A stretch of DNA of 64,000 bases from Ilumatobacteraceae bacterium. GTDB taxonomy: Bacteria > Actinomycetota > Acidimicrobiia > Acidimicrobiales > Ilumatobacteraceae. Positions 1 through 64,000 of the stretch are shown here, piece by piece; positions within the stretch are counted from its first letter, which is position 1, and each line of letters starts with the position of its first letter. The position numbers and the translations under genes are program-made. The DNA is taken from assembly GCA_033344875.1 (NCBI GenBank), contig JAWPMO010000001.1, positions 4,613,595-4,677,594 on the forward strand. The letters run 5' to 3'. Under the pieces are notes generated by a model that was not told where the DNA came from, did no database searches, and saw only the letters and a list, made by a program, of their open reading frames with translations.

Positions 1-257
1 ACGCGGTGCTCGAACGCCTCGCGGCGAGCGATGCCGCCATGCTCGTGGTCGACCTGGACGATCTGCTCGGCGAACGGCGCCCGCACAATCTGCCCGGCCG
101 CGTCGTGCCGGGGATCTGGCAGCGTCGTCTCGACCGACCGACGTCCGAAGTGCTCGCCGACGAGACCGTGCGAAGCCGCCTCCGCATCCTGAGCCGTGCT
201 GCGAGCGTGGACGACACACCCTCCGGCCGACCGCCGGTCGACCCGGCGGCGTCATGA
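1..257 (+). CDS. malQ: 4-alpha-glucanotransferase, C-terminal end (partial)
   Basis: The frame is open from the left edge of the window and ends at TGA 255-257, so only about the last 84 residues are present. They contain the motif RPHNLPGRVVPGIWQRR, which matches the conserved end of GH77 4-alpha-glucanotransferases (NLPGT...NWR in most members). These cytoplasmic enzymes transfer maltosyl units between alpha-1,4-glucans. The stop overlaps the ATG of the next gene (treZ) by four bases (ATGA), which suggests translational coupling and a shared role in glycogen/maltodextrin and trehalose metabolism. The catalytic residues lie outside the window, so the call rests on this tail and its context. 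Confidence 0.75.
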   Translation, partial: AVLERLAASDAAMLVVDLDDLLGERRPHNLPGRVVPGIWQRRLDRPTSEVLADETVRSRLRILSRAASVDDTPSGRPPVDPAAS

Positions 258-2092
258 CGGGCCGTCTCGGGGCGACACCGGTCGCTGACGGAACACGCTT
301 CGAGGTGTGGGCGCCCGATGCCACCAGCGTCGACATCGTCGCCGAGCGCTCCGGCGCGGTCTTCGGCCTGACGTCGACTGAGGATCCCGACGTCGCTGGT
401 CGCTTGACCTGGGTCGGCGTCGTCGCCGAGATCGGCGCCGGCGATCGGTACCGGGTCCGACTCGACGACGGCGACCCGCTTCCCGACCCGGCGTCGCGCT
501 GGCAGCCGGACGGCGTGCACGGCGCATCCGCCGTCGTCGATCCGGGTCGGTTCGCCTGGAGCGATCACGAGTGGACCGGGGTGTCCCTCGACGACGCCGT
601 GCTGTACGAGTTGCACGTGGGCACGTTCACGCCGGGCGGCACGTTCGATGCGGCGATCGGGCGGCTGCAGCACCTCGCCGACCTCGGCGTCACCCTCGTC
701 GAGGTGATGCCCGTCAACGCGTTCCCGGGCGAGCGCAACTGGGGTTACGACGGCGTCTTCCCGTCGGCGGTCCAGCACTCGTACGGCGGACCCGAAGGGT
801 TCGCCCGCTTCGTCGACGCTGCCCACGCTCACGGCCTGGGCGTGGTGCTCGACGTCGTGTACAACCACGTCGGTCCGGAGGGCAACGTGCTCGGAGCGTT
901 CGGGCCCTACTTCACCGATGCCTACGGCACGCCGTGGGGTCCGGCCGTCAATGTCGCCGGACCCGGCAGCGACGACGTCCGGCGGTACTTCATCGAGAGC
1001 GCCGTCGGCTGGGTCGACGACTTCCACGTCGACGGCTTGCGCCTCGACGCCGTCCACGCGATCGTCGACCCGACGGCTCGCCCGATGGTCGAAGAACTCG
1101 TCGCTGCGGTACAGGAAGCCGGTGAACGAGCCGGGCGAACGGTGCTGGTGACACTGGAGAGCGCGGCGAACGATCCCTCGATGGTGCGCCCGGTCGCCTC
1201 GCACGGTTGGGGGGCAGATGCCGTCTGGAACGACGACGTGCACCACGCCCTCCGGGTGGCGCTGACGGGCGAGCGCCACGAGTACTACGCGGCCTACGAG
1301 GGGGTCCGCGACCTCGCTGCAGCGCTCGAACACCGCTGGGTCTATCGGGGCCAGTACTCGCCGACCCTCCGACGCCGACACGGCGCACCGGCGACCGGCA
1401 TCGACCCGGCGCGTTTCGTCGTGTTCGCGACGAACCACGACCATGTGGGCAACACCCCACGCGGCGAGCGGATGCTGCACGATGCTGCGCCGACCGATCC
1501 GCGACGCCGTCTCGCTGCGGCGTTCGTGCTGCTGTCGCCGTTCACGCCGATGCTCTTCATGGGCGAGGAGTACGGCGAACCGGCACCCTTCCCGTACTTC
1601 GTCGACCATGGTGACCCCGAACTGGTCGACGCCGTCCGTCGTGGGCGCCAGGCCGAGTTCGCCGATGTCGATTGGGGAGGCGGCGTGGCCGACCCCGCCG
1701 ATCCGGCGACGTTCGCGGCGGCCGTGCTCGACCCCTCGGTCGCCGAATCCGGCGCCAACGCTGCGCTGCTCGCGATGTACACCGAGTTGCTCCGCATCCG
1801 TCGGGAGACACCGGTGCTGACCGACCCGGATGCCGAACAGCAGGTGCTGCTCGATGGAGCGGTACTCACCGTCGTTCGCGCGTCGGCGACGTCGGTGGCG
1901 GTCGCTCGGTTCAACTTCTCCGATCGGCCGATCGACGTGTCGCTCGATGTGAACGACGCCGGCACCTTCGAGGCCGGGTCCGAGCTGTTCGATTCGTCGG
2001 CGGAGCGGTGGGGTGGCGAACCGGCCACCGCAGCGACCGTCTCGACGCCGGCGTTCTCGGCCCGACTGTGGGTCGCCCCACGAGCAGGCTGA
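254..2092 (+). CDS. treZ: Malto-oligosyltrehalose trehalohydrolase
   Basis: A 612-residue GH13 enzyme that cleaves trehalose from maltooligosyl-trehalose made by TreY. It has an N-terminal beta-sandwich (about residues 1-100, starting RLGATPVADGTRFEVWAPDA), then the (beta/alpha)8 barrel with VVYNHVGPEGN near residue 196, the nucleophile motif GLRLDAVHAI near 261, the acid/base region VTLESAAND near 300 and TNHDHVGN near 393. Length is normal for TreZ. The ATG overlaps the malQ stop. It converges on treY with a gap of three bases, so treY is on the other strand and not in the same operon, unlike the usual treXYZ order. Confidence 0.95.
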   Translation: MTGRLGATPVADGTRFEVWAPDATSVDIVAERSGAVFGLTSTEDPDVAGRLTWVGVVAEIGAGDRYRVRLDDGDPLPDPASRWQPDGVHGASAVVDPGRFAWSDHEWTGVSLDDAVLYELHVGTFTPGGTFDAAIGRLQHLADLGVTLVEVMPVNAFPGERNWGYDGVFPSAVQHSYGGPEGFARFVDAAHAHGLGVVLDVVYNHVGPEGNVLGAFGPYFTDAYGTPWGPAVNVAGPGSDDVRRYFIESAVGWVDDFHVDGLRLDAVHAIVDPTARPMVEELVAAVQEAGERAGRTVLVTLESAANDPSMVRPVASHGWGADAVWNDDVHHALRVALTGERHEYYAAYEGVRDLAAALEHRWVYRGQYSPTLRRRHGAPATGIDPARFVVFATNHDHVGNTPRGERMLHDAAPTDPRRRLAAAFVLLSPFTPMLFMGEEYGEPAPFPYFVDHGDPELVDAVRRGRQAEFADVDWGGGVADPADPATFAAAVLDPSVAESGANAALLAMYTELLRIRRETPVLTDPDAEQQVLLDGAVLTVVRASATSVAVARFNFSDRPIDVSLDVNDAGTFEAGSELFDSSAERWGGEPATAATVSTPAFSARLWVAPRAG

Positions 2093-2095
2093 AGG

Positions 2096-4459
2096 TCAGG
2101 AACGCCTCAACACGGCGACCCCGTCGTCGCCCGTGAGCGCGGCGACGTCGATCGACCCGGCGGCCACCTCGACGTCGTGCACGAGATCGTGCCACCGAGC
2201 ACCGGGAACGGCGACGGACGCGTCCAGGTCGGATGCGCCCGGTCGGACGGCGACGGTGGTCACGGCGGGTACGCCGTCGGGGTCGGCCCGGGCGAACGCG
2301 ATGACCCGTCGTGCATCGGGGCCGTCCGACTCCAGCGGCACGTAGCCGGCACGGGGACCGAACGCTGCCGCGTGCTCGCGGCGGGCGGCGAACACGCGCC
2401 CGACGAACCGTGTGCGTGCGAGGTCGGGCTCGTCGAGGTCGATGGGAGCGTTTCGGGCCAGAGCGTCGTCGACCAGGTCGCCCCACGCCGACCATCCGGG
2501 TCGGCGTCGGTTGTCGGGATCGACGAGCGACAGCAACTCGCGGGGCGCGCCCTGGTACAGGTCGGGCACGCCGGGGCAGGTGAGCTGCAGTGCGAGGAGC
2601 CGCAGACCGATCGAACTGCCTGGCCCCACGACGTCGGATGCCATCCGGGCGAGCGGCGTGCGCTCATCGCCGGCTTCGTCGACCAGCGTGGTCGCGAGCG
2701 AGTGCAGGGCAGCTTCGTACGTGTCGTCGGGCTCGGTCCAGCTGGTGACGAGGTCGGCTTCTCTCGAGGCCTTGACGAGGTACTGGTGGAGGCGGTCGGC
2801 GTCGAGCGGCCACGCCGCCACGACCGTCTGGAGCGCGAGCGACACGTCGGTCGTGTGGAGCGACCCGAGGTCGTGCTCCGAGATCCACGCTCGCACGAGG
2901 TCGGACCATTCGTCGGCCCGGGTCACCAACGCGAGCGATCGGGCACGTACCGCCGCCGAGCGCTTGGTGTCGTGGGTGGTCGCGGTCAACATCGTGGTCG
3001 GCCAGCCCGACTGGACCCGCTGCTGGTGGTTGTGGAAATCCGCGACGTCGAGCGTCCAGGTGCCAGGGCTGCCGCCGACCTCACACATCGACGACAGTCG
3101 CTGGTGCCGGTAGAAGGCCCGGTCTTCCGCCCCCTTGGCCATCACCGGGCCGGTGAGCTGCTGCCACCGGGTTCGCACGACGTCGTCGGTGCGGACGAGG
3201 GAGGCGACGGCCGCGATGGCGGCGGCGTGTTGCGGTGTACGTCCGAGCGCCACCTGCTCGGCGGTGTCGAGTACGGCGACCGACTCGGGGTCGGGCAGGT
3301 AGGTGCGGTACCGATCGAGGGCGAGCGTCAACTCGACGAATCCGGTCCGGAGATCTTCGTCGGACGGCCCCCGGTCGCGCCGAACGGCCCTCACGAGGCG
3401 GTCGAGGTCGGGTCGCAGCCCACCATCGAGCACCTCGCGCCGGGCGGTGGCTTCGAGGGCGTGGAACTCGTGGGGTTGTCCGGACTCGGCGGCCAGTTCA
3501 CGCCAGAGCCCGTCGAGCGGGTCGAGGCCCGACGGGTCGAGCAGCGTGTGCTCGGCCGCCGTCACCTGCTCGTACCCGGTCGTGCCGGCGACCGGCCACG
3601 ACGTGGGGAGCGTCTCGTCGGGGGCGAGGATCTTCTCCACGACCAGCCACCGGTCGCCGATCACCGACCGCAGTGCGCGGAGGTACCCCTCGGGGTCGGC
3701 GAGACCGTCGACGTGGTCGACGCGAACGCCCGCGAACGCCTCGTGTTCCGCGAGGAGCCGCGGGATCGTGTCGACCGCGGCGGCGACGTCGTCGTGCTCG
3801 ACGCACAGGGCCACCAGGTTGTCGATCGTGAAGAAGCGGCGGACGTTGCGTCGCGGCGATCGCCACCACTCGAGCTCGAAGTGCTGCGCAGCGAGGGCTT
3901 CGTCGATCGGCAAGTCCTCGGTGCCGGCGGCCATCGGGTAACGCAACGGTCCGTACCGGATCTCGTGGCCGTCGTCGCCGGCGGCGACGGTGAGCTCGCC
4001 ACGCTCGACGAGTTCGGCCACCGGAGCGCCGAGCTGGGGGATGATCACCTTGCCGCCGGCGTACTCCCAGTCGACGTCGAACCACGCCGCGGCCGGCGAT
4101 TCGGGCCCGCCTCGCAACATCTCCCACCAGGAGGGGTTCAGGTCGGGGCGTTCGACGGACGCATGGTTCGGGACGTGGTCGATGATCACGCCGAGACCGG
4201 CCGCGCCGGCTGCGTCGAGCAGGTCGAACAGTCCGGCCTCGCCGCCGAACTCGGTCCGGACACGTCGGTGGTCGACGACGTCGTACCCGTGGCTGCTGCC
4301 CGCCATCGCCTCGGCGACCGGCGACAGGTACAGATGACTCGCGCCGAGCGACGCGATCGACTCGATCAGCCCGGTGGCCTGCGCGAATCCGAACGTCGGT
4401 GTGAGTTGGAGTCGGTAGGTCGCGACGAGTGGGCGGTCGGCGGGAGCGTTCACGTTCAC
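2096..4459 (-). CDS. treY: Malto-oligosyltrehalose synthase
   Basis: A 787-residue GH13 enzyme that isomerises the terminal alpha-1,4 bond of a maltodextrin to alpha-1,1, forming maltooligosyl-trehalose for TreZ. It shows ATYRLQLTPTFGF at the N terminus, DHVPNHAS at about 94-101, VRVDHVDGLADPEG near 245-258 with the nucleophile Asp, VVEKIL at 273-278 with the acid/base Glu, and TTHDTKRSAAVRAR further on. All are typical of TreY. GTG at 4457-4459 is the assigned start; a second GTG two codons later is possible. It lies tail to tail with treZ. Confidence 0.95.
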   Translation of the reverse strand: MNVNAPADRPLVATYRLQLTPTFGFAQATGLIESIASLGASHLYLSPVAEAMAGSSHGYDVVDHRRVRTEFGGEAGLFDLLDAAGAAGLGVIIDHVPNHASVERPDLNPSWWEMLRGGPESPAAAWFDVDWEYAGGKVIIPQLGAPVAELVERGELTVAAGDDGHEIRYGPLRYPMAAGTEDLPIDEALAAQHFELEWWRSPRRNVRRFFTIDNLVALCVEHDDVAAAVDTIPRLLAEHEAFAGVRVDHVDGLADPEGYLRALRSVIGDRWLVVEKILAPDETLPTSWPVAGTTGYEQVTAAEHTLLDPSGLDPLDGLWRELAAESGQPHEFHALEATARREVLDGGLRPDLDRLVRAVRRDRGPSDEDLRTGFVELTLALDRYRTYLPDPESVAVLDTAEQVALGRTPQHAAAIAAVASLVRTDDVVRTRWQQLTGPVMAKGAEDRAFYRHQRLSSMCEVGGSPGTWTLDVADFHNHQQRVQSGWPTTMLTATTHDTKRSAAVRARSLALVTRADEWSDLVRAWISEHDLGSLHTTDVSLALQTVVAAWPLDADRLHQYLVKASREADLVTSWTEPDDTYEAALHSLATTLVDEAGDERTPLARMASDVVGPGSSIGLRLLALQLTCPGVPDLYQGAPRELLSLVDPDNRRRPGWSAWGDLVDDALARNAPIDLDEPDLARTRFVGRVFAARREHAAAFGPRAGYVPLESDGPDARRVIAFARADPDGVPAVTTVAVRPGASDLDASVAVPGARWHDLVHDVEVAAGSIDVAALTGDDGVAVLRRS

Positions 4460-4478
4460 CGGTCTATCGCGAGATCGA

Positions 4479-5363
4479 TCACTGGCCGACGTAGAGCGCG
4501 ACGACCGCGAGCCCGTTGACGACGAAGTGGGCGACGATCGGCGCGGCGAGTCGGTTGCCGGTCCAGTGGCAGGCCAGGTTGAACCCCAGACCGAGCACCC
4601 CGATCGACGCGAACAGACTCACGACCTCGGGCCAGCTGCCGACCGCCGGGAGATGGGGGAGCACGAAGACGAGCGTGGTGATCGGGATCGCTCGTCGCGG
4701 TGAACGGCCACGTTTCAGGATGCTGCGATACAGCAGCCCTCGGAAGAAGAGTTCCTCCACGATCGGTGTCACGATCGCCACGGCGACGAAGAACACGGCG
4801 AAGTCACCGAACGATGCCAGTTCGTCGAGCGGGACGTTGCTCGTCGGTTCCTCGGCGCCGAACGCAGTGTCGATGCCGTAGCTCGCGAGTCCTGCGACCA
4901 TCAGGGCCGCGAACCCCGTCCCGAGACCCACGAGCGGATCCCACCGGCGCATCTCGAGTCCGAAGTCGGCCCGCAGACTGCCCTGGCCGCGCCGGCGGGT
5001 CGCCAGCACCACGACACCCACCGTGGCGATCGCGTTGAGTCCGACGAACGCTGCGATCGCGACCGGTCCGTCGCCGTCGATCGGGTCGCCGGTGATCGCC
5101 TCGATGCCCACGAGTGCGAGTCCACCCGCCAGTCCGGCGACGACGTAGGCGAGCACACCCCACCAGACGTCGCCGAGCCCCCAGCCCGACAGCCGCCAGC
5201 GCTCGTGCCCGGCCGGACGCCAGCGACCGTCGTCCGCGAGCACGTATCCGGGCGCCGGGGAGCGGTCCGACCGGTACCACTCGCCGTCGTCGGCGAGGTA
5301 CCAACCGGTCGTGCCCTCGGGGACGCCGGTGGGTGCCGCCCACGACCTGCCCGAATCCGCCAT
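4479..5363 (-). CDS. CPBP (CAAX-type) intramembrane metalloprotease family protein
   Basis: A 294-residue membrane protein. The N terminus carries two short tryptophan-rich units (GWYLADDGEWYR and GYVLADDGRWRP), like the DUF2510-type repeats common in actinobacterial membrane proteins. About seven hydrophobic segments follow, with the CPBP motifs EELFFR (203-208), FVLPH (233-237) and HFVVN (279-283). The Glu and His residues of this family coordinate the catalytic metal. Substrate is unknown; relatives act in prenyl-protein processing, bacteriocin immunity or signalling. An in-frame start further upstream exists at 5462, but it would overlap pyrH; ATG 5361-5363 is preferred. Confidence 0.85.
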   Translation of the reverse strand: MADSGRSWAAPTGVPEGTTGWYLADDGEWYRSDRSPAPGYVLADDGRWRPAGHERWRLSGWGLGDVWWGVLAYVVAGLAGGLALVGIEAITGDPIDGDGPVAIAAFVGLNAIATVGVVVLATRRRGQGSLRADFGLEMRRWDPLVGLGTGFAALMVAGLASYGIDTAFGAEEPTSNVPLDELASFGDFAVFFVAVAIVTPIVEELFFRGLLYRSILKRGRSPRRAIPITTLVFVLPHLPAVGSWPEVVSLFASIGVLGLGFNLACHWTGNRLAAPIVAHFVVNGLAVVALYVGQ

Positions 5364-5437
5364 GTGGACATCGTACGAACCTCCGACGCCGGGAATGATG
5401 CGCGATGCGCCGGGTCGATCTGTCAAACTCTCCGGCG

Positions 5438-6181
5438 ATGTCTGACGAGCAGCCCGTGACACCGACGCCTCGCTGGAAGCGGATCGTGTTCAAGCCGTCG
5501 GGTGAGGCGCTCGCCGGCGAGTCGGGTCGGGGACTCGACGGGCCGACGCTCGATCAGACGGCGACCGAGATCATCGACATCCGTCAGAACCTCGGCGTCG
5601 ACGTCGCCGTCGTGGTCGGTGGGGGCAACTTCTGGCGTGGCCGTACCGGCGCGATGGAGGGGATGGACGCGACGCAGAGCGATCACATCGGCATGCTCGG
5701 CACGGTCATGAACGCCCTCGCGCTCCAAGATGCGCTCGAGCGGCGTGGTCAGCCCACCCGCGTGCAGTCGGCGATCGAGATGCCCCGGATCGCCGAGCCG
5801 TACATCCGACGCCGGGCGATGCGGCACCTCGAGAAGGGCCGCGTCGTCATCTTTGCCGCCGGTACCGGCAACCCGTTCTTCACCACCGACACCGCCGCCG
5901 CCCTGCGAGCTGCGGAGATCGAGGCCGACGCGCTGCTCAAGGGCACCCATTCGGGCGTCGACGGGGTCTACGACAGCGATCCACGCACGAACGCCGACGC
6001 GGCGAAGTACGACGAGATCGACTACATGGACGTCATGAACCAGGACCTCAAGGTCATGGACGCGACCGCGATCGCCTTCTGTCGCGACAACGAGATCCCG
6101 ATCGTGGTGTTCGACATGTCCGCCGACGGCGCGCTCCGGACGATCCTGACCGGCGGCGACGTCGGCACGATCATTCACTGA
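5438..6181 (+). CDS. pyrH: UMP kinase
   Basis: A 247-residue hexameric UMP kinase of the amino-acid-kinase fold, which phosphorylates UMP to UDP with ATP. Recognisable are FKPSGEAL at the N terminus, [10 protein letters not shown] for the phosphate loop, and [18 protein letters not shown] and [16 protein letters not shown] for nucleotide binding. The ATG at 5438 (MSDEQPV) is preferred over ATG 5405 because the family begins close to the first beta strand. pyrH is usually preceded by rpsB-tsf; here the upstream neighbour is a divergent protease gene. It is followed by frr after 56 bases, as in most bacteria. Confidence 0.96.
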
Positions 6182-6237
6182 CGCACGTTCGCGGCGTATC
6201 TCCCCCCGTCGCCCAATCCCTGGTTACGCTGGTCCGT

Positions 6238-6795
6238 GTGACCGAAGAAACCCTGCTCGATGCCATGGACAAGATGGACAAGGCGGTCGAGCACGTCCAA
6301 GTCCAGTTCTCGACCGTCCGAACGGGCCGTGCTGCGCCGGCGCTCGTCGAGCGCTTGACGGCGGAGTACTACGGTGCGCAGGTGCCGATCCAGCAGATGG
6401 CGTCGATCTCGGTGCCGGAGGCCCGGATGCTGATGGTCAAGCCACACGACCGCAGCTCGCTCGGGGCGATCGAGCGGGCCATTCGCGACAGCGACCTGGG
6501 CGTGTCGCCCAACAACGACGGCGTCGTCATCCGATTGAACTTCCCGCCGTTGACCGAGGAGCGTCGTCGCGACTACGTCAAGGTCGTCAAGACGATGTCC
6601 GAGGACGGCCGCATCGCGATCCGGAACATCCGTCGCGATGCCCGCAAGGCGATGGAGGCATCGGAGAAGGCCGGCGACATCTCGGCCGACGATCTCGAGC
6701 GGGCCGAGAAGGAACTCGAGAAGATCACTGCCGAACACGTCGACAAGATCGACGCCGCGTTCGGACGCAAGGAAGCAGAGCTGCTCGAGGTCTGA
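6238..6795 (+). CDS. frr: Ribosome recycling factor
   Basis: A 185-residue protein, the standard length for RRF, which splits post-termination ribosomes together with EF-G. It shows the long-helix signatures FSTVRTGRAAPALVERL, VPIQQMASISVPEARML and VRLNFPPLTEERRRDYVKVVK-like text (here VIRLNFPPLTEERRRDYVK). The start is GTG 6238-6240. It is the second gene of the pyrH-frr-cdsA-dxr-rseP series. Confidence 0.97.
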   Translation: MTEETLLDAMDKMDKAVEHVQVQFSTVRTGRAAPALVERLTAEYYGAQVPIQQMASISVPEARMLMVKPHDRSSLGAIERAIRDSDLGVSPNNDGVVIRLNFPPLTEERRRDYVKVVKTMSEDGRIAIRNIRRDARKAMEASEKAGDISADDLERAEKELEKITAEHVDKIDAAFGRKEAELLEV

Positions 6796-6833
6796 GCCCG
6801 AGCTGATCACCTGATGGGGAAGGGACGCAATCG

Positions 6834-8258
6834 ATGAGCGATGAGAGCTGGCGGAGTCGCCGCGACGACGATTTCAGCGAGTTCGGCTCGTTGTTCGACG
6901 ACGCCGAGCCGACGCAGAACCTGCCGCCCGTCGCCGCCGAGCCCGATGCGGAATCCTCCGACGCGATCACCTTCGGCGACAGCGACACCGGATCGCTGCC
7001 GCACTGGACCGAACCGCCGACCGGTGAGATCCCGCGCTTCGAGGCGCAGGCCGACGCCGGTCACGACGATGACGAAGAACTCGACGTGTGGTCGTCGTTC
7101 TCGTCGGAGTCGCCCGTGTGGAAAGACGACGAACCCGCCGTCACCGACAGCGGGGCGGTCGACGAACAGCTGCCCACGGCGCAGCACCGTCGGGTGACCG
7201 ACGAACACGGCGCCGTGTCCGGTCAGCACCGTCGGGTCACCGGCGAGTCGGCGGCCGTCGAGAGCGAGCCGAGCCGCATCACGATCGGTACCGACCCGTC
7301 CGGTATGCCCCGGCGCCAGCCCCCTTCGCCCCGCCGCCGCGGCGGAGGCACCCCGCCGCCGCGGGCCACCCACGCGCCGGCGCCCCGAGCGTCGGGCCGT
7401 GACATGCCGGCGGCGATCGCCGTCGGCCTCGGTCTCGCCGCAGCGTTCATCGCCGCACTCATGTACAAGCCGGTCGCCGCCGCCGCCCTGATCGTCGTGA
7501 TCCTCGGTCTGGCCGCCGTCGAGTTCTACGACAAGGTCGCCGAAAAGGGTTACCGGCCGGCCGTCGTCCCGGGGATCGTCGCCTGCGTCGCCGCCCCGCT
7601 GACCGCCTATTGGCTCGGTGTCGGCGCATTGCCGCTCGTCTTCGCGTTCGGGTTCATGGCCACGGCTGCGAGTTTCATCGGCGCCCGCAGCGTCGAGGCC
7701 GGTCCGATGCCGAACGTGTCGATCACCACGCTCGGCATCGTCTGGATCGGCTTGCTCGGTTCGTTCGCGATGCTGATCCTGCGTTTCTCGACCAACTCGG
7801 GCAGCCTGCTCGAGGTGGCCGAGCATCGAGGCACCGACACGTTGTTCCTGTTGGCGCTGGGTGTCGTCGCCAACGACGTCGGCGCGCTGTTCGTCGGGTC
7901 GGCCGTCGGGCGCACCCCGCTCCGCCACTGGATCAGCCCCAACAAGACCGTCGAGGGTTTCATGGGTGGAGCGATGCTCACGGTGATCGCCCTCATGCTC
8001 GTCGGCATCAGTGAGAGCAGCTCGACCTGGACCTCCTACTGGCATCTGCTGGCGCTCGCCGTGGTGATCTCGATCATGGCGCCGATGGGCGATCTCGTCG
8101 AGAGCATGTTCAAGCGCAACCTCGACGTGAAGGACTTCGGTTCGATCGTGAAGGGTCACGGCGGCATCCTCGACCGGTTCGACGGGTTCCTGTTCAGCCT
8201 CCCGGCCGTGTACTACCTCACCCTCGTCCTCGAGCCCTGGACGAACTTCGTCGGCTGA
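6834..8258 (+). CDS. cdsA: Phosphatidate cytidylyltransferase with long N-terminal extension
   Basis: A 474-residue protein. The C-terminal half (from about residue 195) is a multi-spanning CdsA that makes CDP-diacylglycerol from CTP and phosphatidate. The signature near the end includes GRTPLRHWISPNKTVEGFMGG, APMGDLVESMFKR, VKDFGSIVKGHGGILDRFDG. The first 190 residues are hydrophilic, acidic, then Pro/Arg rich, with a short internal repeat (QHRRVTDEHGAVSG then QHRRVTGESAAV). That extension is not part of the enzyme fold and is about as long as a small regulatory domain. A purine-rich stretch (GGGAAGGGA) lies ahead of the ATG. Confidence 0.93.
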   Translation: MSDESWRSRRDDDFSEFGSLFDDAEPTQNLPPVAAEPDAESSDAITFGDSDTGSLPHWTEPPTGEIPRFEAQADAGHDDDEELDVWSSFSSESPVWKDDEPAVTDSGAVDEQLPTAQHRRVTDEHGAVSGQHRRVTGESAAVESEPSRITIGTDPSGMPRRQPPSPRRRGGGTPPPRATHAPAPRASGRDMPAAIAVGLGLAAAFIAALMYKPVAAAALIVVILGLAAVEFYDKVAEKGYRPAVVPGIVACVAAPLTAYWLGVGALPLVFAFGFMATAASFIGARSVEAGPMPNVSITTLGIVWIGLLGSFAMLILRFSTNSGSLLEVAEHRGTDTLFLLALGVVANDVGALFVGSAVGRTPLRHWISPNKTVEGFMGGAMLTVIALMLVGISESSSTWTSYWHLLALAVVISIMAPMGDLVESMFKRNLDVKDFGSIVKGHGGILDRFDGFLFSLPAVYYLTLVLEPWTNFVG

Positions 8259-8273
8259 TCCCGACGCTCGTCG

Positions 8274-9428
8274 ATGGCTCCGGTCCGAGTCGCGATCGCC
8301 GGTTCCACCGGTTCGATCGGCACGCAGACGCTCGACGTCATCCGAGCCGAAGGGCTCGACCGGTACGAGGTGGTTGCGCTCGGTGTCGGTTCCTCCGCCG
8401 ACGCCCTGATCGAACAGGCCCGTGAGTTCCGTCCGGCGGTCGTGGCGGTCGCCGACGAGGCCGAACGGAAGCGAGTTGCGGCCGAACTCCCCGACGTCTA
8501 CGTCGTCGCCGACCAGGCCGAACTGATCGTCGACGCCGATGTCGTGATCAACGGCGTCGTCGGTTTCGCCGGGCTGTCGGTCACCACCGAGACCCTGCGT
8601 GCCGGTAAGCGCCTCGGGCTGGCCAACAAGGAGAGCCTGATCGCCGCCGGCCCGGTGGTGCAGCCGCTGCGCGACACGCCGGGCGCCGAACTGGTGCCGG
8701 TCGACAGCGAGCACTGTGCGGTGCACCAGTGTCTCCGATCGTCGCTCGATCCGCGTGAGATCAGCGGCATCGTGCTGACGGCGAGCGGCGGTCCGTTCCG
8801 TGGTCGATCCGCCGACGAACTCGCCTCGGTCACCGTCGCCGAAGCGCTGAAACATCCGACCTGGTCGATGGGTCCGAAGATCACGGTGGACTCCAGCACC
8901 CTGATGAACAAGGGCCTCGAGGTCATCGAGGCGCACGAACTGTTCGGCGTCGCCTACGACGACATCGACGTCGTCGTCCACCCGCAGTCGATCGTGCACT
9001 CGATGGCCGAGTTCACCGACGGTTCGACGATCGCCCAGCTCAGCATGCCCGACATGCGGTTGCCGATCGGCTACGCCCTCGGGTATCCCCATCGGATCGG
9101 CACTGCGTTCGGTCGCATCGACTGGACCACGCTGTCACGCCTCGACTTCGAACCGCCTGACCGGGCGACGTTCCGCTGCCTCGATCTCGCCTACGCGGTC
9201 GGTCGCGCCGGCGGTGCGGCGCCGGCGTGGCTCAGCGCGGCGAACGAAGTCGCCGTCGACGCATTCCTCGACGGGCTCATCTCGTGGACGGGAATTGCCG
9301 ATGTGTGTGCTGCGGTGCTCGACGAGTATGACGGCGTCGCACCAGATACTGTCCACGATGTCATCGCCGCCGACGGCACGGCCCGTCGCCGAGCAGAGCG
9401 TGTGATCCAGCAGAGATTGGCGAAGTAG
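8274..9428 (+). CDS. dxr: 1-deoxy-D-xylulose 5-phosphate reductoisomerase
   Basis: A 384-residue enzyme that converts DXP to MEP with NADPH, the second step of the MEP isoprenoid pathway. It has the Rossmann motif IAGSTGSIGTQTLDVIR at the N terminus, the metal-site text VDSEHCAVHQCL, the flexible-loop/catalytic text LTASGGPFRG and GPKITVDSSTLMNKGLEVIEA. Length is normal. It starts 15 bases after cdsA and ends directly before the rseP ATG, so the three genes are very likely co-transcribed. ispG, another MEP-pathway gene, lies 2.6 kb downstream. Confidence 0.96.
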   Translation: MAPVRVAIAGSTGSIGTQTLDVIRAEGLDRYEVVALGVGSSADALIEQAREFRPAVVAVADEAERKRVAAELPDVYVVADQAELIVDADVVINGVVGFAGLSVTTETLRAGKRLGLANKESLIAAGPVVQPLRDTPGAELVPVDSEHCAVHQCLRSSLDPREISGIVLTASGGPFRGRSADELASVTVAEALKHPTWSMGPKITVDSSTLMNKGLEVIEAHELFGVAYDDIDVVVHPQSIVHSMAEFTDGSTIAQLSMPDMRLPIGYALGYPHRIGTAFGRIDWTTLSRLDFEPPDRATFRCLDLAYAVGRAGGAAPAWLSAANEVAVDAFLDGLISWTGIADVCAAVLDEYDGVAPDTVHDVIAADGTARRRAERVIQQRLAK

Positions 9429-10715
9429 ATGTCCACCGACGAACGAACGGAAGCGAAGCCGCAGCACGGCCGGTTCACCAGTGAGGTGATGGCCGGCGGC
9501 TCGGTCGTGGAGAAGTCCGACGACGAGCTCGTCGGTGGTCTCCGCGGCGCCGTCGGGGTGCTCGGCGTGGTCGCACTCATCGGCATCCTCGGGCTGTTCA
9601 GCATCTGGTGGCTGGTGTTCGTCGTCGGGGTGCTGATCGCGATCTTCCTGCACGAGACCGGCCACTTCGTCACCGCTCGCTGGACCGGCATGAAGGCGAC
9701 GCAGTTCTTCATCGGGTTCGGACCCCGACTGTGGAGTTTCCGCCGGGGCGAGACCGAGTACGGCGTGCGAGCGCTACCGCTCGGTGCGTTCGTCCGCATC
9801 ATCGGCATGAACAACATGGACGAGGTCGAGGCGGGCGACGAGGATCGCACCTATCGCTCGAAGAGCTACCCGAAGCGGCTGCTCGTGATCTCGGCCGGAT
9901 CGATCATGCACATGCTGATCGCGATCGCGCTGCTGTTCGTGGTGTACGTCGCCGACGGCGAGGTCGTCGAGCGCGACGGTGCCGAGATCGGCATCGTCCA
10001 GGAAGCCGGTCCCGCGGCCGTCGCCGGCCTCGAGCCGGGCGACGTGGTGCTGTCGATCGACGGCGAAGAGGTCGGTGGTTCCGCCGATCTCGGACGTCTG
10101 GTCCAGGCCAACGAGCCGGGCACCTCGCTCGCGTTCGACGTGCTCCGTGAGGGGCAGGCGCTCACGATCCCCGTGACGCTCGGTGCCAACACCGACGAGG
10201 AATCGGTCCTCTTCGGCAAGCCGTACGTCGGTGTGTCGAGCGGGGCCTACTACGACACGATCGAACACTCCGTCCCCGCCGCCGCCGTCAACGCGGTCAC
10301 CGACATCTTCCCGACCTCGTGGGAGATGACCAAGGGTGCGGTTCGGGTGCTGAACCCGGTCAACATCTTCACGCACGTCACGGGCAGCAACGACGACCTC
10401 GAGACCCGTCCGACCACCCTGGTCGGGGTCACCGGCCTCAGTGACGACGTCGGCGACGCCCAGGGGATCATCGGCATCCTGTTCCTGCTCGCCGTGCTGA
10501 ACGTGTTCGTCGGCGTGTTTAACATGTTCCCGCTGCTGCCGCTCGACGGCGGCCACGCGGCGATCGCCACCTACGAGCGGTTGCGCGAGCGCGGCGGCCA
10601 GCGGTACTACGCGGACGTCGCCAAGATGATGCCGTTCGCCATGGCGGTGATGACGGTGTTGCTGTTCCTGTTCATGAGCGGGCTCTACCTCGACATCACC
10701 GACCCCGTCGGCTGA
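9429..10715 (+). CDS. rseP: Site-2 intramembrane metalloprotease (RseP/Rip1 family)
   Basis: A 428-residue polytopic membrane zinc protease. It has HETGH at residues 75-79 in the first catalytic helix, a PDZ domain at about 185-260 (GPAAVAGLEPGDVVLSIDGEEV), and NMFPLLPLDGGH at about 365-376, which supplies the third zinc ligand. Family members cut anti-sigma factors and other single-span proteins. The ATG directly abuts the dxr stop codon, so the reading frames are back to back without a gap. Downstream sits a palindromic repeat (10715-10817) that may end the transcript. Confidence 0.94.
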   Translation: MSTDERTEAKPQHGRFTSEVMAGGSVVEKSDDELVGGLRGAVGVLGVVALIGILGLFSIWWLVFVVGVLIAIFLHETGHFVTARWTGMKATQFFIGFGPRLWSFRRGETEYGVRALPLGAFVRIIGMNNMDEVEAGDEDRTYRSKSYPKRLLVISAGSIMHMLIAIALLFVVYVADGEVVERDGAEIGIVQEAGPAAVAGLEPGDVVLSIDGEEVGGSADLGRLVQANEPGTSLAFDVLREGQALTIPVTLGANTDEESVLFGKPYVGVSSGAYYDTIEHSVPAAAVNAVTDIFPTSWEMTKGAVRVLNPVNIFTHVTGSNDDLETRPTTLVGVTGLSDDVGDAQGIIGILFLLAVLNVFVGVFNMFPLLPLDGGHAAIATYERLRERGGQRYYADVAKMMPFAMAVMTVLLFLFMSGLYLDITDPVG

Positions 10716-10817
10716 GCGGGGCCGTTTTCCGCCCTGGCGGCGTTGCGCCTCGCCGCTCACAGCCCGAAGGCTGTTCGGGCTCGTCGCGCCTTGCCAGGAC
10801 GAAAACCGATCCCCGCT
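10715..10817. repeat. Imperfect palindromic (REP-like) element after rseP
   Basis: The element runs from AGCGGGG (10715-10721) to its inverted copy CCCCGCT (10811-10817). Next inward are GTTTTCCGCCCTGG and the inverse of CCAGGACGAAAAC. The centre is a perfect 8-bp hairpin AGCCCGAA-GGCTG-TTCGGGCT at 10761-10781. It begins on the last base of the rseP stop codon. It can fold into a single long stem and could end transcription or be a dispersed palindromic repeat. A degenerate copy of its core lies at 10875-10930. Confidence 0.7.
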
Positions 10818-10874
10818 CAGCTTCGCTGCTGGTCGCGGCTGGGACGGTGGTGTGTGGGTGGTGCGGTTGCGTTG

Positions 10875-10930
10875 GTGGCGTTGCGGCTCGCGGCTGACAA
10901 CTCGAAGGCTGTTCGGGTTGCCCGGTGTCG
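10875..10930. repeat. Diverged second copy of the palindromic core
   Basis: GGCGTTGCGGCTCGCGGCTG followed by CAACTCGAA-GGCTG-TTCGGGTTG (hairpin 10898-10920) repeats the core of the 10715-10817 element. The loop GGCTG is kept while both stem arms have changed together: AGCCCGAA/TTCGGGCT became CAACTCGAA/TTCGGGTTG, which still pairs with a single G-T. Paired changes of this kind suggest that the fold itself is under selection. Confidence 0.6.
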
Positions 10931-11126
10931 GCGCGTAGAAGCGTTGTCCGCCTCAGCGGCTACTCGATGCGATTGACGTCGGCGTTGGTGTTGCCGAAAT
11001 GGGCGTTTGGTTCCGATCCCGCCCGCACTGGGGACGCTAGGCCGGGACCGGGTGGACTTGCGGTCGTGGTGATGACCGCATCTCTGCGCTCATCTGGTGA
11101 GTGCAGCTGTCGGTAGTGTTGGCACC

Positions 11127-11396
11127 ATGAGCTCTGCTCTCGGCGTTGCGGGCGACACTTCGAGCGTCGTGGTGGAGAAGGTCGTCGAGTGGTGGCGTGG
11201 GATGTCCGCCGGCGAGAAACTCGATCAGGTTGTCGAACTGAATCGGACGTGCGAACGGCTGTCCGAGGCCGGCGTCCGTGCTCGTTATCCGGAGGCCGGT
11301 GGTGACGAGGTGCGGCTACGGGTGTTGGCGTTGCGGCTCGGCCGTGATGTGATGGTCGAGGTGTACGGCTGGGATCCGACGGTTGAAGGCTGGTAG
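11127..11396 (+). CDS. Small hypothetical protein paired with a nucleotidyltransferase remnant
   Basis: An 89-residue protein with no signal peptide or membrane span. The middle and end read ELNRTCERLSEAGVRARYP and LRVLALRLGRDVMVEVYGWD. I recall similar short proteins encoded just upstream of minimal nucleotidyltransferase-like genes in several phyla, but the function is not known to me. ATG 11127 is preferred over GTG 11097; TAGTGT eight bases before the ATG could be a -10 box of a leaderless mRNA. Directly downstream (11400-11507) is the broken start of the likely partner gene. Confidence 0.6.
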   Translation: MSSALGVAGDTSSVVVEKVVEWWRGMSAGEKLDQVVELNRTCERLSEAGVRARYPEAGGDEVRLRVLALRLGRDVMVEVYGWDPTVEGW

Positions 11397-11399
11397 GTC

Positions 11400-11507
11400 G
11401 TGACACCACTCGAGCATGTGGTGTCGCTCGGGCGGATCCTCGATGAGCTCGGGATTGCGTGGGTGCTGGGAGGCTCGCTGGCGAGCGTGAGGGCGATCGG
11501 CTGGTGA
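11400..11507 (+). pseudogene. Truncated nucleotidyltransferase-like gene (first 35 codons)
   Basis: Starting at GTG 11400, three bases after the previous stop, the frame encodes VTPLEHVVSLGRILDELG and then IAWVLGGSLASVRAIGW before TGA 11505-11507. The stretch WVLGGSLAS is the nucleotide-binding GGSxAS-type motif that opens minimal nucleotidyltransferases; the acidic metal-binding residues and the remaining domain that should follow are missing. The sequence then runs into a nitroreductase gene. I read this as a deletion remnant of the second gene of a two-gene unit. Confidence 0.6.
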
Positions 11508-12007
11508 GGCTGGTTCGGTCGATGCGGGCGGTTCGGACGTTCACGGCCGAGGCGGTCGACGATGCCGTGCTCACGCAGATCCTCGATGTCGCCCGATGGG
11601 CGGGGTCGGCCCGGAACCGACAGCCGTGGCACTGGACGGTCTGTCGTGGCGCTCGTCTTCGTCGTGAGCTGGCACGATCCGGCCCGTACGCCGGGTTCCT
11701 GACGGATGCTCCCGTGGTCGCCGTGCTCAGCGTCGACTCCGATACCGGGGGAGCGGACGGCGAGTTCGACTGCGGTCGAGCGGCGCAGCAGCTCCTCGTT
11801 GCCGCCGCCGCGGTCGGGCTCGGGGCGTGCCCGGTGACGCTCGACCCCGACCGTGTCGTCGGCCTGCGGACGCTGCTCGGCTTGGACGACCGGTGGTCAC
11901 CCCGCTGGGCGATCGCCCTCGGGCACCCGGCACCGCCTCCCACGGAGGGGCGTTCGGCGATCCCACGCGGTCGCCGGGCCCTCGATGACGTCGTGACCTG
12001 GCGGTGA
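11504..12007 (+). CDS. Nitroreductase-family FMN oxidoreductase
   Basis: A 167-residue protein of the nitroreductase fold, likely using FMN and a nicotinamide cofactor; the substrate cannot be told. Typical text is RSMRAVRTFT at the N terminus, WAGSARNRQPWHWTV (the NxQPW flavin-contact region) and the C-terminal AIALGHPAP. GTG 11504 overlaps the stop of the upstream remnant as GTGA and puts the RAVR motif at the usual distance from the start. ATG 11522 and an upstream ATG at 11459 are alternatives. It is short for the family, but all main motifs are present. It belongs to the group of genes inserted between rseP and ispG. Confidence 0.8.
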   Translation: MRLVRSMRAVRTFTAEAVDDAVLTQILDVARWAGSARNRQPWHWTVCRGARLRRELARSGPYAGFLTDAPVVAVLSVDSDTGGADGEFDCGRAAQQLLVAAAAVGLGACPVTLDPDRVVGLRTLLGLDDRWSPRWAIALGHPAPPPTEGRSAIPRGRRALDDVVTWR

Positions 12008-12082
12008 CATCACCGGTGCGGCGCGATGTGCCCGATGCCCTACGCCATGAACGGGTGTCGGCGCGGTAGCGTCGGTCGTGCC

Positions 12083-13312
12083 ATGGACGTGACCGACTGG
12101 AAGACCGAGCGGCGGAAGACCCGCCAGATCATGGTGGGCGACGTGCCCGTCGGCGGTGACGCCCCCATCAGCATCCAGTCGATGACGATCACCAAGACGG
12201 CCGACGTCGACGGCACGCTGCAGCAGATCTACGCGCTCGCAGCCGCCGGATGCGACATCGTGCGGTGCACCTGCAACGAGCAGGCGGCCGCCGAAGGCCT
12301 CGCCCAGATCGTTCCCCGCTCACCCGTGCCGATCATCGCCGACATCCACCACCAGTACAAGATGGCGCTGGCGGCCATGGAGGCCGGCGTCCACGGGCTC
12401 CGGCTCAACCCCGGCAACATCCGCAAGCCCGAGCACATCAAAGCCGTCGCCAGCGAGGCTCGCGACCGGCAGATCCCGATCCGGATCGGTGTCAACGCCG
12501 GCTCGCTCGACCCGGCGCTCTACGAGAAGTACGGCGGAGCGACGCCCGAGGCGATGGTCGAATCGGCCCAGCGCGAGATGGCGTACTTCCACGAGGTCGA
12601 CTTCGACCTGATGAAGATCTCCGTCAAGGCGTCGAGCGTGCCGCTGATGGTCGAGGCATACCGGCAGCTGTCGGCCGTCACCGATGTGCCGCTGCACCTC
12701 GGCGTGACCGAGGCCGGGCCGCCGCCCGCCGGGCTGGTCAAGGCCACCGCCGGTATCGCCACGCTCCTGATGGAGGGCATCGGCGACACCATCCGGTACT
12801 CGCTCACCGCCGACCCCGTCGAAGAAGCCAAGGCCGGCCGCCAGCTGCTCGAAGCGCTGGGCCTGCGTGAACGCAAGAACGTCGACCTGATCGCGTGCCC
12901 CTCGTGCGGCCGCGCGGAGGTCGACGTGATCGACGTCGCCAACCGGGCCATGGAGGCGTTCGGCGAGCGCGAGCTCCCGCTCCAGGTCGCCGTGATGGGA
13001 TGCGTCGTCAACGGGCCGGGCGAGGCTCGCGAGGCCGACATCGGCATCGCCGCCGGCAACAAGCGCGGTCATCTGTTCGTCAAGGGCCGCAACATTGCGG
13101 TCGTGCCCGAAGACGAGATGGTCGACGCGCTCGTCGAGTGGGCGGAGTTCATCAACGAACACGGGACCGACGCAGCGATCGCCAAGGCCGACACGGCGGT
13201 GGCCGAACGCGAGGCGGCCCGCGACCGTTCGGCGCTGCTCGAAGCGCAGGGTGACGATGCCAATGCCGCCGGCGAGAAGATCGTCGAGATCCGCAAGACG
13301 GTGTCGGGCTGA
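12083..13312 (+). CDS. ispG: 4-hydroxy-3-methylbut-2-enyl diphosphate synthase
   Basis: A 409-residue iron-sulfur enzyme of the MEP pathway converting MEcPP to HMBPP. The N-terminal TIM barrel has ISIQSMTITKTADVDGT and GLRLNPGNIRKPEHIK. The C-terminal 4Fe-4S region shows CPSCGRAEVDVIDV and MGCVVNGPGEAREADIGIA, giving the three Cys ligands and conserved Glu. ATG 12083 (MDVTDWKTERRKTRQIMVG) fits the family start; an in-frame upstream start at 12026 would add an unlikely tail. In many actinobacteria ispG directly follows rseP; here 1.3 kb intervenes. Confidence 0.96.
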   Translation: MDVTDWKTERRKTRQIMVGDVPVGGDAPISIQSMTITKTADVDGTLQQIYALAAAGCDIVRCTCNEQAAAEGLAQIVPRSPVPIIADIHHQYKMALAAMEAGVHGLRLNPGNIRKPEHIKAVASEARDRQIPIRIGVNAGSLDPALYEKYGGATPEAMVESAQREMAYFHEVDFDLMKISVKASSVPLMVEAYRQLSAVTDVPLHLGVTEAGPPPAGLVKATAGIATLLMEGIGDTIRYSLTADPVEEAKAGRQLLEALGLRERKNVDLIACPSCGRAEVDVIDVANRAMEAFGERELPLQVAVMGCVVNGPGEAREADIGIAAGNKRGHLFVKGRNIAVVPEDEMVDALVEWAEFINEHGTDAAIAKADTAVAEREAARDRSALLEAQGDDANAAGEKIVEIRKTVSG

Positions 13313-13355
13313 CCCGACTCGCTACCTCACTCGCCGGAGTGTGAGCATGGGGTGC

Positions 13356-14081
13356 ATGACCCCCGTCGAGATCATGCGAGCCACCGACGCGATCGGCACC
13401 GTCGGTGCGGCGTTCTACTTCCACCCCGACACGCTGGCCCGCGGCAAGGCCGCCGGTCTCGACGGGTTCCGCTTCTACATCCTCGGGCGCGGCGGCGTGC
13501 TCGGCGACGTCGAACCGGCCGTCGTGCACGGCGCGTTCGGCTACTTCCATCCCGGTCTGATCGCCAAGATGTGGACCACCGCCGCCGAGCGTGTGGCGCC
13601 CCGTGAGGCCGCCCGCATGTACCACCAGTGCGCGCACGAACTCGGACGTTCGGCGCTGGCGGAGGTCGACGGACTCGACGGGTTCGTCGACGCTGCGTCG
13701 CAGATCATCGGCTCGGTCGAGGGAGCGTCGCTGCCGCTGTTCACGGCGATGCGGGCCGAACCCGTCCCCGAGGATGCTCCGGCCGCCGCCATCCACCAGG
13801 CGATGGTGCTCCGCGAACTCCGCGGTAGCGTGCACCTGCTCGCACTGGTCGCTCAGGGGCTCGACAGCGCCACGGCGCACGCGATCAAGCGGCCCGACGA
13901 CGTGACCGTCTTCGGCTACGAGACGGCACCCGACGTGACCGACGACGACCGTGCAACGTGGCAGCGAGCCGATGACATGACCGACGAACTGTTGACGCCC
14001 GCCTACGCGTCGCTCAGCGATGCACAGGCCGACGCACTCGTCGCCGGAACCGCCGCGATCGCCGCCGCCCTCGGCGTCTGA
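13356..14081 (+). CDS. SCO6745-family protein
   Basis: A 241-residue soluble alpha-helical protein of a family found widely in actinobacteria. Text such as DAIGTVGAAFYFHPDTLARGK, GYFHPGLIAKMW and LRELRGSVHL matches members I recall under the name SCO6745. Function is unknown. It was chosen to start at ATG 13356 (MTPVEIMRATDA); ATG 13347 three codons earlier is equally possible. It converges on manA with a 17-base gap. Confidence 0.75.
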   Translation: MTPVEIMRATDAIGTVGAAFYFHPDTLARGKAAGLDGFRFYILGRGGVLGDVEPAVVHGAFGYFHPGLIAKMWTTAAERVAPREAARMYHQCAHELGRSALAEVDGLDGFVDAASQIIGSVEGASLPLFTAMRAEPVPEDAPAAAIHQAMVLRELRGSVHLLALVAQGLDSATAHAIKRPDDVTVFGYETAPDVTDDDRATWQRADDMTDELLTPAYASLSDAQADALVAGTAAIAAALGV

Positions 14082-14098
14082 TCGACTCTCCGCCGGGG

Positions 14099-15061
14099 TC
14101 AGCCGTCGATCGGGACCGTCACGTACGTGACCTCGTCGGCGACCAGCCGATCGCCGGGTGCGGCGTACCAGCTGTTGCCGAGCAGGTCGATCGACAGCTC
14201 GTGGTCGCTGGCGACGTGCGACTCGCCCGGTCCCAGGCGGAGCAACGACACGCCCGCATCGGGCAGGTCGTAGCGGGTCCCCGACGGCAACGTCGGCTCG
14301 ACCAGCGGCGTCGGATCGACAGTGGCGAGCAGGAGGTCGACGTCGACCGGTTTGGTCGTGAGGCCGCCGCGCACCACGTTGTCGCTCGCGCCCATGAGTT
14401 CGACGCCGGCGCCGTGGAGGTAGGCGTGCAGATTGCCCGCATCGAGCCGGATTGCGTCACCAGGCTTCAACGTGATCAGGTTGAGCAACAGCGTCGCGGC
14501 GACGCTCGGATCGCCGGGGTAGCGCTCGGCCAACCGGCGGACCCACTCGGCTTCGGGAAGTGACGAATCGGCGCACGCATCGACGATCGGCAGGGGATCG
14601 ATCGTGTGACGGTACAGACCCTCGAGCGCCGCACCGGGACCGTGCTCGGCAAGCACGTCGGCGAGCGCCTCGATGTCGAGTCCGCGGAGCAGACCGAGCG
14701 TGGCGTCGACGGGGCGGACCCCACACAAGGCCTGGAACGGCGTGAGCGCACACAGCAGTTCGGGCTTGGGGTTGGCGTCGAGGAAGACACCGCGTTCGAA
14801 CCCCGCCCTGGCCTGCTCCCGGTCGGGATGGGTCTGGAGCGAGAGCGGGCGCGAGCAGGCGAGCACCTTGAGCAGGTAGGGGAGCGGGCCGCTGACGTCG
14901 ACGAGCGGTGCGCCATCGTCGAACATCGACGGCCCGTTCGGATGGGTACCGAGCCACAGTTCGGCCCAGGGTCGGCCGTCGGGATCGAGCCCGAGCAGCG
15001 CGGGGATGAACGTCGGGTCTCCCCAGTCGTAGTGCCGGACGATCCCTTCGATGCGCTGCAC
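14099..15061 (-). CDS. manA: Mannose-6-phosphate isomerase, class I
   Basis: A 320-residue zinc cupin enzyme interconverting fructose 6-phosphate and mannose 6-phosphate. Class I signatures are visible: YDWGDPTFIPALLG at the N terminus, SLQTHPDREQARAGFE with zinc ligands Gln and His, PKPELLCALTPFQALCG with the Glu ligand, and the active-site loop NLHAYLHGAGVELMGASDN followed by VVRGGLTTKPVD. Somewhat shorter than the enteric enzyme (about 390), as is usual in actinobacteria. It is divergent from a lipoprotein gene across a 115-bp promoter region. Confidence 0.94.
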   Translation of the reverse strand: MQRIEGIVRHYDWGDPTFIPALLGLDPDGRPWAELWLGTHPNGPSMFDDGAPLVDVSGPLPYLLKVLACSRPLSLQTHPDREQARAGFERGVFLDANPKPELLCALTPFQALCGVRPVDATLGLLRGLDIEALADVLAEHGPGAALEGLYRHTIDPLPIVDACADSSLPEAEWVRRLAERYPGDPSVAATLLLNLITLKPGDAIRLDAGNLHAYLHGAGVELMGASDNVVRGGLTTKPVDVDLLLATVDPTPLVEPTLPSGTRYDLPDAGVSLLRLGPGESHVASDHELSIDLLGNSWYAAPGDRLVADEVTYVTVPIDG

Positions 15062-15142
15062 CTTGCCGACCTTATCCCGGTGTCAGTGACGGCGACTGCG
15101 GCGTCCGATGCCGGGTGGATCCGGTACATCCGGATGTTTTCG

Positions 15143-15168
15143 GGAACTGCGATCGGGGTAGGAACGTC
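15143..15168 (+). promoter_or_regulatory. ECF-sigma-type promoter ahead of a lipoprotein gene
   Basis: GGAAC at 15143-15147 and CGTC at 15165-15168 with 17 bases between them resemble -35/-10 elements used by extracytoplasmic-function sigma factors. The -10 element ends eight bases before the ATG at 15177, so the transcript would start at or next to the start codon. Confidence 0.45.
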
Positions 15169-15176
15169 GAAGAACC

Positions 15177-16052
15177 ATGCAACGACGCAACAACCCCCAA
15201 CTCCGCCTCGCTGCCGCCACCGCCACCGTGGCGCTCGTCCTCGCCGCTTGCGGCGACGACGGCGCCGAGCCGGTCGCGCAGCCGGGCGACAGCATTCCCA
15301 CCCCCGATACGACGGTCCCAGCGACCGACGCTCCGTCCGACGATGCCCTGGAGCATCCGACCGGTGCCGACGAGGTCGTGGTCGAGATCGGCTACGAGGG
15401 CGGCTTCATGCCGGTCGACGGCGTGTTCACGCAACTCCCGCTCCTCCTGGTCGCCGGCGATGGCAGCCAATACGTCCAGGGGCCCCAGATCGAGATCTAC
15501 CCGGGCCCGCTCCTGCCGAACGTGCAGGTCAGCGACATCGGGGAGGACGGCATCCAGTCGCTCCTCGACCTCGCCGCCGAGCACGGCCTCTTGACCGAGC
15601 GCGAGTACGACGCGCCCGACAACGTCGCCGACGCCCCCGACACCGTGGTGACCATCCATGCGAACGGCGAGACCTACGTCCATCGAGCCTACGCGCTCGG
15701 CATCGGCGGACTCGACGGCTCCGCGGAGACCGGCGACCGCGGCGAGCTGCAGGCGTTCGTCGAGGCGGCGACCGCCGGCCAACTCGAAGGCGAGCGCCGT
15801 TTCGAACCCGACACGTTCCTCGTCAGGGCCACCCCGGTCGACGACCTGTCGGCCTACGAGGTCGAGCCGACCGTGCTCGACTGGCCGGCCGACGTGACGC
15901 TGGCGCTGGCCGACGCCGGTGATTGTGCCGAGGTGCCCGCCGCCGAGGTCGCCGAGATGTTCGCCGACGCGAACCAACTGACGTTCTACGTCGACGGTGA
16001 CGTGACGTACCAGATCTCGGTCAAGCCCGAGCTCCCCGGCAGCGGCTGCTGA
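15177..16052 (+). CDS. Secreted lipoprotein of unknown function
   Basis: A 291-residue protein with a lipoprotein signal: a basic N terminus, a hydrophobic stretch and the lipobox VLAAC, with Cys at residue 25. A Thr/Pro/Asp-rich linker (to about 60) is followed by a globular domain containing YEGGFMPVDGVFTQLPLLLV and VVTIHANGETYVHRAYALG. I recognise no catalytic motif. The second half repeatedly mentions paired Tyr/His/Asp residues but no fold could be assigned. An ECF-type promoter sits directly upstream, so it may be part of an envelope-stress response. Confidence 0.7.
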   Translation: MQRRNNPQLRLAAATATVALVLAACGDDGAEPVAQPGDSIPTPDTTVPATDAPSDDALEHPTGADEVVVEIGYEGGFMPVDGVFTQLPLLLVAGDGSQYVQGPQIEIYPGPLLPNVQVSDIGEDGIQSLLDLAAEHGLLTEREYDAPDNVADAPDTVVTIHANGETYVHRAYALGIGGLDGSAETGDRGELQAFVEAATAGQLEGERRFEPDTFLVRATPVDDLSAYEVEPTVLDWPADVTLALADAGDCAEVPAAEVAEMFADANQLTFYVDGDVTYQISVKPELPGSGC

Positions 16053-16058
16053 GCGAAC

Positions 16059-16688
16059 TCAGGCGACACCGAGCTCGGCGGCCCGCGCCATCACGGTCTC
16101 GCGCTCGTCGCGGATCGTGGTGGTGTCGCCGTGCCCGGTGTGCACGATCGTCTCGTCGGGCAGCGTGAGCAGCTGCGAGATGATCGACCGCAGGATTGTC
16201 GGCTCGTCGCTGTAGCTGCGCCCCGTGGCACCGGGGCCACCACAGAACAGCGTGTCGCCCGACACCACGAGACCGGACGCCTGGTCGTGGAAGCAGCAGC
16301 ATCCCGGTGAATGACCAGGCGTGTGGAGGATGCCGAGCGAGTGACCCCCGACGTCGATGGTCTCTCCGGGGATCACGGCACCGTCGGTGTCGTGGCCCGG
16401 CCACACGACGTCCCACAGCATCCGGTCGTCGGTGTGGAGCAGGATCGGGGCGTCGACGGCATCACGGAGTGGTACGGCGGCGTTGATGTGGTCGTTGTGG
16501 CCGTGTGTGAGCACGATCGCCTTGACCCGACGGCCGTTGATGCCGTCGATGATCGGCTGGGCGTCGTGGGCGGCGTCGAACACCACGACTTCGCGGTCGT
16601 CGCCGACGATCCAGATGTTGTTCGTGACCTCCCATTCGCCGCCGTCGAGAGCGAAGATCCCGTCGGTGGTGACCAGTTCGATCGCCAT
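16059..16688 (-). CDS. MBL-fold hydrolase, likely S-formylmycothiol (thioester) hydrolase partner
   Basis: A 209-residue metallo-beta-lactamase-fold protein. Zinc ligands are visible in THGHNDH, HTPGHSPG, SGDTLF and HTGHGD, the glyoxalase II-like arrangement. Its ATG shares one base with the stop of the preceding mycothiol-type formaldehyde dehydrogenase gene, so both are co-translated. In actinobacteria this gene pair is common, and the hydrolase is thought to split the formyl-thiol product to formate. The enzyme activity is inferred from context; the fold is seen directly. The stop lies seven bases from that of the convergent lipoprotein gene. Confidence 0.85.
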   Translation of the reverse strand: MAIELVTTDGIFALDGGEWEVTNNIWIVGDDREVVVFDAAHDAQPIIDGINGRRVKAIVLTHGHNDHINAAVPLRDAVDAPILLHTDDRMLWDVVWPGHDTDGAVIPGETIDVGGHSLGILHTPGHSPGCCCFHDQASGLVVSGDTLFCGGPGATGRSYSDEPTILRSIISQLLTLPDETIVHTGHGDTTTIRDERETVMARAAELGVA

Positions 16689-17779
16689 CAGGAGTCGACT
16701 ACCACGACGCTGCGGAGGACCTCGCCGCGCTCCATCTTGTGGAACGCTTCCTCGACGTCGCCGATCCCGATCGTCTCGCTCACGAACCGGTCGAGGTCGA
16801 GTCGGCCCTGTCGGTACAGGTCGATCAGCATGGGGAAGTCGCGGCTGGGCAGGCAGTCGCCGTACCACGACGACTTCAGCGAACCGCCACGACCGAACAT
16901 CTCGATGAACGGCAGCTCGACGGTGTGGTCGGGGTGCGGCACACCGACCAGCACCACGGTGCCGGCGAGGTCGCGCGCCTCGAACGCCTGCTTGTAGACG
17001 TGCGGGTTGCCGATCGCCTCGATGCAGACGTCGGCCCCGTTGCCGTCGGTGACCGACTTGACGAACTCGACGGCGTCGGTGTCGTTGGCGTTGCAGGTGT
17101 GCGTGGCGCCGAAGTCCTTGGCCCACTCGAGCTTCTGGTCGTCGATGTCGATCGCGATGATCGTGGAGGCGCCGGCCAGGTAGGCACCGGCGATGGCGGC
17201 GTCGCCGACGCCGCCGCACCCGAACACGGCGACCGAGTCACCGCGGGTGACCTCACCGGTGTTGATCGCCGCACCGAGTCCGGCCATCACGCCGCACCCG
17301 AGGAGTCCGGCCGCGGTGGCCGGTGCCTCGGGATCCACGGGGGTGCACTGACCCGAGTGCACCAGTGTCTTCTCGACGAACGCGCCGATGCCCAGGGCGG
17401 GGGAGAGTTCGGTGCCGTCCTCGAGGGTCATCTTCTGCGTGGCATTGAACGTGCTGAAGCAGTACCAGGGCTTGCCCTTGAGACACGACCGGCACGTGCC
17501 GCACACCGCACGCCAGTTGAGGATCACGTAGTCGCCCGGTGCGACGTTGGTGACACCCTCGCCGACCGACTCGACGATGCCGGCGGCCTCGTGGCCGAGC
17601 AGGAACGGGAACTCGTCGTTGATCCCACCCTCGCGGTAGTGCAGGTCGGTGTGGCAGACACCGCACGCCTGGATCTTGACGACCGCCTCGCCGGGGCCGG
17701 GGTCGGGAATGACGATCGTTTCGAGGGTGACGGGCTCGCCCTTGGCGCGGGCGACGACTCCTTGTACGTGCTGAGGCAT
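16688..17779 (-). CDS. S-(hydroxymethyl)mycothiol dehydrogenase (class III-like alcohol dehydrogenase)
   Basis: A 363-residue zinc-dependent medium-chain dehydrogenase. It shows the catalytic-zinc text [10 protein letters not shown] (about 36-45) and GHEAAG, the structural zinc cluster [15 protein letters not shown] (about 93-107), and the NAD-binding loop [25 protein letters not shown]-like text (here [15 protein letters not shown]) and the overall sequence match the mycothiol-dependent formaldehyde dehydrogenases (MscR/FadH) better than glutathione enzymes. Role: oxidation of the formaldehyde-mycothiol adduct in the cytosol. It is translationally coupled to the MBL-fold gene. Confidence 0.9.
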
Positions 17780-17842
17780 GGCATCAGACCGTAGTGCACG
17801 ACCGGGAACGTGTCCGGTCCCGCGGAACGGAAACCGGCAACT

Positions 17843-18733
17843 TCAGTCCGCGGGCGTGTGTGCGCCGAAGAAGCGGACGAACTCGCCCGCGAAGAAGTCG
17901 GCCAACACCTCGACGCCGACCTCGCTCGGATGGACCATGTCGTTGAACTCCACGCCCTCTCGGAGCGGTTCGAGGTCACGCGACAGGATGTGACCGACGT
18001 ACTCGATGCGCTCGAGTTCGGGGTCCAACTCGGCGAACTGTGACTCGGTCGCGGCGAGTCGCGGTTCGAGCTCGGGGTCGGCGAGCGATTCGGCGGAGTG
18101 GGGGATCACGTACAGATAGGCCGGGATCCCGGTGGCGACGATCGTGTCGACGAGGCTGCGGACGTCGTCGCGCAGCGCTGAGACGTCGGTCTCGGGACGG
18201 GGTTCGAGCACGCAGGCGTAGTAGGCGTGCGCCGGCGTGATGCCCGAACACTCCTCGTGCCCGTCCCAGCTCAGCCACGACGGGTTGAGGATGACGACCA
18301 GCCCGTCGGTGTTCCGTTCGGCCGCCTGCTCGACCCGGGCCTCGACCTCACCCGGGAGTGGCGCGATCTTGGTGTCGGCGACCACGACGAGGGGTCGATC
18401 GCCGAGCATCGGTGAGCGAGCCATCACCGCCGCCGGGACCGAGCGCCCGTCGAGGTCGAGATCGGATCCGCCGATCCAGGTGAGGTGGACGGCCTCGTCG
18501 AGTCGATCGGCCGGGGTGGTCGCCGTCGCCGGTTCGTCGACCCGTGTGACCGTCGGTGGCGCCGTGTCGGCTGCCGTCGTGGACGACGGGGCGGGCGTCG
18601 TCGCCGCGGCGGGTTCGACCCGTTCGTCGTCGGAGGCACCGCACCCGGCGAGCACCGAGGTGGTCAGCGCGATGGCGGCGACGGCACGTCGCGTGGAGCG
18701 GCCGGTCTCACGGGATGGGATCACCGGTACCAC
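17843..18733 (-). CDS. Lipoprotein with SGNH-hydrolase-like domain
   Basis: A 296-residue exported lipoprotein: lipobox SVLAGC near residue 31, then a Thr/Ala/Pro-rich linker to about 75. The rest starts HLTWIGGSDLDLDGRSVP and ends EFNDMVHPSEVGVEVLADFF. The GGSD at the front and the D-x-x-H in the final block resemble blocks I and V of SGNH/GDSL esterases, although the canonical GDS is replaced by GGSD, with Ser still present. ILNPSWLSWDGHEEC could be block III. The activity is not certain and the substrate is unknown. Confidence 0.65.
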   Translation of the reverse strand: MVPVIPSRETGRSTRRAVAAIALTTSVLAGCGASDDERVEPAAATTPAPSSTTAADTAPPTVTRVDEPATATTPADRLDEAVHLTWIGGSDLDLDGRSVPAAVMARSPMLGDRPLVVVADTKIAPLPGEVEARVEQAAERNTDGLVVILNPSWLSWDGHEECSGITPAHAYYACVLEPRPETDVSALRDDVRSLVDTIVATGIPAYLYVIPHSAESLADPELEPRLAATESQFAELDPELERIEYVGHILSRDLEPLREGVEFNDMVHPSEVGVEVLADFFAGEFVRFFGAHTPAD

Positions 18734-18787
18734 GGTACCGATCCGTCGCCGACCGCGGGCCGCGGGCGGTGCGGGGCGGTTCGGGCG

Positions 18788-19459
18788 TCAGAACAGCCGG
18801 AGTTCGTCGGGTGCCATGCCCCGGAGGTCGTCGTAGTCGACCTCGACCCAGCGGAAACCTCGACTCTCGGCGAGCACCTTGGCCTGCGGCTTGATGGACT
18901 GGGCCACGAACACGCCGCGGATTTCGCCGAGCGACGAATCGAGCTGCAGCCGCTCGATGTAGCGACCGAGCTGCTCGACGCCGTCGATGTCGCCGCGCCG
19001 CTTCACCTCCACGGCGACCACCGTGTCCTCGGGGTCGCGGCAGACGAGGTCGATGGGCCCGATCGCCGTCGGGTACTCGCGTCGGACCAGCGTGAGCCCG
19101 TCCTCGATCGCCTGCGGCGAGGCGGCGAGGAGCTCTTGGAGGTGCGCCTCGACGCCGTCCTTCTGGAGCCCGGGGTCATCGCCGAGTTCGTGGGCGCTGT
19201 CGGCGAGCACCTCGTGCAGCGTGATCGTCAGCGTCTCCTTCTTGTGGTTCGTCACGACCCACTGGTGCACGTCGTCGTCGTGCACCTCGGTGATGATGTT
19301 GGGCGCGTTCATCCAGTTGAGTGGCTTGTAGGCGCCGCCGTCGGCGTGGATTGCCACACATCCGTCGGCCTTGACCATGATCAGCCGGTTCGCTTCGGGG
19401 AGATGGGCGGCCAGCCGACCGGCGTAGTCGACGGAACAGCGGGCGATCACGAGACGCAC
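18788..19459 (-). CDS. nucS: Mismatch-specific endonuclease NucS/EndoMS
   Basis: A 223-residue protein with the N-terminal dimerisation beta-sandwich ([20 protein letters not shown]) and the C-terminal nuclease domain containing [29 protein letters not shown] and [17 protein letters not shown]. The D...E-x-K pattern is the PD-(D/E)XK active site. NucS makes double-strand breaks at G-T, T-T and G-G mismatches and replaces MutS/MutL in most actinobacteria and many archaea. Length and motifs are complete. Confidence 0.95.
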
Positions 19460-19475
19460 GGTGTGCGACCCTACC

Positions 19476-19624
19476 GATCGCGAGTTGTGCCTGGAGGATC
19501 AGCGGAGAGGTCGCTCCGCTCCTTTTCATTCCGCTGATCCCTCCCCGTATCCATTGGGAGGTCGAGCGGCCAGGTTCGGCAGAGCCTCACCTATCCGCTC
19601 GACCTCCAGGCACAACTCGTGATC
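19476..19624. repeat. Branched palindromic element between nucS and an AarF-kinase gene
   Basis: The outer arms 19476-19496 and 19604-19624 are inverted copies over 21 bp with one mismatch (GATCgCGAGTTGTGCCTGGAG). Inside are two more inverted repeats: GATCAGCGGA (19497-19506) with TCCGCTGATC (19530-19539), and GTCGAGCGG (19561-19569) with CCGCTCGAC (19595-19603). Together they give a three-stem, cloverleaf-like fold. The right arm overlaps the stop codon of the minus-strand kinase gene. A 20-base match to that arm recurs at 33637-33656. Confidence 0.75.
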
Positions 19625-21221
19625 AGCGGTGCTGTTCGACGTGGTGGCGCATGCGCTTCTGGATCAGCTCGCGGCGTGCCTGCAACTCGCGGTAGGTGAG
19701 GCTGTCGACGTCGGACTCGAGCCCGAAGCCGGCCTTGACCCCGTCGAAATCGAACTCGATGTCGGTCGAGGCGAGCCCGAGTTCGGTCGCGATCCGTTGC
19801 CCGTGGCGCTGGGCGAACATCATCGAGATGTTGGTGACCTCGGCGAGCAGGTCGAGGTCGGGTGCCAGGCGGGCGATCGCGCCGTCGAGGAACACCATGT
19901 TCTTGACGTACAGCATCAGCTCCTTGGGAAGCCGGGCGCCGTACCCGAGCAGCGCCTTCACGACCCGCTGCACCTCGTGCACCATCTCCTCACCGGTGAG
20001 CGTGGTCGGGTCGAGCGGCGGCCGGTCGAGGCCGAGGTCGACGATCACGGCGTCGAGGTCGGTGTCGCGGGGCAGGGCTCCCAGATCGCGCAGCGCCGCC
20101 AACTGGCCCTTGACGTCGTTGGTCGTGGCGCCGAGCATGAGGCGGAGGAAGGCGAGGCGGCGCTCTTGCGAGAGTCGTGCGACGATGCCGAAGTCGAGCA
20201 GTGCCGTGCGGCCGTCGGGGAGCACGAACAGGTTGCCGCCGTGCAGGTCGCCGTGGAAGACCCCGTGGATCATGGCGCCTTCCATGAAGGCGATCATCCC
20301 GGTCCGGATCACGGCTTCGGTGTCGATGCCGGCGTCCTGCATCCCGGCGACGTCGTCGAAGTTGAAGCCCGACAGCCGCTCCATGACCAGCACGCGTTTC
20401 GTTACGAGTTGCGGGTGTGGCCGCGGCACGACGTAGCCGTCCTGGCCCAGGTCGTGGATCACGGCGCCGACGTCGAGCATGTTGGCGGCCTCGAGCCGGA
20501 AGTCGAGTTCCTCGACGATCGTCTCCGCGAAGAGTTCGACCAGCGCCGGCGGGTTGGCGAGCGCGGCGACCGGGATCCTGCCGACGAGGTGCGGCGCGAT
20601 CCACGCCATCGCCCGTAGGTCGTTGTGGACGAGCTTGCCGACCGACGGACGCTGGACCTTGACCACGACGTCTTCACCCGTCCGGAGGCGGGCGGCGTGC
20701 ACCTGGGCGATCGACGCGGCGGCCAGCGGCTGTGTGTCGAAGTACTCGAACACGTCGTGCAGTCGGCAGCCGAGGTCCTGCTCGACCGTCAGCCGGACGG
20801 CGTCGAACGGCTCGGCCGGCACCTGGTCGCGGCACTTCTTGAACTCCTCGACCAGCTCCGGCGGGAACAGACCTTCACCGGAGGAGATGATCTGCCCGAG
20901 TTTGATGTAGCTCGGCCCGAGGGCCTCGGCGGCGAGCCGGAGACGCTGGGAGAGGTCGGCGCGGCTGGCCTCGGGCCCGGCGTACGCCCCTCGACGCTTG
21001 CGCCACCACCACGGGAGGATCGCCCGCGTGAGTCGGGCGACGACGACCGCCACCCGCCGCGCCGGCGGCCGTCGGGACGTGGCCGTGAGGCGTGGCACAT
21101 CGGTGCGAGCCTTCGCCCGGAGCCGGTCGACCGGCGGCATCCAACGGATCGCCGACCGATCGAGCACCCAGGGGGCCTGCTCCGAGAAGGCGGCCCAGCT
21201 GCGATCATCCGGTGAGGCCAT
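19623..21221 (-). CDS. AarF/ABC1/UbiB-family protein kinase-like protein
   Basis: A 532-residue member of the atypical kinase family. Motifs visible: SYIKLGQIISSGEGLFP (the K-x-G-Q family hallmark), QPLAAASIAQVHAARL (Ala-rich loop), VVVKVQRPSVG (catalytic Lys), HGVFHGDLHGGNLFVL and TALLDFGIV (catalytic and metal Asp). Relatives support quinone or isoprenoid-lipid metabolism by ATPase activity. ATG 21221 was chosen. A C-terminal hydrophobic hairpin is not obvious. A second family member lies at 30899-32272. Confidence 0.88.
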   Translation of the reverse strand: MASPDDRSWAAFSEQAPWVLDRSAIRWMPPVDRLRAKARTDVPRLTATSRRPPARRVAVVVARLTRAILPWWWRKRRGAYAGPEASRADLSQRLRLAAEALGPSYIKLGQIISSGEGLFPPELVEEFKKCRDQVPAEPFDAVRLTVEQDLGCRLHDVFEYFDTQPLAAASIAQVHAARLRTGEDVVVKVQRPSVGKLVHNDLRAMAWIAPHLVGRIPVAALANPPALVELFAETIVEELDFRLEAANMLDVGAVIHDLGQDGYVVPRPHPQLVTKRVLVMERLSGFNFDDVAGMQDAGIDTEAVIRTGMIAFMEGAMIHGVFHGDLHGGNLFVLPDGRTALLDFGIVARLSQERRLAFLRLMLGATTNDVKGQLAALRDLGALPRDTDLDAVIVDLGLDRPPLDPTTLTGEEMVHEVQRVVKALLGYGARLPKELMLYVKNMVFLDGAIARLAPDLDLLAEVTNISMMFAQRHGQRIATELGLASTDIEFDFDGVKAGFGLESDVDSLTYRELQARRELIQKRMRHHVEQHR

Positions 21222-21306
21222 GTCCACATGATGCCGCGGCCGACCGAGGAATCGGGCGCGTCCGGCGCCTGGCACAGGTCAGCGAGTACCGGTCAGGGGG
21301 GACGGA

Positions 21307-23274
21307 TCAGTGGGCGCCGTGGGCGCTGTCGCACAGGATCGACTCGCCCTCGGGGACCTGGCCGCCGGCGATGCCGTCGAGGGCGGCGAACGGCCCGCAC
21401 TCGTGCGGGGTGATCCACACGTGGATCATCGGCGCCAGCGTGCCGTCGACGAGCGGCGGGGGACACGGTGATCCGACCGGCTTGATTCCGGCGACCTTCG
21501 GGGCTTCGGGGTCGTCGGTGAAGCAGAGGTCGCCGTGGACGTGCCACTGCATGAGGGCGCCACCGAAGTCGGGGACCTCGTCGAGCGGGGTGGTGCTCGG
21601 CATCATGAACATCGCCGACACGAGCCGCTTCGAGCCGTCGGGCTGCGGCTCGAAGACGAGGCTCTCTGGGTAGTCCGGGTCGAGGACGACGTCGTCGTCG
21701 ATCCAATCCCACTGGATGTAGTGCTCGTGGCCGGTGGCGGCGTCACCGATCGACCGGAACCCGGCGGCCTCCACCGCGTCGAGATCGGCCCACTGCGGCA
21801 GGTCACGGACGGTGGCGGCGACGAGGTTCTCCGCGAACGCCTGCTGCTGGAGCGTGACCCCGTCGACGCCGCCCAGGTCGATCGGGAGTTCGGGGTCGTA
21901 CGGGACCGTCGCAGCGGCGTCGTGGCCGACGGTGCCGTGGTCGTCGTGGCTGCACTGGTCCATGCGGGCGCCGTCGCTGACGCTCGCCTGTCCGGCGCCG
22001 TGACCTTCGAGCGCGGCGAACGGACCACATGCGTGCGGAGCGATCCAGACGTGGACCATCGGGTTCTCGCCGCCGGCGTTCAGCGTGCCGGGTGGGCAGG
22101 TGCCACCGAACGATTCGAGCACGCCGACGACGACGGGCACGCCGTCGCTGTCGAGGCCCCAGCAGAGGTTGTCGTGGACGTGCCACTGCATGAGCGGGCC
22201 GGCGAAGTCGGTGAGTGTCGGGTCGTCGATCGGCGTCTCGGCCGCGATGAACATCGCCGAGACGAGGGTCCGGTCGTCGCCGTCGACCTGGTACACGAGC
22301 GATTCGGGCGCCGTCGGGTCGAGGAACTTGTCGTCGTTGATCAGGTCGGTGTTGATGTAGTGCTCGAACCCGGTGCTCGCGTCACCGATCGAGCGATATC
22401 CGAGCGCCGGGAGGTCGGTCACGTCGGCGAACCGGGGGAGGTCGCGGATGGTGTCGGCCGTGAGCTGTTCGGCCCGGGCGCGCTGCTCGTCGGTGACCCC
22501 CTCGACACCCGAGAAGTCGATCGGCTGGGACGGGTCCCACGGCCGCGGCCACGCACCGGTCTCGGCCAGGTACTGCGCATGCTCGTCGTCGGTGTGTGCC
22601 GAGTGGTCGACGTCGGCGTCCGGGTCGGCAACGTCGTGGTCGTCGGTCGAATGATCGCCGTGGTCACCGCTCGCCAGCGCCGGTGCGAGCGCTTCGACGA
22701 GGTCGTCGCCCTGGGCGATGTGATCGTGACCGTCGTCGTGTTCGTCGCCGGTGGCCGTGGTGCTGCCGTGATCGTGGGTGTCGCTCGATGCCTCGCCGTG
22801 GCTGCTGTGTTCGTGGGCGGTCGCGTCGGCGAGGCCGGGTACCGTCAGGACACCGACGAGGATGGCTGCGCTGCTGATCGCCCTCGGCGGCAGCGCCACG
22901 GAGCGTGAGCCGAGCGTCGACGCCGCGCCGGCGACGGCGACCAGTGCGAGCGTCGCTGCGATCGTGTCGGCGAGGCCCGGACGTTGGGCGACCTGCAGCC
23001 CGTCGATCCACGACACACCGGTCAATCGGGCCGCGGCCCAACCGAGCACGGCGGCGGCGTTCACACCGATCAGGGCGAGGGCGGCGCGGCGGTCACCACG
23101 GACGAATCCAACGACGGCAGCGGCGGCCTGCGCGATCGCCAGCGCGATGAACACGCGGGCGAGTCCGGTGGTGTCGGCGTGTACCCCGGCGGCGGTGGCA
23201 TGCAGGACAGCAGCTCCCGCTGACGCGATCGCCGGGATCGCCAGGCGATGGCCGACGGGCCACGTGTCGTCCAT
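21307..23274 (-). CDS. Membrane-anchored histidine-rich protein with a duplicated unknown domain
   Basis: A 655-residue protein I cannot assign to a known function. Residues 10-150 form about five hydrophobic segments. Residues 153-233 are extremely rich in His and Asp (HDHGSTTATGDEHDDGHDH and similar), a likely metal-binding linker. Then two homologous domains follow at about 247-441 and 460-651. Both contain RSIGDAxTGxEHYI, PESLV, LVSAMF, LMQWHVHxxLC, CPP, M(V/I)HVW(I)xPHxCGPFAAL. The many invariant His and Cys residues in pairs suggest metal binding or redox chemistry on the outside of the cell. No neighbour clearly belongs with it. Confidence 0.75.
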   Translation of the reverse strand: MDDTWPVGHRLAIPAIASAGAAVLHATAAGVHADTTGLARVFIALAIAQAAAAVVGFVRGDRRAALALIGVNAAAVLGWAAARLTGVSWIDGLQVAQRPGLADTIAATLALVAVAGAASTLGSRSVALPPRAISSAAILVGVLTVPGLADATAHEHSSHGEASSDTHDHGSTTATGDEHDDGHDHIAQGDDLVEALAPALASGDHGDHSTDDHDVADPDADVDHSAHTDDEHAQYLAETGAWPRPWDPSQPIDFSGVEGVTDEQRARAEQLTADTIRDLPRFADVTDLPALGYRSIGDASTGFEHYINTDLINDDKFLDPTAPESLVYQVDGDDRTLVSAMFIAAETPIDDPTLTDFAGPLMQWHVHDNLCWGLDSDGVPVVVGVLESFGGTCPPGTLNAGGENPMVHVWIAPHACGPFAALEGHGAGQASVSDGARMDQCSHDDHGTVGHDAAATVPYDPELPIDLGGVDGVTLQQQAFAENLVAATVRDLPQWADLDAVEAAGFRSIGDAATGHEHYIQWDWIDDDVVLDPDYPESLVFEPQPDGSKRLVSAMFMMPSTTPLDEVPDFGGALMQWHVHGDLCFTDDPEAPKVAGIKPVGSPCPPPLVDGTLAPMIHVWITPHECGPFAALDGIAGGQVPEGESILCDSAHGAH

Positions 23275-23327
23275 CGGGTCAGTCTACGAGGTGACCGGTT
23301 GACGACGCCGTCGGCGCTGCCCGGAGT

Positions 23328-24167
23328 TCAGAACGCCGGCGGTCGTTTGTCGCGCAGGGCGGCGACGCCCTCTCGGTACTCGGCCGTGCCCATCGCTTCG
23401 TCGAGCAGCACCTTGGAGTCGGCCACGGACGCCGCCGCGTCGTGACGATGGAGGTCCCGGTAGATCTGCGACTTGGTCACGGTGACCGCATTCGGGCCGA
23501 CGCTCGTCGCGAGCAGTTCCGCGTACGCCGTCGCGGCGGCGAGGGTCGCCTCGCCGTCGGGGAGCACCTCGTTCCAGAGGCCCCAGTCGGCGGTGTCGCC
23601 CACCGTGACAATGCGGCCGGAGAGCAGCAGGTCGTTCGAGCGGGTGACCCCCACGAGCCTCGGCAGGATCCAGCTCATCCCGTACTCGGCGGGCAGGCCG
23701 AGTTTGGGGGCGGCGGTGGTGAGCTTGGCGTCGGTGGCGCCGAATCGGAGGTCGCAGAACAGCGCGAGCGCGAGGCCGACGCCGGCGGCCGCGCCGTTGA
23801 CGGCGGCGATGATGGGGGTCCGGTATCCGAACATCCAGGCGAAATCGTCGTCGTACTCGGGGCGGCGACGGGCGCCGGGTGTCGCCGGCTCCGGCGGCAG
23901 ACCGGTGTCGTAGCCGCCCTGTTCGGCGTGTCGGGCGAGCGCCTCGCTGTCGCCGCCGACGCAGAACGCCGGGGGCGTGCCGGTGATCACCACGGCGCGC
24001 ACGTCGAGGTCGTCCTCGATCTGCTGCATCACCCAGCGGAACTCGGCGTGCATCCGCCCGGTCCACGCGTTGTGGCGGTGCGGACGGTCGAGGTGGACGG
24101 TGGCGACCCGTCCGGCGGTCGCGGAGCGGATCGACATGAGTTCCGTGTGGTCGTCGGTGCCGCTCAT
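23328..24167 (-). CDS. Enoyl-CoA hydratase/isomerase family protein
   Basis: A 279-residue crotonase-fold protein. Visible are VATVHLDRPHRHNAWTGRM at the N terminus, VVITGTPPAFCVGGD for the CoA/oxyanion-hole strand, IIAAVNGAAAGVGLALALFCD for the second oxyanion loop and KLGLPAEYGMSWILPRLVG with a Glu at the usual catalytic position. The precise acyl-CoA substrate cannot be told. Alternative start ATG lies ten codons in (MSIRSATAG). It is 19 bases from the CysQ-like gene on the same strand, so the two may share an mRNA. Confidence 0.88.
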   Translation of the reverse strand: MSGTDDHTELMSIRSATAGRVATVHLDRPHRHNAWTGRMHAEFRWVMQQIEDDLDVRAVVITGTPPAFCVGGDSEALARHAEQGGYDTGLPPEPATPGARRRPEYDDDFAWMFGYRTPIIAAVNGAAAGVGLALALFCDLRFGATDAKLTTAAPKLGLPAEYGMSWILPRLVGVTRSNDLLLSGRIVTVGDTADWGLWNEVLPDGEATLAAATAYAELLATSVGPNAVTVTKSQIYRDLHRHDAAASVADSKVLLDEAMGTAEYREGVAALRDKRPPAF

Positions 24168-24186
24168 CGTCGTGAGGTCCTGGCGA

Positions 24187-24960
24187 TCATCCCCACAAGG
24201 CCTCGAGAACCGGGCCGGCGAGTTCTTTGCGACAGATGATCAGGTCGGGAAGCCATGGGTCGCGAGCGTTGTACACGATCGGGCTGCCGTCCACTCGGCT
24301 GACGTGCAGCCCGGCGGCGAGGGCGACGGCGGCCGGGGCTGCCGAGTCCCACTGGTACATCCCGCCGTCGTGCACGTAGATGTCGGCCTCACCCATGACG
24401 ACTGCCATCGCCTTGGCCCCGGCCGAGCCGAGCCGGACCGCGTCGCACTCGAGGGCGTTGGCCACGATCACCGCCGCGTACGGCGCCCGGTAGCGGGAGG
24501 TGATGATGCGCGGCCGGTCGCGTTCGGGCGGGCGCAGGGTCGGCGCGGGGTCGGTGGCGAAGACGAGATCGACCGCCGGGAGCGACACCGCTCCCGCCAC
24601 GAAGTCGTAGCCGCCCCAGAGCGCCACGTGCACCGCCCAGTCGTGACGGCCCGGTTCGCCGTACTCGCGGGTGCCGTCGAGTGGATCGATGATCCAGACC
24701 CGGTCCGAGGTGAAGCGGCGGGGATCTTCGGCTGCTTCCTCGTCGAGGACGGCGTCGTCGGGCCGGTGGCGGCGCAGTTGCTCGGCGATGAATGCGTGGC
24801 CGACGGCGTCGCCGGTGTCCATGACCTCCCAGGCGCCGGCGCCGGACTCGAACATCTCGGTCCGTGTCGCCACCAGACGTCGACCCGCCTCGACGGCCAG
24901 CCGGATCGCCAGGTCGGCGTCGGTCTCGCCGGCGGGCGAGGTGGCAGGGTCGTTCGTCAC
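24187..24960 (-). CDS. cysQ: Inositol monophosphatase-family phosphatase, CysQ-like
   Basis: A 257-residue Mg-dependent phosphatase. Metal-site motifs are DEEAAED, WIIDPLDGTREYGEPG and the third motif GGMYQWDSAAPAAVALAAG. The REY after DPLDGT and the QWDSAAP text match the mycobacterial 3'(2'),5'-bisphosphate nucleotidase CysQ rather than inositol phosphatases. The likely role is removal of PAP formed in sulfate assimilation. The assignment among the subfamilies is moderate. Confidence 0.82.
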   Translation of the reverse strand: MTNDPATSPAGETDADLAIRLAVEAGRRLVATRTEMFESGAGAWEVMDTGDAVGHAFIAEQLRRHRPDDAVLDEEAAEDPRRFTSDRVWIIDPLDGTREYGEPGRHDWAVHVALWGGYDFVAGAVSLPAVDLVFATDPAPTLRPPERDRPRIITSRYRAPYAAVIVANALECDAVRLGSAGAKAMAVVMGEADIYVHDGGMYQWDSAAPAAVALAAGLHVSRVDGSPIVYNARDPWLPDLIICRKELAGPVLEALWG

Positions 24961-25003
24961 GGGCCACCAGTATGACCGCAGCCCCCACCATCACACCCAT
25001 GTG

Positions 25004-25018
25004 CGAACATGTGTTCGA
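25004..25018. promoter_or_regulatory. LexA (SOS) box at dinB
   Basis: CGAACATGTGTTCGA is a perfect inverted repeat of CGAAC and GTTCG around the core, matching the actinobacterial SOS box (TCGAAC-N4-GTTCGA) except for the first base. It ends on the first base of the preferred dinB start codon, so bound LexA would block initiation of transcription. Confidence 0.7.
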
Positions 25019-26229
25019 TGAGTCGAGTCCGAACGGGCACCGAGGCGACGATCCTGCACGCCGACCTCGATTCGTTCTACGCGTCGGTCGAGCAGCGTGA
25101 CCGGCCCGAGCTGCGGGGGCGCCCGGTCGTTGTCGGTGGCGGCATCGTGCTGGCGGCGAGCTACGAGGCGAAGCGGCTGGGAGTGTTCACCCCGATGGCC
25201 GAGCACCGGGCGCGGCGGCTGTGCCCCGACCTCGTCGTGGTGCCACCCCGCTTCGACGCGTACACCGAGGCCAGCCGTGCGGTCTTCGACGTGTTCCACG
25301 ACACGACGCCACTGGTCGAGGGCATGTCGATTGACGAGGCCTTCCTCGACGTCGCCGGCCTCCGACGCATTGCCGGTTCGCCCGCCGAGATCGCGGCGCG
25401 TTTGCGTCGCGACGTGGCCGAACGGGTCGGTCTACCGATCACCGTCGGTGTGGCCCGCACGAAGTTCCTCGCCAAGGTCGCCAGCGGGGTCGCCAAACCC
25501 GACGGCCTCCTCGTGGTCGACCCCGAGTTCGAACTCGAGTTCCTGCACCCGCTGCCGGTCGGTCGGCTCTGGGGCGTCGGGCCGGTGACCGAACGCAAAC
25601 TCCGCGATCGTGGGATCTTCACGGTCGGCGACGTGGCGCTGCTCGGCGAACCGCACCTGACGGCCATGCTCGGCCCGGGCTCGGGCCGTCACCTCCATGC
25701 GCTCGCCCACAATCGCGACCCGCGTCCGATCGACACGACGAAGCGGCGCGGCTCCATCGGCTCCCAGCAGGCCCTCGGCCGCGGGTCCAAGTCGCCGGCT
25801 GTCATCGAGGCGATGCTGCTGGGCATCGTCGACCGCGTGACCCGGCGCCTCCGCGCCGCCGGACGTCTGGGACGGACGATCACGCTCCGCTTCCGATACG
25901 ACGACTTCCAGCGCGCGACCCGCGCCAAGACGTTGGTGCATGCGACCGCCGCCACCGATCCGATCCAGGCGGTCGCGCTGTCGGTGCTCCGGGGCGAGCA
26001 CGACACGATCGCGGAACGTGGTCTGACGCTGATCGGCCTGTCGGTCGGCGGGCTCACCGACCGGTCGTGCGGGGCCGAGCAACTGCTGATCCCGTTCGGA
26101 CGGGCCGGTGGCTCCGAGCTCGACGGGGCGGTCGACTCGCTTCGCGAGCGGTTCGGCGCCGCGGTGCTGACCCGAGCGTCGTCGATCGGTCGTCGCACCG
26201 GGCTCGAGGTACCGAAGCTGCCCGACTGA
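25018..26229 (+). CDS. dinB: DNA polymerase IV (Y family)
   Basis: A 403-residue translesion polymerase. Palm and finger motifs: LHADLDSFYASVEQRD at the N terminus with the catalytic Asp, PVVVGGG, and the second catalytic motif GMSIDEAFLDVAG. A helix-hairpin-helix region (LWGVGPVTERKLRDRGI) and the little-finger domain follow. EQLLIPF near the C terminus is a plausible sliding-clamp binding motif. ATG 25018 is chosen because an earlier in-frame ATG (25009) lies inside the LexA box. SOS-controlled translesion synthesis is the inferred role. Confidence 0.95.
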   Translation: MSRVRTGTEATILHADLDSFYASVEQRDRPELRGRPVVVGGGIVLAASYEAKRLGVFTPMAEHRARRLCPDLVVVPPRFDAYTEASRAVFDVFHDTTPLVEGMSIDEAFLDVAGLRRIAGSPAEIAARLRRDVAERVGLPITVGVARTKFLAKVASGVAKPDGLLVVDPEFELEFLHPLPVGRLWGVGPVTERKLRDRGIFTVGDVALLGEPHLTAMLGPGSGRHLHALAHNRDPRPIDTTKRRGSIGSQQALGRGSKSPAVIEAMLLGIVDRVTRRLRAAGRLGRTITLRFRYDDFQRATRAKTLVHATAATDPIQAVALSVLRGEHDTIAERGLTLIGLSVGGLTDRSCGAEQLLIPFGRAGGSELDGAVDSLRERFGAAVLTRASSIGRRTGLEVPKLPD

Positions 26230-26301
26230 GGCGGCGGCCTGACGCTGGTCGATCGAATCGGGCGGTGGGGTCCGACTGGGCTTCGGCCTAACGTGGGCCT
26301 A

Positions 26302-27312
26302 ATGACGGCGATCGACGTAGAGGTGGAAGTCCTGCCGACCGACTGGCGTGAACAGGTCCGGGCCCTCGCCGACGAACGCGACGCGGTGATCCTGGCGCAC
26401 AACTACCAACTCCCCGAGATCCAAGACGTCGCCCACCACACCGGCGATTCACTGGGACTCTCCCGCCTCGCCGCGCAGGCCGAGCAGTCGACGATCGTGT
26501 TCTGCGGCGTCCACTTCATGGCCGAGACCGCCAAGATCCTCAGCTACGACAAGACCGTGCTGATTCCCGACGAGCGGGCCGGGTGCAGTCTGGCCGAGAC
26601 GGTCAACGCCGAGCAGCTCCGGGCCTGGAAGGCCGAGTACACGGTCGAAGGGCAACCGCCGCCGGTCGTCGTCAGCTACGTCAACACCACCGCCGCCGTC
26701 AAGGCCGAGACCGACATCTGCTGCACGTCGTCCAATGCGGTCGACGTAGTCGCCAGCATCCCGGCCGACCGCACGGTGCTGTTCGGCCCCGACCAGTTCC
26801 TCGGTGCTCACGTGCAACGCAGCCTGCAGCGCGAGAACATGCACATCTGGCTCGGCGAATGCCATGTGCATGCGGGCATCAACGGTGCCGAGCTCAAGGA
26901 GCAGGTCGCGGCTGACCCCGACGCCGAGCTGTTCATCCACCCCGAGTGCGGGTGTGCCACCAGCGCGCTGTACCTCGCCGAGGCGGGCGTCGTGCCCGAG
27001 GGTCGCACGAAGATCCTCTCGACGAGCGGCATGGTCGATCGTGCCCGTCGCACGGGTGCCAAGCGGGTCCTGGTGGCGACCGAGACCGGCATGCTGTACC
27101 CGCTGTCGAAGGCCGCCCCCGACACCGAGTTCGCCCCGGTGAACCGGGCCGCGGTGTGCAAGTACATGAAGATGATCACACCGGCGAAGCTGCTGGCGTC
27201 GCTGCGCGACGGCACCGACGTGGTCGACGTGCCGGCCGACATCGCCGATCGGGCGCGGGCGAGCGTGGAGCGGATGATCGAGATCGGCACGCCGTCACCC
27301 ACGGCCGAATGA
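26302..27312 (+). CDS. nadA: Quinolinate synthase
   Basis: A 336-residue 4Fe-4S enzyme that condenses iminoaspartate with dihydroxyacetone phosphate to quinolinate. Three triplicated-domain cluster ligands are visible in [25 protein letters not shown] and [12 protein letters not shown]. Other typical text is [20 protein letters not shown] and [15 protein letters not shown] 26302 ([10 protein letters not shown]) is chosen over GTG 26293. It opens the NAD biosynthesis operon nadA-nadB-nadC. Confidence 0.97.
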
Positions 27313-27313
27313 C

Positions 27314-28975
27314 GTGAACTTCACCCTGCCGGCAAAACTCGCCGCGCCGTCGGCCACGTGGGAGCGCGATGTCGACGTCGTCGTCCTCGGTTCGGGTGCG
27401 TCAGGACTCGCCGCAGCGTTGGCGATGCGCCCCGAACGGTCGGTGCTCGTGGTGACCAAGGACGTGCTCGCCGCCGGTTCGACCGCGTGGGCGCAGGGCG
27501 GCCTCGCGGCCGTGCTCCACCCCGACGACTCGATCGAGAACCATGTGCACGACACGCTGGTCGCCGGCGCCGGCCTGTGCGACGAGTCGGCCGTGCGCAC
27601 ACTCGCCGCCGAGGCCCCGGCTGCGATCCGGCAGCTGATCGAACTCGGTGCGCTGTTCGACCCCGACGAGTCGGGTGAGATGGCGCTCACCATGGAGGGA
27701 GGGCACTCCCATCGCCGGATCGTCCACGCCGGCGGCGATCAGTCGGGTGCCGAGGTGCAGCGAACGCTCGACTCGGCCGCGATCGAGGCCGGGGTCGAGA
27801 TCATGGAGCACACGTTCGCGCTCGACCTCTTGACGGCCCGCAACGGCCACGGCCGCCGTCAGGCGGCCGGTGTCCGCGTCGCCGAGCTCGACGCGACGGG
27901 CGCGGTCGAATCGGTCGGCGTGATCACCGCCAGGGCGGTCGTGATCGCCACCGGTGGGTACGGCCAGGTCTTCGCGTCGACCTCCAACCCGCCGGCGGTC
28001 ACCGGCGACGGGTTGGCGCTGGCGCTGCGTGCCGGCCTCGCCGCCCGCGACGTCGAGTTCGTGCAGTTCCATCCGTCGGTGTTGTGGGTCGGCCCCGACT
28101 CGCGCGGCCAGCAGGCCTTGGTCTCCGAAGCCGTGCGCGGTGAGGGAGCGATCCTCTACGACGGCCTCGGCCGCCGGGTGATGGCAGGCGTGCACCCGCT
28201 CGAAGACCTCGCGCCGCGCGACGTGGTGGCGTCGGCGATCAGCCGGCGGATGGCCGAGGCGCCCGGCGGCGTCGGCGACCACGTGTTCCTCGATGCCACG
28301 CACATGGGCGAGGAGTTCTACGAGCGGTTCCCGTCGATCACCGAGTCGTGCAAGGCGGCCGGCGTCGACCCGGCCCGAGACCGCATCCCCGTCGCTCCGG
28401 CCGCCCACTACGTGTGTGGTGGCATCCCGGCCGACCTCGACGGCAACACGGAGATGCCCGGCCTGTTCGCGATCGGCGAGGTCACCTGCACGGGTGTGCA
28501 CGGTGCCAACCGGCTCGCGTCCAACAGCGTGACCGAGGGCATCGTCGCCGGCACCCGGGTCGGGGCTTCGCTCAAGGCCTCGGTGCCCGAACCGGTCGAG
28601 CTCGCGCACGATGCCGGTCGGAGCTACGACGCGCCGCTGCGCAACCCTGCCCAGCGGGTCGAGCTGCGCTCGATCATGTCGAGCCACGTCGGCGTGCTGT
28701 GCACGCCGTGGGGTCTCGAGGGAGCGCTGCGTCAGTTGCAGGTGCTCGCCTCGACCGCGTCGGTGGGCGTCACCGGCTCGCGCGCCGCGTGGGAGGCCAC
28801 CAACATGCTCACCGTGGCCGCTGCGGTCACCTCGGCGGCGATGACCCGCACCGAGAGTCGGGGCTGTCACCGCCGCGACGACCACCCCGAGCCGCGTGCC
28901 GAGTGGCTGACGCATCTCGACGTGCGGATGACGATCGACGGCGACCTCGCGGTCACCGGCATCCCACACGTGTGA
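27314..28975 (+). CDS. nadB: L-aspartate oxidase
   Basis: A 553-residue FAD enzyme oxidising aspartate to iminoaspartate for NadA. It has the dinucleotide motif VVLGSGASGLAAALAM, AWAQGGLAAVLHPDDS, the histidine-bearing EGGHSHRRIVHAGGD, FVQFHPSVLW and HYVCGGIPADLDG followed by GEVTCTGVHGANRLASNS. The length is normal. GTG 27314 starts one base after the nadA stop, so the two genes are coupled. nadC follows after 21 bases. Confidence 0.97.
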   Translation: MNFTLPAKLAAPSATWERDVDVVVLGSGASGLAAALAMRPERSVLVVTKDVLAAGSTAWAQGGLAAVLHPDDSIENHVHDTLVAGAGLCDESAVRTLAAEAPAAIRQLIELGALFDPDESGEMALTMEGGHSHRRIVHAGGDQSGAEVQRTLDSAAIEAGVEIMEHTFALDLLTARNGHGRRQAAGVRVAELDATGAVESVGVITARAVVIATGGYGQVFASTSNPPAVTGDGLALALRAGLAARDVEFVQFHPSVLWVGPDSRGQQALVSEAVRGEGAILYDGLGRRVMAGVHPLEDLAPRDVVASAISRRMAEAPGGVGDHVFLDATHMGEEFYERFPSITESCKAAGVDPARDRIPVAPAAHYVCGGIPADLDGNTEMPGLFAIGEVTCTGVHGANRLASNSVTEGIVAGTRVGASLKASVPEPVELAHDAGRSYDAPLRNPAQRVELRSIMSSHVGVLCTPWGLEGALRQLQVLASTASVGVTGSRAAWEATNMLTVAAAVTSAAMTRTESRGCHRRDDHPEPRAEWLTHLDVRMTIDGDLAVTGIPHV

Positions 28976-28996
28976 ACGGGCCGGTACGTTGGCCCG

Positions 28997-29929
28997 ATGT
29001 TCGTGTTCCATCCCATCAGCGACGAGACCCGCCGGCGGCTGATCGACGCGGGGCTCGACCCCGATGCGGTCGCTGCGCTGGTCAGGGCCGCGGTGCAGGA
29101 AGACCTGATGGGCGGTGTCGACGTCACGTCGACCGCCACGATCGGGGCCGACCACCGCAGCGTCGCCACGTTCGGTGCCCGCGAGGCCGGTGTGATCGCC
29201 GGTCTCCCGGTGGCGGCCGCGACGATCGACGCGGTCTGCGGCGATGCGGCGAGCGATTTCGAGTACCTGGTGGCGGACGCGTCACGCGTCGAGGCCGGGC
29301 AGCGGGTCGCGAGGGTGACGGCGCCGACCCGTCTGCTGCTCACGGCCGAGCGGACGGCGCTCAACCTGCTCTGTCGCATGTCGGGCATCGCGTCGCTGAC
29401 GCGCGGGTGGGCCGATCAACTCGAGGGCACCACCGCCACGGTCCGCGACACGCGCAAGACGACGCCGGGGCTCCGAGCCCTCGAGAAGTACGCGGTGCGC
29501 TGCGGCGGGGGAGCCAACCACCGGTTCGGGCTCTCCGACATGGCGCTCGTCAAGGACAACCACGTCGCCGCGGCCGGTGGCGTCGCCGAGGCCTACGCGT
29601 CGGTCCGCGAGCTCGAGGCCACGATCCCGGTCGAGATCGAGGTCGACACCCTCGATGGTCTGGCCGAGGCGATCACCGCCGGCGCCGACATGGTCCTGAT
29701 CGACAACTTCGACACCGACCGGATGCGGGCGGCGGTGCGATATCGCGACGAGCACGCGCCCGAGGTGCTGCTCGAGGCCAGTGGCGGGCTCACGCTCGAG
29801 ACCGCACGGTCGGTCGGGGAGACCGGGGTGGATCTCATCGCCGTCGGCGAACTCACGCACTCGGCCCGGGTGCTCGATCTCGGACTCGACTTCGAGTCGG
29901 TCGACGAGGCATCCGCGACCGCTCGCTGA
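28997..29929 (+). CDS. nadC: Nicotinate-nucleotide pyrophosphorylase (carboxylating)
   Basis: A 310-residue quinolinate phosphoribosyltransferase. Signatures: QEDLMGGVDVTSTATIG, the phosphate/carboxylate-binding TVRDTRKTTPGLRALEK, YAVRCGGGANHRFGLSD and KDNHVAAAGG, then VEIEVDTLDGLAEAI. It completes de novo NAD synthesis by forming nicotinate mononucleotide from quinolinate and PRPP. It is the last gene of the operon and faces an FKBP gene on the other strand, eight bases away. Confidence 0.97.
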   Translation: MFVFHPISDETRRRLIDAGLDPDAVAALVRAAVQEDLMGGVDVTSTATIGADHRSVATFGAREAGVIAGLPVAAATIDAVCGDAASDFEYLVADASRVEAGQRVARVTAPTRLLLTAERTALNLLCRMSGIASLTRGWADQLEGTTATVRDTRKTTPGLRALEKYAVRCGGGANHRFGLSDMALVKDNHVAAAGGVAEAYASVRELEATIPVEIEVDTLDGLAEAITAGADMVLIDNFDTDRMRAAVRYRDEHAPEVLLEASGGLTLETARSVGETGVDLIAVGELTHSARVLDLGLDFESVDEASATAR

Positions 29930-29937
29930 CGGTGGGG

Positions 29938-30879
29938 TCAGTAGACGCCGACGACGTCGACGATCGCGATCAGATCGGTCCCCGCGGGGAGCCCCAGGCT
30001 CGCGTCGCCCTGCTCGCCGAACGCCTCCGACGGCGGCATCGCGATCGAGAGCCGTGAGCCGACCTCTGCGCCCTGCAGCCCTTGGAACAGCCCGGGGATC
30101 GTCTGACCCTCCTGGAGGATGATCTGGAAGGGGTCGGACCGTTCCCACGTGTTGAACAACACGACCTCGTTGTCGCCGCGGACCAGCAGGAGGTGCACGA
30201 CGACGGTGTCGCCGAGTTCGACCGTGGCACCGTCGCCGGGCGAGAGTTCGGTCACCGTGACCTCGGTGGCGCCCACCGACGGTTCGATCTGGAGGTCGAG
30301 GGGTGCATCGACGGCGGTGACGGGCGCGATCACCGCTCGGACCTCGACGATGAACGACAGCGCGTCGCCCGGTTCGATACCGCTGCTCTCGCCGCCGGGT
30401 GGCGTGTCGCCGTAGGCGAGATCCGCCGGCACGTCGAGCTTCACGAGGGAGCCGGCCTGTGTGCCGATCAGCCCGTCGTCCCACCCCTGGATGACGCCGC
30501 CACGCCCCAGGGGGAACTCTTGCGGAACACCACGCGAGTAGCTCTCGTCGAAGATCGCTCCGTCCTCGGCGCGGATGCCGATGTAGTCGACGATGAGCGA
30601 GTCGCCGTCTTGTGCGTTCCGGCCGGTGCCCGACCGGATCGTGTGCGTCACGAGCGCCGTCGGGGTCTCGCACGGCCGCACAGCCTGCGGGATGGCGCCG
30701 ACTTCGTAGTCGGCGGGGTCGGGGGCGTCTTCACACCCCTCGGCGGGCAACAGCGGGCTGTTCACGATCGACGTCGGGACGACGACAGGGGCGGTGGTGT
30801 CGGCCGCCGGCGTTGCGTCGTCGTCGCCGCCCCCACACGCAGCGAGGACGACGAGGAGGGCTGGAACGGTGGGCCGCAT
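29938..30879 (-). CDS. Exported FKBP-type peptidyl-prolyl isomerase lipoprotein with two FKBP domains
   Basis: A 313-residue protein with a short lipoprotein signal, LLVVLAAC with the lipidated Cys at residue 15. The first FKBP domain (about 75-190) has DGDSLIVDYIGI, FDESYSRG, GVIQGWDDGLIGTQAGS and VPADLAYGD, close to active FKBPs. The second (about 205-313) retains GLFQGLQGAEVGSRLSIAMPP and EAFGEQG, but its early strands are diverged; it probably lacks full catalytic residues. It likely assists folding of exported proteins. ATG 30879 was chosen by the signal peptide. Confidence 0.85.
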   Translation of the reverse strand: MRPTVPALLVVLAACGGGDDDATPAADTTAPVVVPTSIVNSPLLPAEGCEDAPDPADYEVGAIPQAVRPCETPTALVTHTIRSGTGRNAQDGDSLIVDYIGIRAEDGAIFDESYSRGVPQEFPLGRGGVIQGWDDGLIGTQAGSLVKLDVPADLAYGDTPPGGESSGIEPGDALSFIVEVRAVIAPVTAVDAPLDLQIEPSVGATEVTVTELSPGDGATVELGDTVVVHLLLVRGDNEVVLFNTWERSDPFQIILQEGQTIPGLFQGLQGAEVGSRLSIAMPPSEAFGEQGDASLGLPAGTDLIAIVDVVGVY

Positions 30880-30898
30880 GGTGGGCGACGCTACCGGC

Positions 30899-32272
30899 TC
30901 AGGGTCGCGGGTTGGCGGCGAGCCAGGCCGCCTCGGCGACACCGATGTCGGTCGACGGCGTGGCTCGCATGAACGGCCAGAGCTCTTCGGCGATCCGCCG
31001 ATAGTTGCCCGTGGCGCCGAGCTCGCCGAGCAGCGCATACAGCCCGAGGTTGATGCGCTGGATGAACACGAACGCCCGCGGCACGGTCGCGTACTGCGAG
31101 ATCGGGCTCGTGCGGTCGAACGTGTGCCGCACGATGCTGCTGGCGTACTCGCCCGTCCAGGTCATCTCCCGGTCTTCGGCGACCGGTTCGTAGAAGCGGC
31201 GGAAGTACTCGCCAACCTCGTCGGTGGGGACGGGTGCGCCGGGCGCGAGCATGCCTGCCCGCTCGAGGATGGAGCGGAACTCGGCCGCGTCGTCGTCGAC
31301 CGCTGCGGCCTCGACCATCGATGCGAAGGTCCGCATCTCGTCGGGTGTGAAGTGCTTGACCAGGCCGAAGTCGAGGAACGTGACCCGCCCGTCGCCGTGG
31401 AACAGGTAGTTGCCCGGGTGCGGATCGCCGTTGAAGGCCCGCATCAGGTAGAGGCTGCGGAACACGAACCGGAAGATGGTCTCGGCCGCCAGGTCTCGTT
31501 CGCGCTGCTCCCAGGTGAGGAGTTCGTCCCAGGTGGCGCCGACGACGAGTTCGGAGGTCAGTACCCGGCCGGTGGAGTAGTCCGGCACGACGTCGGGCAC
31601 GTGGATGAACGGATGGTCTCGGTAGTAGTCGGCGAACTCGGCCTGGTTGCGGGCTTCGAGCCGGTAGTCGAGTTCTTCGACGAGCCGTTCCTTGATCTCA
31701 GCGACCATCTCGTCGGGGTCGAGACCGCCGAAGCCCTGCTTGAGCATCGTGCCGAGCATGCCGGCGTTCTTCAGGTCGGCCGTGATCGCCTCGTCGACAC
31801 CCGGGTACTGCACCTTGACCGCGACCGGGATCTCGTCGCCGGTGTCGGGGTGGAGGGCGATCGCCCGGTGGACTTGGCCGATCGACGCGGCGGCGATCGG
31901 GATCGGGTCCCACTCGACGAAGACATCGTCGGGACGCCCACCGAGTTCACGCTCGACCACCTGTGCCGCGAGTTCGCTCGACATGGGTGGCGCCTCGGAC
32001 CGCAGCTGGGCCAGCGCCAGACGCATCGGCTCGGGCAGGCCTTCGTCGAGGTAGCTCGCCATCTGGCCGAGCTTCATCAGCGCGCCCTTCATCTGGCCCA
32101 GTTCCGCGGCGACCGCCTCGGCGGTCTTCATCTCGCGGGCCGAGTCGAGCTCGACCCGGCGCTCGGTCGACGCGAACACCTTCCGTGCGGCCGTCGATGC
32201 GTAGTTGCCGCCGACCTTGGCGCCCAGCTTGGCGACCTTGGCGGAACGCCCCGCCCACGACTTGCGCATCAT
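30899..32272 (-). CDS. AarF/ABC1-family kinase-like protein
   Basis: A 457-residue second member of this family, with a different architecture from that at 19623-21221. Motifs: GALMKLGQMASYLDEGLPEP (K-x-G-Q with the following Q), PIAAASIGQVHRAI (Ala-rich loop), PVAVKVQYPGVDEAI (catalytic Lys), FNGDPHPGNYLFHGDG and VTFLDFGLVKH. It lies 19 bases upstream of the FKBP lipoprotein gene on the same strand, so the two are likely co-transcribed. Probable role in lipid or quinone biology, inferred from the family. Confidence 0.88.
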   Translation of the reverse strand: MMRKSWAGRSAKVAKLGAKVGGNYASTAARKVFASTERRVELDSAREMKTAEAVAAELGQMKGALMKLGQMASYLDEGLPEPMRLALAQLRSEAPPMSSELAAQVVERELGGRPDDVFVEWDPIPIAAASIGQVHRAIALHPDTGDEIPVAVKVQYPGVDEAITADLKNAGMLGTMLKQGFGGLDPDEMVAEIKERLVEELDYRLEARNQAEFADYYRDHPFIHVPDVVPDYSTGRVLTSELVVGATWDELLTWEQRERDLAAETIFRFVFRSLYLMRAFNGDPHPGNYLFHGDGRVTFLDFGLVKHFTPDEMRTFASMVEAAAVDDDAAEFRSILERAGMLAPGAPVPTDEVGEYFRRFYEPVAEDREMTWTGEYASSIVRHTFDRTSPISQYATVPRAFVFIQRINLGLYALLGELGATGNYRRIAEELWPFMRATPSTDIGVAEAAWLAANPRP

Positions 32273-32353
32273 CGGGCCAAGGCTACGACGCTCGAGCGGG
32301 GTAGCTCCGCCCGAGCCGTCGACCCGTTTCGTCTTCCCGCGTCAGCGGGACCG

Positions 32354-32391
32354 TCACGCCGGGATGCCGTCGTGCGGGCATCCCGGCGTGA
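32354..32391 (-). terminator. Strong hairpin terminator downstream of the secreted repeat protein
   Basis: TCACGCCGGGATGCC (32354-32368) and GGCATCCCGGCGTGA (32377-32391) form a perfect 15-bp stem with an 8-base loop. There is no T tract, as is common for hairpin terminators in GC-rich actinobacteria. It follows the minus-strand gene ending at 32411. Confidence 0.65.
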
Positions 32392-32410
32392 GAGCTGCGT
32401 GCGGCCGTCG

Positions 32411-33511
32411 TCAGTCGACGGACCCTGCCTCGGCCAACCCGTCGGCACCGAACGGGAGGACGATCAACCCGGCCGGCTTGTACGAGGTCGCGAAGAACGT
32501 GGCCGAGATCTGGATGTCATCGAAGCGAGCCGTGCCAGAAATCAGATCACACACGAGGTTGATCGGCTGACCGGTGCTGAACAGCAGCGGGTTGTCGGCC
32601 AGGTCGATCTCCATCACCCGGTGCGCCGAGAACTCCGTGTACCGGCTGATGGTGGCAGCGCCGCGTTCATCGAGGATGAACCAGGGCTCCGAGGTGTTGA
32701 TGGCGCCGATCGAGCCCTTCTGGAGCTGGCACCACACCTCGTCCTCCGCACCTTCGTTCTCGTTGCGCCACATGCCCGTGACTTCGATCGAGACGTAGCC
32801 GTCCGACGGTACCCGGATCGCCGTCGCGGCGATCGAACCCGGCTCCGAGGTGGCCGCCACCGATGTGGACTGGTAGTCGAACGCGATGCCCGGCTCGTTG
32901 GAGGTGTCGGCGTTGCTGACGGTGCCGTTGTCGATGTCGTCACCGGTCACGGTCTCGTCTTCGATGTCGGCCCCGGTCAGCGACCCGTCGACGATGTCGG
33001 CGCCCGTGTGCTCGTGGTCGTCGAAGACGCCCACCACGTCGATGATGACGTTGACGGTGCCGGCGAGGTTGTAGATCGAGAACTCGCCCCCACCGTTCAG
33101 GTCGACGTTGACGGCATTCGGGGTCGGGCCCTGGCCCGGCAGCGGGTTGAGGTGCGAGGCGACCGGTAGTGAGGCGCCGGCCGGGAACAACGACACGAAG
33201 GTCGGTGCCGAGGCATCGAGTGCGGTCACGTTGAGGCTGAGTGCCGTGGTGCCGTTCGGCAGGTTGCAGTTGCCGACGGAGCCCTGGCCGTCGAGGGTGT
33301 AGGTCTCGTCGGCACCCAGTGGGGTGCCGCGCGAGCCGACCTGGAAGTCTGTTCTGGTGTCGGCGAGACGGCATGGCTCGATCGGAATGTAGATCGGCAT
33401 CTCACCCGATGAGGTGGTGGCGTGGGTGATACCGATGCCGCCGGCACCGAGTGTGACGGCAACGGCGGCCCCCACCGCTGCCCACTTGCTCCTGAGTCGA
33501 TTGACGTTCAT
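32411..33511 (-). CDS. Secreted protein with PCRLADTR-type domain and pentapeptide-like linker
   Basis: A 366-residue exported protein, with a Sec signal ending near GIGITHA. The first domain (about 38-165) starts IYIPIEPCRLADTRTDFQVG and includes TALSLNVTALDASAPTFVSL and GTVNVIIDVVGVF, a beta-rich unit seen in many secreted actinobacterial proteins with no assigned role. The linker (about 172-205) repeats GADIVDGSLTGADIEDETVT, five-residue-like repeats. The C-terminal domain has YVSIEVTGMWRNENEGAEDE. Good ribosome-binding site (AAGGGAAG) before ATG 33511. A terminator follows. Confidence 0.7.
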   Translation of the reverse strand: MNVNRLRSKWAAVGAAVAVTLGAGGIGITHATTSSGEMPIYIPIEPCRLADTRTDFQVGSRGTPLGADETYTLDGQGSVGNCNLPNGTTALSLNVTALDASAPTFVSLFPAGASLPVASHLNPLPGQGPTPNAVNVDLNGGGEFSIYNLAGTVNVIIDVVGVFDDHEHTGADIVDGSLTGADIEDETVTGDDIDNGTVSNADTSNEPGIAFDYQSTSVAATSEPGSIAATAIRVPSDGYVSIEVTGMWRNENEGAEDEVWCQLQKGSIGAINTSEPWFILDERGAATISRYTEFSAHRVMEIDLADNPLLFSTGQPINLVCDLISGTARFDDIQISATFFATSYKPAGLIVLPFGADGLAEAGSVD

Positions 33512-33636
33512 GATGCTTCCCTTCGCGTGTTGCGTGTGCGACAGCCAGCGTTGCACACCGCATGCGGGGGAAGCGGTTATTAAATCCGGTGCGAAGGATG
33601 AGTGACCCGCACGCGCCGTTGACCACGAAACGCTCT

Positions 33637-33656
33637 TCCAGGCACAACCCGTGATC
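33637..33656. repeat. Lone copy of the 19605-19624 palindrome arm
   Basis: TCCAGGCACAACCCGTGATC matches 19605-19624 at 19 of 20 bases. As at the first site it lies just beyond the stop codon of a minus-strand gene (here the hydrolase ending at 33686). No inverted partner arm was found within about 150 bases, so this is a half or decayed element. Confidence 0.55.
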
Positions 33657-33685
33657 CGGGAGACGGGGCTTCGGGGGACCGGCTC

Positions 33686-34570
33686 TCAGTGGCCCGCCCG
33701 CGTCGTCGCCGAGTCGACGGCCCGCATGAGCTGTGGGACGAAACGTTTCGCGTTGGCGACGACCGCGTCGTGGCCGCCCTCGACCCGGAACGCCTCGGCG
33801 CCGGGGATCCAGTCGAACAGCTTGACCTGCCGCCGCAGCGGCACCACGGGGTCGTCCATCGTGATGACGACCGAGGTCGGCACGTCGATGTCACCGATCC
33901 AGTCGGACGACGAGAACTCGCCGATCGCCCTACCGGCCTCGAGGATCGCCTTCCAGTCGTGCTCGGCGACCTGCTCGGTCGCCCACGTTCCCCAGGTGTC
34001 GGTCTTGCGTTGGAGGTACACCTGGTCGGTGATCCAGTCGCGGGCCTGCACGGGCGTGAAGCGTGCGAGCGCGGCGAGACCGGTGAGTCCGATGAACGAC
34101 AGTCGCTCAGGACGCTTGCCGGCGAAGTACGGGGTCGTCGCGCACAGCACGAGTGCATCGACGCGGTCGCGATGGCGCTGCCAGGTCAGCTGGGCCACCG
34201 GGCCGCCCATCGAATAGCCGACCGGGACGAACGTGTCGATGCCGAGCGCATCCGCGACCGCGGCGACGTCGTCGGCGCAGTCCTCGAGCCGGAAGGGACG
34301 GCGGCTGCGGATGCCGCGGCCGTGGCCACGGTGATCGAAGGCGACGACGCGGTAGCGCTCGCTCAGAGCTGCGTAGCAGGTGAACCAGTTGATGTCGGCC
34401 GTGGCCGTCCATCCGTGCAGTAGCACCACCGTGGGTGCGCCGGGAGGGCCGGCGAGGTCGCGGACGAACAGCGACCCCCGTTCACCCAGGTCGAGCTCCT
34501 GGCCGGGCGGGAGGTCCGGCGTGTGGGATGAGCCCGACGCGAAGGTGAGGTCACGGTCGGTCGAGGTCAG
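33686..34570 (-). CDS. Alpha/beta-fold hydrolase with probable CTG start
   Basis: A 294-residue alpha/beta hydrolase. It shows TVVLLHGWTATADINWF (oxyanion region), VVAFDHRGHGRG, the nucleophile elbow VGYSMGGPVAQ, DDPVVP for the Asp and GGHDAV for the His. Substrate unknown. The frame upstream of GTG 34429 carries a normal N terminus (LPPGQELDLGERGSLFVRD), but contains no ATG, GTG or TTG for at least 270 bases. CTG 34568-34570 overlaps the greA stop as CTGA and is taken as the start. A start at GTG 34429 would cut into the first strand. Confidence 0.8.
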   Translation of the reverse strand: MTSTDRDLTFASGSSHTPDLPPGQELDLGERGSLFVRDLAGPPGAPTVVLLHGWTATADINWFTCYAALSERYRVVAFDHRGHGRGIRSRRPFRLEDCADDVAAVADALGIDTFVPVGYSMGGPVAQLTWQRHRDRVDALVLCATTPYFAGKRPERLSFIGLTGLAALARFTPVQARDWITDQVYLQRKTDTWGTWATEQVAEHDWKAILEAGRAIGEFSSSDWIGDIDVPTSVVITMDDPVVPLRRQVKLFDWIPGAEAFRVEGGHDAVVANAKRFVPQLMRAVDSATTRAGH

Positions 34571-35016
34571 ACGGACTCCACTTTCAACACCTTGACGGTG
34601 AGCGCGCCGTTGGGGGCGTCGTACGAGACGGTGTCGCCCTCGGACGCCGTCTGGAGCGCGGCGCCGAGCGGGCTCGCCGGGCTGATCACATCGGCTCCGT
34701 CGACCTGCTCTTCCATGTTGCCGATGACGTACCGCTCCGCCATGTCGTCGGAGTCGCCGTCGTACACGATCGTGTACACGCTCTGGTCTTCGACGATCTC
34801 ACAGTTCTCCAGCATGTGTTCGAGCTGACGAATGCGGCCCTCCATGTGGCCCTGTTCGTCTTTGGCGGCGTGGTAGCCGGCGTTCTCCTTGAGATCGCCT
34901 TCTTCCCGGGCCCGTTCGATCTTGTCGGCCACCTCGATCCGGCCACGTGTGGTCAGGTCGTGGAATTCCGCCTGGAGCCGGTCGTAGGCGTCGCGTGAGA
35001 ACTTCTGAGTCGCCAT
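34567..35016 (-). CDS. greA: Transcription elongation factor GreA
   Basis: A 149-residue Gre factor that stimulates cleavage of backtracked RNA by RNA polymerase. The N-terminal coiled coil carries the tip acidic residues in AREEGDLKENAGYHAAKDEQ, and the C-terminal domain has ISPASPLGAALQTASEGDTV. The coiled coil and its DLKENAGY signature are complete. The stop overlaps the likely start of the hydrolase gene, implying a two-gene operon. Confidence 0.94.
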   Translation of the reverse strand: MATQKFSRDAYDRLQAEFHDLTTRGRIEVADKIERAREEGDLKENAGYHAAKDEQGHMEGRIRQLEHMLENCEIVEDQSVYTIVYDGDSDDMAERYVIGNMEEQVDGADVISPASPLGAALQTASEGDTVSYDAPNGALTVKVLKVESV

Positions 35017-35075
35017 AGGCGGGCCAGCTTACCGAAGGGCCTCGACGGTCGAACGTTGCTGGACGCCGTCGCCGG

Positions 35076-35453
35076 TCAGTCGTAGCTGCGGATCTCGACG
35101 GTGTTGCCGTCGGGGTCGGTGACGTAGATCGACCACCCGTCGCCGCGGGCCCCGTACCGTCGATCGGGTCCGTCGACGACCGTGAACCGATCGTCGTCGG
35201 CGATGGCGTCGACGTCGGTCCTCCGCGCGACGAGACAGAAGTGGTTCAGGCTGCCCGCCGGTGCGACCTCGTCGGCGGCGAACAGATCGATGATGCAGCC
35301 GGGGCTCACCCGAACGGAAGGGAACGGTGCCTCTCCCCGTCGCCATTCGTCGACGCGGACGCCGTCGAGCCCCAAGAGGCCGGTGTACCAGGCGAGCGAA
35401 CGCTCGACATCGGAGACGTTCAGCACCAAGTGATCCAACTCGTGAATCTCCAC
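35076..35453 (-). CDS. VOC-family (glyoxalase/bleomycin resistance fold) protein
   Basis: A 125-residue single VOC-domain protein. It begins IHELDHLVLNVSDVERSLAW and ends YVTDPDGNTVEIRSY, with paired beta-alpha-beta-beta-beta units. His (LDHLV), His (NHFCLV) and Glu (VEIRS) are placed as metal ligands. Members include glyoxalases, dioxygenases and antibiotic-binding proteins; the substrate cannot be deduced. It is divergent from leuB with a 43-bp gap. Confidence 0.82.
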   Translation of the reverse strand: MEIHELDHLVLNVSDVERSLAWYTGLLGLDGVRVDEWRRGEAPFPSVRVSPGCIIDLFAADEVAPAGSLNHFCLVARRTDVDAIADDDRFTVVDGPDRRYGARGDGWSIYVTDPDGNTVEIRSYD

Positions 35454-35496
35454 GGCCTGTGACCGTAGCCCCGTGAGGCTCTAGATTCGACGGACT

Positions 35497-36489
35497 ATGG
35501 CACACAAGATCGCAGTCATCGGAGGAGACGGAATCGGCCCGGAGGTGACGGCCGAGGCACTCAAGGTGATGGAGGCCGCCGGCGTCGACCTCGACACCAC
35601 CGATTTCGACCTCGGCGGAGCCCGGTACCTCCGCGACGGCGAGATCCTCAGCGACGCCACGCTGGCCGAACTCCGGGGCTTCGACGCGATCCTGCTCGGC
35701 GCGGTCGGAACACCCGACGTGCCGCCCGGCGTGATCGAGCGCGGGTTGCTCCTCAAGATGCGCTTCGAACTCGACCTGTACGTGAACCAGCGGCCGTTCC
35801 AGGGCACCGCTCCCGGCCACGACCGACCCCACGACTTCGTGGTGATCCGCGAGAACACCGAGGGCCCCTACGTCGGCGAAGGTGGCGTGCTGCGCAAGGG
35901 CACACCGAACGAGGTCGCGACCCAGGGTTCGGTCAACACCCGGATGGGCGTCGAACGGTGCGTCCGCTACGCCTTCGAACTCGCTCAGACCCGCGAGCGC
36001 AAGCACGTCACGCTGGTGCACAAGACGAACGTGCTGACCTTCGCCGGTGATCTCTGGGAGCGCACGTTCAACCAGGTGGCGGCCGAGTACCCCGACACCG
36101 AGACTGCGTACAACCACGTCGACGCGGCCTGCATCTACTTCGTGCAGGATCCGCACCGCTACGACGTGGTGGTGACCGACAACCTGTTCGGCGACATCCT
36201 GACCGACCTCGGCGGCGCGGTCAGCGGGGGCATCGGTCTCGCGTCGTCGGCCAATCTCAACCCGGCCCGCACCGGCCCATCGATGTTCGAGCCGGTGCAC
36301 GGATCGGCGCCCGACATCGCCGGGCAGAACAAGGCGAACCCGACCGCGGCCGTGCTGTCGGCCGCGCTCATGCTCGACTTCCTCGGGGAGAGCGACGCGG
36401 CCGATCGGATTCGTGCCGCCTGCGACGACGCAGGTACCGGGAGTACCACGTCCGTGGGTGACACCATCGCCGCCCGAGTGCGAGACTGA
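35497..36489 (+). CDS. leuB: 3-isopropylmalate dehydrogenase
   Basis: A 330-residue beta-decarboxylating dehydrogenase. It begins [20 protein letters not shown], and has [43 protein letters not shown] and the metal/cofactor segments [15 protein letters not shown] and [13 protein letters not shown]. It oxidises 3-isopropylmalate in leucine synthesis; the same class of enzyme oxidises 3-methylmalate in the citramalate route to isoleucine. Next to ilvE and 10 kb from the citramalate synthase gene. Confidence 0.93.
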
Positions 36490-36549
36490 AACCGGTCGCA
36501 CCGCCGCTGCGGGCGACGCCACCACCTGCTTCATCAGTAAGGACACACG

Positions 36550-37467
36550 ATGCCCATCACACCGACCCCGAAGATCTGGATGAACGGCGAACTCGTCGCC
36601 TGGGAAGATGCCACGGTGCACGTGCTGACGCACACGCTGCACTACGGGACCGGTGTGTTCGAGGGCATCCGTGCCTACGAGACCTCGCAGGGGCCGGCGA
36701 TCTTCCGGTTGACCGAGCACATCGAACGGCTCTTCAACTCGGCGAAGATCCTCGGCATGGAGATCCCGTACACGGTCGACGAACTGATCGCGGCGACCAA
36801 GGCCACGGTCGCATCGACGGGGCTCCCGTCGTGCTACGTGCGGCCACTCGTGTACCTCGGGTACGGCGAGGTCGGGCTCAACACGATGCCCTGCCCGGTC
36901 GACGTGTCGATCGCCTGCTGGCCGTGGGGTGCCTACCTCGGCGACGACGCGGTGACCAAGGGCGTCCGCCTGAAGACGTCGTCGTGGACCCGGCACGACC
37001 ACAACACGATGCCGCCGGCAGCGAAGACCACCGGGAACTACGTCAACTCGTCGCTGGCCAAGGTCGAAGCCCTCAAGGCCGGCTACGACGAGGCGCTCAT
37101 GCTCGCCCCGAACGGACTGGTCGCCGAGTGCTCGGGCGAGAACATCTTCGTGTCGCGCCACGGCAAGCTGATCACCCCGCCGGTGTCGGCCGGCGCCCTC
37201 GAGGGCATCACGCAGAACACGGTCATGGCGCTTTGTGAGGACCTCGGGATCGAGGCGGTGTGCGACAACCTCGCTCGGTCCGACGTGTACATCGCCGACG
37301 AGATGTTTCTCGTCGGCACGGCTGCCGAGGTCAGCTCCGTGAACTCGGTCGACGATCGTTCGATCCCGTGCCCCGGCCCGAAGACGTCGGCGATCGCCGA
37401 GCTCTACCACCAGGTGGTCCGCGGTGAGGTCGATCGTTTCAAGGACTGGTGCGAGCTGGCACAGTGA
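36550..37467 (+). CDS. ilvE: Branched-chain amino acid aminotransferase
   Basis: A 305-residue fold-type IV PLP enzyme. Typical text: WMNGELVAWEDATVHVLTHT, LHYGTGVFEGIRAY, the PLP-lysine region YVNSSLAKVEALKAGYDEAL, and AECSGENIFVSRHGK. It transaminates the 2-oxo acids to Leu, Ile and Val with glutamate. It lies 60 bases after leuB on the same strand and is probably co-transcribed. Confidence 0.95.
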   Translation: MPITPTPKIWMNGELVAWEDATVHVLTHTLHYGTGVFEGIRAYETSQGPAIFRLTEHIERLFNSAKILGMEIPYTVDELIAATKATVASTGLPSCYVRPLVYLGYGEVGLNTMPCPVDVSIACWPWGAYLGDDAVTKGVRLKTSSWTRHDHNTMPPAAKTTGNYVNSSLAKVEALKAGYDEALMLAPNGLVAECSGENIFVSRHGKLITPPVSAGALEGITQNTVMALCEDLGIEAVCDNLARSDVYIADEMFLVGTAAEVSSVNSVDDRSIPCPGPKTSAIAELYHQVVRGEVDRFKDWCELAQ

Positions 37468-37468
37468 C

Positions 37469-38179
37469 GTGACGGCCGGGAGCGCACCGAACGGTCGGCC
37501 ACGCCAGCAACTGCTGGCAGCTGACATGGCCGAGCGTGCAGCGTCGTGGGAGCAGTGCGGCGACGGCCGGGCGGTGTTCCTCGATTGCTACGCACGGATG
37601 ACCGATGCGGTCGTGACCGCGGTCGTGAACGATCGGTTCCGCGACGGCGACTGGGTGCTCCTCCTCCTCGAACGTTTCGCGTCGTATTACGACGCATCGA
37701 TCGACGGGGGGTCGGAGGGTCTGATGATCCCCGAGCCGTGGGTGCTGGCACATGCTGCCGCGGTCGGCAACGACGCGCACCCGATGCAACTCCTGCTCGC
37801 CGGTGTCAACGCCCACATCAACTACGACCTGGTCCTCACACTGATCGATCTGCTCGAACCCGAGTGGGCGTCGATCGACGGCACGATGATCGAGCATCGC
37901 AAGCGCGATTACGACGAGATCAACCAGGTGATCGCCGAGACGGCCGACCTCGTGCAGGACCGTGTCCTCGAGCGGCGCGTGCCGTGGTTGCAGATCCTCG
38001 ACCGTGGCCTCGGGCGGTGGGACGAGCGGATGGCCGTGCGCCTGCTGGGTGGTTGGAGGAGCCGGGTGTGGCGCCAGTCGGTCACGTTGCTCGACCTCGA
38101 CGACCTCGACGACCGCCGCGCACGGACCGCTGCGATCGAGCGACAGTGCGCCCGACGGGCGCGGATGCTGTTGGCCTGA
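37469..38179 (+). CDS. DUF5995-family protein
   Basis: A 236-residue soluble, mostly helical protein. Text such as FLDCYARMTDAVVTAV, FRDGDWVLLLLERFASYYDA, PEPWVLAHAAA, LLAGVNAHINYDLVLTLIDLL and DYDEINQVIAETADLVQDRVL matches a family of unknown function that I know as DUF5995. The NAHINYDL motif is very conserved in these proteins and may be a metal or ligand site. GTG 37469 begins one base after the ilvE stop. No partner known. Confidence 0.75.
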   Translation: MTAGSAPNGRPRQQLLAADMAERAASWEQCGDGRAVFLDCYARMTDAVVTAVVNDRFRDGDWVLLLLERFASYYDASIDGGSEGLMIPEPWVLAHAAAVGNDAHPMQLLLAGVNAHINYDLVLTLIDLLEPEWASIDGTMIEHRKRDYDEINQVIAETADLVQDRVLERRVPWLQILDRGLGRWDERMAVRLLGGWRSRVWRQSVTLLDLDDLDDRRARTAAIERQCARRARMLLA

Positions 38180-38188
38180 CCGCGGTGG

Positions 38189-39124
38189 TCACGACAGGGC
38201 GGCGCGCAGCATCTCGATGAACTTCGCAGCGTCGGCCGCCGTGACGACCGTGGCGTTCGGCTCGGCACCGGTGAGCCCGAGCAGATCCATGACGACCATG
38301 CCGCGGGTGAGCTCGCTCTCGGTCTCGACGGAGAGGTGGAGTCGCCGAACCGCGGTGGCGATCGAGGGGTCGATCGCGTAGGCCATCGCGATGGGGTCGG
38401 GCAGGTCGAACCCGGCGAGCTTGGTCTCGGTCGCACAGAACTCGGCGACGACGCACTGGATGTCGATGCAGAACCCGGCGAGCGGGGTGCCGATCGTCCG
38501 GAGATCGGCCGCGAGGTCCGGCTCGACCACGGCGAAGTGCCGGGAGATGTCCCAACCGACGAACTCGACGTCGAGGCCCGACTGCAGGACGACGTCGACG
38601 GCGTGTGGGTCGGCCCACATGTTGAACTCGGCGACCGGCGTGACGTTGCCGATGTGATCGGCGACAGCTCCCATCGTGACCACTCGGGCGAGACGGGACG
38701 GCAGCGTGGTGTCGCGCTGCACGGCGAGCGCGAGGTTGGTGAGTGGGCCCAAGGTCACCAGTGTGAGTTCGCCTGCGTGGTCGTGCGATGCGCGGATCAA
38801 CTCCTCGACGGCGTCACCCTCGTCCGGCACCCGCCCGGCGAGGGCGAGCCCGATGTCGCCCATCCCGTCACCGCCGTGCACGTTCTGTGCGGTCTCCAGC
38901 GGGATCGAGAGCGGAGCGGCGGCACCCGAATGGACGGGGACGTCGTCGCGTCGGCACAGCTCTCGTGTGTAGAGCGCATTCTGCACGGCCATGTCGAGCG
39001 GGACGTTGCCGGCGACCACGCCGACACCGATGACGTCGATGTCGGCGTGACGGAGTGCCATGACGAGAGCGACGGCATCGTCCGACGCGGTGTCGGTGTC
39101 GATCCAGAACGGGCGGCCGGTCAT
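38189..39124 (-). CDS. Nucleoside hydrolase family protein
   Basis: A 311-residue protein of the inosine/uridine-preferring nucleoside hydrolase fold. The calcium-binding motif is near the N terminus, WIDTDTASDDAVALVMALRH (D-x-D-x-x-x-DD). NVHGGDGMGDIGL, LTLVTLGPLTNLALAV, VTMGAV and EFNMWADPHAVDVVL are also characteristic. It hydrolyses the N-glycosidic bond of nucleosides for salvage. ATG 39124 is preferred; ATG 39148 adds eight residues. It converges on the DUF5995 gene. Confidence 0.93.
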   Translation of the reverse strand: MTGRPFWIDTDTASDDAVALVMALRHADIDVIGVGVVAGNVPLDMAVQNALYTRELCRRDDVPVHSGAAAPLSIPLETAQNVHGGDGMGDIGLALAGRVPDEGDAVEELIRASHDHAGELTLVTLGPLTNLALAVQRDTTLPSRLARVVTMGAVADHIGNVTPVAEFNMWADPHAVDVVLQSGLDVEFVGWDISRHFAVVEPDLAADLRTIGTPLAGFCIDIQCVVAEFCATETKLAGFDLPDPIAMAYAIDPSIATAVRRLHLSVETESELTRGMVVMDLLGLTGAEPNATVVTAADAAKFIEMLRAALS

Positions 39125-39247
39125 GGCGACAGACGGTACGCCGGGCAAGGCGGCGGGACGGAATCCGAACCGGGTCCGGACGCGGAACGGGCACGGCGAC
39201 CGAAGCCGCCGTGCCCGTTCCGCAGCGTCAACGACGCCCGCTGAACC

Positions 39248-42200
39248 TCAGCGCCACCACCAGCGGCGCGAATGCGGCACGAACACCGTCGAGGTCTCGT
39301 ACCGAACCTGCCCCGGCTGCTCGAGCATCACGGTGAGCGTGTACGTGCGGCCCTCGGTGCTGAAGCGCTCCGCGCGCAGCTTCACGAGGTTGTCGTTCAC
39401 GATCTGGATGTCGTTCGGCCGGTCACCGCCACCCAGCCCGGAGTCGGCCTCCGACGAGGTGACGTCGACGATCGAACTCGGAATCAGGTTCCGGTAGTCG
39501 GTGGCGAACACCAGCACGTTTCGGAGCTTGTGGTTGGGAGCCCAGAGGGTGCCCGGCAACGTGATCACGTCGGCGTCGAAACTCTCGAGCGAGAGTCCGA
39601 CGACGGCAGCGTCGTGGTCGGACGCACGGTACGGCGACGCCGGGTCGAACAACGCGTCCTGGTAGTCGGACTTGAACCCGGTGTCGTAGTCGAACACGTC
39701 GGGCTCGTCGGCGTTGATGTGCCACTCGGTGGCACCGGTGACCTGCGACGTCATCGACGAGCTCGACATGACGTAGTCGAGGTAGCCGAACTGGCCGTCG
39801 AACACGTAGCTGTACGCCAGCTCGCCGCCGTACTCGCCGATCAGGTCGGCGTAGCCGTTCGCCGCGAGTGCGGAGATCGGGTCTTCCTTGTCGTACGAAT
39901 TGAGGTCGCCGAGGATGAGCCAGTCGTCGTCGTCAACGCCGGTCGGATCGCCGGCGATCCACGAAGCGAGTTCCTGCGCCGCCTTCGTGCGGGTGTCATT
40001 GCAGTTGCCCGCGAGCGGGTGATCGTCGGGTGCACCACACTCGGAGCCCTTCGACTTCAGGTGGTTGACCGCCACGGAGAACACCTCACCGCTCGCGTTG
40101 TCGATGAACGACGCTGCGACCGACGCCCGGTTCTTGTCGTCGGACGAACCATCGTCGTTCACGTACCCGTTCGGGTTGAGGAACTCGGGTGTGTCGAGCA
40201 CCGCGACTGCACCGGTCGGGGTGACCGCGGCGGGCCGATAGATGATGCCGACCTTGATCGCGTCGGTTCCGACCACGGAGTTGTCGCCGGCGGCGATGTA
40301 GTCGTACGTGCCGGCGCCGAGGCGGTCGTTGAGGCCGGCGGCGATGTCCGCCAGCGGTTCGACACCCGGGGTGTTCTCGACCTCGACGAGGCCGATCACG
40401 TCGGCGTCGAGCCCTTCGAGCGCGTTGAGGAGCTTGACCCGCTGCCGATCGAACTCTTCGGCGTCGTCGGCTCCACGGCAGTCCTGGTCCTGTGTCGGAC
40501 CACAGGTGTCGGCGGTGTCGAGGCTGACGAAGTAGTTGAGAGCGTTCAACGTGGCGACACGGACGTCACCGCCGACCGCCTCGGGGGCTTCGGGCTGCTC
40601 GGTCTGCACGTAGCTGTCGTAGCCGCCATCGGCCACGGGGACGATCCGATACTGGCTGAACGCGTAGTAGATCGGGCCCGTGAGACCGACGACCTGGTCA
40701 CCGCCGCGGAAGCTGTTGTCCTGCGTGAACGGTTTGCGGTTGATCGGATGGATCGGTGCGTCGGGGTTCTGACTGCTGTTGCCGTCGTCGACGGTGATCC
40801 GGCTACGCAGGTTGAGGTCGAGCCGGTCGGCCGCTTCCTGGCTGTCGGGGTCGAACAGGGCCGTCGGGTTGTAGGGACGGTCCTCGCCGTCGGCCGGCAA
40901 CGCCACCACGATCTCGCCGAAGCGGTCGTAGTTGAAGTACTCGGAGATCACGAGCGTCTGCGGCATGGTCACCGCCATGCCCTCATACGCCTCGAGGTCA
41001 CCGGCCACGGGGAGCGGGAACTCGAGTGTCGCCGGAGTCGCGACCCGAGGTTCGACGTCGAGCACCTCGACCTCGACGAACGAGCCGAGTTGGGTGTTGT
41101 CGAACTGCTCCTCGACGGTGCCCTCGACCCGCACGACATCACCGACGTTCACGTCGTCGTCGTCGAAGTTGAACACGAAGATGCCCTCGGACGTGGCCGG
41201 GTCGGCGTCGGCGTCGGTGTCCTCTTCCTGGACGAAGAAGCCGCGCAGCGCCGGCGACGGGCCCTCCTCGTCGCCGACGACGACGCCTTCGACGATCACG
41301 CGCTGGCCGAGCAGCGGGGAGTCGCCGCCGGTTCCCTGGATCTCGTGGATCTTGACCTCGGCGGGCGGTAGCGGGCACGTCGTCTCGGCCTCGGGATCGT
41401 TCAGTTCGCCGAACGAGTTGCAGAGTGGGCCGGCCCAGGCGCCTGTGCCATCGCGTTGGAGCGACTGATCGCCCAGCGTCGAACTGGTCTCCTGCGCCAG
41501 GATGTCGGTCGAGGTCATGCCGGCGGCCGGGCCGCTGGCGGCCTCGAACGAGCCCTCGTAGCTGAGGAACTCGACGACGGCACCGTCGGGGTCGACGAGC
41601 GCGAGCCCGTCGGGTGCACCGTTCTGGATGCCGTTTCCGGGGCCCTCGACCACGACGACCCCGTTGCCGTCACCCTGGTCGGTGACGACGCCGGAGAGCG
41701 TCAGCGTGGCGTACACGTTGCGCTGCGAGGAGCTGCCGTTGTAGAGCGCGATCGTCCAACCGGCGAGGTCGGTGCCGTCCGGAGCGAGCACCTCGACCGC
41801 TTCGTTGACGTCGTCGCTGGCGTTGTCGTAGTGCAACTCGTTGATGCGGATCGGCGAGACCGCGCACGCCGCCGGGTCGCCACCGGCGCCCTCGGGGGTC
41901 ATCAGACCGAACCCACCGAAGTTGTCGGCGCCGCTGGTCCAGGTGAAGTCGCCGTAGGTGTCGCCGGTGCCCTGGAGCTGCAGCGAATCGCCGATCGGGC
42001 TGTCGGACGCCTCGGCGACGCCGATGTCGGTCGAGGCCATGCCGGCGGCGGGGCCGTCGGTCGGCGTGAAGTCACCCTCGTAGCTGAGGAACTGACGGAC
42101 GGTGCCGGTGCCGTCGACGAGTGCGAGGCCGTCGGGACCGCCGTTCTGGATGCCGACTGCAGCGACGGAGACGGTACCGAAGCCGGCGCCGCCGTCGGGG

Positions 42201-42472
42201 ATGACGCCGCCCAGCGGCAGCGTGTCATACACGTTGAGCTGGCTGGGGCTGCCGTTGTACAGCTCGATCGTCCAGCCGCTGAGGTCGGTGCAGGTCGGAC
42301 CGAAGACCTCGATCGCCTCACCCTCGTCGCCGCCGCCGTTGTCGTAGTGCAGTTCGCTGATGAAGACGGCGTCGTCCGGCGAACTCACCGCCGACGCCGT
42401 TCCGACCGGGATCGCCCCGATGAGTCCGAGGATGGAAGCTGCGCCCACCCATGTTCGAAGCCGCTGGCCCAT
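39248..42472 (-). CDS. Large secreted endonuclease/exonuclease/phosphatase-fold nuclease (ExeM/NucH-like)
   Basis: A 1,074-residue exported protein. After a signal peptide (ending near GTASAVSS) there are two similar lamin-tail-like domains, each with ISELHYDN or INELHYDN, LSGWTIELYNG or LAGWTIALYNG, and FLSYEG. Next is an OB-fold-like domain (IHEIQGTGGDSPLLGQRVIV). The nuclease domain then shows RVATLNALNYF, DVIGLVEVENT, VNHLKSKGSEC, LILGDLNSYDKEDPI and ASDHDAAVVGL, i.e. the catalytic Asn, Glu, His and Asp-His pairs. Extracellular DNA degradation is the likely role. The extreme end HSRRWWWR is unusual. Strong AAGGAG precedes the ATG. Confidence 0.9.
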   Translation of the reverse strand: MGQRLRTWVGAASILGLIGAIPVGTASAVSSPDDAVFISELHYDNGGGDEGEAIEVFGPTCTDLSGWTIELYNGSPSQLNVYDTLPLGGVIPDGGAGFGTVSVAAVGIQNGGPDGLALVDGTGTVRQFLSYEGDFTPTDGPAAGMASTDIGVAEASDSPIGDSLQLQGTGDTYGDFTWTSGADNFGGFGLMTPEGAGGDPAACAVSPIRINELHYDNASDDVNEAVEVLAPDGTDLAGWTIALYNGSSSQRNVYATLTLSGVVTDQGDGNGVVVVEGPGNGIQNGAPDGLALVDPDGAVVEFLSYEGSFEAASGPAAGMTSTDILAQETSSTLGDQSLQRDGTGAWAGPLCNSFGELNDPEAETTCPLPPAEVKIHEIQGTGGDSPLLGQRVIVEGVVVGDEEGPSPALRGFFVQEEDTDADADPATSEGIFVFNFDDDDVNVGDVVRVEGTVEEQFDNTQLGSFVEVEVLDVEPRVATPATLEFPLPVAGDLEAYEGMAVTMPQTLVISEYFNYDRFGEIVVALPADGEDRPYNPTALFDPDSQEAADRLDLNLRSRITVDDGNSSQNPDAPIHPINRKPFTQDNSFRGGDQVVGLTGPIYYAFSQYRIVPVADGGYDSYVQTEQPEAPEAVGGDVRVATLNALNYFVSLDTADTCGPTQDQDCRGADDAEEFDRQRVKLLNALEGLDADVIGLVEVENTPGVEPLADIAAGLNDRLGAGTYDYIAAGDNSVVGTDAIKVGIIYRPAAVTPTGAVAVLDTPEFLNPNGYVNDDGSSDDKNRASVAASFIDNASGEVFSVAVNHLKSKGSECGAPDDHPLAGNCNDTRTKAAQELASWIAGDPTGVDDDDWLILGDLNSYDKEDPISALAANGYADLIGEYGGELAYSYVFDGQFGYLDYVMSSSSMTSQVTGATEWHINADEPDVFDYDTGFKSDYQDALFDPASPYRASDHDAAVVGLSLESFDADVITLPGTLWAPNHKLRNVLVFATDYRNLIPSSIVDVTSSEADSGLGGGDRPNDIQIVNDNLVKLRAERFSTEGRTYTLTVMLEQPGQVRYETSTVFVPHSRRWWWR

Positions 42473-42638
42473 GTTCAACACTCCTTGTCGATCCGCCGCT
42501 GGTTGTCGCTGTCGGCACGTCCCCAACGTGATGGCATCGCCACCGGCCGCAACACCTGGCACCGTAGTGCACCCACGGCGCGGTGCCCAGGGGGTCCACC
42601 GAAGCACCATCGGATGTTCACATGCCGTTGACCGATCA

Positions 42639-43913
42639 TCACCCGGACAGGTGCCGGACGGCCCGGAGCCGCCGCTCGAGGTGCCGTCGCTCCGTGTCGG
42701 ACGAGACCGTGGCGAGTGCGTCCTCGAACGCCGTGGAGGCCTGTTCGTGCCGACCCGACCGGGTGAGGAACTCGCCCCGTGCCGCCGACAGCAGATGCGG
42801 CTGAGGGAAGCGTGACGGGTCGGCGACGATCTCATCGATCGCGGCGAGTCCTGCCTCGGGGCCGTTGGCGAAGCCGACGGCCACCGCTCGGTTGAGGGCG
42901 ATGACCGGGCTGGCGTCGATCCCGACCAGGAGGTCGTACAGGGCGACGATCTGCGCCCAGTCGGTGTCGGCGAACGTCGAGGCCTCGCTGTGCAGGGCTG
43001 CGATCGCCGCCTGGAGTTGGTACGGCCCGATCGAGCGCCGTCGCATCGCCGCTTCGAGGATTCGTCCCGCCTCGCCGATCGCGGCCCGGTCCCAACGGCC
43101 ACGGTCCTGGTCCTCCAGCAACACCAGATCGCCGACCTCGTCGAAGCGTGCGTGGGCCCGTGCGTGCTGCGCCAGCATCAGCGCGAGCAGGCCACCCGCC
43201 TCGGGCTCGTCGGGCATCAGGTCGACGAGGGCACGTCCCAGACGGATCGCCTCGTCGGCGAGGTCGACCCGGACCGGTTGATCGGTGCGCCTCGACAGGT
43301 ACGCCTCGTTGAACACGAGGTAGATGACGCGGAGCACCCCCGCCAGCCGTCCGGGCAGCTCGTGGCCGACCGGGACCCGGTACGGGATCCCGGCGCGCTT
43401 GATCTTCGCCTTGGCGCGGACGATTCGTTGGGCCATCGTCGGCGTCGGGACCCCGAACGCCTGCGCGATCTCGTCGGTGCCGAGCCACGTGACGCTGCGG
43501 AGGGTCAGGGCGATCCGTGACTCGAGGTCGAGGTCCGGATGGCAGCAGGTGAACAGCAGCCGAAGGCGGTCGTCGTCCACGCCGCTGTGCCAGCGCTCGG
43601 CCCGCCGGTCGAGTTCGTCGAGCTCGCGCCGCTCGAGCTCTCGATGTGCGGACTGCTGACGTTCGCTGCGGCTCCGTTCGCGTCGGATCGTGTCGAGTGC
43701 CTTGCGCGACGCGACGGTGAACACCCAGCCCGGTGGGTTGTCCGGCCAGCCGTCGGCTGGCCACGACTCGGCAGCGGCGAGCCATGCGTCCTGCAGCGCC
43801 TCCTCGGCCAGTTGGAAGTCGCGGTACTGGCCGATCAGCGACGCGAGGATGCGGCCCGAGTGCTCTCGGACCACACCCTCGAAGCGACGCCGCTCGGCGT
43901 CGGGCGAGTTCAG
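42639..43913 (-). CDS. ECF42-group RNA polymerase sigma factor
   Basis: A sigma factor of 424 residues if it starts at CTG 43911-43913, or 411 from GTG 43874. Region 2 has YRDFQLAEEALQDAWLAAA and NPPGWVFTVASRKALDTIRR; region 4 has LRSVTWLGTDEIAQAFGVP and MAQRIVRAKAKIKRAGIPY. The long C-terminal extension (TPR-like helices, from about residue 200) is the hallmark of group ECF42. A YCII/DGPF gene lies directly upstream, the standard partner. The CTG overlaps that gene's stop as CTGA and restores the ahead-of-region-2 segment PDAERRRFEGVVREHSGR. Confidence 0.9.
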   Translation of the reverse strand: MNSPDAERRRFEGVVREHSGRILASLIGQYRDFQLAEEALQDAWLAAAESWPADGWPDNPPGWVFTVASRKALDTIRRERSRSERQQSAHRELERRELDELDRRAERWHSGVDDDRLRLLFTCCHPDLDLESRIALTLRSVTWLGTDEIAQAFGVPTPTMAQRIVRAKAKIKRAGIPYRVPVGHELPGRLAGVLRVIYLVFNEAYLSRRTDQPVRVDLADEAIRLGRALVDLMPDEPEAGGLLALMLAQHARAHARFDEVGDLVLLEDQDRGRWDRAAIGEAGRILEAAMRRRSIGPYQLQAAIAALHSEASTFADTDWAQIVALYDLLVGIDASPVIALNRAVAVGFANGPEAGLAAIDEIVADPSRFPQPHLLSAARGEFLTRSGRHEQASTAFEDALATVSSDTERRHLERRLRAVRHLSG

Positions 43914-44272
43914 CCGCCCGCTCCCGGGATCACCATCAGCGGGCGGACCTCGGTGCGGCCGTACTTCGCCGAGGGCAACTCGGCACCGAGTTGCTGCGCC
44001 CGCTCGAGTGAGTCGACGTCGACGATGTAGTAGCCGCCGAGAATCTCCTTCGTCTCGGCGAACGGCCCGTCGGTGACGACGGTCTCGCCGCCGCGGACGG
44101 TCACGGTGGTCGCCGTCTCGATGCCCTGGAGCGGGTCACCGGCCACCAGCTCGCCGCTGTCGACGATGCGCTGGGTGAAGGCGAACCATTCGCCCATCGC
44201 CGCCTCTTGCTCGGCTTCGGTGCCGACGCCCTCGGCGCCCGGCTCGCTGTAGATCAGCAGCATGTACTTCAT
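43910..44272 (-). CDS. YCII-related (DGPF) protein partner of ECF42
   Basis: A 120-residue protein with the YCII fold. It starts MKYMLLIYSEPGAE and contains VTDGPFAETKEILGGYYIVD, the DGPF motif for which such proteins are named. Genes of this kind nearly always precede ECF42 sigma factors, although the molecular link is not known. A very good ribosome-binding site (GGAGGAACC then ATG) precedes the gene. Its stop overlaps the sigma-factor start. Confidence 0.88.
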   Translation of the reverse strand: MKYMLLIYSEPGAEGVGTEAEQEAAMGEWFAFTQRIVDSGELVAGDPLQGIETATTVTVRGGETVVTDGPFAETKEILGGYYIVDVDSLERAQQLGAELPSAKYGRTEVRPLMVIPGAGG

Positions 44273-44360
44273 TGGTTCCTCCTGTGTGTCATAAGTGGTA
44301 CGGAGTGGAGACGAACCACATCCGGCGTTCTCGACAGCCGGCCGTAACTTTCTCGATTTC

Positions 44361-45377
44361 CTACGGGGAGGGGGGTGCGGCGTTGCGGCGGCGACGTTCG
44401 GCCATGCCGCCGAGCGCCTCGAACACCATGCGGTGCGCTGCATTGACCGTGAGGTCACTGACGTCGTAGGCGGGAGCGACTTCGACGACGTCCATGCCGA
44501 CCACCTCGTGGTCGAGGGCCAGCTGGCGGACCATGCGCAGCAAGTCGACCGTGGTGATGCCACCCGGCTCCGGCGTGCCGGTGCCGGGAGCGAAGGCCGG
44601 ATCGAGACTGTCGACGTCGAGCGAGATGTAGAGCTTGTCGGCCTGACCGAGAGCCTCGCCGATCGCGTCGGCCATCACGGCCTTGAAGCCGCGTTCCCAG
44701 ATCTCCTGCATGGTGTGCCAGACCATGCCCTGCTCCTTCATCCACGCAAAGGTGTCGGCGGGTGGCCAGTACCCGCGCAGGCCGACCTGCACGAATCGGT
44801 CGCCGGGCACCGCCCCTGATTCGATCAGGCGCCGGATGGGGGTGCCGTGGCTGGCGAGGTTGCCGTCGATGATGTCGGCCGTGTCCGCGTGCGCGTCGAA
44901 GTGCACGATGCCGACGTTGCCGTAGCCATGCACGTCGGCGACGGCGGTGGCGGCGGGCCACGTGATCGAGTGGTCGCCGCCGAGGACGATCGGGACGATG
45001 CCTCGTGAGGCGATCTGGTGGACGCGCTCGCGGATGTTCCGGTGGCTGGTCTCGGTCTGGCCGTGGGGGCAGTACGCGTCGCCGTAGTCGACCACCTCGA
45101 GGTGGTCGAAGATCTCGATGTCGAGATCCATGTGGTACGTGCCCGACTCGTACGCGGCCGAGCGGATCGCCCGCGGGCCGAACCGGGCGCCCGGCCGATT
45201 GGTGGTGGCGATGTCGAACGGTGCGCCGACGATCGCGACGTCGGGCTGCCACTCATCGAGCTGCTCGGGGTCGGTGAGGAACGGACGCTGACCGAACGTC
45301 GAGAGGCCGCCGAAGACGTACCCCAGTTCGAGCTGTTCGTGCATGCCGGGGGAGAGGTGTCGGCGGGGTTCGGTCAC
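44361..45377 (-). CDS. Ureohydrolase (agmatinase-like)
   Basis: A 338-residue arginase-fold enzyme. Mn-binding motifs are complete: VLGGDHSITWPAA, IVHFDAHADTAD and YISLDVDSLDPAFAPG. Text GLSTFGQRPFL near the start and NRPGARFGPRAIRSAAYESG agree with agmatinases and guanidinobutyrase/guanidinopropionase-like members. Reaction: release of urea from a guanidino compound, putatively agmatine to putrescine. The substrate is not certain. The start is GTG 45375-45377. It is divergent from the small acidic protein gene. Confidence 0.88.
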   Translation of the reverse strand: MTEPRRHLSPGMHEQLELGYVFGGLSTFGQRPFLTDPEQLDEWQPDVAIVGAPFDIATTNRPGARFGPRAIRSAAYESGTYHMDLDIEIFDHLEVVDYGDAYCPHGQTETSHRNIRERVHQIASRGIVPIVLGGDHSITWPAATAVADVHGYGNVGIVHFDAHADTADIIDGNLASHGTPIRRLIESGAVPGDRFVQVGLRGYWPPADTFAWMKEQGMVWHTMQEIWERGFKAVMADAIGEALGQADKLYISLDVDSLDPAFAPGTGTPEPGGITTVDLLRMVRQLALDHEVVGMDVVEVAPAYDVSDLTVNAAHRMVFEALGGMAERRRRNAAPPSP

Positions 45378-45434
45378 GGGCCCACCGTAGCCCGGCCACG
45401 TTTGGCGCCGAACCCGCTCGGGCACCCTCGTGCC

Positions 45435-45770
45435 ATGTCTGACAACCACGCACCCCAACTCGATGGCGACGTCCTCGGTGAGCAGGTGGGCGACGACGGC
45501 CTTCCCGGCGTCGCCGGATTCCCGCCCGACCAGATGCAGGGCGTCAACGACCCGAACCAGGTCGCGTCCGACGACGTAGCGATGCGTGAGGCACGAACCC
45601 GCGACGAGGAGTTGCCGGGCAGCACCGAACGCACGGGCGACCTGTTGCCACCCGACGGCGACGACGACCGGCGAGACGACGTCGAGCAGCTGCTCGGGGC
45701 CGAGGGCGACGACGACCGGGCCGAGGCACCGGCCGAGGTCGCTGCCGTGCACGTCGACGAAGCCGACTGA
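45435..45770 (+). CDS. Small acidic hypothetical protein
   Basis: A 111-residue, very acidic and hydrophilic protein (Asp, Glu, Gly, Pro rich), probably disordered. It begins MSDNHAPQLDGDVLGEQVGD and has GFPPDQMQGVNDPNQVASDD in the middle. No hydrophobic core, signal or known motif. ATG 45435 is the first start after the divergent promoter region shared with the ureohydrolase gene. Moderately likely to be real because it keeps the GC-rich third-position bias. Confidence 0.6.
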   Translation: MSDNHAPQLDGDVLGEQVGDDGLPGVAGFPPDQMQGVNDPNQVASDDVAMREARTRDEELPGSTERTGDLLPPDGDDDRRDDVEQLLGAEGDDDRAEAPAEVAAVHVDEAD

Positions 45771-45792
45771 CGCCCGGATCCTGACCGTCCCG

Positions 45793-45847
45793 AAAAAGAG
45801 CGGCCCCGGGTGCCGCAGCCAGCTGACGCCGGCGCAGCCCCCGGGGC
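45793..45847 (-). terminator. Candidate minus-strand terminator hairpin
   Basis: GCCCCGGG (45803-45810) pairs with CCCGGGGC (45840-45847), with a smaller internal stem in the loop. Read on the minus strand, the stem is followed within five bases by TTTTT (45797-45793). It would end a minus-strand transcript arriving from the non-coding region to its right. Confidence 0.4.
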
Positions 45848-45856
45848 TACCCAAAA

Positions 45857-45872
45857 GGTGGAGCGATCCACC
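45857..45872 (+). other. Small hairpin with GNRA-type loop
   Basis: GGTGGA-GCGA-TCCACC is a perfect 6-bp stem closed by GCGA, a GNRA tetraloop in the plus-strand RNA. Such loops are typical of structured RNAs; alone it is weak evidence. Confidence 0.4.
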
Positions 45873-45914
45873 ACCGATCGATCTGCGGGCGTTAGCCTTT
45901 CGCTCGATCATCAC

Positions 45915-45957
45915 ATCGCCCGTCGGACCCGAAGGTCTGGCGGGCGATGCCCGTTTT
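45915..45957 (+). terminator. Plus-strand hairpin terminator
   Basis: ATCGCCCG (45915-45922) pairs with CGGGCGAT (45941-45948), with an inner GGACC/GGTCT-type pairing around the CGAA loop. GCCCG and then TTTT (45954-45957) follow. It probably ends the transcript of the small acidic gene, with a long structured 3' untranslated region. Confidence 0.5.
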
Positions 45958-46535
45958 CGGCCGTCGACCCGGTTGCCCGGATCCGCTGCCGTTCGACACC
46001 GTCCATCGGTCGCCCGATGTTCGCGGCCACTCCGAGCCTCGGGCCGGCGGACCGGCCTCTGTCTCGCAGCTGAGCACCCGGTCGATCGGCTACCCGACCT
46101 CGTTGCGCTCTGGCGTTGCCGCCGGTTCCCCGGCCGCTGTGCCGCCCCGACCACGCTGCCCGGCGGACCGGACCCCGTTGCCGGAGCCGAGGCCCGGTCT
46201 GCCGGCAAGCCGGCTCCGTCGCCTCTCGACGTCGTTCACGCTGACCCGGTAAACCGTGCCATCGGATGGTGACGCCGCCGAACCTCGGCATTCGGGAGCA
46301 GTTGGGGTGCTCCCTCGGCCTCGGCCCGGTAACCCTGTGCCCGTGGCCACCGGTTGCCCGGCGACTCGGTACCCAGAGCGAGTGGTTTCTCGCTCCGTCC
46401 GGACCCGCTTCCGCCTCGTGGGCCGAACTCGTCATCGCTCTCGGATCACCCGGAGGTGTTCGTCGTGCGACTCGGTTTCCCGGCCCCGGTCGGCGTGCGC
46501 TCTCCGGTACGAGGGATACCTTCGCGAATGAGAAA
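45958..46535. other. Non-coding interval with no recognisable gene
   Basis: I see no credible gene here. Reading frames on both strands are open over long stretches, but their proteins are rich in Arg, Pro and Gly without family motifs. CCGGTTGCCCGG occurs twice (near 45970 and 46346). A structured RNA cannot be excluded. See the findings for details. Confidence 0.5.
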
Positions 46536-46656
46536 CCCCAGGTCAAGGGGTATTTCTGAATCCCCAGGGTTATCCCCTGAACTTTCCGTCAATCCCCAGG
46601 AATTTGGTGTTCATCCACCTTCCGTACACAAGCTCGTGCACAGCTTTGTCCCCAGG
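46536..46656. repeat. Four CCCCAGG direct repeats upstream of the citramalate synthase promoter
   Basis: CCCCAGG begins at 46536, 46562, 46594 and 46650. The last three share the wider form (A/T)(A/G)TCCCCAGG. The block is locally AT-rich and ends 37 bases before the -35 box. Some copies lie in small palindromes, such as ACCCC-AGGTCAA-GGGGT and CAGGG-TTATC-CCCTG. It may be a regulator binding array, which is inferred. Confidence 0.45.
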
Positions 46657-46692
46657 ATCGCCGTCTCGGACCCACCCGGGGGACCTCGGCGT

Positions 46693-46721
46693 TTGACGTT
46701 CGCGCCCGCGACGGGTTGAAT
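46693..46721 (+). promoter_or_regulatory. Housekeeping-type promoter for the attenuated citramalate synthase gene
   Basis: TTGACG (46693-46698) and TTGAAT (46716-46721) are separated by 17 bases, matching vegetative -35/-10 boxes at five and four of six bases. Transcription would start near 46728-46730, at or next to the start of the leader peptide. Confidence 0.55.
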
Positions 46722-46729
46722 GGGGAGCG

Positions 46730-46780
46730 ATGAGTTGCGTTCCGACCTCCCACGACGTCGTCGTCATCATCATTTCGTAG
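46730..46780 (+). CDS. Leader peptide of a Val/Ile attenuator
   Basis: A 16-codon frame, MSCVPTSHDVVVIIIS, from ATG 46730 to TAG 46778-46780. Three Val codons and three Ile codons (GTC x3, ATC, ATC, ATT) sit in a row near its end. GGGGAG precedes the ATG by only two bases, and the predicted transcript starts here, so it may be translated without a leader. The peptide itself needs no function: a ribosome slowed by lack of charged Val- or Ile-tRNA would change folding of the RNA that follows. Confidence 0.8.
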   Translation: MSCVPTSHDVVVIIIS

Positions 46781-46803
46781 AGCACGTGGACATCCACGTG
46801 CTC
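46780..46803 (+). promoter_or_regulatory. First attenuator hairpin
   Basis: GAGCACGTGGA-CA-TCCACGTGCTC is a perfect 11-bp inverted repeat that begins on the last base of the leader-peptide stop codon. A ribosome stopped at the Ile codons or at the stop codon would cover its left arm. It is separated from the terminator stem by three bases. Confidence 0.7.
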
Positions 46804-46806
46804 GTC

Positions 46807-46831
46807 AAGCCGCCCACCGGGCGGCTTTTTT
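46807..46831 (+). terminator. Attenuator terminator in the citramalate synthase leader
   Basis: AAGCCGCCC (46807-46815) and GGGCGGCTT (46819-46827) form a perfect 9-bp stem with a three-base loop, followed by a run of six T (46826-46831). It is a textbook intrinsic terminator 25 bases before the coding region, and the only one with this long a T run that I saw in the window. Confidence 0.85.
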
Positions 46832-46855
46832 GTTGCTCCAGTGAGGAATCACCCC

Positions 46856-48466
46856 ATGACCAGCCAACCGAACTCCCCTGACAAGGTGCGGGTCGAGATC
46901 TTCGACACGACACTCCGCGACGGCTTGCAGGTCGAGGGTGTGTCGGCCTCGGTCGACGACAAGCTGCGCATCGCCGAGCAACTCGACCACCTCGGCGTCC
47001 GCTTCATCGAGGGCGGCTGGCCAGGTGCCAACCCCAAGGACATCGAGTTCTTCGCCCGAGCGGCGACCGAACTCGCCCTGACCACGTCGACGTTCGTGGC
47101 GTTCGGGTCCACACGACGTCCGCGTGGCAAGGTCGATGACGACCAGACGCTGCAGCACCTGCTCGACGCGAACACGTCGGCGGTCTGCATCGTGGCGAAG
47201 AGCAGCGACTACCACGTCACCGAGGCGCTCAAGACCACCCTCGACGAGGGTGCCGCGATGATCGCCGACTCGGTCGAGTTCCTGCACGGACACGGCCGGC
47301 AGGTGCTCGTCGACATGGAGCACTTCTTCGACGGGTTCAAGGACAACCCGGAGTTCTCGTTCCGGGCGCTGGAGGCCGCCGTCGTCAAGGGCGCCACCCA
47401 TGTGGTGCTCTGCGACACCAACGGCGGCTCGCTGCCACACGAGATCGAAGAGATCGTCACCGCCGTCCACGCTCACGTCGGCAACGACGTCATCATCGGG
47501 ATCCACTGCCACGACGACACGGGGTGTGCCGTGGCGAACTCGATGGCGGCCGTGCGCGGTGGCGCCCGGCACGTCCAGGGCACGCTGAACGGCCTCGGCG
47601 AACGGACCGGCAACGCGAACCTGACGTCGATCATCCCGAACCTCCAGCTGAAGCAGAACTACCTGTGCCTGCCCGAGGGGCGGATGGAACGGCTGACCGT
47701 CGTGTCGCACCGCATCGCCGAGACGCTCAACCGTGCGGTCGACCCGCAGGCGCCGTACGTCGGGTCGTCGGCGTTCGCTCACAAGGCCGGGTTGCACGTC
47801 AGCGCGATCGCTCGGGCGAAGGACGCCTACGAGCACGTCAGTCCCGAAGCGGTCGGCAACGGCACACGGTTCGTCGTGTCGGAGATGGCCGGCAAGGCGA
47901 CGATCCAGATGAAGGCCGACGACCTCGGCATCGACATGGACGGGCCGGCCGTGATGCAGGTCATCGACGACCTGAAGCGACTCGAGCACGAGGGATACCA
48001 CTTCGAGGCGGCGGATGCGTCGCTCGAACTGCTCATGCGTCGCTCGGCCGGCTGGGAACACGAGTTCTTCCAGGTCGAGTCGATGCGGGTGATCACCGAC
48101 GAGGTCGGGGGCGGCGAGTTCAACACCGAGGCCACGGTCAAGGTCTGGGTCGGTGACGAGCGCTACGTGTTCACCGCAGAGGGCAACGGCCCGGTCAACG
48201 CGATCGACACCGCGCTGCGCCGCGCGGTCGGCAAGGCGTACCCGCATCTCGCCAACATCCACCTCACCGACTACAAGGTGCGCATCCTCGAAGGTGGGGG
48301 AGCGACCGGCGCCGTGACCAGGGTGCTGCTGTCGGCGACCGACGGTGTGACCGACTGGACGACGATCGGTGTGAGCCCGAACATCATCGAGGCATCGTGG
48401 CGAGCGCTGGAGGAGAGCGTGGTCTACGGCCTCCTGCACGCGCCCGACGCCGTAGGCGGTGTCTGA
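46856..48466 (+). CDS. cimA: Citramalate synthase (DRE-TIM metallolyase)
   Basis: A 536-residue enzyme. The N-terminal TIM barrel has the DRE motif IFDTTLRDGLQVEGVSASVD, then FIEGGWPGANPKD, VLCDTNGGSLPHE and IGIHCHDDTGCAVANS with the metal-site H-x-H. The regulatory LeuA-dimer domain is at the C terminus (from about 400). EGGWPGxNPKD and the overall text match the citramalate synthase subfamily that condenses pyruvate and acetyl-CoA for isoleucine, rather than isopropylmalate synthase. The VVVIII leader upstream supports this. ATG 46856 follows GAGGA at a suitable distance. LeuB may serve the later step. Confidence 0.88.
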   Translation: MTSQPNSPDKVRVEIFDTTLRDGLQVEGVSASVDDKLRIAEQLDHLGVRFIEGGWPGANPKDIEFFARAATELALTTSTFVAFGSTRRPRGKVDDDQTLQHLLDANTSAVCIVAKSSDYHVTEALKTTLDEGAAMIADSVEFLHGHGRQVLVDMEHFFDGFKDNPEFSFRALEAAVVKGATHVVLCDTNGGSLPHEIEEIVTAVHAHVGNDVIIGIHCHDDTGCAVANSMAAVRGGARHVQGTLNGLGERTGNANLTSIIPNLQLKQNYLCLPEGRMERLTVVSHRIAETLNRAVDPQAPYVGSSAFAHKAGLHVSAIARAKDAYEHVSPEAVGNGTRFVVSEMAGKATIQMKADDLGIDMDGPAVMQVIDDLKRLEHEGYHFEAADASLELLMRRSAGWEHEFFQVESMRVITDEVGGGEFNTEATVKVWVGDERYVFTAEGNGPVNAIDTALRRAVGKAYPHLANIHLTDYKVRILEGGGATGAVTRVLLSATDGVTDWTTIGVSPNIIEASWRALEESVVYGLLHAPDAVGGV

Positions 48467-48495
48467 GGCACCGAGCGCCTACGATGGGGCTCGCT

Positions 48496-49017
48496 ATGGC
48501 CGCCCCGAAATCAGCCCCTGCCGGTGCACGCGAGACGCGCTACTACTCGTCGCCGGACGTCGTCCCCGAACCGTGGTCGCCCGACCGACCCGGCGTCGTC
48601 GAGGGCCTGCAGCCCGTCGGCCGACGGATGGGTGCCCAGGGGCCCGATCAGGGATACGCACTGACGATCGCGGAACGGCTGGCTCCACGTCTTCACCTGC
48701 AGGGCCAGGAGCGCCGTGACGACGCGATTCGCGGCTGTCTGGGCATCGCGCTGCGCCGGGCGTCGCTGTACTCGCGTGCTCCGGTCGTGCACGACCTCAC
48801 GATCGCGTTCACGATCTGGGGTTTCTTCGACGAGCAACCGCCCGACGACCTGATCGCACGCCGACCGCAACTGTTCGAGGGCGTCGGCAACGTCAACCAC
48901 CACTACGCCGAAGGCCGCAAGATCGCCGACCTCGTGCCCGAGTCGACGCTGCGCATGACCCCCGACCAGGCGGCCGCGGCCTATCCGGCCCGCTGGCGCG
49001 AACTCACCGGCGCCTGA
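48496..49017 (+). CDS. Conserved-looking hypothetical protein
   Basis: A 173-residue protein with no signal or membrane segment. The central part, QGYALTIAERLAPRLHLQG and VVHDLTIAFTIWGFFDEQPP, looks like a compact helical domain; the end contains VNHHYAEGRKIADLVPEST. I do not recognise the family. It follows cimA by 29 bases on the same strand and may be co-transcribed. ATG 48484 is an alternative start (MGLA before MAAPK). Confidence 0.65.
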   Translation: MAAPKSAPAGARETRYYSSPDVVPEPWSPDRPGVVEGLQPVGRRMGAQGPDQGYALTIAERLAPRLHLQGQERRDDAIRGCLGIALRRASLYSRAPVVHDLTIAFTIWGFFDEQPPDDLIARRPQLFEGVGNVNHHYAEGRKIADLVPESTLRMTPDQAAAAYPARWRELTGA

Positions 49018-49080
49018 CGCCGGCGAGCGGCCAGGCGGCGCCGCATCGACAGCGCACCGGGGATTCTCTACGGTCACGGC

Positions 49081-49917
49081 ATGCACATCGGCGCCCTGAT
49101 CTTCCCGACCGACGAGACGATCCGTCCGGACGTCCTGGCGCCCGAGCTGGAGCGGCGCGGCTACGAGTCGTTCTGGGTTGCCGAACACACCCACATTCCC
49201 GTTGGCCGACGCACCCCGTATCCGGGTGGTGGCGATCTGCCCGACATGTACTGGCGCACGATGGACCCCTTCGTCGTGCTCACGGCCGCAGCCCTGGCGA
49301 CCACGACGCTCAAGGTCGGGACGGGTATCGCGCTGGTGAACCAGCATCACCCGATCAACGCCGCCAAGCAGACCGCGTCGATCGACTTCCTGTCGGGAGG
49401 TCGGTTCCTGTACGGCGTGGGCGTCGGGTGGAACGAGGACGAGATGGAGCATCACGGCATCGACCCGTCGAAGCGCCGCACGAGCGCCCGCGAGCGCATC
49501 CTCGCGACCAAGGCGCTCTGGACGCAGGACGAAGCATCGTTCGACGGTGACCACGTGCAGATCGCCCCGAGTGTCTCGTACCCCAAGCCGGTCACGAAGC
49601 CGCATCCTCCGGTGATCATGGGAGGTGGCGGTGGGCCGGTCACGTTCCGGCACATCGTCGAGTACTGCGACGGCTGGATGCCGATCCACGGCCGCACCGA
49701 TCCGCTCGAACGACTGCCGCTGCTGCACGAGATGGCCGAACAGGCGGGCCGCGATCCCGGCTCGATCGAGATCGGGATCTACGGCTGCCCGATGCAGAGC
49801 GACGTGGTCGAGCGCTATCGCAACGCCGGGGTGGATCGGGTCGTGTTCTGGTTGCCCGCCACCGACCCCGATTCGGTGATGGCGGCGGTCGATCGCGGCG
49901 CAGAGTTCATCGGCTGA
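49081..49917 (+). CDS. LLM-class F420-dependent oxidoreductase
   Basis: A 278-residue luciferase-like (beta/alpha)8 protein. Key text: RRGYESFWVAEHTHIPVG, GTGIALVNQHHPINAAKQTA, LSGGRFLYGVGVGWNEDEM, PPVIMGGGGGPVTFRHIVEYCDGWMP. The arrangement is that of F420-using members (TIGR03619-like), which transfer hydride from reduced F420 to unknown substrates. No substrate can be deduced. It follows the hypothetical gene after 63 bases on the same strand. Confidence 0.88.
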   Translation: MHIGALIFPTDETIRPDVLAPELERRGYESFWVAEHTHIPVGRRTPYPGGGDLPDMYWRTMDPFVVLTAAALATTTLKVGTGIALVNQHHPINAAKQTASIDFLSGGRFLYGVGVGWNEDEMEHHGIDPSKRRTSARERILATKALWTQDEASFDGDHVQIAPSVSYPKPVTKPHPPVIMGGGGGPVTFRHIVEYCDGWMPIHGRTDPLERLPLLHEMAEQAGRDPGSIEIGIYGCPMQSDVVERYRNAGVDRVVFWLPATDPDSVMAAVDRGAEFIG

Positions 49918-49997
49918 CCGCAGCCGCCGGTGGGCGGCGGGGTGCGACGCCGATCGTCGACTTCGTCGACCGGTGCTCCCGTCGTATCCTGCCCCAC

Positions 49998-50474
49998 ATG
50001 GCTGAAACATCATCGACCCCCGCCGTCGGCAAGCGCGCCCCGGCGTTCACCCTCCTCGATCAGAACGAGGAGTCGGTCCGGTTGTCGGCGCTCAAGGGCC
50101 GCCGCGTGCTCGTGTACTTCTACCCGCGAGCCGACACGCCGGGTTGCACCACGCAGGCGTGCGGTCTGCGCGACATCAGCGCCGACATCGGCGACACGGT
50201 GATCATCGGCATCAGCCCCGACAAGCCGGCCAAGCTGAAGAAGTTCGACGACAAGTACGAGCTCGGGTTCACGCTCGTCAGCGATCTCGATCATGCGATC
50301 GCCGAGAAGTACGGCGTGTGGGTGCTCAAGAAGAACTACGGCAAGGAGTACATGGGCGTGCAGCGCTCGGCGTTCCTGGTCGGCGCCGACGGCAAGATCG
50401 AACAGGCCTGGCCGAAGATCAAGCCCAAGGACACCCCCACCGAACTCCTCGCCGCCCTCGCCGACGACGCCTGA
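49998..50474 (+). CDS. bcp: Thioredoxin-dependent peroxiredoxin (Bcp/PrxQ family)
   Basis: A 158-residue peroxiredoxin. It has APAFTLLDQNEESVRLSALK at the start, LVYFYPRADTPGCTTQACGLRD with the peroxidatic Cys (TPGC) and the resolving Cys five residues later, and AEKYGVWVLKKNYGKEYMG near the end. The C-x4-C spacing marks the alpha-helical PrxQ type. It reduces hydroperoxides in the cytosol with thioredoxin. Complete. Confidence 0.94.
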   Translation: MAETSSTPAVGKRAPAFTLLDQNEESVRLSALKGRRVLVYFYPRADTPGCTTQACGLRDISADIGDTVIIGISPDKPAKLKKFDDKYELGFTLVSDLDHAIAEKYGVWVLKKNYGKEYMGVQRSAFLVGADGKIEQAWPKIKPKDTPTELLAALADDA

Positions 50475-50767
50475 ACGCGAGTTTGCCTCCTCACGACCGG
50501 AGGAGTTGCAGGGTTCCGAGCCCAGGCACCAGGCGCCTCGAGGCAGACTGGCGATCAGCAGCTGGAGGCCCACGTTCTGAAAGGCGTCCCCAACCCGCAC
50601 ATCGAGGGCGCGATCATTCGGGTGATCCCGGAGCGTCATGTGGCGGTCGGCCGTGATAAGAATGCCGGTTCCCGAGCGGGTCCGATGACCGCCGTCAGCC
50701 GTCGGTATGCGCACAGGTCTCCGGCGTTGGAGGACGCCGTCCGTGCCGGGTTGCGATGAGTTCCTCG
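50475..50767. other. Gap with no recognised gene
   Basis: Nothing convincing was found in these 293 bases. A plus-strand frame without ATG, GTG or TTG near its left end reads LEAHVLKGVPNPHIEGAIIR and stops at about 50759. It has GC-rich third positions and could be a gene fragment, but no family was recognised. Confidence 0.4.
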
Positions 50768-50791
50768 GAGGCCGACATCGATGTCGGCCTC
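50768..50791 (-). terminator. Perfect 24-base palindrome at a gene end
   Basis: GAGGCCGACATC and its exact reverse complement GATGTCGGCCTC are joined without a loop. It overlaps the stop codon of the minus-strand gene at 50790-51068, so in RNA it would form a 10-bp or longer hairpin there, likely a terminator; there is no T tract. Confidence 0.55.
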
Positions 50792-51068
50792 ATACGTGAG
50801 CGACGACCTCGCACACCTCGGGGAGCTCGAGGTCCATCGGCGACCCATTGAGGATCTCCCCGAGCAGACGGTCGAGACCGGCCTGCGCTTCGGCCCTCGT
50901 CTCGAACAGGAACATGCTCCGTCCGAACTTGCCGAACTGCGTGTTCGTCGACCAGGCAACGGTGCCGTTGATGAAGCCAGGCGACTCAGCCAGACGCTTC
51001 AGCACGTCCTCCATCACGTCCTGCTCGGCGGTGGGTGCCATTCTGCTCGCTCCGACGATCGCATACAT
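50790..51068 (-). CDS. Small protein of the ABM (dimeric alpha/beta barrel) type
   Basis: A 92-residue protein starting MYAIVGASRMAPTAEQDVME and containing SPGFINGTVAWSTNTQFGKF and RSMFLFETRAEAQAGLDRLL. Pattern and length fit the ferredoxin-like dimeric barrel of antibiotic biosynthesis monooxygenase-type proteins, which act in heme, quinone or unknown chemistry. No His ligand motif is clear. It lies 19 bases after the GNAT gene, on the same strand, in an accessory patch. Confidence 0.65.
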   Translation of the reverse strand: MYAIVGASRMAPTAEQDVMEDVLKRLAESPGFINGTVAWSTNTQFGKFGRSMFLFETRAEAQAGLDRLLGEILNGSPMDLELPEVCEVVAHV

Positions 51069-51087
51069 CAGGCTCTCCGCTGGCCCC

Positions 51088-51846
51088 TCAGACCCGGACG
51101 AACGTACGGACGTGGCCAGCGGTCTCGAATCCCATCCGGGTGTACACGGGGGCACCCATGACCGACGCAACGAGCGTCGAGCGCACCGCCCCTCGTTCCC
51201 GGCCGCAGCGGACGGCCTCCCACGTCGCCGCCGCGCCGAATCCCTTCCGGCGATGAGCGGCTGGAACAGCGACGTTGAAGATGTTCGCCGTGTCGTCTGC
51301 GAGGAACAGCATCGCGGTCGCAACGGGTTCGCCACCAGCCCACAGCGTGAACCACTCGAGGTCGTCCCAGGTGAGCGTTGACGCGTCGGTCGCTGCCTCA
51401 GCAACCTCGCGAGGCATACCGAACACCTCGACGCTGAACCTGGTCGGCGCCGCGAGGTCCGCTGCCGTCATCGCCCGGACTGACGTGACGCCGTCAGGGA
51501 GCGGCGGGACATCCAGGTCGGTCAGAATCATCGCAGGAGCCGGTCCACCCAGCACCGCAAACCCCAGCTCGATCGCCGCTCGTTCGACCGAGGCTTCCTG
51601 TGGAGCTCCCACCGGGGCGCAGATGGTCATCGCCAACCCGTCCTTCTCACCCACTGCTACCAGGCTTGCGATGTCGGTCCGAGCGTCGCCCTCACCCCTC
51701 CAGATGTGAATACCGTTGAACGGCGGGAACGGCAGACCGGTGAAGACGCCGACTGCGCTGCCAGCTCTCACGACCTCGCCAGAGAGCCTCGCCAACGATT
51801 CGAGCCCCGCAGTGTGCGCTTCGCATGCAGTGAGAAGTGGGTCCAC
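51088..51846 (-). CDS. GNAT-family N-acetyltransferase
   Basis: A 252-residue protein. The C-terminal half is a GNAT domain: VATAMLFLADDTANIFNVAV (beta4), VPAAHRRKGFGAAATWEAV (the acetyl-CoA pyrophosphate loop R-x-x-G-x-G/A) and GAPVYTRMGFETAGHVRTFV at the end. The N-terminal half is a diverged GNAT-like segment (VFTGLPFPPFNGIHIWRG). The substrate is unknown. GTG 51846 is chosen because AAGGAGG stands five bases upstream; the frame is open up to 51978. Confidence 0.85.
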   Translation of the reverse strand: MDPLLTACEAHTAGLESLARLSGEVVRAGSAVGVFTGLPFPPFNGIHIWRGEGDARTDIASLVAVGEKDGLAMTICAPVGAPQEASVERAAIELGFAVLGGPAPAMILTDLDVPPLPDGVTSVRAMTAADLAAPTRFSVEVFGMPREVAEAATDASTLTWDDLEWFTLWAGGEPVATAMLFLADDTANIFNVAVPAAHRRKGFGAAATWEAVRCGRERGAVRSTLVASVMGAPVYTRMGFETAGHVRTFVRV

Positions 51847-52237
51847 CGCCGCCTCCTTGTCGACGTCCAAACGTACCAGGCTCCCCGCGACTGGGCCGCC
51901 GGATGCGGCGATCACAGGTCCGCATCGCTTCTTGGACGCATCGACGGCGTGGCCCGAGATCCCGCCGAAGGCACGCATTGCGCTCCGGCTCGGGTGGCGC
52001 GGCGATCGGTAATCTGGTCGTGATCGCGGTCTTGGCCTGCGACCTCGAGGACGGTGTGCAGGCCTTCTTCGAGGCCATATCGATTCGGCTTCGAGGTGAG
52101 CGGCATCTGCACACCCAGGATCAGCGCACCTCGGCCCGGCGATTCATGGTCGAGGGGCGCGGTGACGTACGCTGCGGCACACTTGTCGAAGATTGGGAAT
52201 GACCGGTGCACCGACCTGCAGTGTTGACGACAGATCG
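51847..52237. other. Gap with no recognised gene
   Basis: This 391-base stretch between the divergent GNAT gene and the DUF3048 gene holds no convincing gene. Short frames lack family motifs. It must contain both promoters. The first bases carry the GNAT ribosome-binding site (CCTCCTT at 51852-51858 on the plus strand). Confidence 0.5.
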
Positions 52238-53317
52238 ATGAGGAGAAGCGCGTTGCTCGTGGTCGCGACCACGATGGCGCTCGCTCTTGCTGCGTGTAGT
52301 GGTGGCGATGACCGTGCGCAGGACACGGTTGGCAGCACGACCACACCGGACGCGGCGACCGTGACCATCGTGGCCGACGCAACCGCCGACAGCCCGGAGG
52401 CGCCGCCCGACGTGGTCCGACAGCCGTTGACGGGCGAGCTGATCACGGGTGGTGCCGATGTCATCGGCCGGCCGGCGTTGGCCGTCACGATCGACAATCA
52501 CCCCGACGCTCGCCAGAACCACTCGGGGCTGGCGGTCGCCGACATCGTGTACGAGCAGATCGTCGAGGGAGGTTTCACGCGCTTTCTCGCCATCTTGCAC
52601 ACGAACGATTCGGATCTGGTCGGGCCGATCCGGTCAGGTCGATCGCACGACGTGGCGCTGCTCGCACCGCTCGACGTGCCGCTGTACGCCTGGAGTGGCG
52701 GCAACCCGGGCGTGAACAGGTTGATCGCCGAGGCGCCGGTCGTCGACCTCAGCGCCCTCTTGGGTGCGGCCGGCTACTTCCGAGGTCCGGGTGTCGGTCC
52801 ACACGATCTCTACAACGACACCGAGTCACTGTGGGACCAGACCCCGAGCGATCATGCTGGGGCACCACGGCAGCAGTTCGAGTACACGTTCCCGGGGGAG
52901 AGCTTCGTCGGTACCGAGATCGCCGGATTCGACCTCCGTATCGGCGATCTCGTGGTGGGGTGGAATTGGGATGCGGCAGCTGGCTCGTGGCGACGTTCGC
53001 AGGACGGCGTCGAGCACGTGGATGTCACCCACGGGCCGATCGCTTCGACCAATGTCGTCGTCATGGTGGTTGCGTACGGTCGCAGCGCGATCGATGTCAA
53101 CAGCCCGGAGGCGCGAACGGTCGGCGAAGGGCTGGCGGTCGTGTTCAGCGACGGGAAGGCGGTCGAAGGCCGATGGGAGCGGTCGGCGGAGAACGAACCG
53201 ATCGCGTTCCTCGACGAGAACGGCGATCAACTCGCGTTGACCCCGGGTTCGACGTGGGTCGAGCTTGCGGCAGGCGATCCCGAGAACCCGGTCGCGCCCA
53301 TTTCCTCGTTCCCCTGA
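52238..53317 (+). CDS. DUF3048-family lipoprotein
   Basis: A 359-residue lipoprotein: basic start MRRSALL, hydrophobic stretch and LALAAC lipobox with Cys at about residue 20. The mature part has the DUF3048 core: GRPALAVTIDNHPDARQNHSGL, DIVYEQIVEGGFTRFLAIL and VGPIRSGRSHDVALL. Members are extracellular or membrane-bound proteins in Gram-positive bacteria (YerB of Bacillus is one); the function is unclear. ATG 52238 is chosen because the signal peptide follows at once. An ATG one codon ahead is not present; the open frame starts at 52193. Confidence 0.88.
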   Translation: MRRSALLVVATTMALALAACSGGDDRAQDTVGSTTTPDAATVTIVADATADSPEAPPDVVRQPLTGELITGGADVIGRPALAVTIDNHPDARQNHSGLAVADIVYEQIVEGGFTRFLAILHTNDSDLVGPIRSGRSHDVALLAPLDVPLYAWSGGNPGVNRLIAEAPVVDLSALLGAAGYFRGPGVGPHDLYNDTESLWDQTPSDHAGAPRQQFEYTFPGESFVGTEIAGFDLRIGDLVVGWNWDAAAGSWRRSQDGVEHVDVTHGPIASTNVVVMVVAYGRSAIDVNSPEARTVGEGLAVVFSDGKAVEGRWERSAENEPIAFLDENGDQLALTPGSTWVELAAGDPENPVAPISSFP

Positions 53318-53452
53318 GTCGTACGGTGCTGCCGGCGCCGGCCGCGGCACGAAGATCGCTCGGCCACCTCGACTGGGCAGAGCGCTCGCGAACGGCGCGT
53401 TCGATCGGGCATCGCCACTCAGAAGATCATCGCACGCAGACCAGCCCCAAGG

Positions 53453-53466
53453 GTATGCTGGCATAC
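53453..53466. promoter_or_regulatory. Inverted repeat at the vapBC start: candidate operator and -10 box
   Basis: GTATGC-TG-GCATAC is a perfect inverted repeat ending directly before the vapB ATG (53467). TATGCT inside it fits a -10 box seven bases ahead of the ATG, so the mRNA would be leaderless. VapBC complexes commonly bind such sites to repress their own genes. Confidence 0.6.
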
Positions 53467-53700
53467 ATGCAACGGACGACGGTCAAACTTCCTGACGATC
53501 TCGACGCTCGACTGAGGCACGAAGCCGAACGCCGAGGAGTCACGGTGTCCGATCTCACCAGAGAAGCCATCGAGACGCTGCTCTCCGCCCCGCAGGGACA
53601 GCGCCGGCTCCTCGCTGCCGGCGCCGGTGCCAGTGGTCGCAGTGACATCTCCGAGCGGATCGAAGAAATACTTGCCAACGAGGTCGGCTCATCTCACTGA
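53467..53700 (+). CDS. vapB: Ribbon-helix-helix antitoxin (VapB type)
   Basis: A 77-residue protein. The N-terminal ribbon-helix-helix DNA-binding fold is MQRTTVKLPDDLDARLRHEA then ERRGVTVSDLTREAIETLL. The C-terminal half (RRLLAAGAGASGRSDISERI) should wrap the toxin. Antitoxin and autoregulator of the vapBC unit. ATG 53467 is used; an ATG four codons earlier lies in the operator. Its TGA overlaps the vapC start by three bases. The island setting suggests transfer, but codon use is similar to that of the host. Confidence 0.85.
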   Translation: MQRTTVKLPDDLDARLRHEAERRGVTVSDLTREAIETLLSAPQGQRRLLAAGAGASGRSDISERIEEILANEVGSSH

Positions 53701-54101
53701 TCGTCGATGCCGGCCCGCTCTACGCATACATCGATCGCGACGACCGGCACCACGCTGCGAGCCTCGACCTGCTCGAGTCGCACCCCGGGCCGCTGATCGT
53801 GCCGGCCCTCGTCGTCACCGAAGTGACCTACCTCCTCGGCACTCGTCTCGGTCCGGACCCAGAAGTGCGCTTCCTCGGCGACCTCGCCGCAGGCAACCTC
53901 ATCGTTGAGCCGGTTGCAGCGTCAGACTGGTTGCGCATCGCCGAACTGGTCGCGCGGTACGCCGACTTGCCGTTGGGCACGGTCGATGGATCGGTGATTG
54001 CGGCAGCTGAGCGACTTGGTACCAACGACATAGCGACACTCGACCACCGCCACTTCACGGTCGTCAGATCGAACATCGGACCTCTCAACCTCCTGCCCTG
54101 A
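53697..54101 (+). CDS. vapC: PIN-domain toxin (VapC type) with CTG start
   Basis: A 134-residue PIN-domain ribonuclease. Acidic residues: the first Asp in LIVDAGPLYAYIDRDDRHH (residues 1-19), Glu in PALVVTEVTYLLGTR, and Asp in LPLGTVDGSVIAAAERLG and ATLDHRHF. The toxin is expected to cut specific RNAs such as tRNAs. The first usual start codon in frame is GTG 53796, beyond the essential first Asp; the frame is closed by TGA at 53643-53645. CTG 53697-53699, overlapping the vapB stop as CTGA, sits exactly where VapC proteins have Met. Complete otherwise. Confidence 0.88.
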   Translation: MIVDAGPLYAYIDRDDRHHAASLDLLESHPGPLIVPALVVTEVTYLLGTRLGPDPEVRFLGDLAAGNLIVEPVAASDWLRIAELVARYADLPLGTVDGSVIAAAERLGTNDIATLDHRHFTVVRSNIGPLNLLP

Positions 54102-54316
54102 GACCGAAGCGAACCACTCCAGAATGTTCGACCGGAAACCCGGACGGACTCGCTCCTGATCGGCACGTAGACGCTCGGAGACTGATCGCTGACGGGTGCA
54201 ACCCAACGCCGGATTGGTGGGCGCATCTGGACGCGCAGCGTGTCGCCATCCTGGGCGACCGCGGACGAGGCGTGGGAACTCGCGAGTCCATCGTCGGGGC
54301 ATCCGGCTGGTGACGG

Positions 54317-54685
54317 TCAGTCGGGGGTGACGGCGTGGGCGCGGAGGTGGGCGAGGTCGACGAACTCCAACGCCGACACGTGGGTGCTCTCCAGCACGAC
54401 CGGGCACGCACGGCCCGCCTCGCGCGCCTCGTCCCAGCGGGCGGCGCACACGCACCACTGGTCGCCGTCGGACAACCCGGCGAAGCCGTACTGCGGCATC
54501 GGTGTCGACAGGTCGTTCCCCGACTCCTTCGAGAACGCCAGGAAGTCGTCGGTGACCCGGCAGCACACCACGTGCATGCCCGGGTCGTCACCCCGGTTCT
54601 CGCAGCAGCCCGTGCGGTAGTAGCCGGTCATCGGGTCGTACGAACAGGGCATGAGCTCGCTGCCGAGGACGTTGATCTGCTGCAT
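54317..54685 (-). CDS. DUF2237-family protein
   Basis: A 122-residue protein starting [20 protein letters not shown] and containing [51 protein letters not shown] and [12 protein letters not shown]. This is the well-conserved, cysteine-rich DUF2237 family. The function is unknown; the conserved Cys may bind a metal. ATG 54685 was selected as the start. It is divergent from the F420-type gene across 36 bases. Confidence 0.88.
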
Positions 54686-54721
54686 GTCGAAGGTGTAGCA
54701 CGCGCGACGTAGTCTCGAATC

Positions 54722-55114
54722 ATGCTCGAACCTGCGATCCGGGAGCTGGCCACCGCCGGCACGAACTTCGCCACCGTCTGCGTGACCCTGCCCACCGGCG
54801 AGATCGCGAGTCACGTCATGTGGATCGACGCCGACGACGACCACATCGTGTTCAACACCGAGACGCACCGTGCGAAGTTCCGTGCGCTCGAGCACGACCC
54901 CCGGGTCACCGTCACGATCCTGAAGGCCGACAACCCGTACGCCTATGCCGAGGTGCGCGGCACGGTGGCGGAGACGATCACCGGCGACGAGGCGCGCGCC
55001 CACATCGACGCGCTGTCGCAGCGCTACTTCGGCAAGCCGTACGACAATCCGATCACCAGCGAGCGCGTGATCGTCAAGGTCGCTCCCGATCGTCAGCGAG
55101 CGGTCGGGCTGTGA
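54722..55114 (+). CDS. PPOX-class F420/FMN-binding protein
   Basis: A 130-residue split-barrel flavin protein. It has [40 protein letters not shown] (nucleotide-binding strand with the N-T-x-x-x-R/K-x-K pattern) and [20 protein letters not shown]. This matches F420-dependent members of the PPOX family from actinobacteria. Reaction unknown. Its TGA overlaps the purE GTG as GTGA, so it is co-translated with the purine genes. Confidence 0.85.
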
Positions 55115-55608
55115 GCGGTTCGGAGCCGGTCGTCGGCGTCGTGATGGGGTCGTCGAGCGACTGGCCGACGATGTCCAAGGCGGTCGACGTGCTGACCGAG
55201 TTCGGGGTTGCCCACGAGGCGCGGGTGGTCTCGGCGCATCGGATGCCCGACGAGATGTTCGCCTACGCCGAGGGCGCCGCCGACCGCGGGCTGCGAGCGA
55301 TCATCGCCGGTGCCGGGGGAGCGGCGCATCTGCCCGGCATGCTCGCCGCGAAGACTTTGGTCCCGGTGCTCGGTGTGCCGGTCGCCTCGCGGCACCTGGC
55401 CGGGCAGGACTCCCTGCTGTCGATCGTGCAGATGCCCGCCGGCGTGCCGACGGCGACGTTCGCGATCGGCGAGGCCGGGGCCACCAACGCCGCGTTGTTC
55501 GCGGTGGCGATGCTCGCCGCCGACGATCCGGCGCTGCGTGACGCCCTGGCGGCTTACCGGTCGGCCCGACGCGACCAGGCGGCTGCCTCGGTGCTGCCCC
55601 CGGGATGA
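55111..55608 (+). CDS. purE: 5-(carboxyamino)imidazole ribonucleotide mutase
   Basis: A 165-residue class I PurE. It shows [20 protein letters not shown] (phosphate-binding), [16 protein letters not shown] with the catalytic His, [16 protein letters not shown] and LPV-like [20 protein letters not shown]. It moves the carboxyl of N5-CAIR to C4 in purine synthesis. GTG 55111 start. Its stop overlaps the purK ATG as ATGA. Confidence 0.96.
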
Positions 55609-56741
55609 GCGAACATCCTCCGATCCTCCCGCCGGCGACGATCGGCATCCTCGGCGGCGGCCAACTCGGCCGCTACGCGTTGATCGCCGCCCGAACCATG
55701 GGGTACCGGACGATGGTGCTCGAACCCGATCCGAATGCGCCCGCCGGTCGGATCGCCGACGAGCACCTGATCGCCGATTACGACGACGTCGACGCGCTCC
55801 GGCGGCTCGGCGACGAGTGCAGCGTGGTCACGACCGAGTTCGAGAACCCGCCGGCGACCGCGCTCGACGAGCTGAGGCGCCGCACCATCGTCGCCCCCTC
55901 GCCGCGGGCGGTCGCGATCGCACAGGACCGGGTCGCCGAGAAGGCGTTCCTCGTCGACGCCGGCATCCCGGTCGGCACCTACGCCGTCGTCGAGCACGCC
56001 GACGACGACCCCGACATCGTGTACCCGGCGATCCTGAAGACCGCTCGGCTCGGCTACGACGGCAAGGGGCAGCGTCGGGTCGGCGACGCGTCGGAGATGC
56101 GGGCGGCCTGGCGGCTGCTCGGGTCGGTGCCGTGCGTGCTGGAACAGGCACTCGACCTGCAGACCGAGGTCAGCGTCATCGTCGCTCGGTCCGCGAACGG
56201 CGGGTTCGAGTCGTATCCCGTCGCGGAGAACACCCACGTCGACGGGGTCCTGGACCTGACGGTCGTGCCGGCGTCGATCTCGCCCTTGCTGGCAGACCGG
56301 GCCGTCGGTCTGGCGCTCACGATCGCCGACGCGCTCGACTACGTGGGCGTGCTGGCCGTCGAGTTCTTCGTCGTCGGCGGCGACCTGCTGGTCAACGAGT
56401 TGGCGCCGCGGCCGCACAACAGTGGGCACTGGACACTCGACGTCGCCCAGACCTCGCAATTCGAACAGCAGATCCGAGCCGTGTGCGGCCTCCCGCTCGG
56501 CGACACGTCGATGACGCAGGCCGGCGCGGCGATGGCGAACCTGCTCGGCGATGTGTGGGATGCCGGCGAACCGGTGTGGGACCAGGGCCTCCAGTCGGGC
56601 CGGACCGCCCTGCATCTCTACGGCAAGCAGGTGGCGCGTCCGGGTCGGAAGATGGGGCACCTGACCGCGTGGGGTGATGACTGGCAACAGGCCGCCGTCG
56701 CCGTGCGAACGGCGCGTGAGCGACTCAGCCGCCCAGGTTGA
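55605..56741 (+). CDS. purK: 5-(carboxyamino)imidazole ribonucleotide synthase
   Basis: A 378-residue ATP-grasp enzyme making N5-CAIR from AIR, bicarbonate and ATP. Visible are [20 protein letters not shown] at the N terminus, [40 protein letters not shown] (ATP-binding), and [20 protein letters not shown] then [11 protein letters not shown]. It partners PurE. It overlaps the 3' end of the VIT-family gene on the other strand by 17 bases (tail to tail). Confidence 0.96.
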
Positions 56742-57441
56742 CGCCGACCAGCTCGCCGATCAGGTAGGTGATGCCGCAGGCGACCACCACGATCACGACC
56801 TGGCGCACGACGCCGATGACCACCGAACGCTCCGCGAAACGGGCCACGAGACCGCCCACGAACGCAGCGGTGACCATGCCGATGGCGAGCGACGACCACG
56901 CCGCCGAGTTTCCGCCGCCGACGAACCAGGGGATCACCGGCAAGAGCGCGCCGAAGAGAAAACAGATGAGGGACAACCCGGCCGCCCACGCGGCCGATTG
57001 GAGCGAGTCGGGGTCGACGCCGAGCTCTTCGCGGGCATGTACCGCCAGCGCCATCTCGGGTTGTTGCATGACCTCGTGGGCGGCGGCAGCGGCCCGCTCG
57101 GTGCCCATGCCGTGCGACTCGTAGACGGCGGCGAGTTCTTGGGTCTCGTGTTCGGAGTTGTGGATGAGTTCGCGGCGCTCGATGTCGAGCTCGCGCTTGA
57201 TCAGGTCGTTCTGTGAGCTGATCGACACCCACTCACCCGCAGCCATCGAGATGCCACCGGCGACGGCGCCGGCCAGACCGGCAAGACGAACCACCGTGTT
57301 GTCGACGCCCGACCCGGCGAAGCCGAGGATGAGCGAGACGTTGGACACGAGGCCGTCGCTCACCCCGAAGACCGCCGCTCGGGCGAGGCCGCCGGACACC
57401 GCTCGGTGCCCGCCGTGGGGTTCGTGGGAGTGCGCACTCAC
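56725..57441 (-). CDS. VIT1/CCC1-family iron/manganese transporter
   Basis: A 238-residue membrane protein with five predicted spans. The family text is complete: AAVFGVSDGLVSNVSLILGF at span 1, AGAVAGGISMAAGEWVSISS at span 2, the cytoplasmic metal-binding Glu-rich helix pair (ELDIERRELIHNSEHETQEL), and a last half with ALLPVIPWFVGGG. The conserved Asp and Met in spans 1 and 2 form the ion path in plant VIT1. Expected role: export or storage of Fe(II)/Mn(II). The N terminus is His-rich (HSHEPHGGH). Confidence 0.9.
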   Translation of the reverse strand: MSAHSHEPHGGHRAVSGGLARAAVFGVSDGLVSNVSLILGFAGSGVDNTVVRLAGLAGAVAGGISMAAGEWVSISSQNDLIKRELDIERRELIHNSEHETQELAAVYESHGMGTERAAAAAHEVMQQPEMALAVHAREELGVDPDSLQSAAWAAGLSLICFLFGALLPVIPWFVGGGNSAAWSSLAIGMVTAAFVGGLVARFAERSVVIGVVRQVVIVVVACGITYLIGELVGVNLGG

Positions 57442-57528
57442 TCCGTCGACGTTATCGCCCGGGTGTGACGCAGTTCGCCGAGGCGCCGAAACCTCGTGGA
57501 GCGCCGGCGTTCGTCAGGGCTGGTGGGG

Positions 57529-58446
57529 TCAGGGCTGGTCGGGCTTGCCCGGCTCGCCCGACCGCTCGGGTGCGTCGCCGGAGTTGCCCGGTGCCACCTC
57601 GTCGTCCTGGCCGGGTGCGTCGCCGGAGTTGCCGGGAGTCCCGCCGTCGTTGCCCTGTCCGGGAGCCTCACCGGACTGCCCCGGCGGCTCGCCCTCCTGC
57701 CCGGGAGCACCGCCCGACTGTCCGGGGGTGTCGCCGGTCTGACCCGGCGGGTCGGTGTCGGACTGGCCAGGGGTCTGGCCCGACTGTCCCGGGGTGTCGC
57801 CCGACTGACCCGGGGCGTCGCCGTTCTGGCCGGGGGTGTCGCCCGACTGACCCGGGGTGTCGCCGGTCTGACCGGGTGCGTTGCCGGAGTTGCCGGGTGC
57901 GTCGTCGTCGTCATCGCCCTTGGTCTGGCCGGGTGCGTTGCCGGAGTTGCCGGGTGCGTCGTCGTCGTCGTCGCCCTTGGTCTGGCCGGGTGCGTTGCCG
58001 GAGTTGCCGGGTGCGTCGTTGTCGCCCTTGGTCTGGCCGGGTGCGTTGCCGGAGTTGCCGGGGCGGTCGCCGCGAGCCGGCTCGGAGCCCTCCGAACCGT
58101 CAGGCGACGTCGTGGTGTCGTCGTCGTCGATCGATTCGACGTCGTGGTCGACCGCTGTGTCGGGCACCGTCGTGTCCACCGGGACGGACGGTTCGGGCCG
58201 ATCGGCAGCGGGCGAGAAGATCCCGGGCCCGGCGGCGGCAAGGCCGCCGAGCCCCAAACTGGCAACCGTGACGGCGGCAATCGCGACACCCCGGCGAGGG
58301 CGGGCCTTCTGCGGCGCAGCGGGAATCCGCGCCTGAGCCTTCACCATCGCCGCCACCGCCGCCGCCTCGCCGCTCTGCTCCTCGGGAAGAGCAGGTTGGC
58401 GCAGTGCGGCGGTGAGCGCGTCGGAGTTGTGGTCGTTGCCGGTCAC
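57529..58446 (-). CDS. Single-span membrane protein with Pro-Gly-Gln repeats, sigma-factor partner
   Basis: A 305-residue protein. A soluble head (1-50) is followed by one membrane helix (about 52-73), then an acidic Thr/Pro linker. About residues 128-295 are made of PGNSGNAPGQTKGDDDDDA-type units and PGQSGDT-type heptads, i.e. a disordered outer tail. It starts with GTG overlapping the stop of the upstream sigma-factor gene (GTGA). I recognise no zinc-anti-sigma motif, but position and topology suggest that the head may bind the sigma factor. Function inferred. Confidence 0.75.
   Translation of the reverse strand: MTGNDHNSDALTAALRQPALPEEQSGEAAAVAAMVKAQARIPAAPQKARPRRGVAIAAVTVASLGLGGLAAAGPGIFSPAADRPEPSVPVDTTVPDTAVDHDVESIDDDDTTTSPDGSEGSEPARGDRPGNSGNAPGQTKGDNDAPGNSGNAPGQTKGDDDDDAPGNSGNAPGQTKGDDDDDAPGNSGNAPGQTGDTPGQSGDTPGQNGDAPGQSGDTPGQSGQTPGQSDTDPPGQTGDTPGQSGGAPGQEGEPPGQSGEAPGQGNDGGTPGNSGDAPGQDDEVAPGNSGDAPERSGEPGKPDQP
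57595..58075. repeat. In-frame tandem repeats within the Pro-Gly-Gln gene
   Basis: Four copies of the nucleotide unit coding for PGNSGNAPGQT are spaced by about 48-60 bases between roughly 57860 and 58075, partly separated by GAC/GAT runs. A second array of about 21-base units coding PGQSGDT occupies roughly 57690-57860. The arrays should vary in copy number between strains by slippage. Confidence 0.75.
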
Positions 58447-59000
58447 GGTGAGGACATCGTTCGTGAAGGTCGATCTGTTACATCGACGAGGTCGGAGAGT
58501 CGTTTGAGGCCACGGTGGACCAACACGCGGACCGTACCCTCCCGGCGGCCCATGATCGCGGCCACCTCGGAGATACTGAGGTCGGCGATGATGCGAAGGG
58601 TGACCGCTTCGCGCTGGGCAACAGGCAGTGAGGCGACCAGCGCGAGTGCCCGGTCGAGCGCCCGTTCGCGGTCACCGACGTCGCCGGCGGACGGTGAACT
58701 CACGTCCGTCATCCTGGTCGGGGGAGCGTCGGCGTCACGTTCTCGTCGCTTGGCCGAGCGAATGTCGTCGATCCGTCTGCGGGCAGCGATGGTGAACAAC
58801 CACCGCCGGAAGTCGTGTTCGGTCCCCTTGAATCTGGGCAGGCTCGACGCGACCTCGAGCCACACGGTCGATGCGAGGTCTTCCGGCTCGGGCATGCCCT
58901 TCGCCCGGAAATAGCGGAGGAGCAGGTGCTGGTACTCGCGCCACAGCGCGCCGAGCGCGTCGGCGTCGCCGTTCTGAGCGCGCCGAATCACATCCTCCAC
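58443..59000 (-). CDS. ECF-type RNA polymerase sigma factor
   Basis: A 185-residue sigma-70 family protein with regions 2 and 4 only. Region 2: ALGALWREYQHLLLRYFRAK, PEDLASTVWLEVASSLPRF and FRRWLFTIAARRRIDDIRSA. Region 4: LVASLPVAQREAVTLRIIAD, LSISEVAAIMGRREGTVRVL and VHRGLKRLSDLV. GTG 58998-59000 (VEDVIRRAQNGDADA) is the chosen start; a GTG three codons later is possible. It is the first gene of a two-gene unit with the repeat-rich membrane protein, the usual sigma/anti-sigma layout. Confidence 0.9.
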   Translation of the reverse strand: MEDVIRRAQNGDADALGALWREYQHLLLRYFRAKGMPEPEDLASTVWLEVASSLPRFKGTEHDFRRWLFTIAARRRIDDIRSAKRRERDADAPPTRMTDVSSPSAGDVGDRERALDRALALVASLPVAQREAVTLRIIADLSISEVAAIMGRREGTVRVLVHRGLKRLSDLVDVTDRPSRTMSSP

Positions 59001-59093
59001 GATCTCTAGTATCGGCCACAGCAGGCTGGTTCTGCAGGCAAGCTCGCAGCGCTCGCGTTTGGGCGTAGGGTTCGATTGGTCGAGGGGAACGAG

Positions 59094-62000
59094 ATGGGTG
59101 ATCACATCGGGCGAGACGGCAACGGCGCCGCTCCGCTCACCGAACGGCTGCAGACGCTGGCGACGAGCCGGCGACCCGACGACGATGCGTTGCCAGGGTT
59201 CCTCGAGGCCTACTACCGCGAGCTGCCCGATTTCGACGTCGACGACCGGACCGACGCCGATCTCTACGCAGCAGCCGTGCGGCATTGGGGGCTCGGACTC
59301 ACTCGGTCGGAAGGCGCGACCGACATCGCGATCCTGTCGCCCGATCGTGATCGGGACGGCTGGAACTCCGACCGCTCGTTCGTGATGATCGTCACCGCCG
59401 ATGCGCCGTTCCTCGTCGACACGGTGCGGATCGTGCTCGAACGGCACGGCATCTCGACCCATCTGCTGGTCCACCCGATGCTGCACGTCTGCCGTGACGA
59501 GAGCGGACGCATCACCGCGGCAGGTGGTCCGACCGATGACGAATCCTGCCAGGTCGAGGCATGGACGCAGGTCGAGATCGACCGATGCGACGCCGCGACC
59601 GCGGCAGCGCTCCGCGACGACCTCGACGCGGCGATCGCCCAGACCCACCAGGTCGTCGCCGACTTCGCCGCGATGCGGGATCGCATGCGGGACCAGGCTG
59701 ATCTCGACCCGTTGCTCGGCTGGCTGATCGACGACAACTTCGTGTTCCTCGGCGCGTCCCGTTTCGTGTTCGACGACTCGGGGATCACCCGGGCGCCCGA
59801 CGGCGACCTCGGACTGTCGATCGGCAACGATGTCGTCGATCCGGCGATCGACCTCTCGGCCCCTGCCGTCTCGGTCGCGCGTTCCTCTCACGAGTCGACG
59901 GTGCATCGCTCGAGTCGTCTGACAGCGGTCACGATCCGTTACACCTCCGACGACGGCTCCGGGCGCGTCGATCGGTTCGTCGGGCTGTTGTCGTCGACCG
60001 CGTACCGTCAGAGCACCCTGTCGATCCCGTCGGTCGGCGACCGGGCCCGGGCCGTGCTCGGACTGGCCGCCGACGGCGCCGAGACCCACACCGGCCGATC
60101 GATGCGCAACGTGCTCGAGACCCTGCCGCGTGACGTCGTGTTCGAGCTCGACGCCGACCAGCTCGCATTGCTGGTGATCGAGGTCGTCAGTCTGCAGGAG
60201 CGTCAGATCGTGCGGGTCATCGACGTCCCCGAGCCGGTCGGGACCTGGTCGACGGTGCTCGTGTTCCTGCCCAAGGCCCGATTCAGCGCTGATCTGCCCG
60301 AGCGGATCGCCGAGTTCGTCGGAGCTGCATACGGTGCGCCGACGACCGACGTCGAATCGTTCATCGGCACGAGCAGCCTGGCGCGGATCACGTTCACGGT
60401 GCAGCGGTCGGACGACGACGTCCCCGACCTCGACGAGTTGTCGGATCGTGTCGACGCCATCACGACCTCGTGGTCCGACCGTCTGCGGATCGCCGTCCGG
60501 CGCGAGTTGGGTGACCCTGCGGCGGGTCGGCTCGTCGACCGGTTCGCCGAAGCGGTTCCCGACTCGTACCGCAGCAGCGTCGACCCGGCGACCGCGGTGG
60601 CCGATCTCGAACACCTCTCCGAGCTGCTCGATTCCGATCGGTCGCTCCGCGCCGCGCTCACGCGCAGCGTCGACGCCGATCCCGGCGTGTGGCGGATGCG
60701 GGTGTACAGCCGCGAGCTGCGGATCGCCCTGAGCGAACTGCTGCCGGTCCTCGGCCACCTGGGCGTCCGGGCGATCGACGAGCACCCGTACCACGTGCGG
60801 CTGGGCGACGAGCACTGCTACATCTACGACATCGGTCTGCGTGTGCCCGACGAGGTGACGATCGACGAGCACCGCCATCGCGAGGTGACGCTGGCGTTCG
60901 AGCGTCTGCTGCTCGGCGAGATCGAAGCCGACGGATTCAACCGGTTGGTACTGATGGCCGGGCTCACGTCGCGTCAGGTGAACTTCCTGCGGTGCTACTC
61001 GAAGTTCGCTCATCAGACCGGCTTCACGTTCAGCCAGTCGTACGTCGAAGACACCCTGGCGCGGCTGCCGGAGCTCGCGTCGACGCTCGTCGAGTTGTTC
61101 GAGGCCCGGTTCGACCCGTCGCTCGACGACGGTGAACGACTCGCGTCCTACGCCACCGCCGATTCCGAACTCCTCGCCCATCTCGACGAGGTGCCGTCGC
61201 TCGACGACGACCGCATCGTCCGGATGTTCCGGTCCCTGATCAAGGCAACGGTCCGCACCAGCGCCTTCCAGGACCGGCCGACGATCGCGTTCAAGTTCGA
61301 CCCGTCACTCGTGCCCGATCTGCCCGAGCCACGTCCGGCCCACGAGATCTTCGTGTGTTCGCAGCGGGTCGAGGGGGTCCACCTGCGCGGCGGCCCGATC
61401 GCCCGTGGCGGTCTGCGCTGGAGCGATCGGCCCGAGGACTACCGCACCGAGGTCCTGGGCCTGGTCAAGGCCCAGATGGTGAAGAACGCGGTCATCGTGC
61501 CCGTCGGCGCCAAGGGCGGGTTCGTCGTCAAACAACCGAAGGCGACGGCCGAGGACAATCGTGCCGAGGGCGTCGCGTGCTATCGGATGTTCGTGAGTGC
61601 CTTGCTCGACCTAACCGACAACCTGGTCGACGGCAAGATCGTGCACCCCGAGCGGGTGCTGCGATACGACGGCCCCGACCCGTACCTCGTCGTCGCCGCC
61701 GACAAGGGCACGGCGACGTTCAGCGACATCGCCAACGAGATCTCGGCCGACTACGGATTCTGGCTCGGCGACGCGTTCGCGTCGGGCGGCAGCGACGGCT
61801 ACGACCACAAGGCGATGGGGATCACCGCCCGTGGCGCCTGGGAGAGCGTGCGTCGTCACGCCTCCGTGCTCGGCCGCAACGCCGACACCGAGGCATTGAC
61901 CGCGGTCGGCATCGGCGACATGTCGGGCGATGTGTTCGGCAACGGCATGTTGATCTCGCCGAATCTGCGGCTCGTCGCCGCGTTCGACCATCGTGACATC

Positions 62001-63788
62001 TTCATCGACCCGACCCCCGACGCTGCCACGGCACACGCAGAACGTCGGCGATTGTTCGAGCTGCCGAGGTCGAGTTGGGCCGACTACGACGAACGGCTGA
62101 TCTCCGAGGGTGGCGGCGTGTTCTCGCGGCGTTCGAAATCGATCGACCTCACGCCGCAGATGCAGGCGGCACTCGGTGTCTCCGACGAGTCGATGACCCC
62201 GAACCAGCTGATCAGCGCGGTGCTCCGAGCACCGGTCGATCTGCTCTGGAACGGTGGAGTCGGCACCTACATCAAGGCCTCGACCGAGACCAACGGTGAC
62301 GTCGGCGATCGCTCCAACGACGCGGTGCGCGTCGACGCGGCGACCCTTCGTTGCCGGATCATCGGTGAGGGCGGCAACCTGGGCGTGACCCAGCTCGGAC
62401 GTGTCGAGTACGCCCTGAACGGTGGGTTGATCTACACCGACGCGATCGACAACTCGGCCGGCGTCGACTGCAGCGATCACGAGGTCAACATCAAGATCCT
62501 GCTCGGTGCGGTGGTCGGACGCGGCGACATGACGCTGAAGCAGCGGAACGAGCTGCTCGAGCAGATGACCGACGAGGTGGCCGAACTCGTGCTCGACAAC
62601 AACAAGGCGCAGACGTTGGCGCTGATGATCGCCCGGCAGCAGGGCATGCCGATGGTCAACGTGCACGCCCGGTACCTCGACCAGCTCGAGTCGGAAGGCT
62701 GGCTCGACCGGGACCTCGAGTTCCTGCCGAGCGACAAGCAGATCGCCGAACGGCAGTTGAACGGCTCGGGCCTCCGCACCCCGGAGTTCGCCGTGATGAT
62801 CGCGTACACCAAGAACGCGAACATCTCCGAGATCATGACGACCGACCTGCCCGACGCCCCGCTGCTCGAGCACGACGTGATCGAGTACTTCCCGACCCCA
62901 CTCCGGGAGCGATTCAGGAACGACATCCTGCAACACCGGCTGCGGCGCGAGATCGCGGCGACACAGCTCGTCAATCAGATGGTGAACCTCTCGGGCATCT
63001 CCTACGACCACCGGATGACCGAGGACACCGGTGCGTCGGTGACCGACGTCGCCAGGGCGTGGTTGGTCGCCCGTGAGGTACTCGACTTCCCGGCCTGGTG
63101 GGAGGCCATCGGGGAGCTCGAACACCTGAGCGCCGACCGGCAGATGGAGCTCTATCTCGATTGTCGTCGATCGGCCGAGCGGACATCGCTCTGGTTCCTC
63201 CGTCACCGGCGCCCGCCGATCGGCATCGCCGCCGAAGTCGAGCGGTTCCGAGACGCCGTGCAGGCGGTCTCCGATGGTCTGCTCGACTGTCTCACCGGGC
63301 CGATGCGCGCCGAATCCGATCAACTCGCCGAGGAGCGGCGAGCCTGGTCGGTGCCGCCCGAACTCGCAGCTGCGTCGGCCAACTGGCGCCTGCTGCACAC
63401 CATCTTCGACGTGATCGAACTCGCCGATCGGGTCGACGTGCCGCCGCTGACCGCATGCGCCACCTACTGGGAGGTCTTCGACCGGCTCGATCTGATGTGG
63501 TTGTGGGACGCGGTCGGCACCCTGCCCCGGTCCGATCGGTGGCAGACCCAGGCTCGTGGCGCCCTGCGCGACGACCTGATGACCACGCTGGCGGAGCTGG
63601 CGGCGAGTGTGCTCGACGGGGGCGGCGGCACGGTCGACTCCTGGATCGGTGCGAACGAACGAGCCGTGCAGCGGGTGACCGCGCTGCTCACGCAGGTGCG
63701 GCGCGCCGACGCCTTCGACGTGACCAACCTGTCGGTCGCGCTGCGCCAGCTCCGCAACCTGGGGCTCACCTCACGTCACGAGGCCTGA
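59094..63788 (+). CDS. gdh2: NAD-specific glutamate dehydrogenase, 180-kDa class
   Basis: A 1,564-residue GDH of the large class. The N-terminal half holds ACT-like and helical regions ([20 protein letters not shown]); the core shows [36 protein letters not shown] at about residue 805 with the catalytic Lys, the NAD region GHxxAMG-type text ([20 protein letters not shown]) and [14 protein letters not shown]. ATG 59094 has AGGGGA five to ten bases upstream; the earlier open frame starts at TTG 59076. The enzyme oxidises glutamate to 2-oxoglutarate and ammonia and is catabolic in known species. It is divergent from the sigma-factor operon. Confidence 0.96.
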   Translation: [1564 protein letters not shown]

Positions 63789-63825
63789 GCGCGAGGCGAC
63801 CTCCACGGTGACGGTGCAGCGGTAG

Positions 63826-64000
<175 letters not shown>

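Follow-up and report, generated by a model that had tools for sequence, protein, structure and literature searches.

A candidate leaderless isoleucine attenuator before cimA in Ilumatobacteraceae, with a stop-embedded hairpin close to the terminator

The window, that is, the whole 64-kb stretch of DNA that was analyzed, carries a gene whose product scored 662 bits against TIGR00977 (cut-off 450), bearing out the attribution to citramalate synthase (CimA) made in an earlier note on this DNA. The gene upstream of cimA encodes agmatinase (TIGR01230) on the opposite strand, and cimA therefore needs a promoter of its own. The earlier note had described a −35/−10 pair, an ATG opening a 16-codon frame with the run VVVIII and a stop, and a perfect 9-bp stem with six T residues. 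All are present in the sequence, and the region is organized as follows.

46693-46721, forward strand: promoter, with −35 TTGACG (46693-46698), a 17-nt spacer, and −10 TTGAAT (46716-46721); from the sequence
46730-46780, forward strand: putative leaderless leader ORF MSCVPTSHDVVVIIIS, stop UAG; from the sequence, Ile conservation, and the in-frame start
46757-46774, forward strand: putative regulatory codons, GTC three times (46757-46765, not conserved), then ATC ATC ATT (46766-46774, conserved)
46780-46803, forward strand: HP1, stop-embedded hairpin GAGCACGTGG-acat-CCACGTGCTC; from the predicted fold and covariation
46807-46831, forward strand: intrinsic terminator, with a 9-bp stem (46807-46827) and a U-tract (46826-46831); from the sequence, the predicted fold, and the set of 69 leaders described below
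46856-48466, forward strand: cimA, citramalate synthase, 536 residues from ATG 46856; from TIGR00977

The leader ORF (MSCVPTSHDVVVIII-S-UAG) opens 8 nt past the −10 element and comprises 16 sense codons (M S C V P T S H D V V V I I I S from ATG 46730), followed by TAG at 46778-46780. The sequence GGGGAG, located 2 nt before the leader ATG, is too close for a normal Shine-Dalgarno site. An alternative frame containing an Arg/His run, which would open at ATG 46720, was rejected, its ATG overlapping the −10 element and lying upstream of the predicted transcription start. The hairpin following the stop was found as previously described, but not its length of 11 bp: HP1 consists of 10 bp with a loop of 4 nt, which would shrink to 2 nt if an 11th pair were formed, and the G of the UAG stop is its first base. 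HP1 ends 23 nt ahead of the U-tract, and two of the six T residues at 46826-46831 pair within the 9-bp terminator stem. HP1 and the terminator form together in the predicted fold of the RNA from 46730 to 46836, with a free energy of −44.9 kcal/mol versus a mean of −29.1 for shuffled sequences (z, −4.6; 0 of 200 shuffles equally stable). A GTG at 46841 shares the frame of the cimA ATG at 46856.

The specificity of this layout was assessed with a detector combining a promoter, a start codon 4 to 10 nt after the −10 element, an ORF, a hairpin at the stop, and a terminator, the amino acids being left free. Scanning both strands of the window returned a single match, the cimA leader, with a score of 19.6. 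The same detector applied to 294 kb of trpE, ilvD, and hisG loci gave 15 matches scoring at least 12 (best per strand and locus), which included two ilvB leaders (17.8 and 18.4) and one His-rich leader (17.2); the remaining 12 (12.0 to 15.9) look like chance. The strong matches in the ilvD loci were adjacent ilvB leaders. No Trp leader was seen in the trpE loci scanned for the design, and among the hisG loci scanned the extension of the design to histidine amounted to one His-rich leader in one genome only. Locus L238 (hisG locus of genome G014, minus strand) carries a short His-rich ORF, MLITHVAHHHVHHVTRRAHL, with two hairpins and a U-tract behind it, a sequence that is possibly a His attenuator. 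Neither the window nor any of 20 related loci matched one of the 4,227 covariance models of Rfam 15 at gathering score, the best subthreshold match being Phe_leader with 28.4 bits (cut-off, 55).

Conservation was analyzed in two samples of cimA loci. The gene was sought by protein in 61 genomes, all of which gave a match, some through paralogues only, and a further sample consisted of the best 80 of 580 named loci. Without an amino acid requirement, the layout detector was positive for 85 of 131 readable loci, a count in which duplicate genomes and the locus of the window itself are included. Leaving out the duplicates, L106 (a chance match), and L056 (a paralogue) resulted in 69 distinct cimA leaders, including that of the window. 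In Ilumatobacteraceae, the family of the window, the element was located directly before cimA in 29 of the 33 genomes with a readable region; it was absent from this position in the other four (L024, L030, L031, and L033). Among the protein-searched genomes of other families, 1 of 20 readable cimA upstream regions was positive (L043). A cultured relative, Desertimonas flava (L082), is among the carriers of the element. Most of the 69 leaders have a promoter similar to that of the window shortly before their start.

All 69 leaders end with UAG and carry Ile at codon −2, which is ATT in 68 of them; Ile is also found at codons −3, −4, and −5 in 61, 65, and 57 leaders, respectively. Val occupies codon −5 in 4 of 69, and conservation does not extend to the three Val codons of the window. 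The Val/Ile codon bias reported previously is thus maintained in the relatives aligned upstream of cimA for Ile, at codons −2 to −5, but not for Val, indicating that the putative sensor is, on codon conservation, one for Ile rather than for Val/Ile. HP1 starts on the last base of the stop codon in 68 of the 69 leaders, its stem comprises 8 to 12 bp in 68, and the gap between HP1 and the terminator is 0 to 6 nt in all 69; this tight placement was partly selected, since the detectors sought hairpins near stops with terminators soon after. Because 69 distinct cimA leaders share this anatomy, chance is ruled out, at the level of sequence comparison, as the origin of the layout in the window.

The earlier note had called for a test of covariation upstream of cimA. 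In an alignment of 68 distinct rows, which stem from related genomes and are not independent, both-sided changes were found in 8 of the 10 pairs of HP1. The terminator stem is nearly invariant (both-sided change in 1 of 7 pairs) and adds little to covariation. For HP1 and the terminator together, 91.1% of the cells were paired versus 83.2 in shuffles, and 87 cells were double changes versus 27.3, neither value being reached in any of 500 shuffles. Both shuffle controls therefore favor a structure, and HP1 covaries in the aligned sequences. HP1 keeps its sequence in addition to its pairing. In the ilvB leaders L158 and L173, which have UAA or UGA stops and HP1 in the same place, the first pair is A-U, not G-C.

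Transcription starts ca. 6 to 8 nt after the −10 element. Promoters were called independently of the ORF; 71 cimA loci yielded one, and 4 more yielded none. The start codon was located 5 to 8 nt after the −10 element in 61 of the 71 loci. Start-like codons at these offsets were open and in frame with the leader stop in 65 cases out of 65, 8 cimA loci having no start-like codon in range. Shine-Dalgarno-like 4-mers precede 7 of 62 cimA leader starts. Since independently called promoters place the start codon at the expected transcription start, the cimA leader peptide is probably leaderless, and the earlier proposal that transcription starts on or next to the leader ATG agrees with these predictions. 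For the other genes described below, the start-like codons were in frame and open in 15 of 18 leuB loci and 7 of 10 leuA loci but only 7 of 21 ilvB loci, for which the promoter test is weak.

A covariance model trained on the cimA leaders produced three matches at E ≤ 10 in the window's own genome, upstream of cimA (1.3e-15), ilvB (0.024), and leuA (7.1, a value that is not significant alone). The leader ORF of ilvB is MRADFRALVVLID-UAG and that of leuA, a gene checked against NCBIfam, is MMTNAERTLLLLT-UAG; the leuA element (L138) contains a bulge in HP1, was missed by the detectors, and was found by reading the sequence. In the class Acidimicrobiia, 184 of 395 genomes matched the cimA-trained model at E ≤ 0.001, the E values being rough. 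Among the fetched loci, 24 distinct elements with Ile/Val codons precede leuB. Of 396 genomes drawn from the phylum, 28 matched the same model, including three outside the class, all in one family; the two of these that were readable (L331 and L332) are ilvB leaders. Model R2, which describes the terminator stem only because of poor ilvB alignment, was used solely to survey the phylum. The ilvB-trained model matched 40 of 119 phylum genomes, and 30 of its loci were read, three branched-chain residues near the stop being demanded. A hairpin on the last base of the stop was found in 8 of 9 loci of the class and in 8 of 21 loci outside it; among the 30 loci, the hairpin was 4 to 12 nt from the stop in 8 others, and 6 gave no reading. 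By these sequences, the tight stop-embedded form is typical of Acidimicrobiia but occurs beyond the class.

A cross-group set, for which at least three Ile, Leu, or Val residues were demanded among the last six codons, comprised 138 assigned elements (cimA type, 76; ilvB, 27; leuB, 24; leuA, 11). Seven elements lacking a gene assignment were left out; one of these, L264, is an ilvB leader whose locus is short. The gene names in this set and in the 30 loci read above are presumptive, having been assigned from short protein motifs. Ten downstream proteins were compared to NCBIfam: the assignment was in agreement for three leuB, three leuA, one ilvB, and one cimA product, whereas that of L057 fitted leuA best and that of L056 (75 residues) gave no match. 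L056 and L057 (genomes G053 and G056), both counted in the cimA-type group, are cimA paralogues (33 to 34% identity) preceded by Leu leaders of the same design, which end in UGA (MSTRHLTSVLLLT and MRQSRPRHLLLT). HP1 starts on the last base of the stop in 131 of the 138 elements, and the gap to the terminator is 0 to 6 nt in 135. Judged on this shared anatomy, the window's cimA leader is one member of a set of elements on cimA, leuB, ilvB, and leuA.

Codon choice in the leaders differs from that in the downstream genes: ATT accounts for 47% of the Ile codons of cimA leaders versus 21% downstream, GTA for 58% of the Val codons of ilvB leaders versus 4%, and CTT for 43% of the Leu codons of leuA leaders versus 5% (the Fisher tests of codon choice were run on rounded counts). 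Such a bias is the expected trace of selection on decoding and supports translation of the leaders. The leader amino acids also fit the target gene, with Leu before leuA and Leu/Val/Ile before ilvB. This match argues, together with the conservation in the cimA set of the Ile codons, the frame, the start position, and a covarying HP1, against a constitutive weak terminator accompanied by a chance ORF and devoid of amino acid sensing; the fact that one complete relative (L024) has no such element upstream of cimA is in favor of that explanation, which we regard as hardly credible.

No obvious antiterminator excluding the terminator had been noticed in the window, and a secondary structure search of 129 elements from the four gene groups found none either. 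Pairing of the 3′ arm of HP1 with the 5′ arm of the terminator was rejected, with 0 double changes and less frequent pairing than in shuffles, as was an outward extension of HP1, which was not above shuffles in the 129 pooled elements. HP1 and the terminator share no base in the predicted folds, and their mean stabilities in the cimA leaders are −16.6 and −16.0 kcal/mol, respectively. The cimA terminator was predicted at a mean probability of 0.93 to 0.97 wherever the edge of the ribosome was set, with values down to 0.002 for single sequences; with HP1 free to fold, the mean for the 129 elements was 0.957, L154 and L066 being outliers. There was no clear trade-off between the gap and the length of HP1 (Spearman −0.21, P = 0.07, cimA). 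Before the 3′ arm of the terminator is made, 32 of the 129 elements have at least one base of the 5′ arm paired in the predicted fold. This early pairing is worth ca. 1.4 to 2.3 kcal/mol on average in the models, and a weak early competition for the 5′ arm may exist. Since the terminator stays predicted with HP1 folded, nothing in the modeled RNA switches by base pairing.

A classical antiterminator might have escaped this search in the form of a pseudoknot, noncanonical pairs, a short-lived cotranscriptional fold, or contact with an outside RNA. The ilvB leaders of Corynebacterium glutamicum and Mycobacterium tuberculosis are described as mutually exclusive folds in the portions of the reports available, and both the early pairing of the terminator 5′ arm and the fall of the terminator probability in single sequences (the minimum of 0.002; L154) could reflect such a structure. 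We nevertheless consider it unlikely in view of the behavior of the two rejected helices and of the terminator arms, which differ among the gene groups, HP1 being similar in cimA, leuB, and ilvB.

The cimA leader is, in our assessment, likely to be a ribosome-mediated transcription attenuator sensing charged tRNA-Ile. Transcription would start at the leader AUG or 1 to 2 nt before it (46728 to 46730), and a ribosome would load on the 5′ end of the mRNA once this end leaves RNA polymerase. A stalled or parked ribosome protects ca. 12 nt beyond the start of the A site. If Ile is plentiful, the ribosome would reach the UAG and cover nearly all of the HP1 5′ arm, which is mostly 8 to 12 nt long, thereby blocking HP1, so that the terminator would fold and cimA would be off. 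If Ile-tRNA is scarce, the ribosome would stall at codons −5 to −2 with its front edge short of most of HP1, which would fold, and the polymerase would read into cimA. Codons −5 to −3 in the A site would leave HP1 free. We infer the leaderless start, the translation of the leader, and the direction of the response. HP1 would have to prevent termination, because sensible regulation needs a folded HP1 under starvation to mean read-through.

The most speculative element of this model, with nearly an even chance of being right, is that folded HP1, 0 to 6 nt from the base of the terminator, hinders termination by its position rather than by competition for bases, for example, by keeping the terminator stem from zipping completely within the RNA exit channel. 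In the ilvBNC leader of C. glutamicum, a mutationally supported antiterminator and the terminator overlap only at the boundary GCC, according to the accessible part of the report (PMC11857589), suggesting that contact at the base of neighboring hairpins may suffice; we extend this, by analogy, to zero overlap.

HP1 could instead act as a pause hairpin only, detaining the polymerase until an arriving ribosome melts it, with antitermination being achieved otherwise, such as by a stalled ribosome touching the polymerase. The placement of HP1 is compatible with this role, since a ribosome cannot reach the stop without opening it and its end in the window lies 23 nt ahead of the U-tract; in C. glutamicum, the upper part of hairpin H1 has been proposed to cause pausing (PMC11857589). 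This possibility, which we find rather unlikely, leaves unexplained both how stalling prevents an independently folding terminator and why the gap is short in the 135 elements. The conserved sequence of HP1 is consistent with yet another role, in which folded HP1 recruits a protein or contacts the polymerase and thereby brings about read-through, as cis-acting antitermination RNAs do. The motif CATA is present in the HP1 loops of 9 of 11 leuA and 9 of 27 ilvB elements (shuffled means, 0.4 and 0.7). It was found in 1 of 75 cimA and 0 of 24 leuB elements, and common descent may account for the kept sequence, making such binding quite improbable. Carriers of the CATA loop among the leuA and ilvB elements include L148, L149, L174, and L267.

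Attenuators of the Escherichia coli trp, his, and ilv type combine a leader ORF rich in codons for the product, translated from a Shine-Dalgarno site, a terminator, and an antiterminator sharing bases with it, and are read through on starvation. Textbook attenuation thus demands two mutually exclusive RNA folds. The cimA element has the leader ORF rich in codons for the pathway product and the intrinsic terminator before the structural gene; it has no Shine-Dalgarno site for the leader, and the secondary structure search found no antiterminator sharing bases with the terminator. Because the shared-base test failed, we do not file the cimA leader as a classical attenuator, although it would work like one. 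In the 131 elements that keep a ribosome-sized hairpin on the last base of the stop, with a terminator close behind and no shared bases found, position alone may suffice if the switch works. Generalized to the class, leaderless attenuators of cimA, leuB, ilvB, and leuA would dispense with mutually exclusive pairing, the stop-embedded hairpin controlling the terminator purely by its proximity of 0 to 6 nt; this generalization is tentative and, in our opinion, somewhat short of an even chance.

One of the two closest precedents is ilvBNC of C. glutamicum (PMC11857589 and PMC10272879, as far as accessible), which has in common with the cimA element branched-chain codons, a transcription start one nucleotide from the leader start codon, and an antiterminator hairpin that follows the control codons and meets the terminator at its base. 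In the cimA element, the start codon falls at the transcription start by promoter prediction only (the 61 of 71 loci), and the hairpin after the codons could be blocked by a ribosome at the stop (68 of 69). The two systems differ by the boundary GCC shared by the hairpins of C. glutamicum, whereas the predicted hairpins here are separate, with a gap of 0 to 6 nt in 135 of the 138 elements, by a third hairpin that overlaps the leader in C. glutamicum and was not seen in the cimA element, and by the target gene. For the other, ilvB1NC of M. tuberculosis, the available part of PMC13236596 reports that replacement of LVVI by AAAA abolishes induction. The four regulatory codons (LVVI, including GUA), the masking of the antiterminator by a ribosome at the stop, and the terminator coming next resemble the cimA element; ilvB1NC differs in being described as two mutually exclusive structures and in its gene, ilvB1.

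Seliverstov and colleagues remarked in 2005 that many actinobacterial cases lack components of an attenuator (PMC1262725, in the part available), a remark to which the set described here offers an answer. Their candidate ilvB leaders of Actinobacteria resemble the present elements in having terminators and short ORFs that contain runs of Ile/Val/Leu; the accessible text describes no cimA or leuB element, no Acidimicrobiia genome, and no stop-embedded hairpin. Their LEU element of leuA is, in the same text, a pseudoknot whose base stem pairs Leu codons with the leuA Shine-Dalgarno sequence; the leuA elements of the present set carry a terminator instead. Leader peptides of Streptomyces lividans are transcribed without a 5′ untranslated region (PMC8079986, as far as available), as predicted for the cimA leader; in IlvL (MRTRILVLGKRVG) the regulatory codons are further from the stop, and no cimA element is tabulated in the part available. 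The Cys upstream ORFs of mycobacteria are likewise reported to encode leader peptides without a 5′ untranslated region. By these partially available sources, Actinobacteria are already known to have leaderless leader peptides (ilvB and leuA) and branched-chain attenuators, including one of ilvB1 that was tested by experiment. No attenuator of cimA or leuB, and none from Acidimicrobiia, was found in open-licence full texts; cimA and leuB are thus added as candidate attenuator targets.

Upstream of the promoter, positions 46541 to 46670 contain a one-strand array of TCCMC repeats resembling DnaA boxes (ATCCCCAG, TTATCCCC, TTCATCCACC, and TTGTCCCCAG). The array is opened by GGTCAAGGGGTATTT, a motif present in 22 of the 69 cimA loci. 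A three-repeat pattern is unique in the window's own genome, dnaA is 1.4 Mb away, and GC skew within the window shows no clear sign of an origin of replication. Locus L024 (genome G021), which has no attenuator, retains the TCCMC array and displays a −10-like CAGACT 7 nt before the ATG of cimA, a sequence by which cimA itself may be leaderless there. At least two TCCVC copies are present in 57 of the 69 cimA loci, and 100 of 191 spacings between copies are 11 to 12 or 20 to 21 nt. TCCMCA occurs on the forward strand at a mean of 1.97 per 197 nt versus 0.13 on the other strand.
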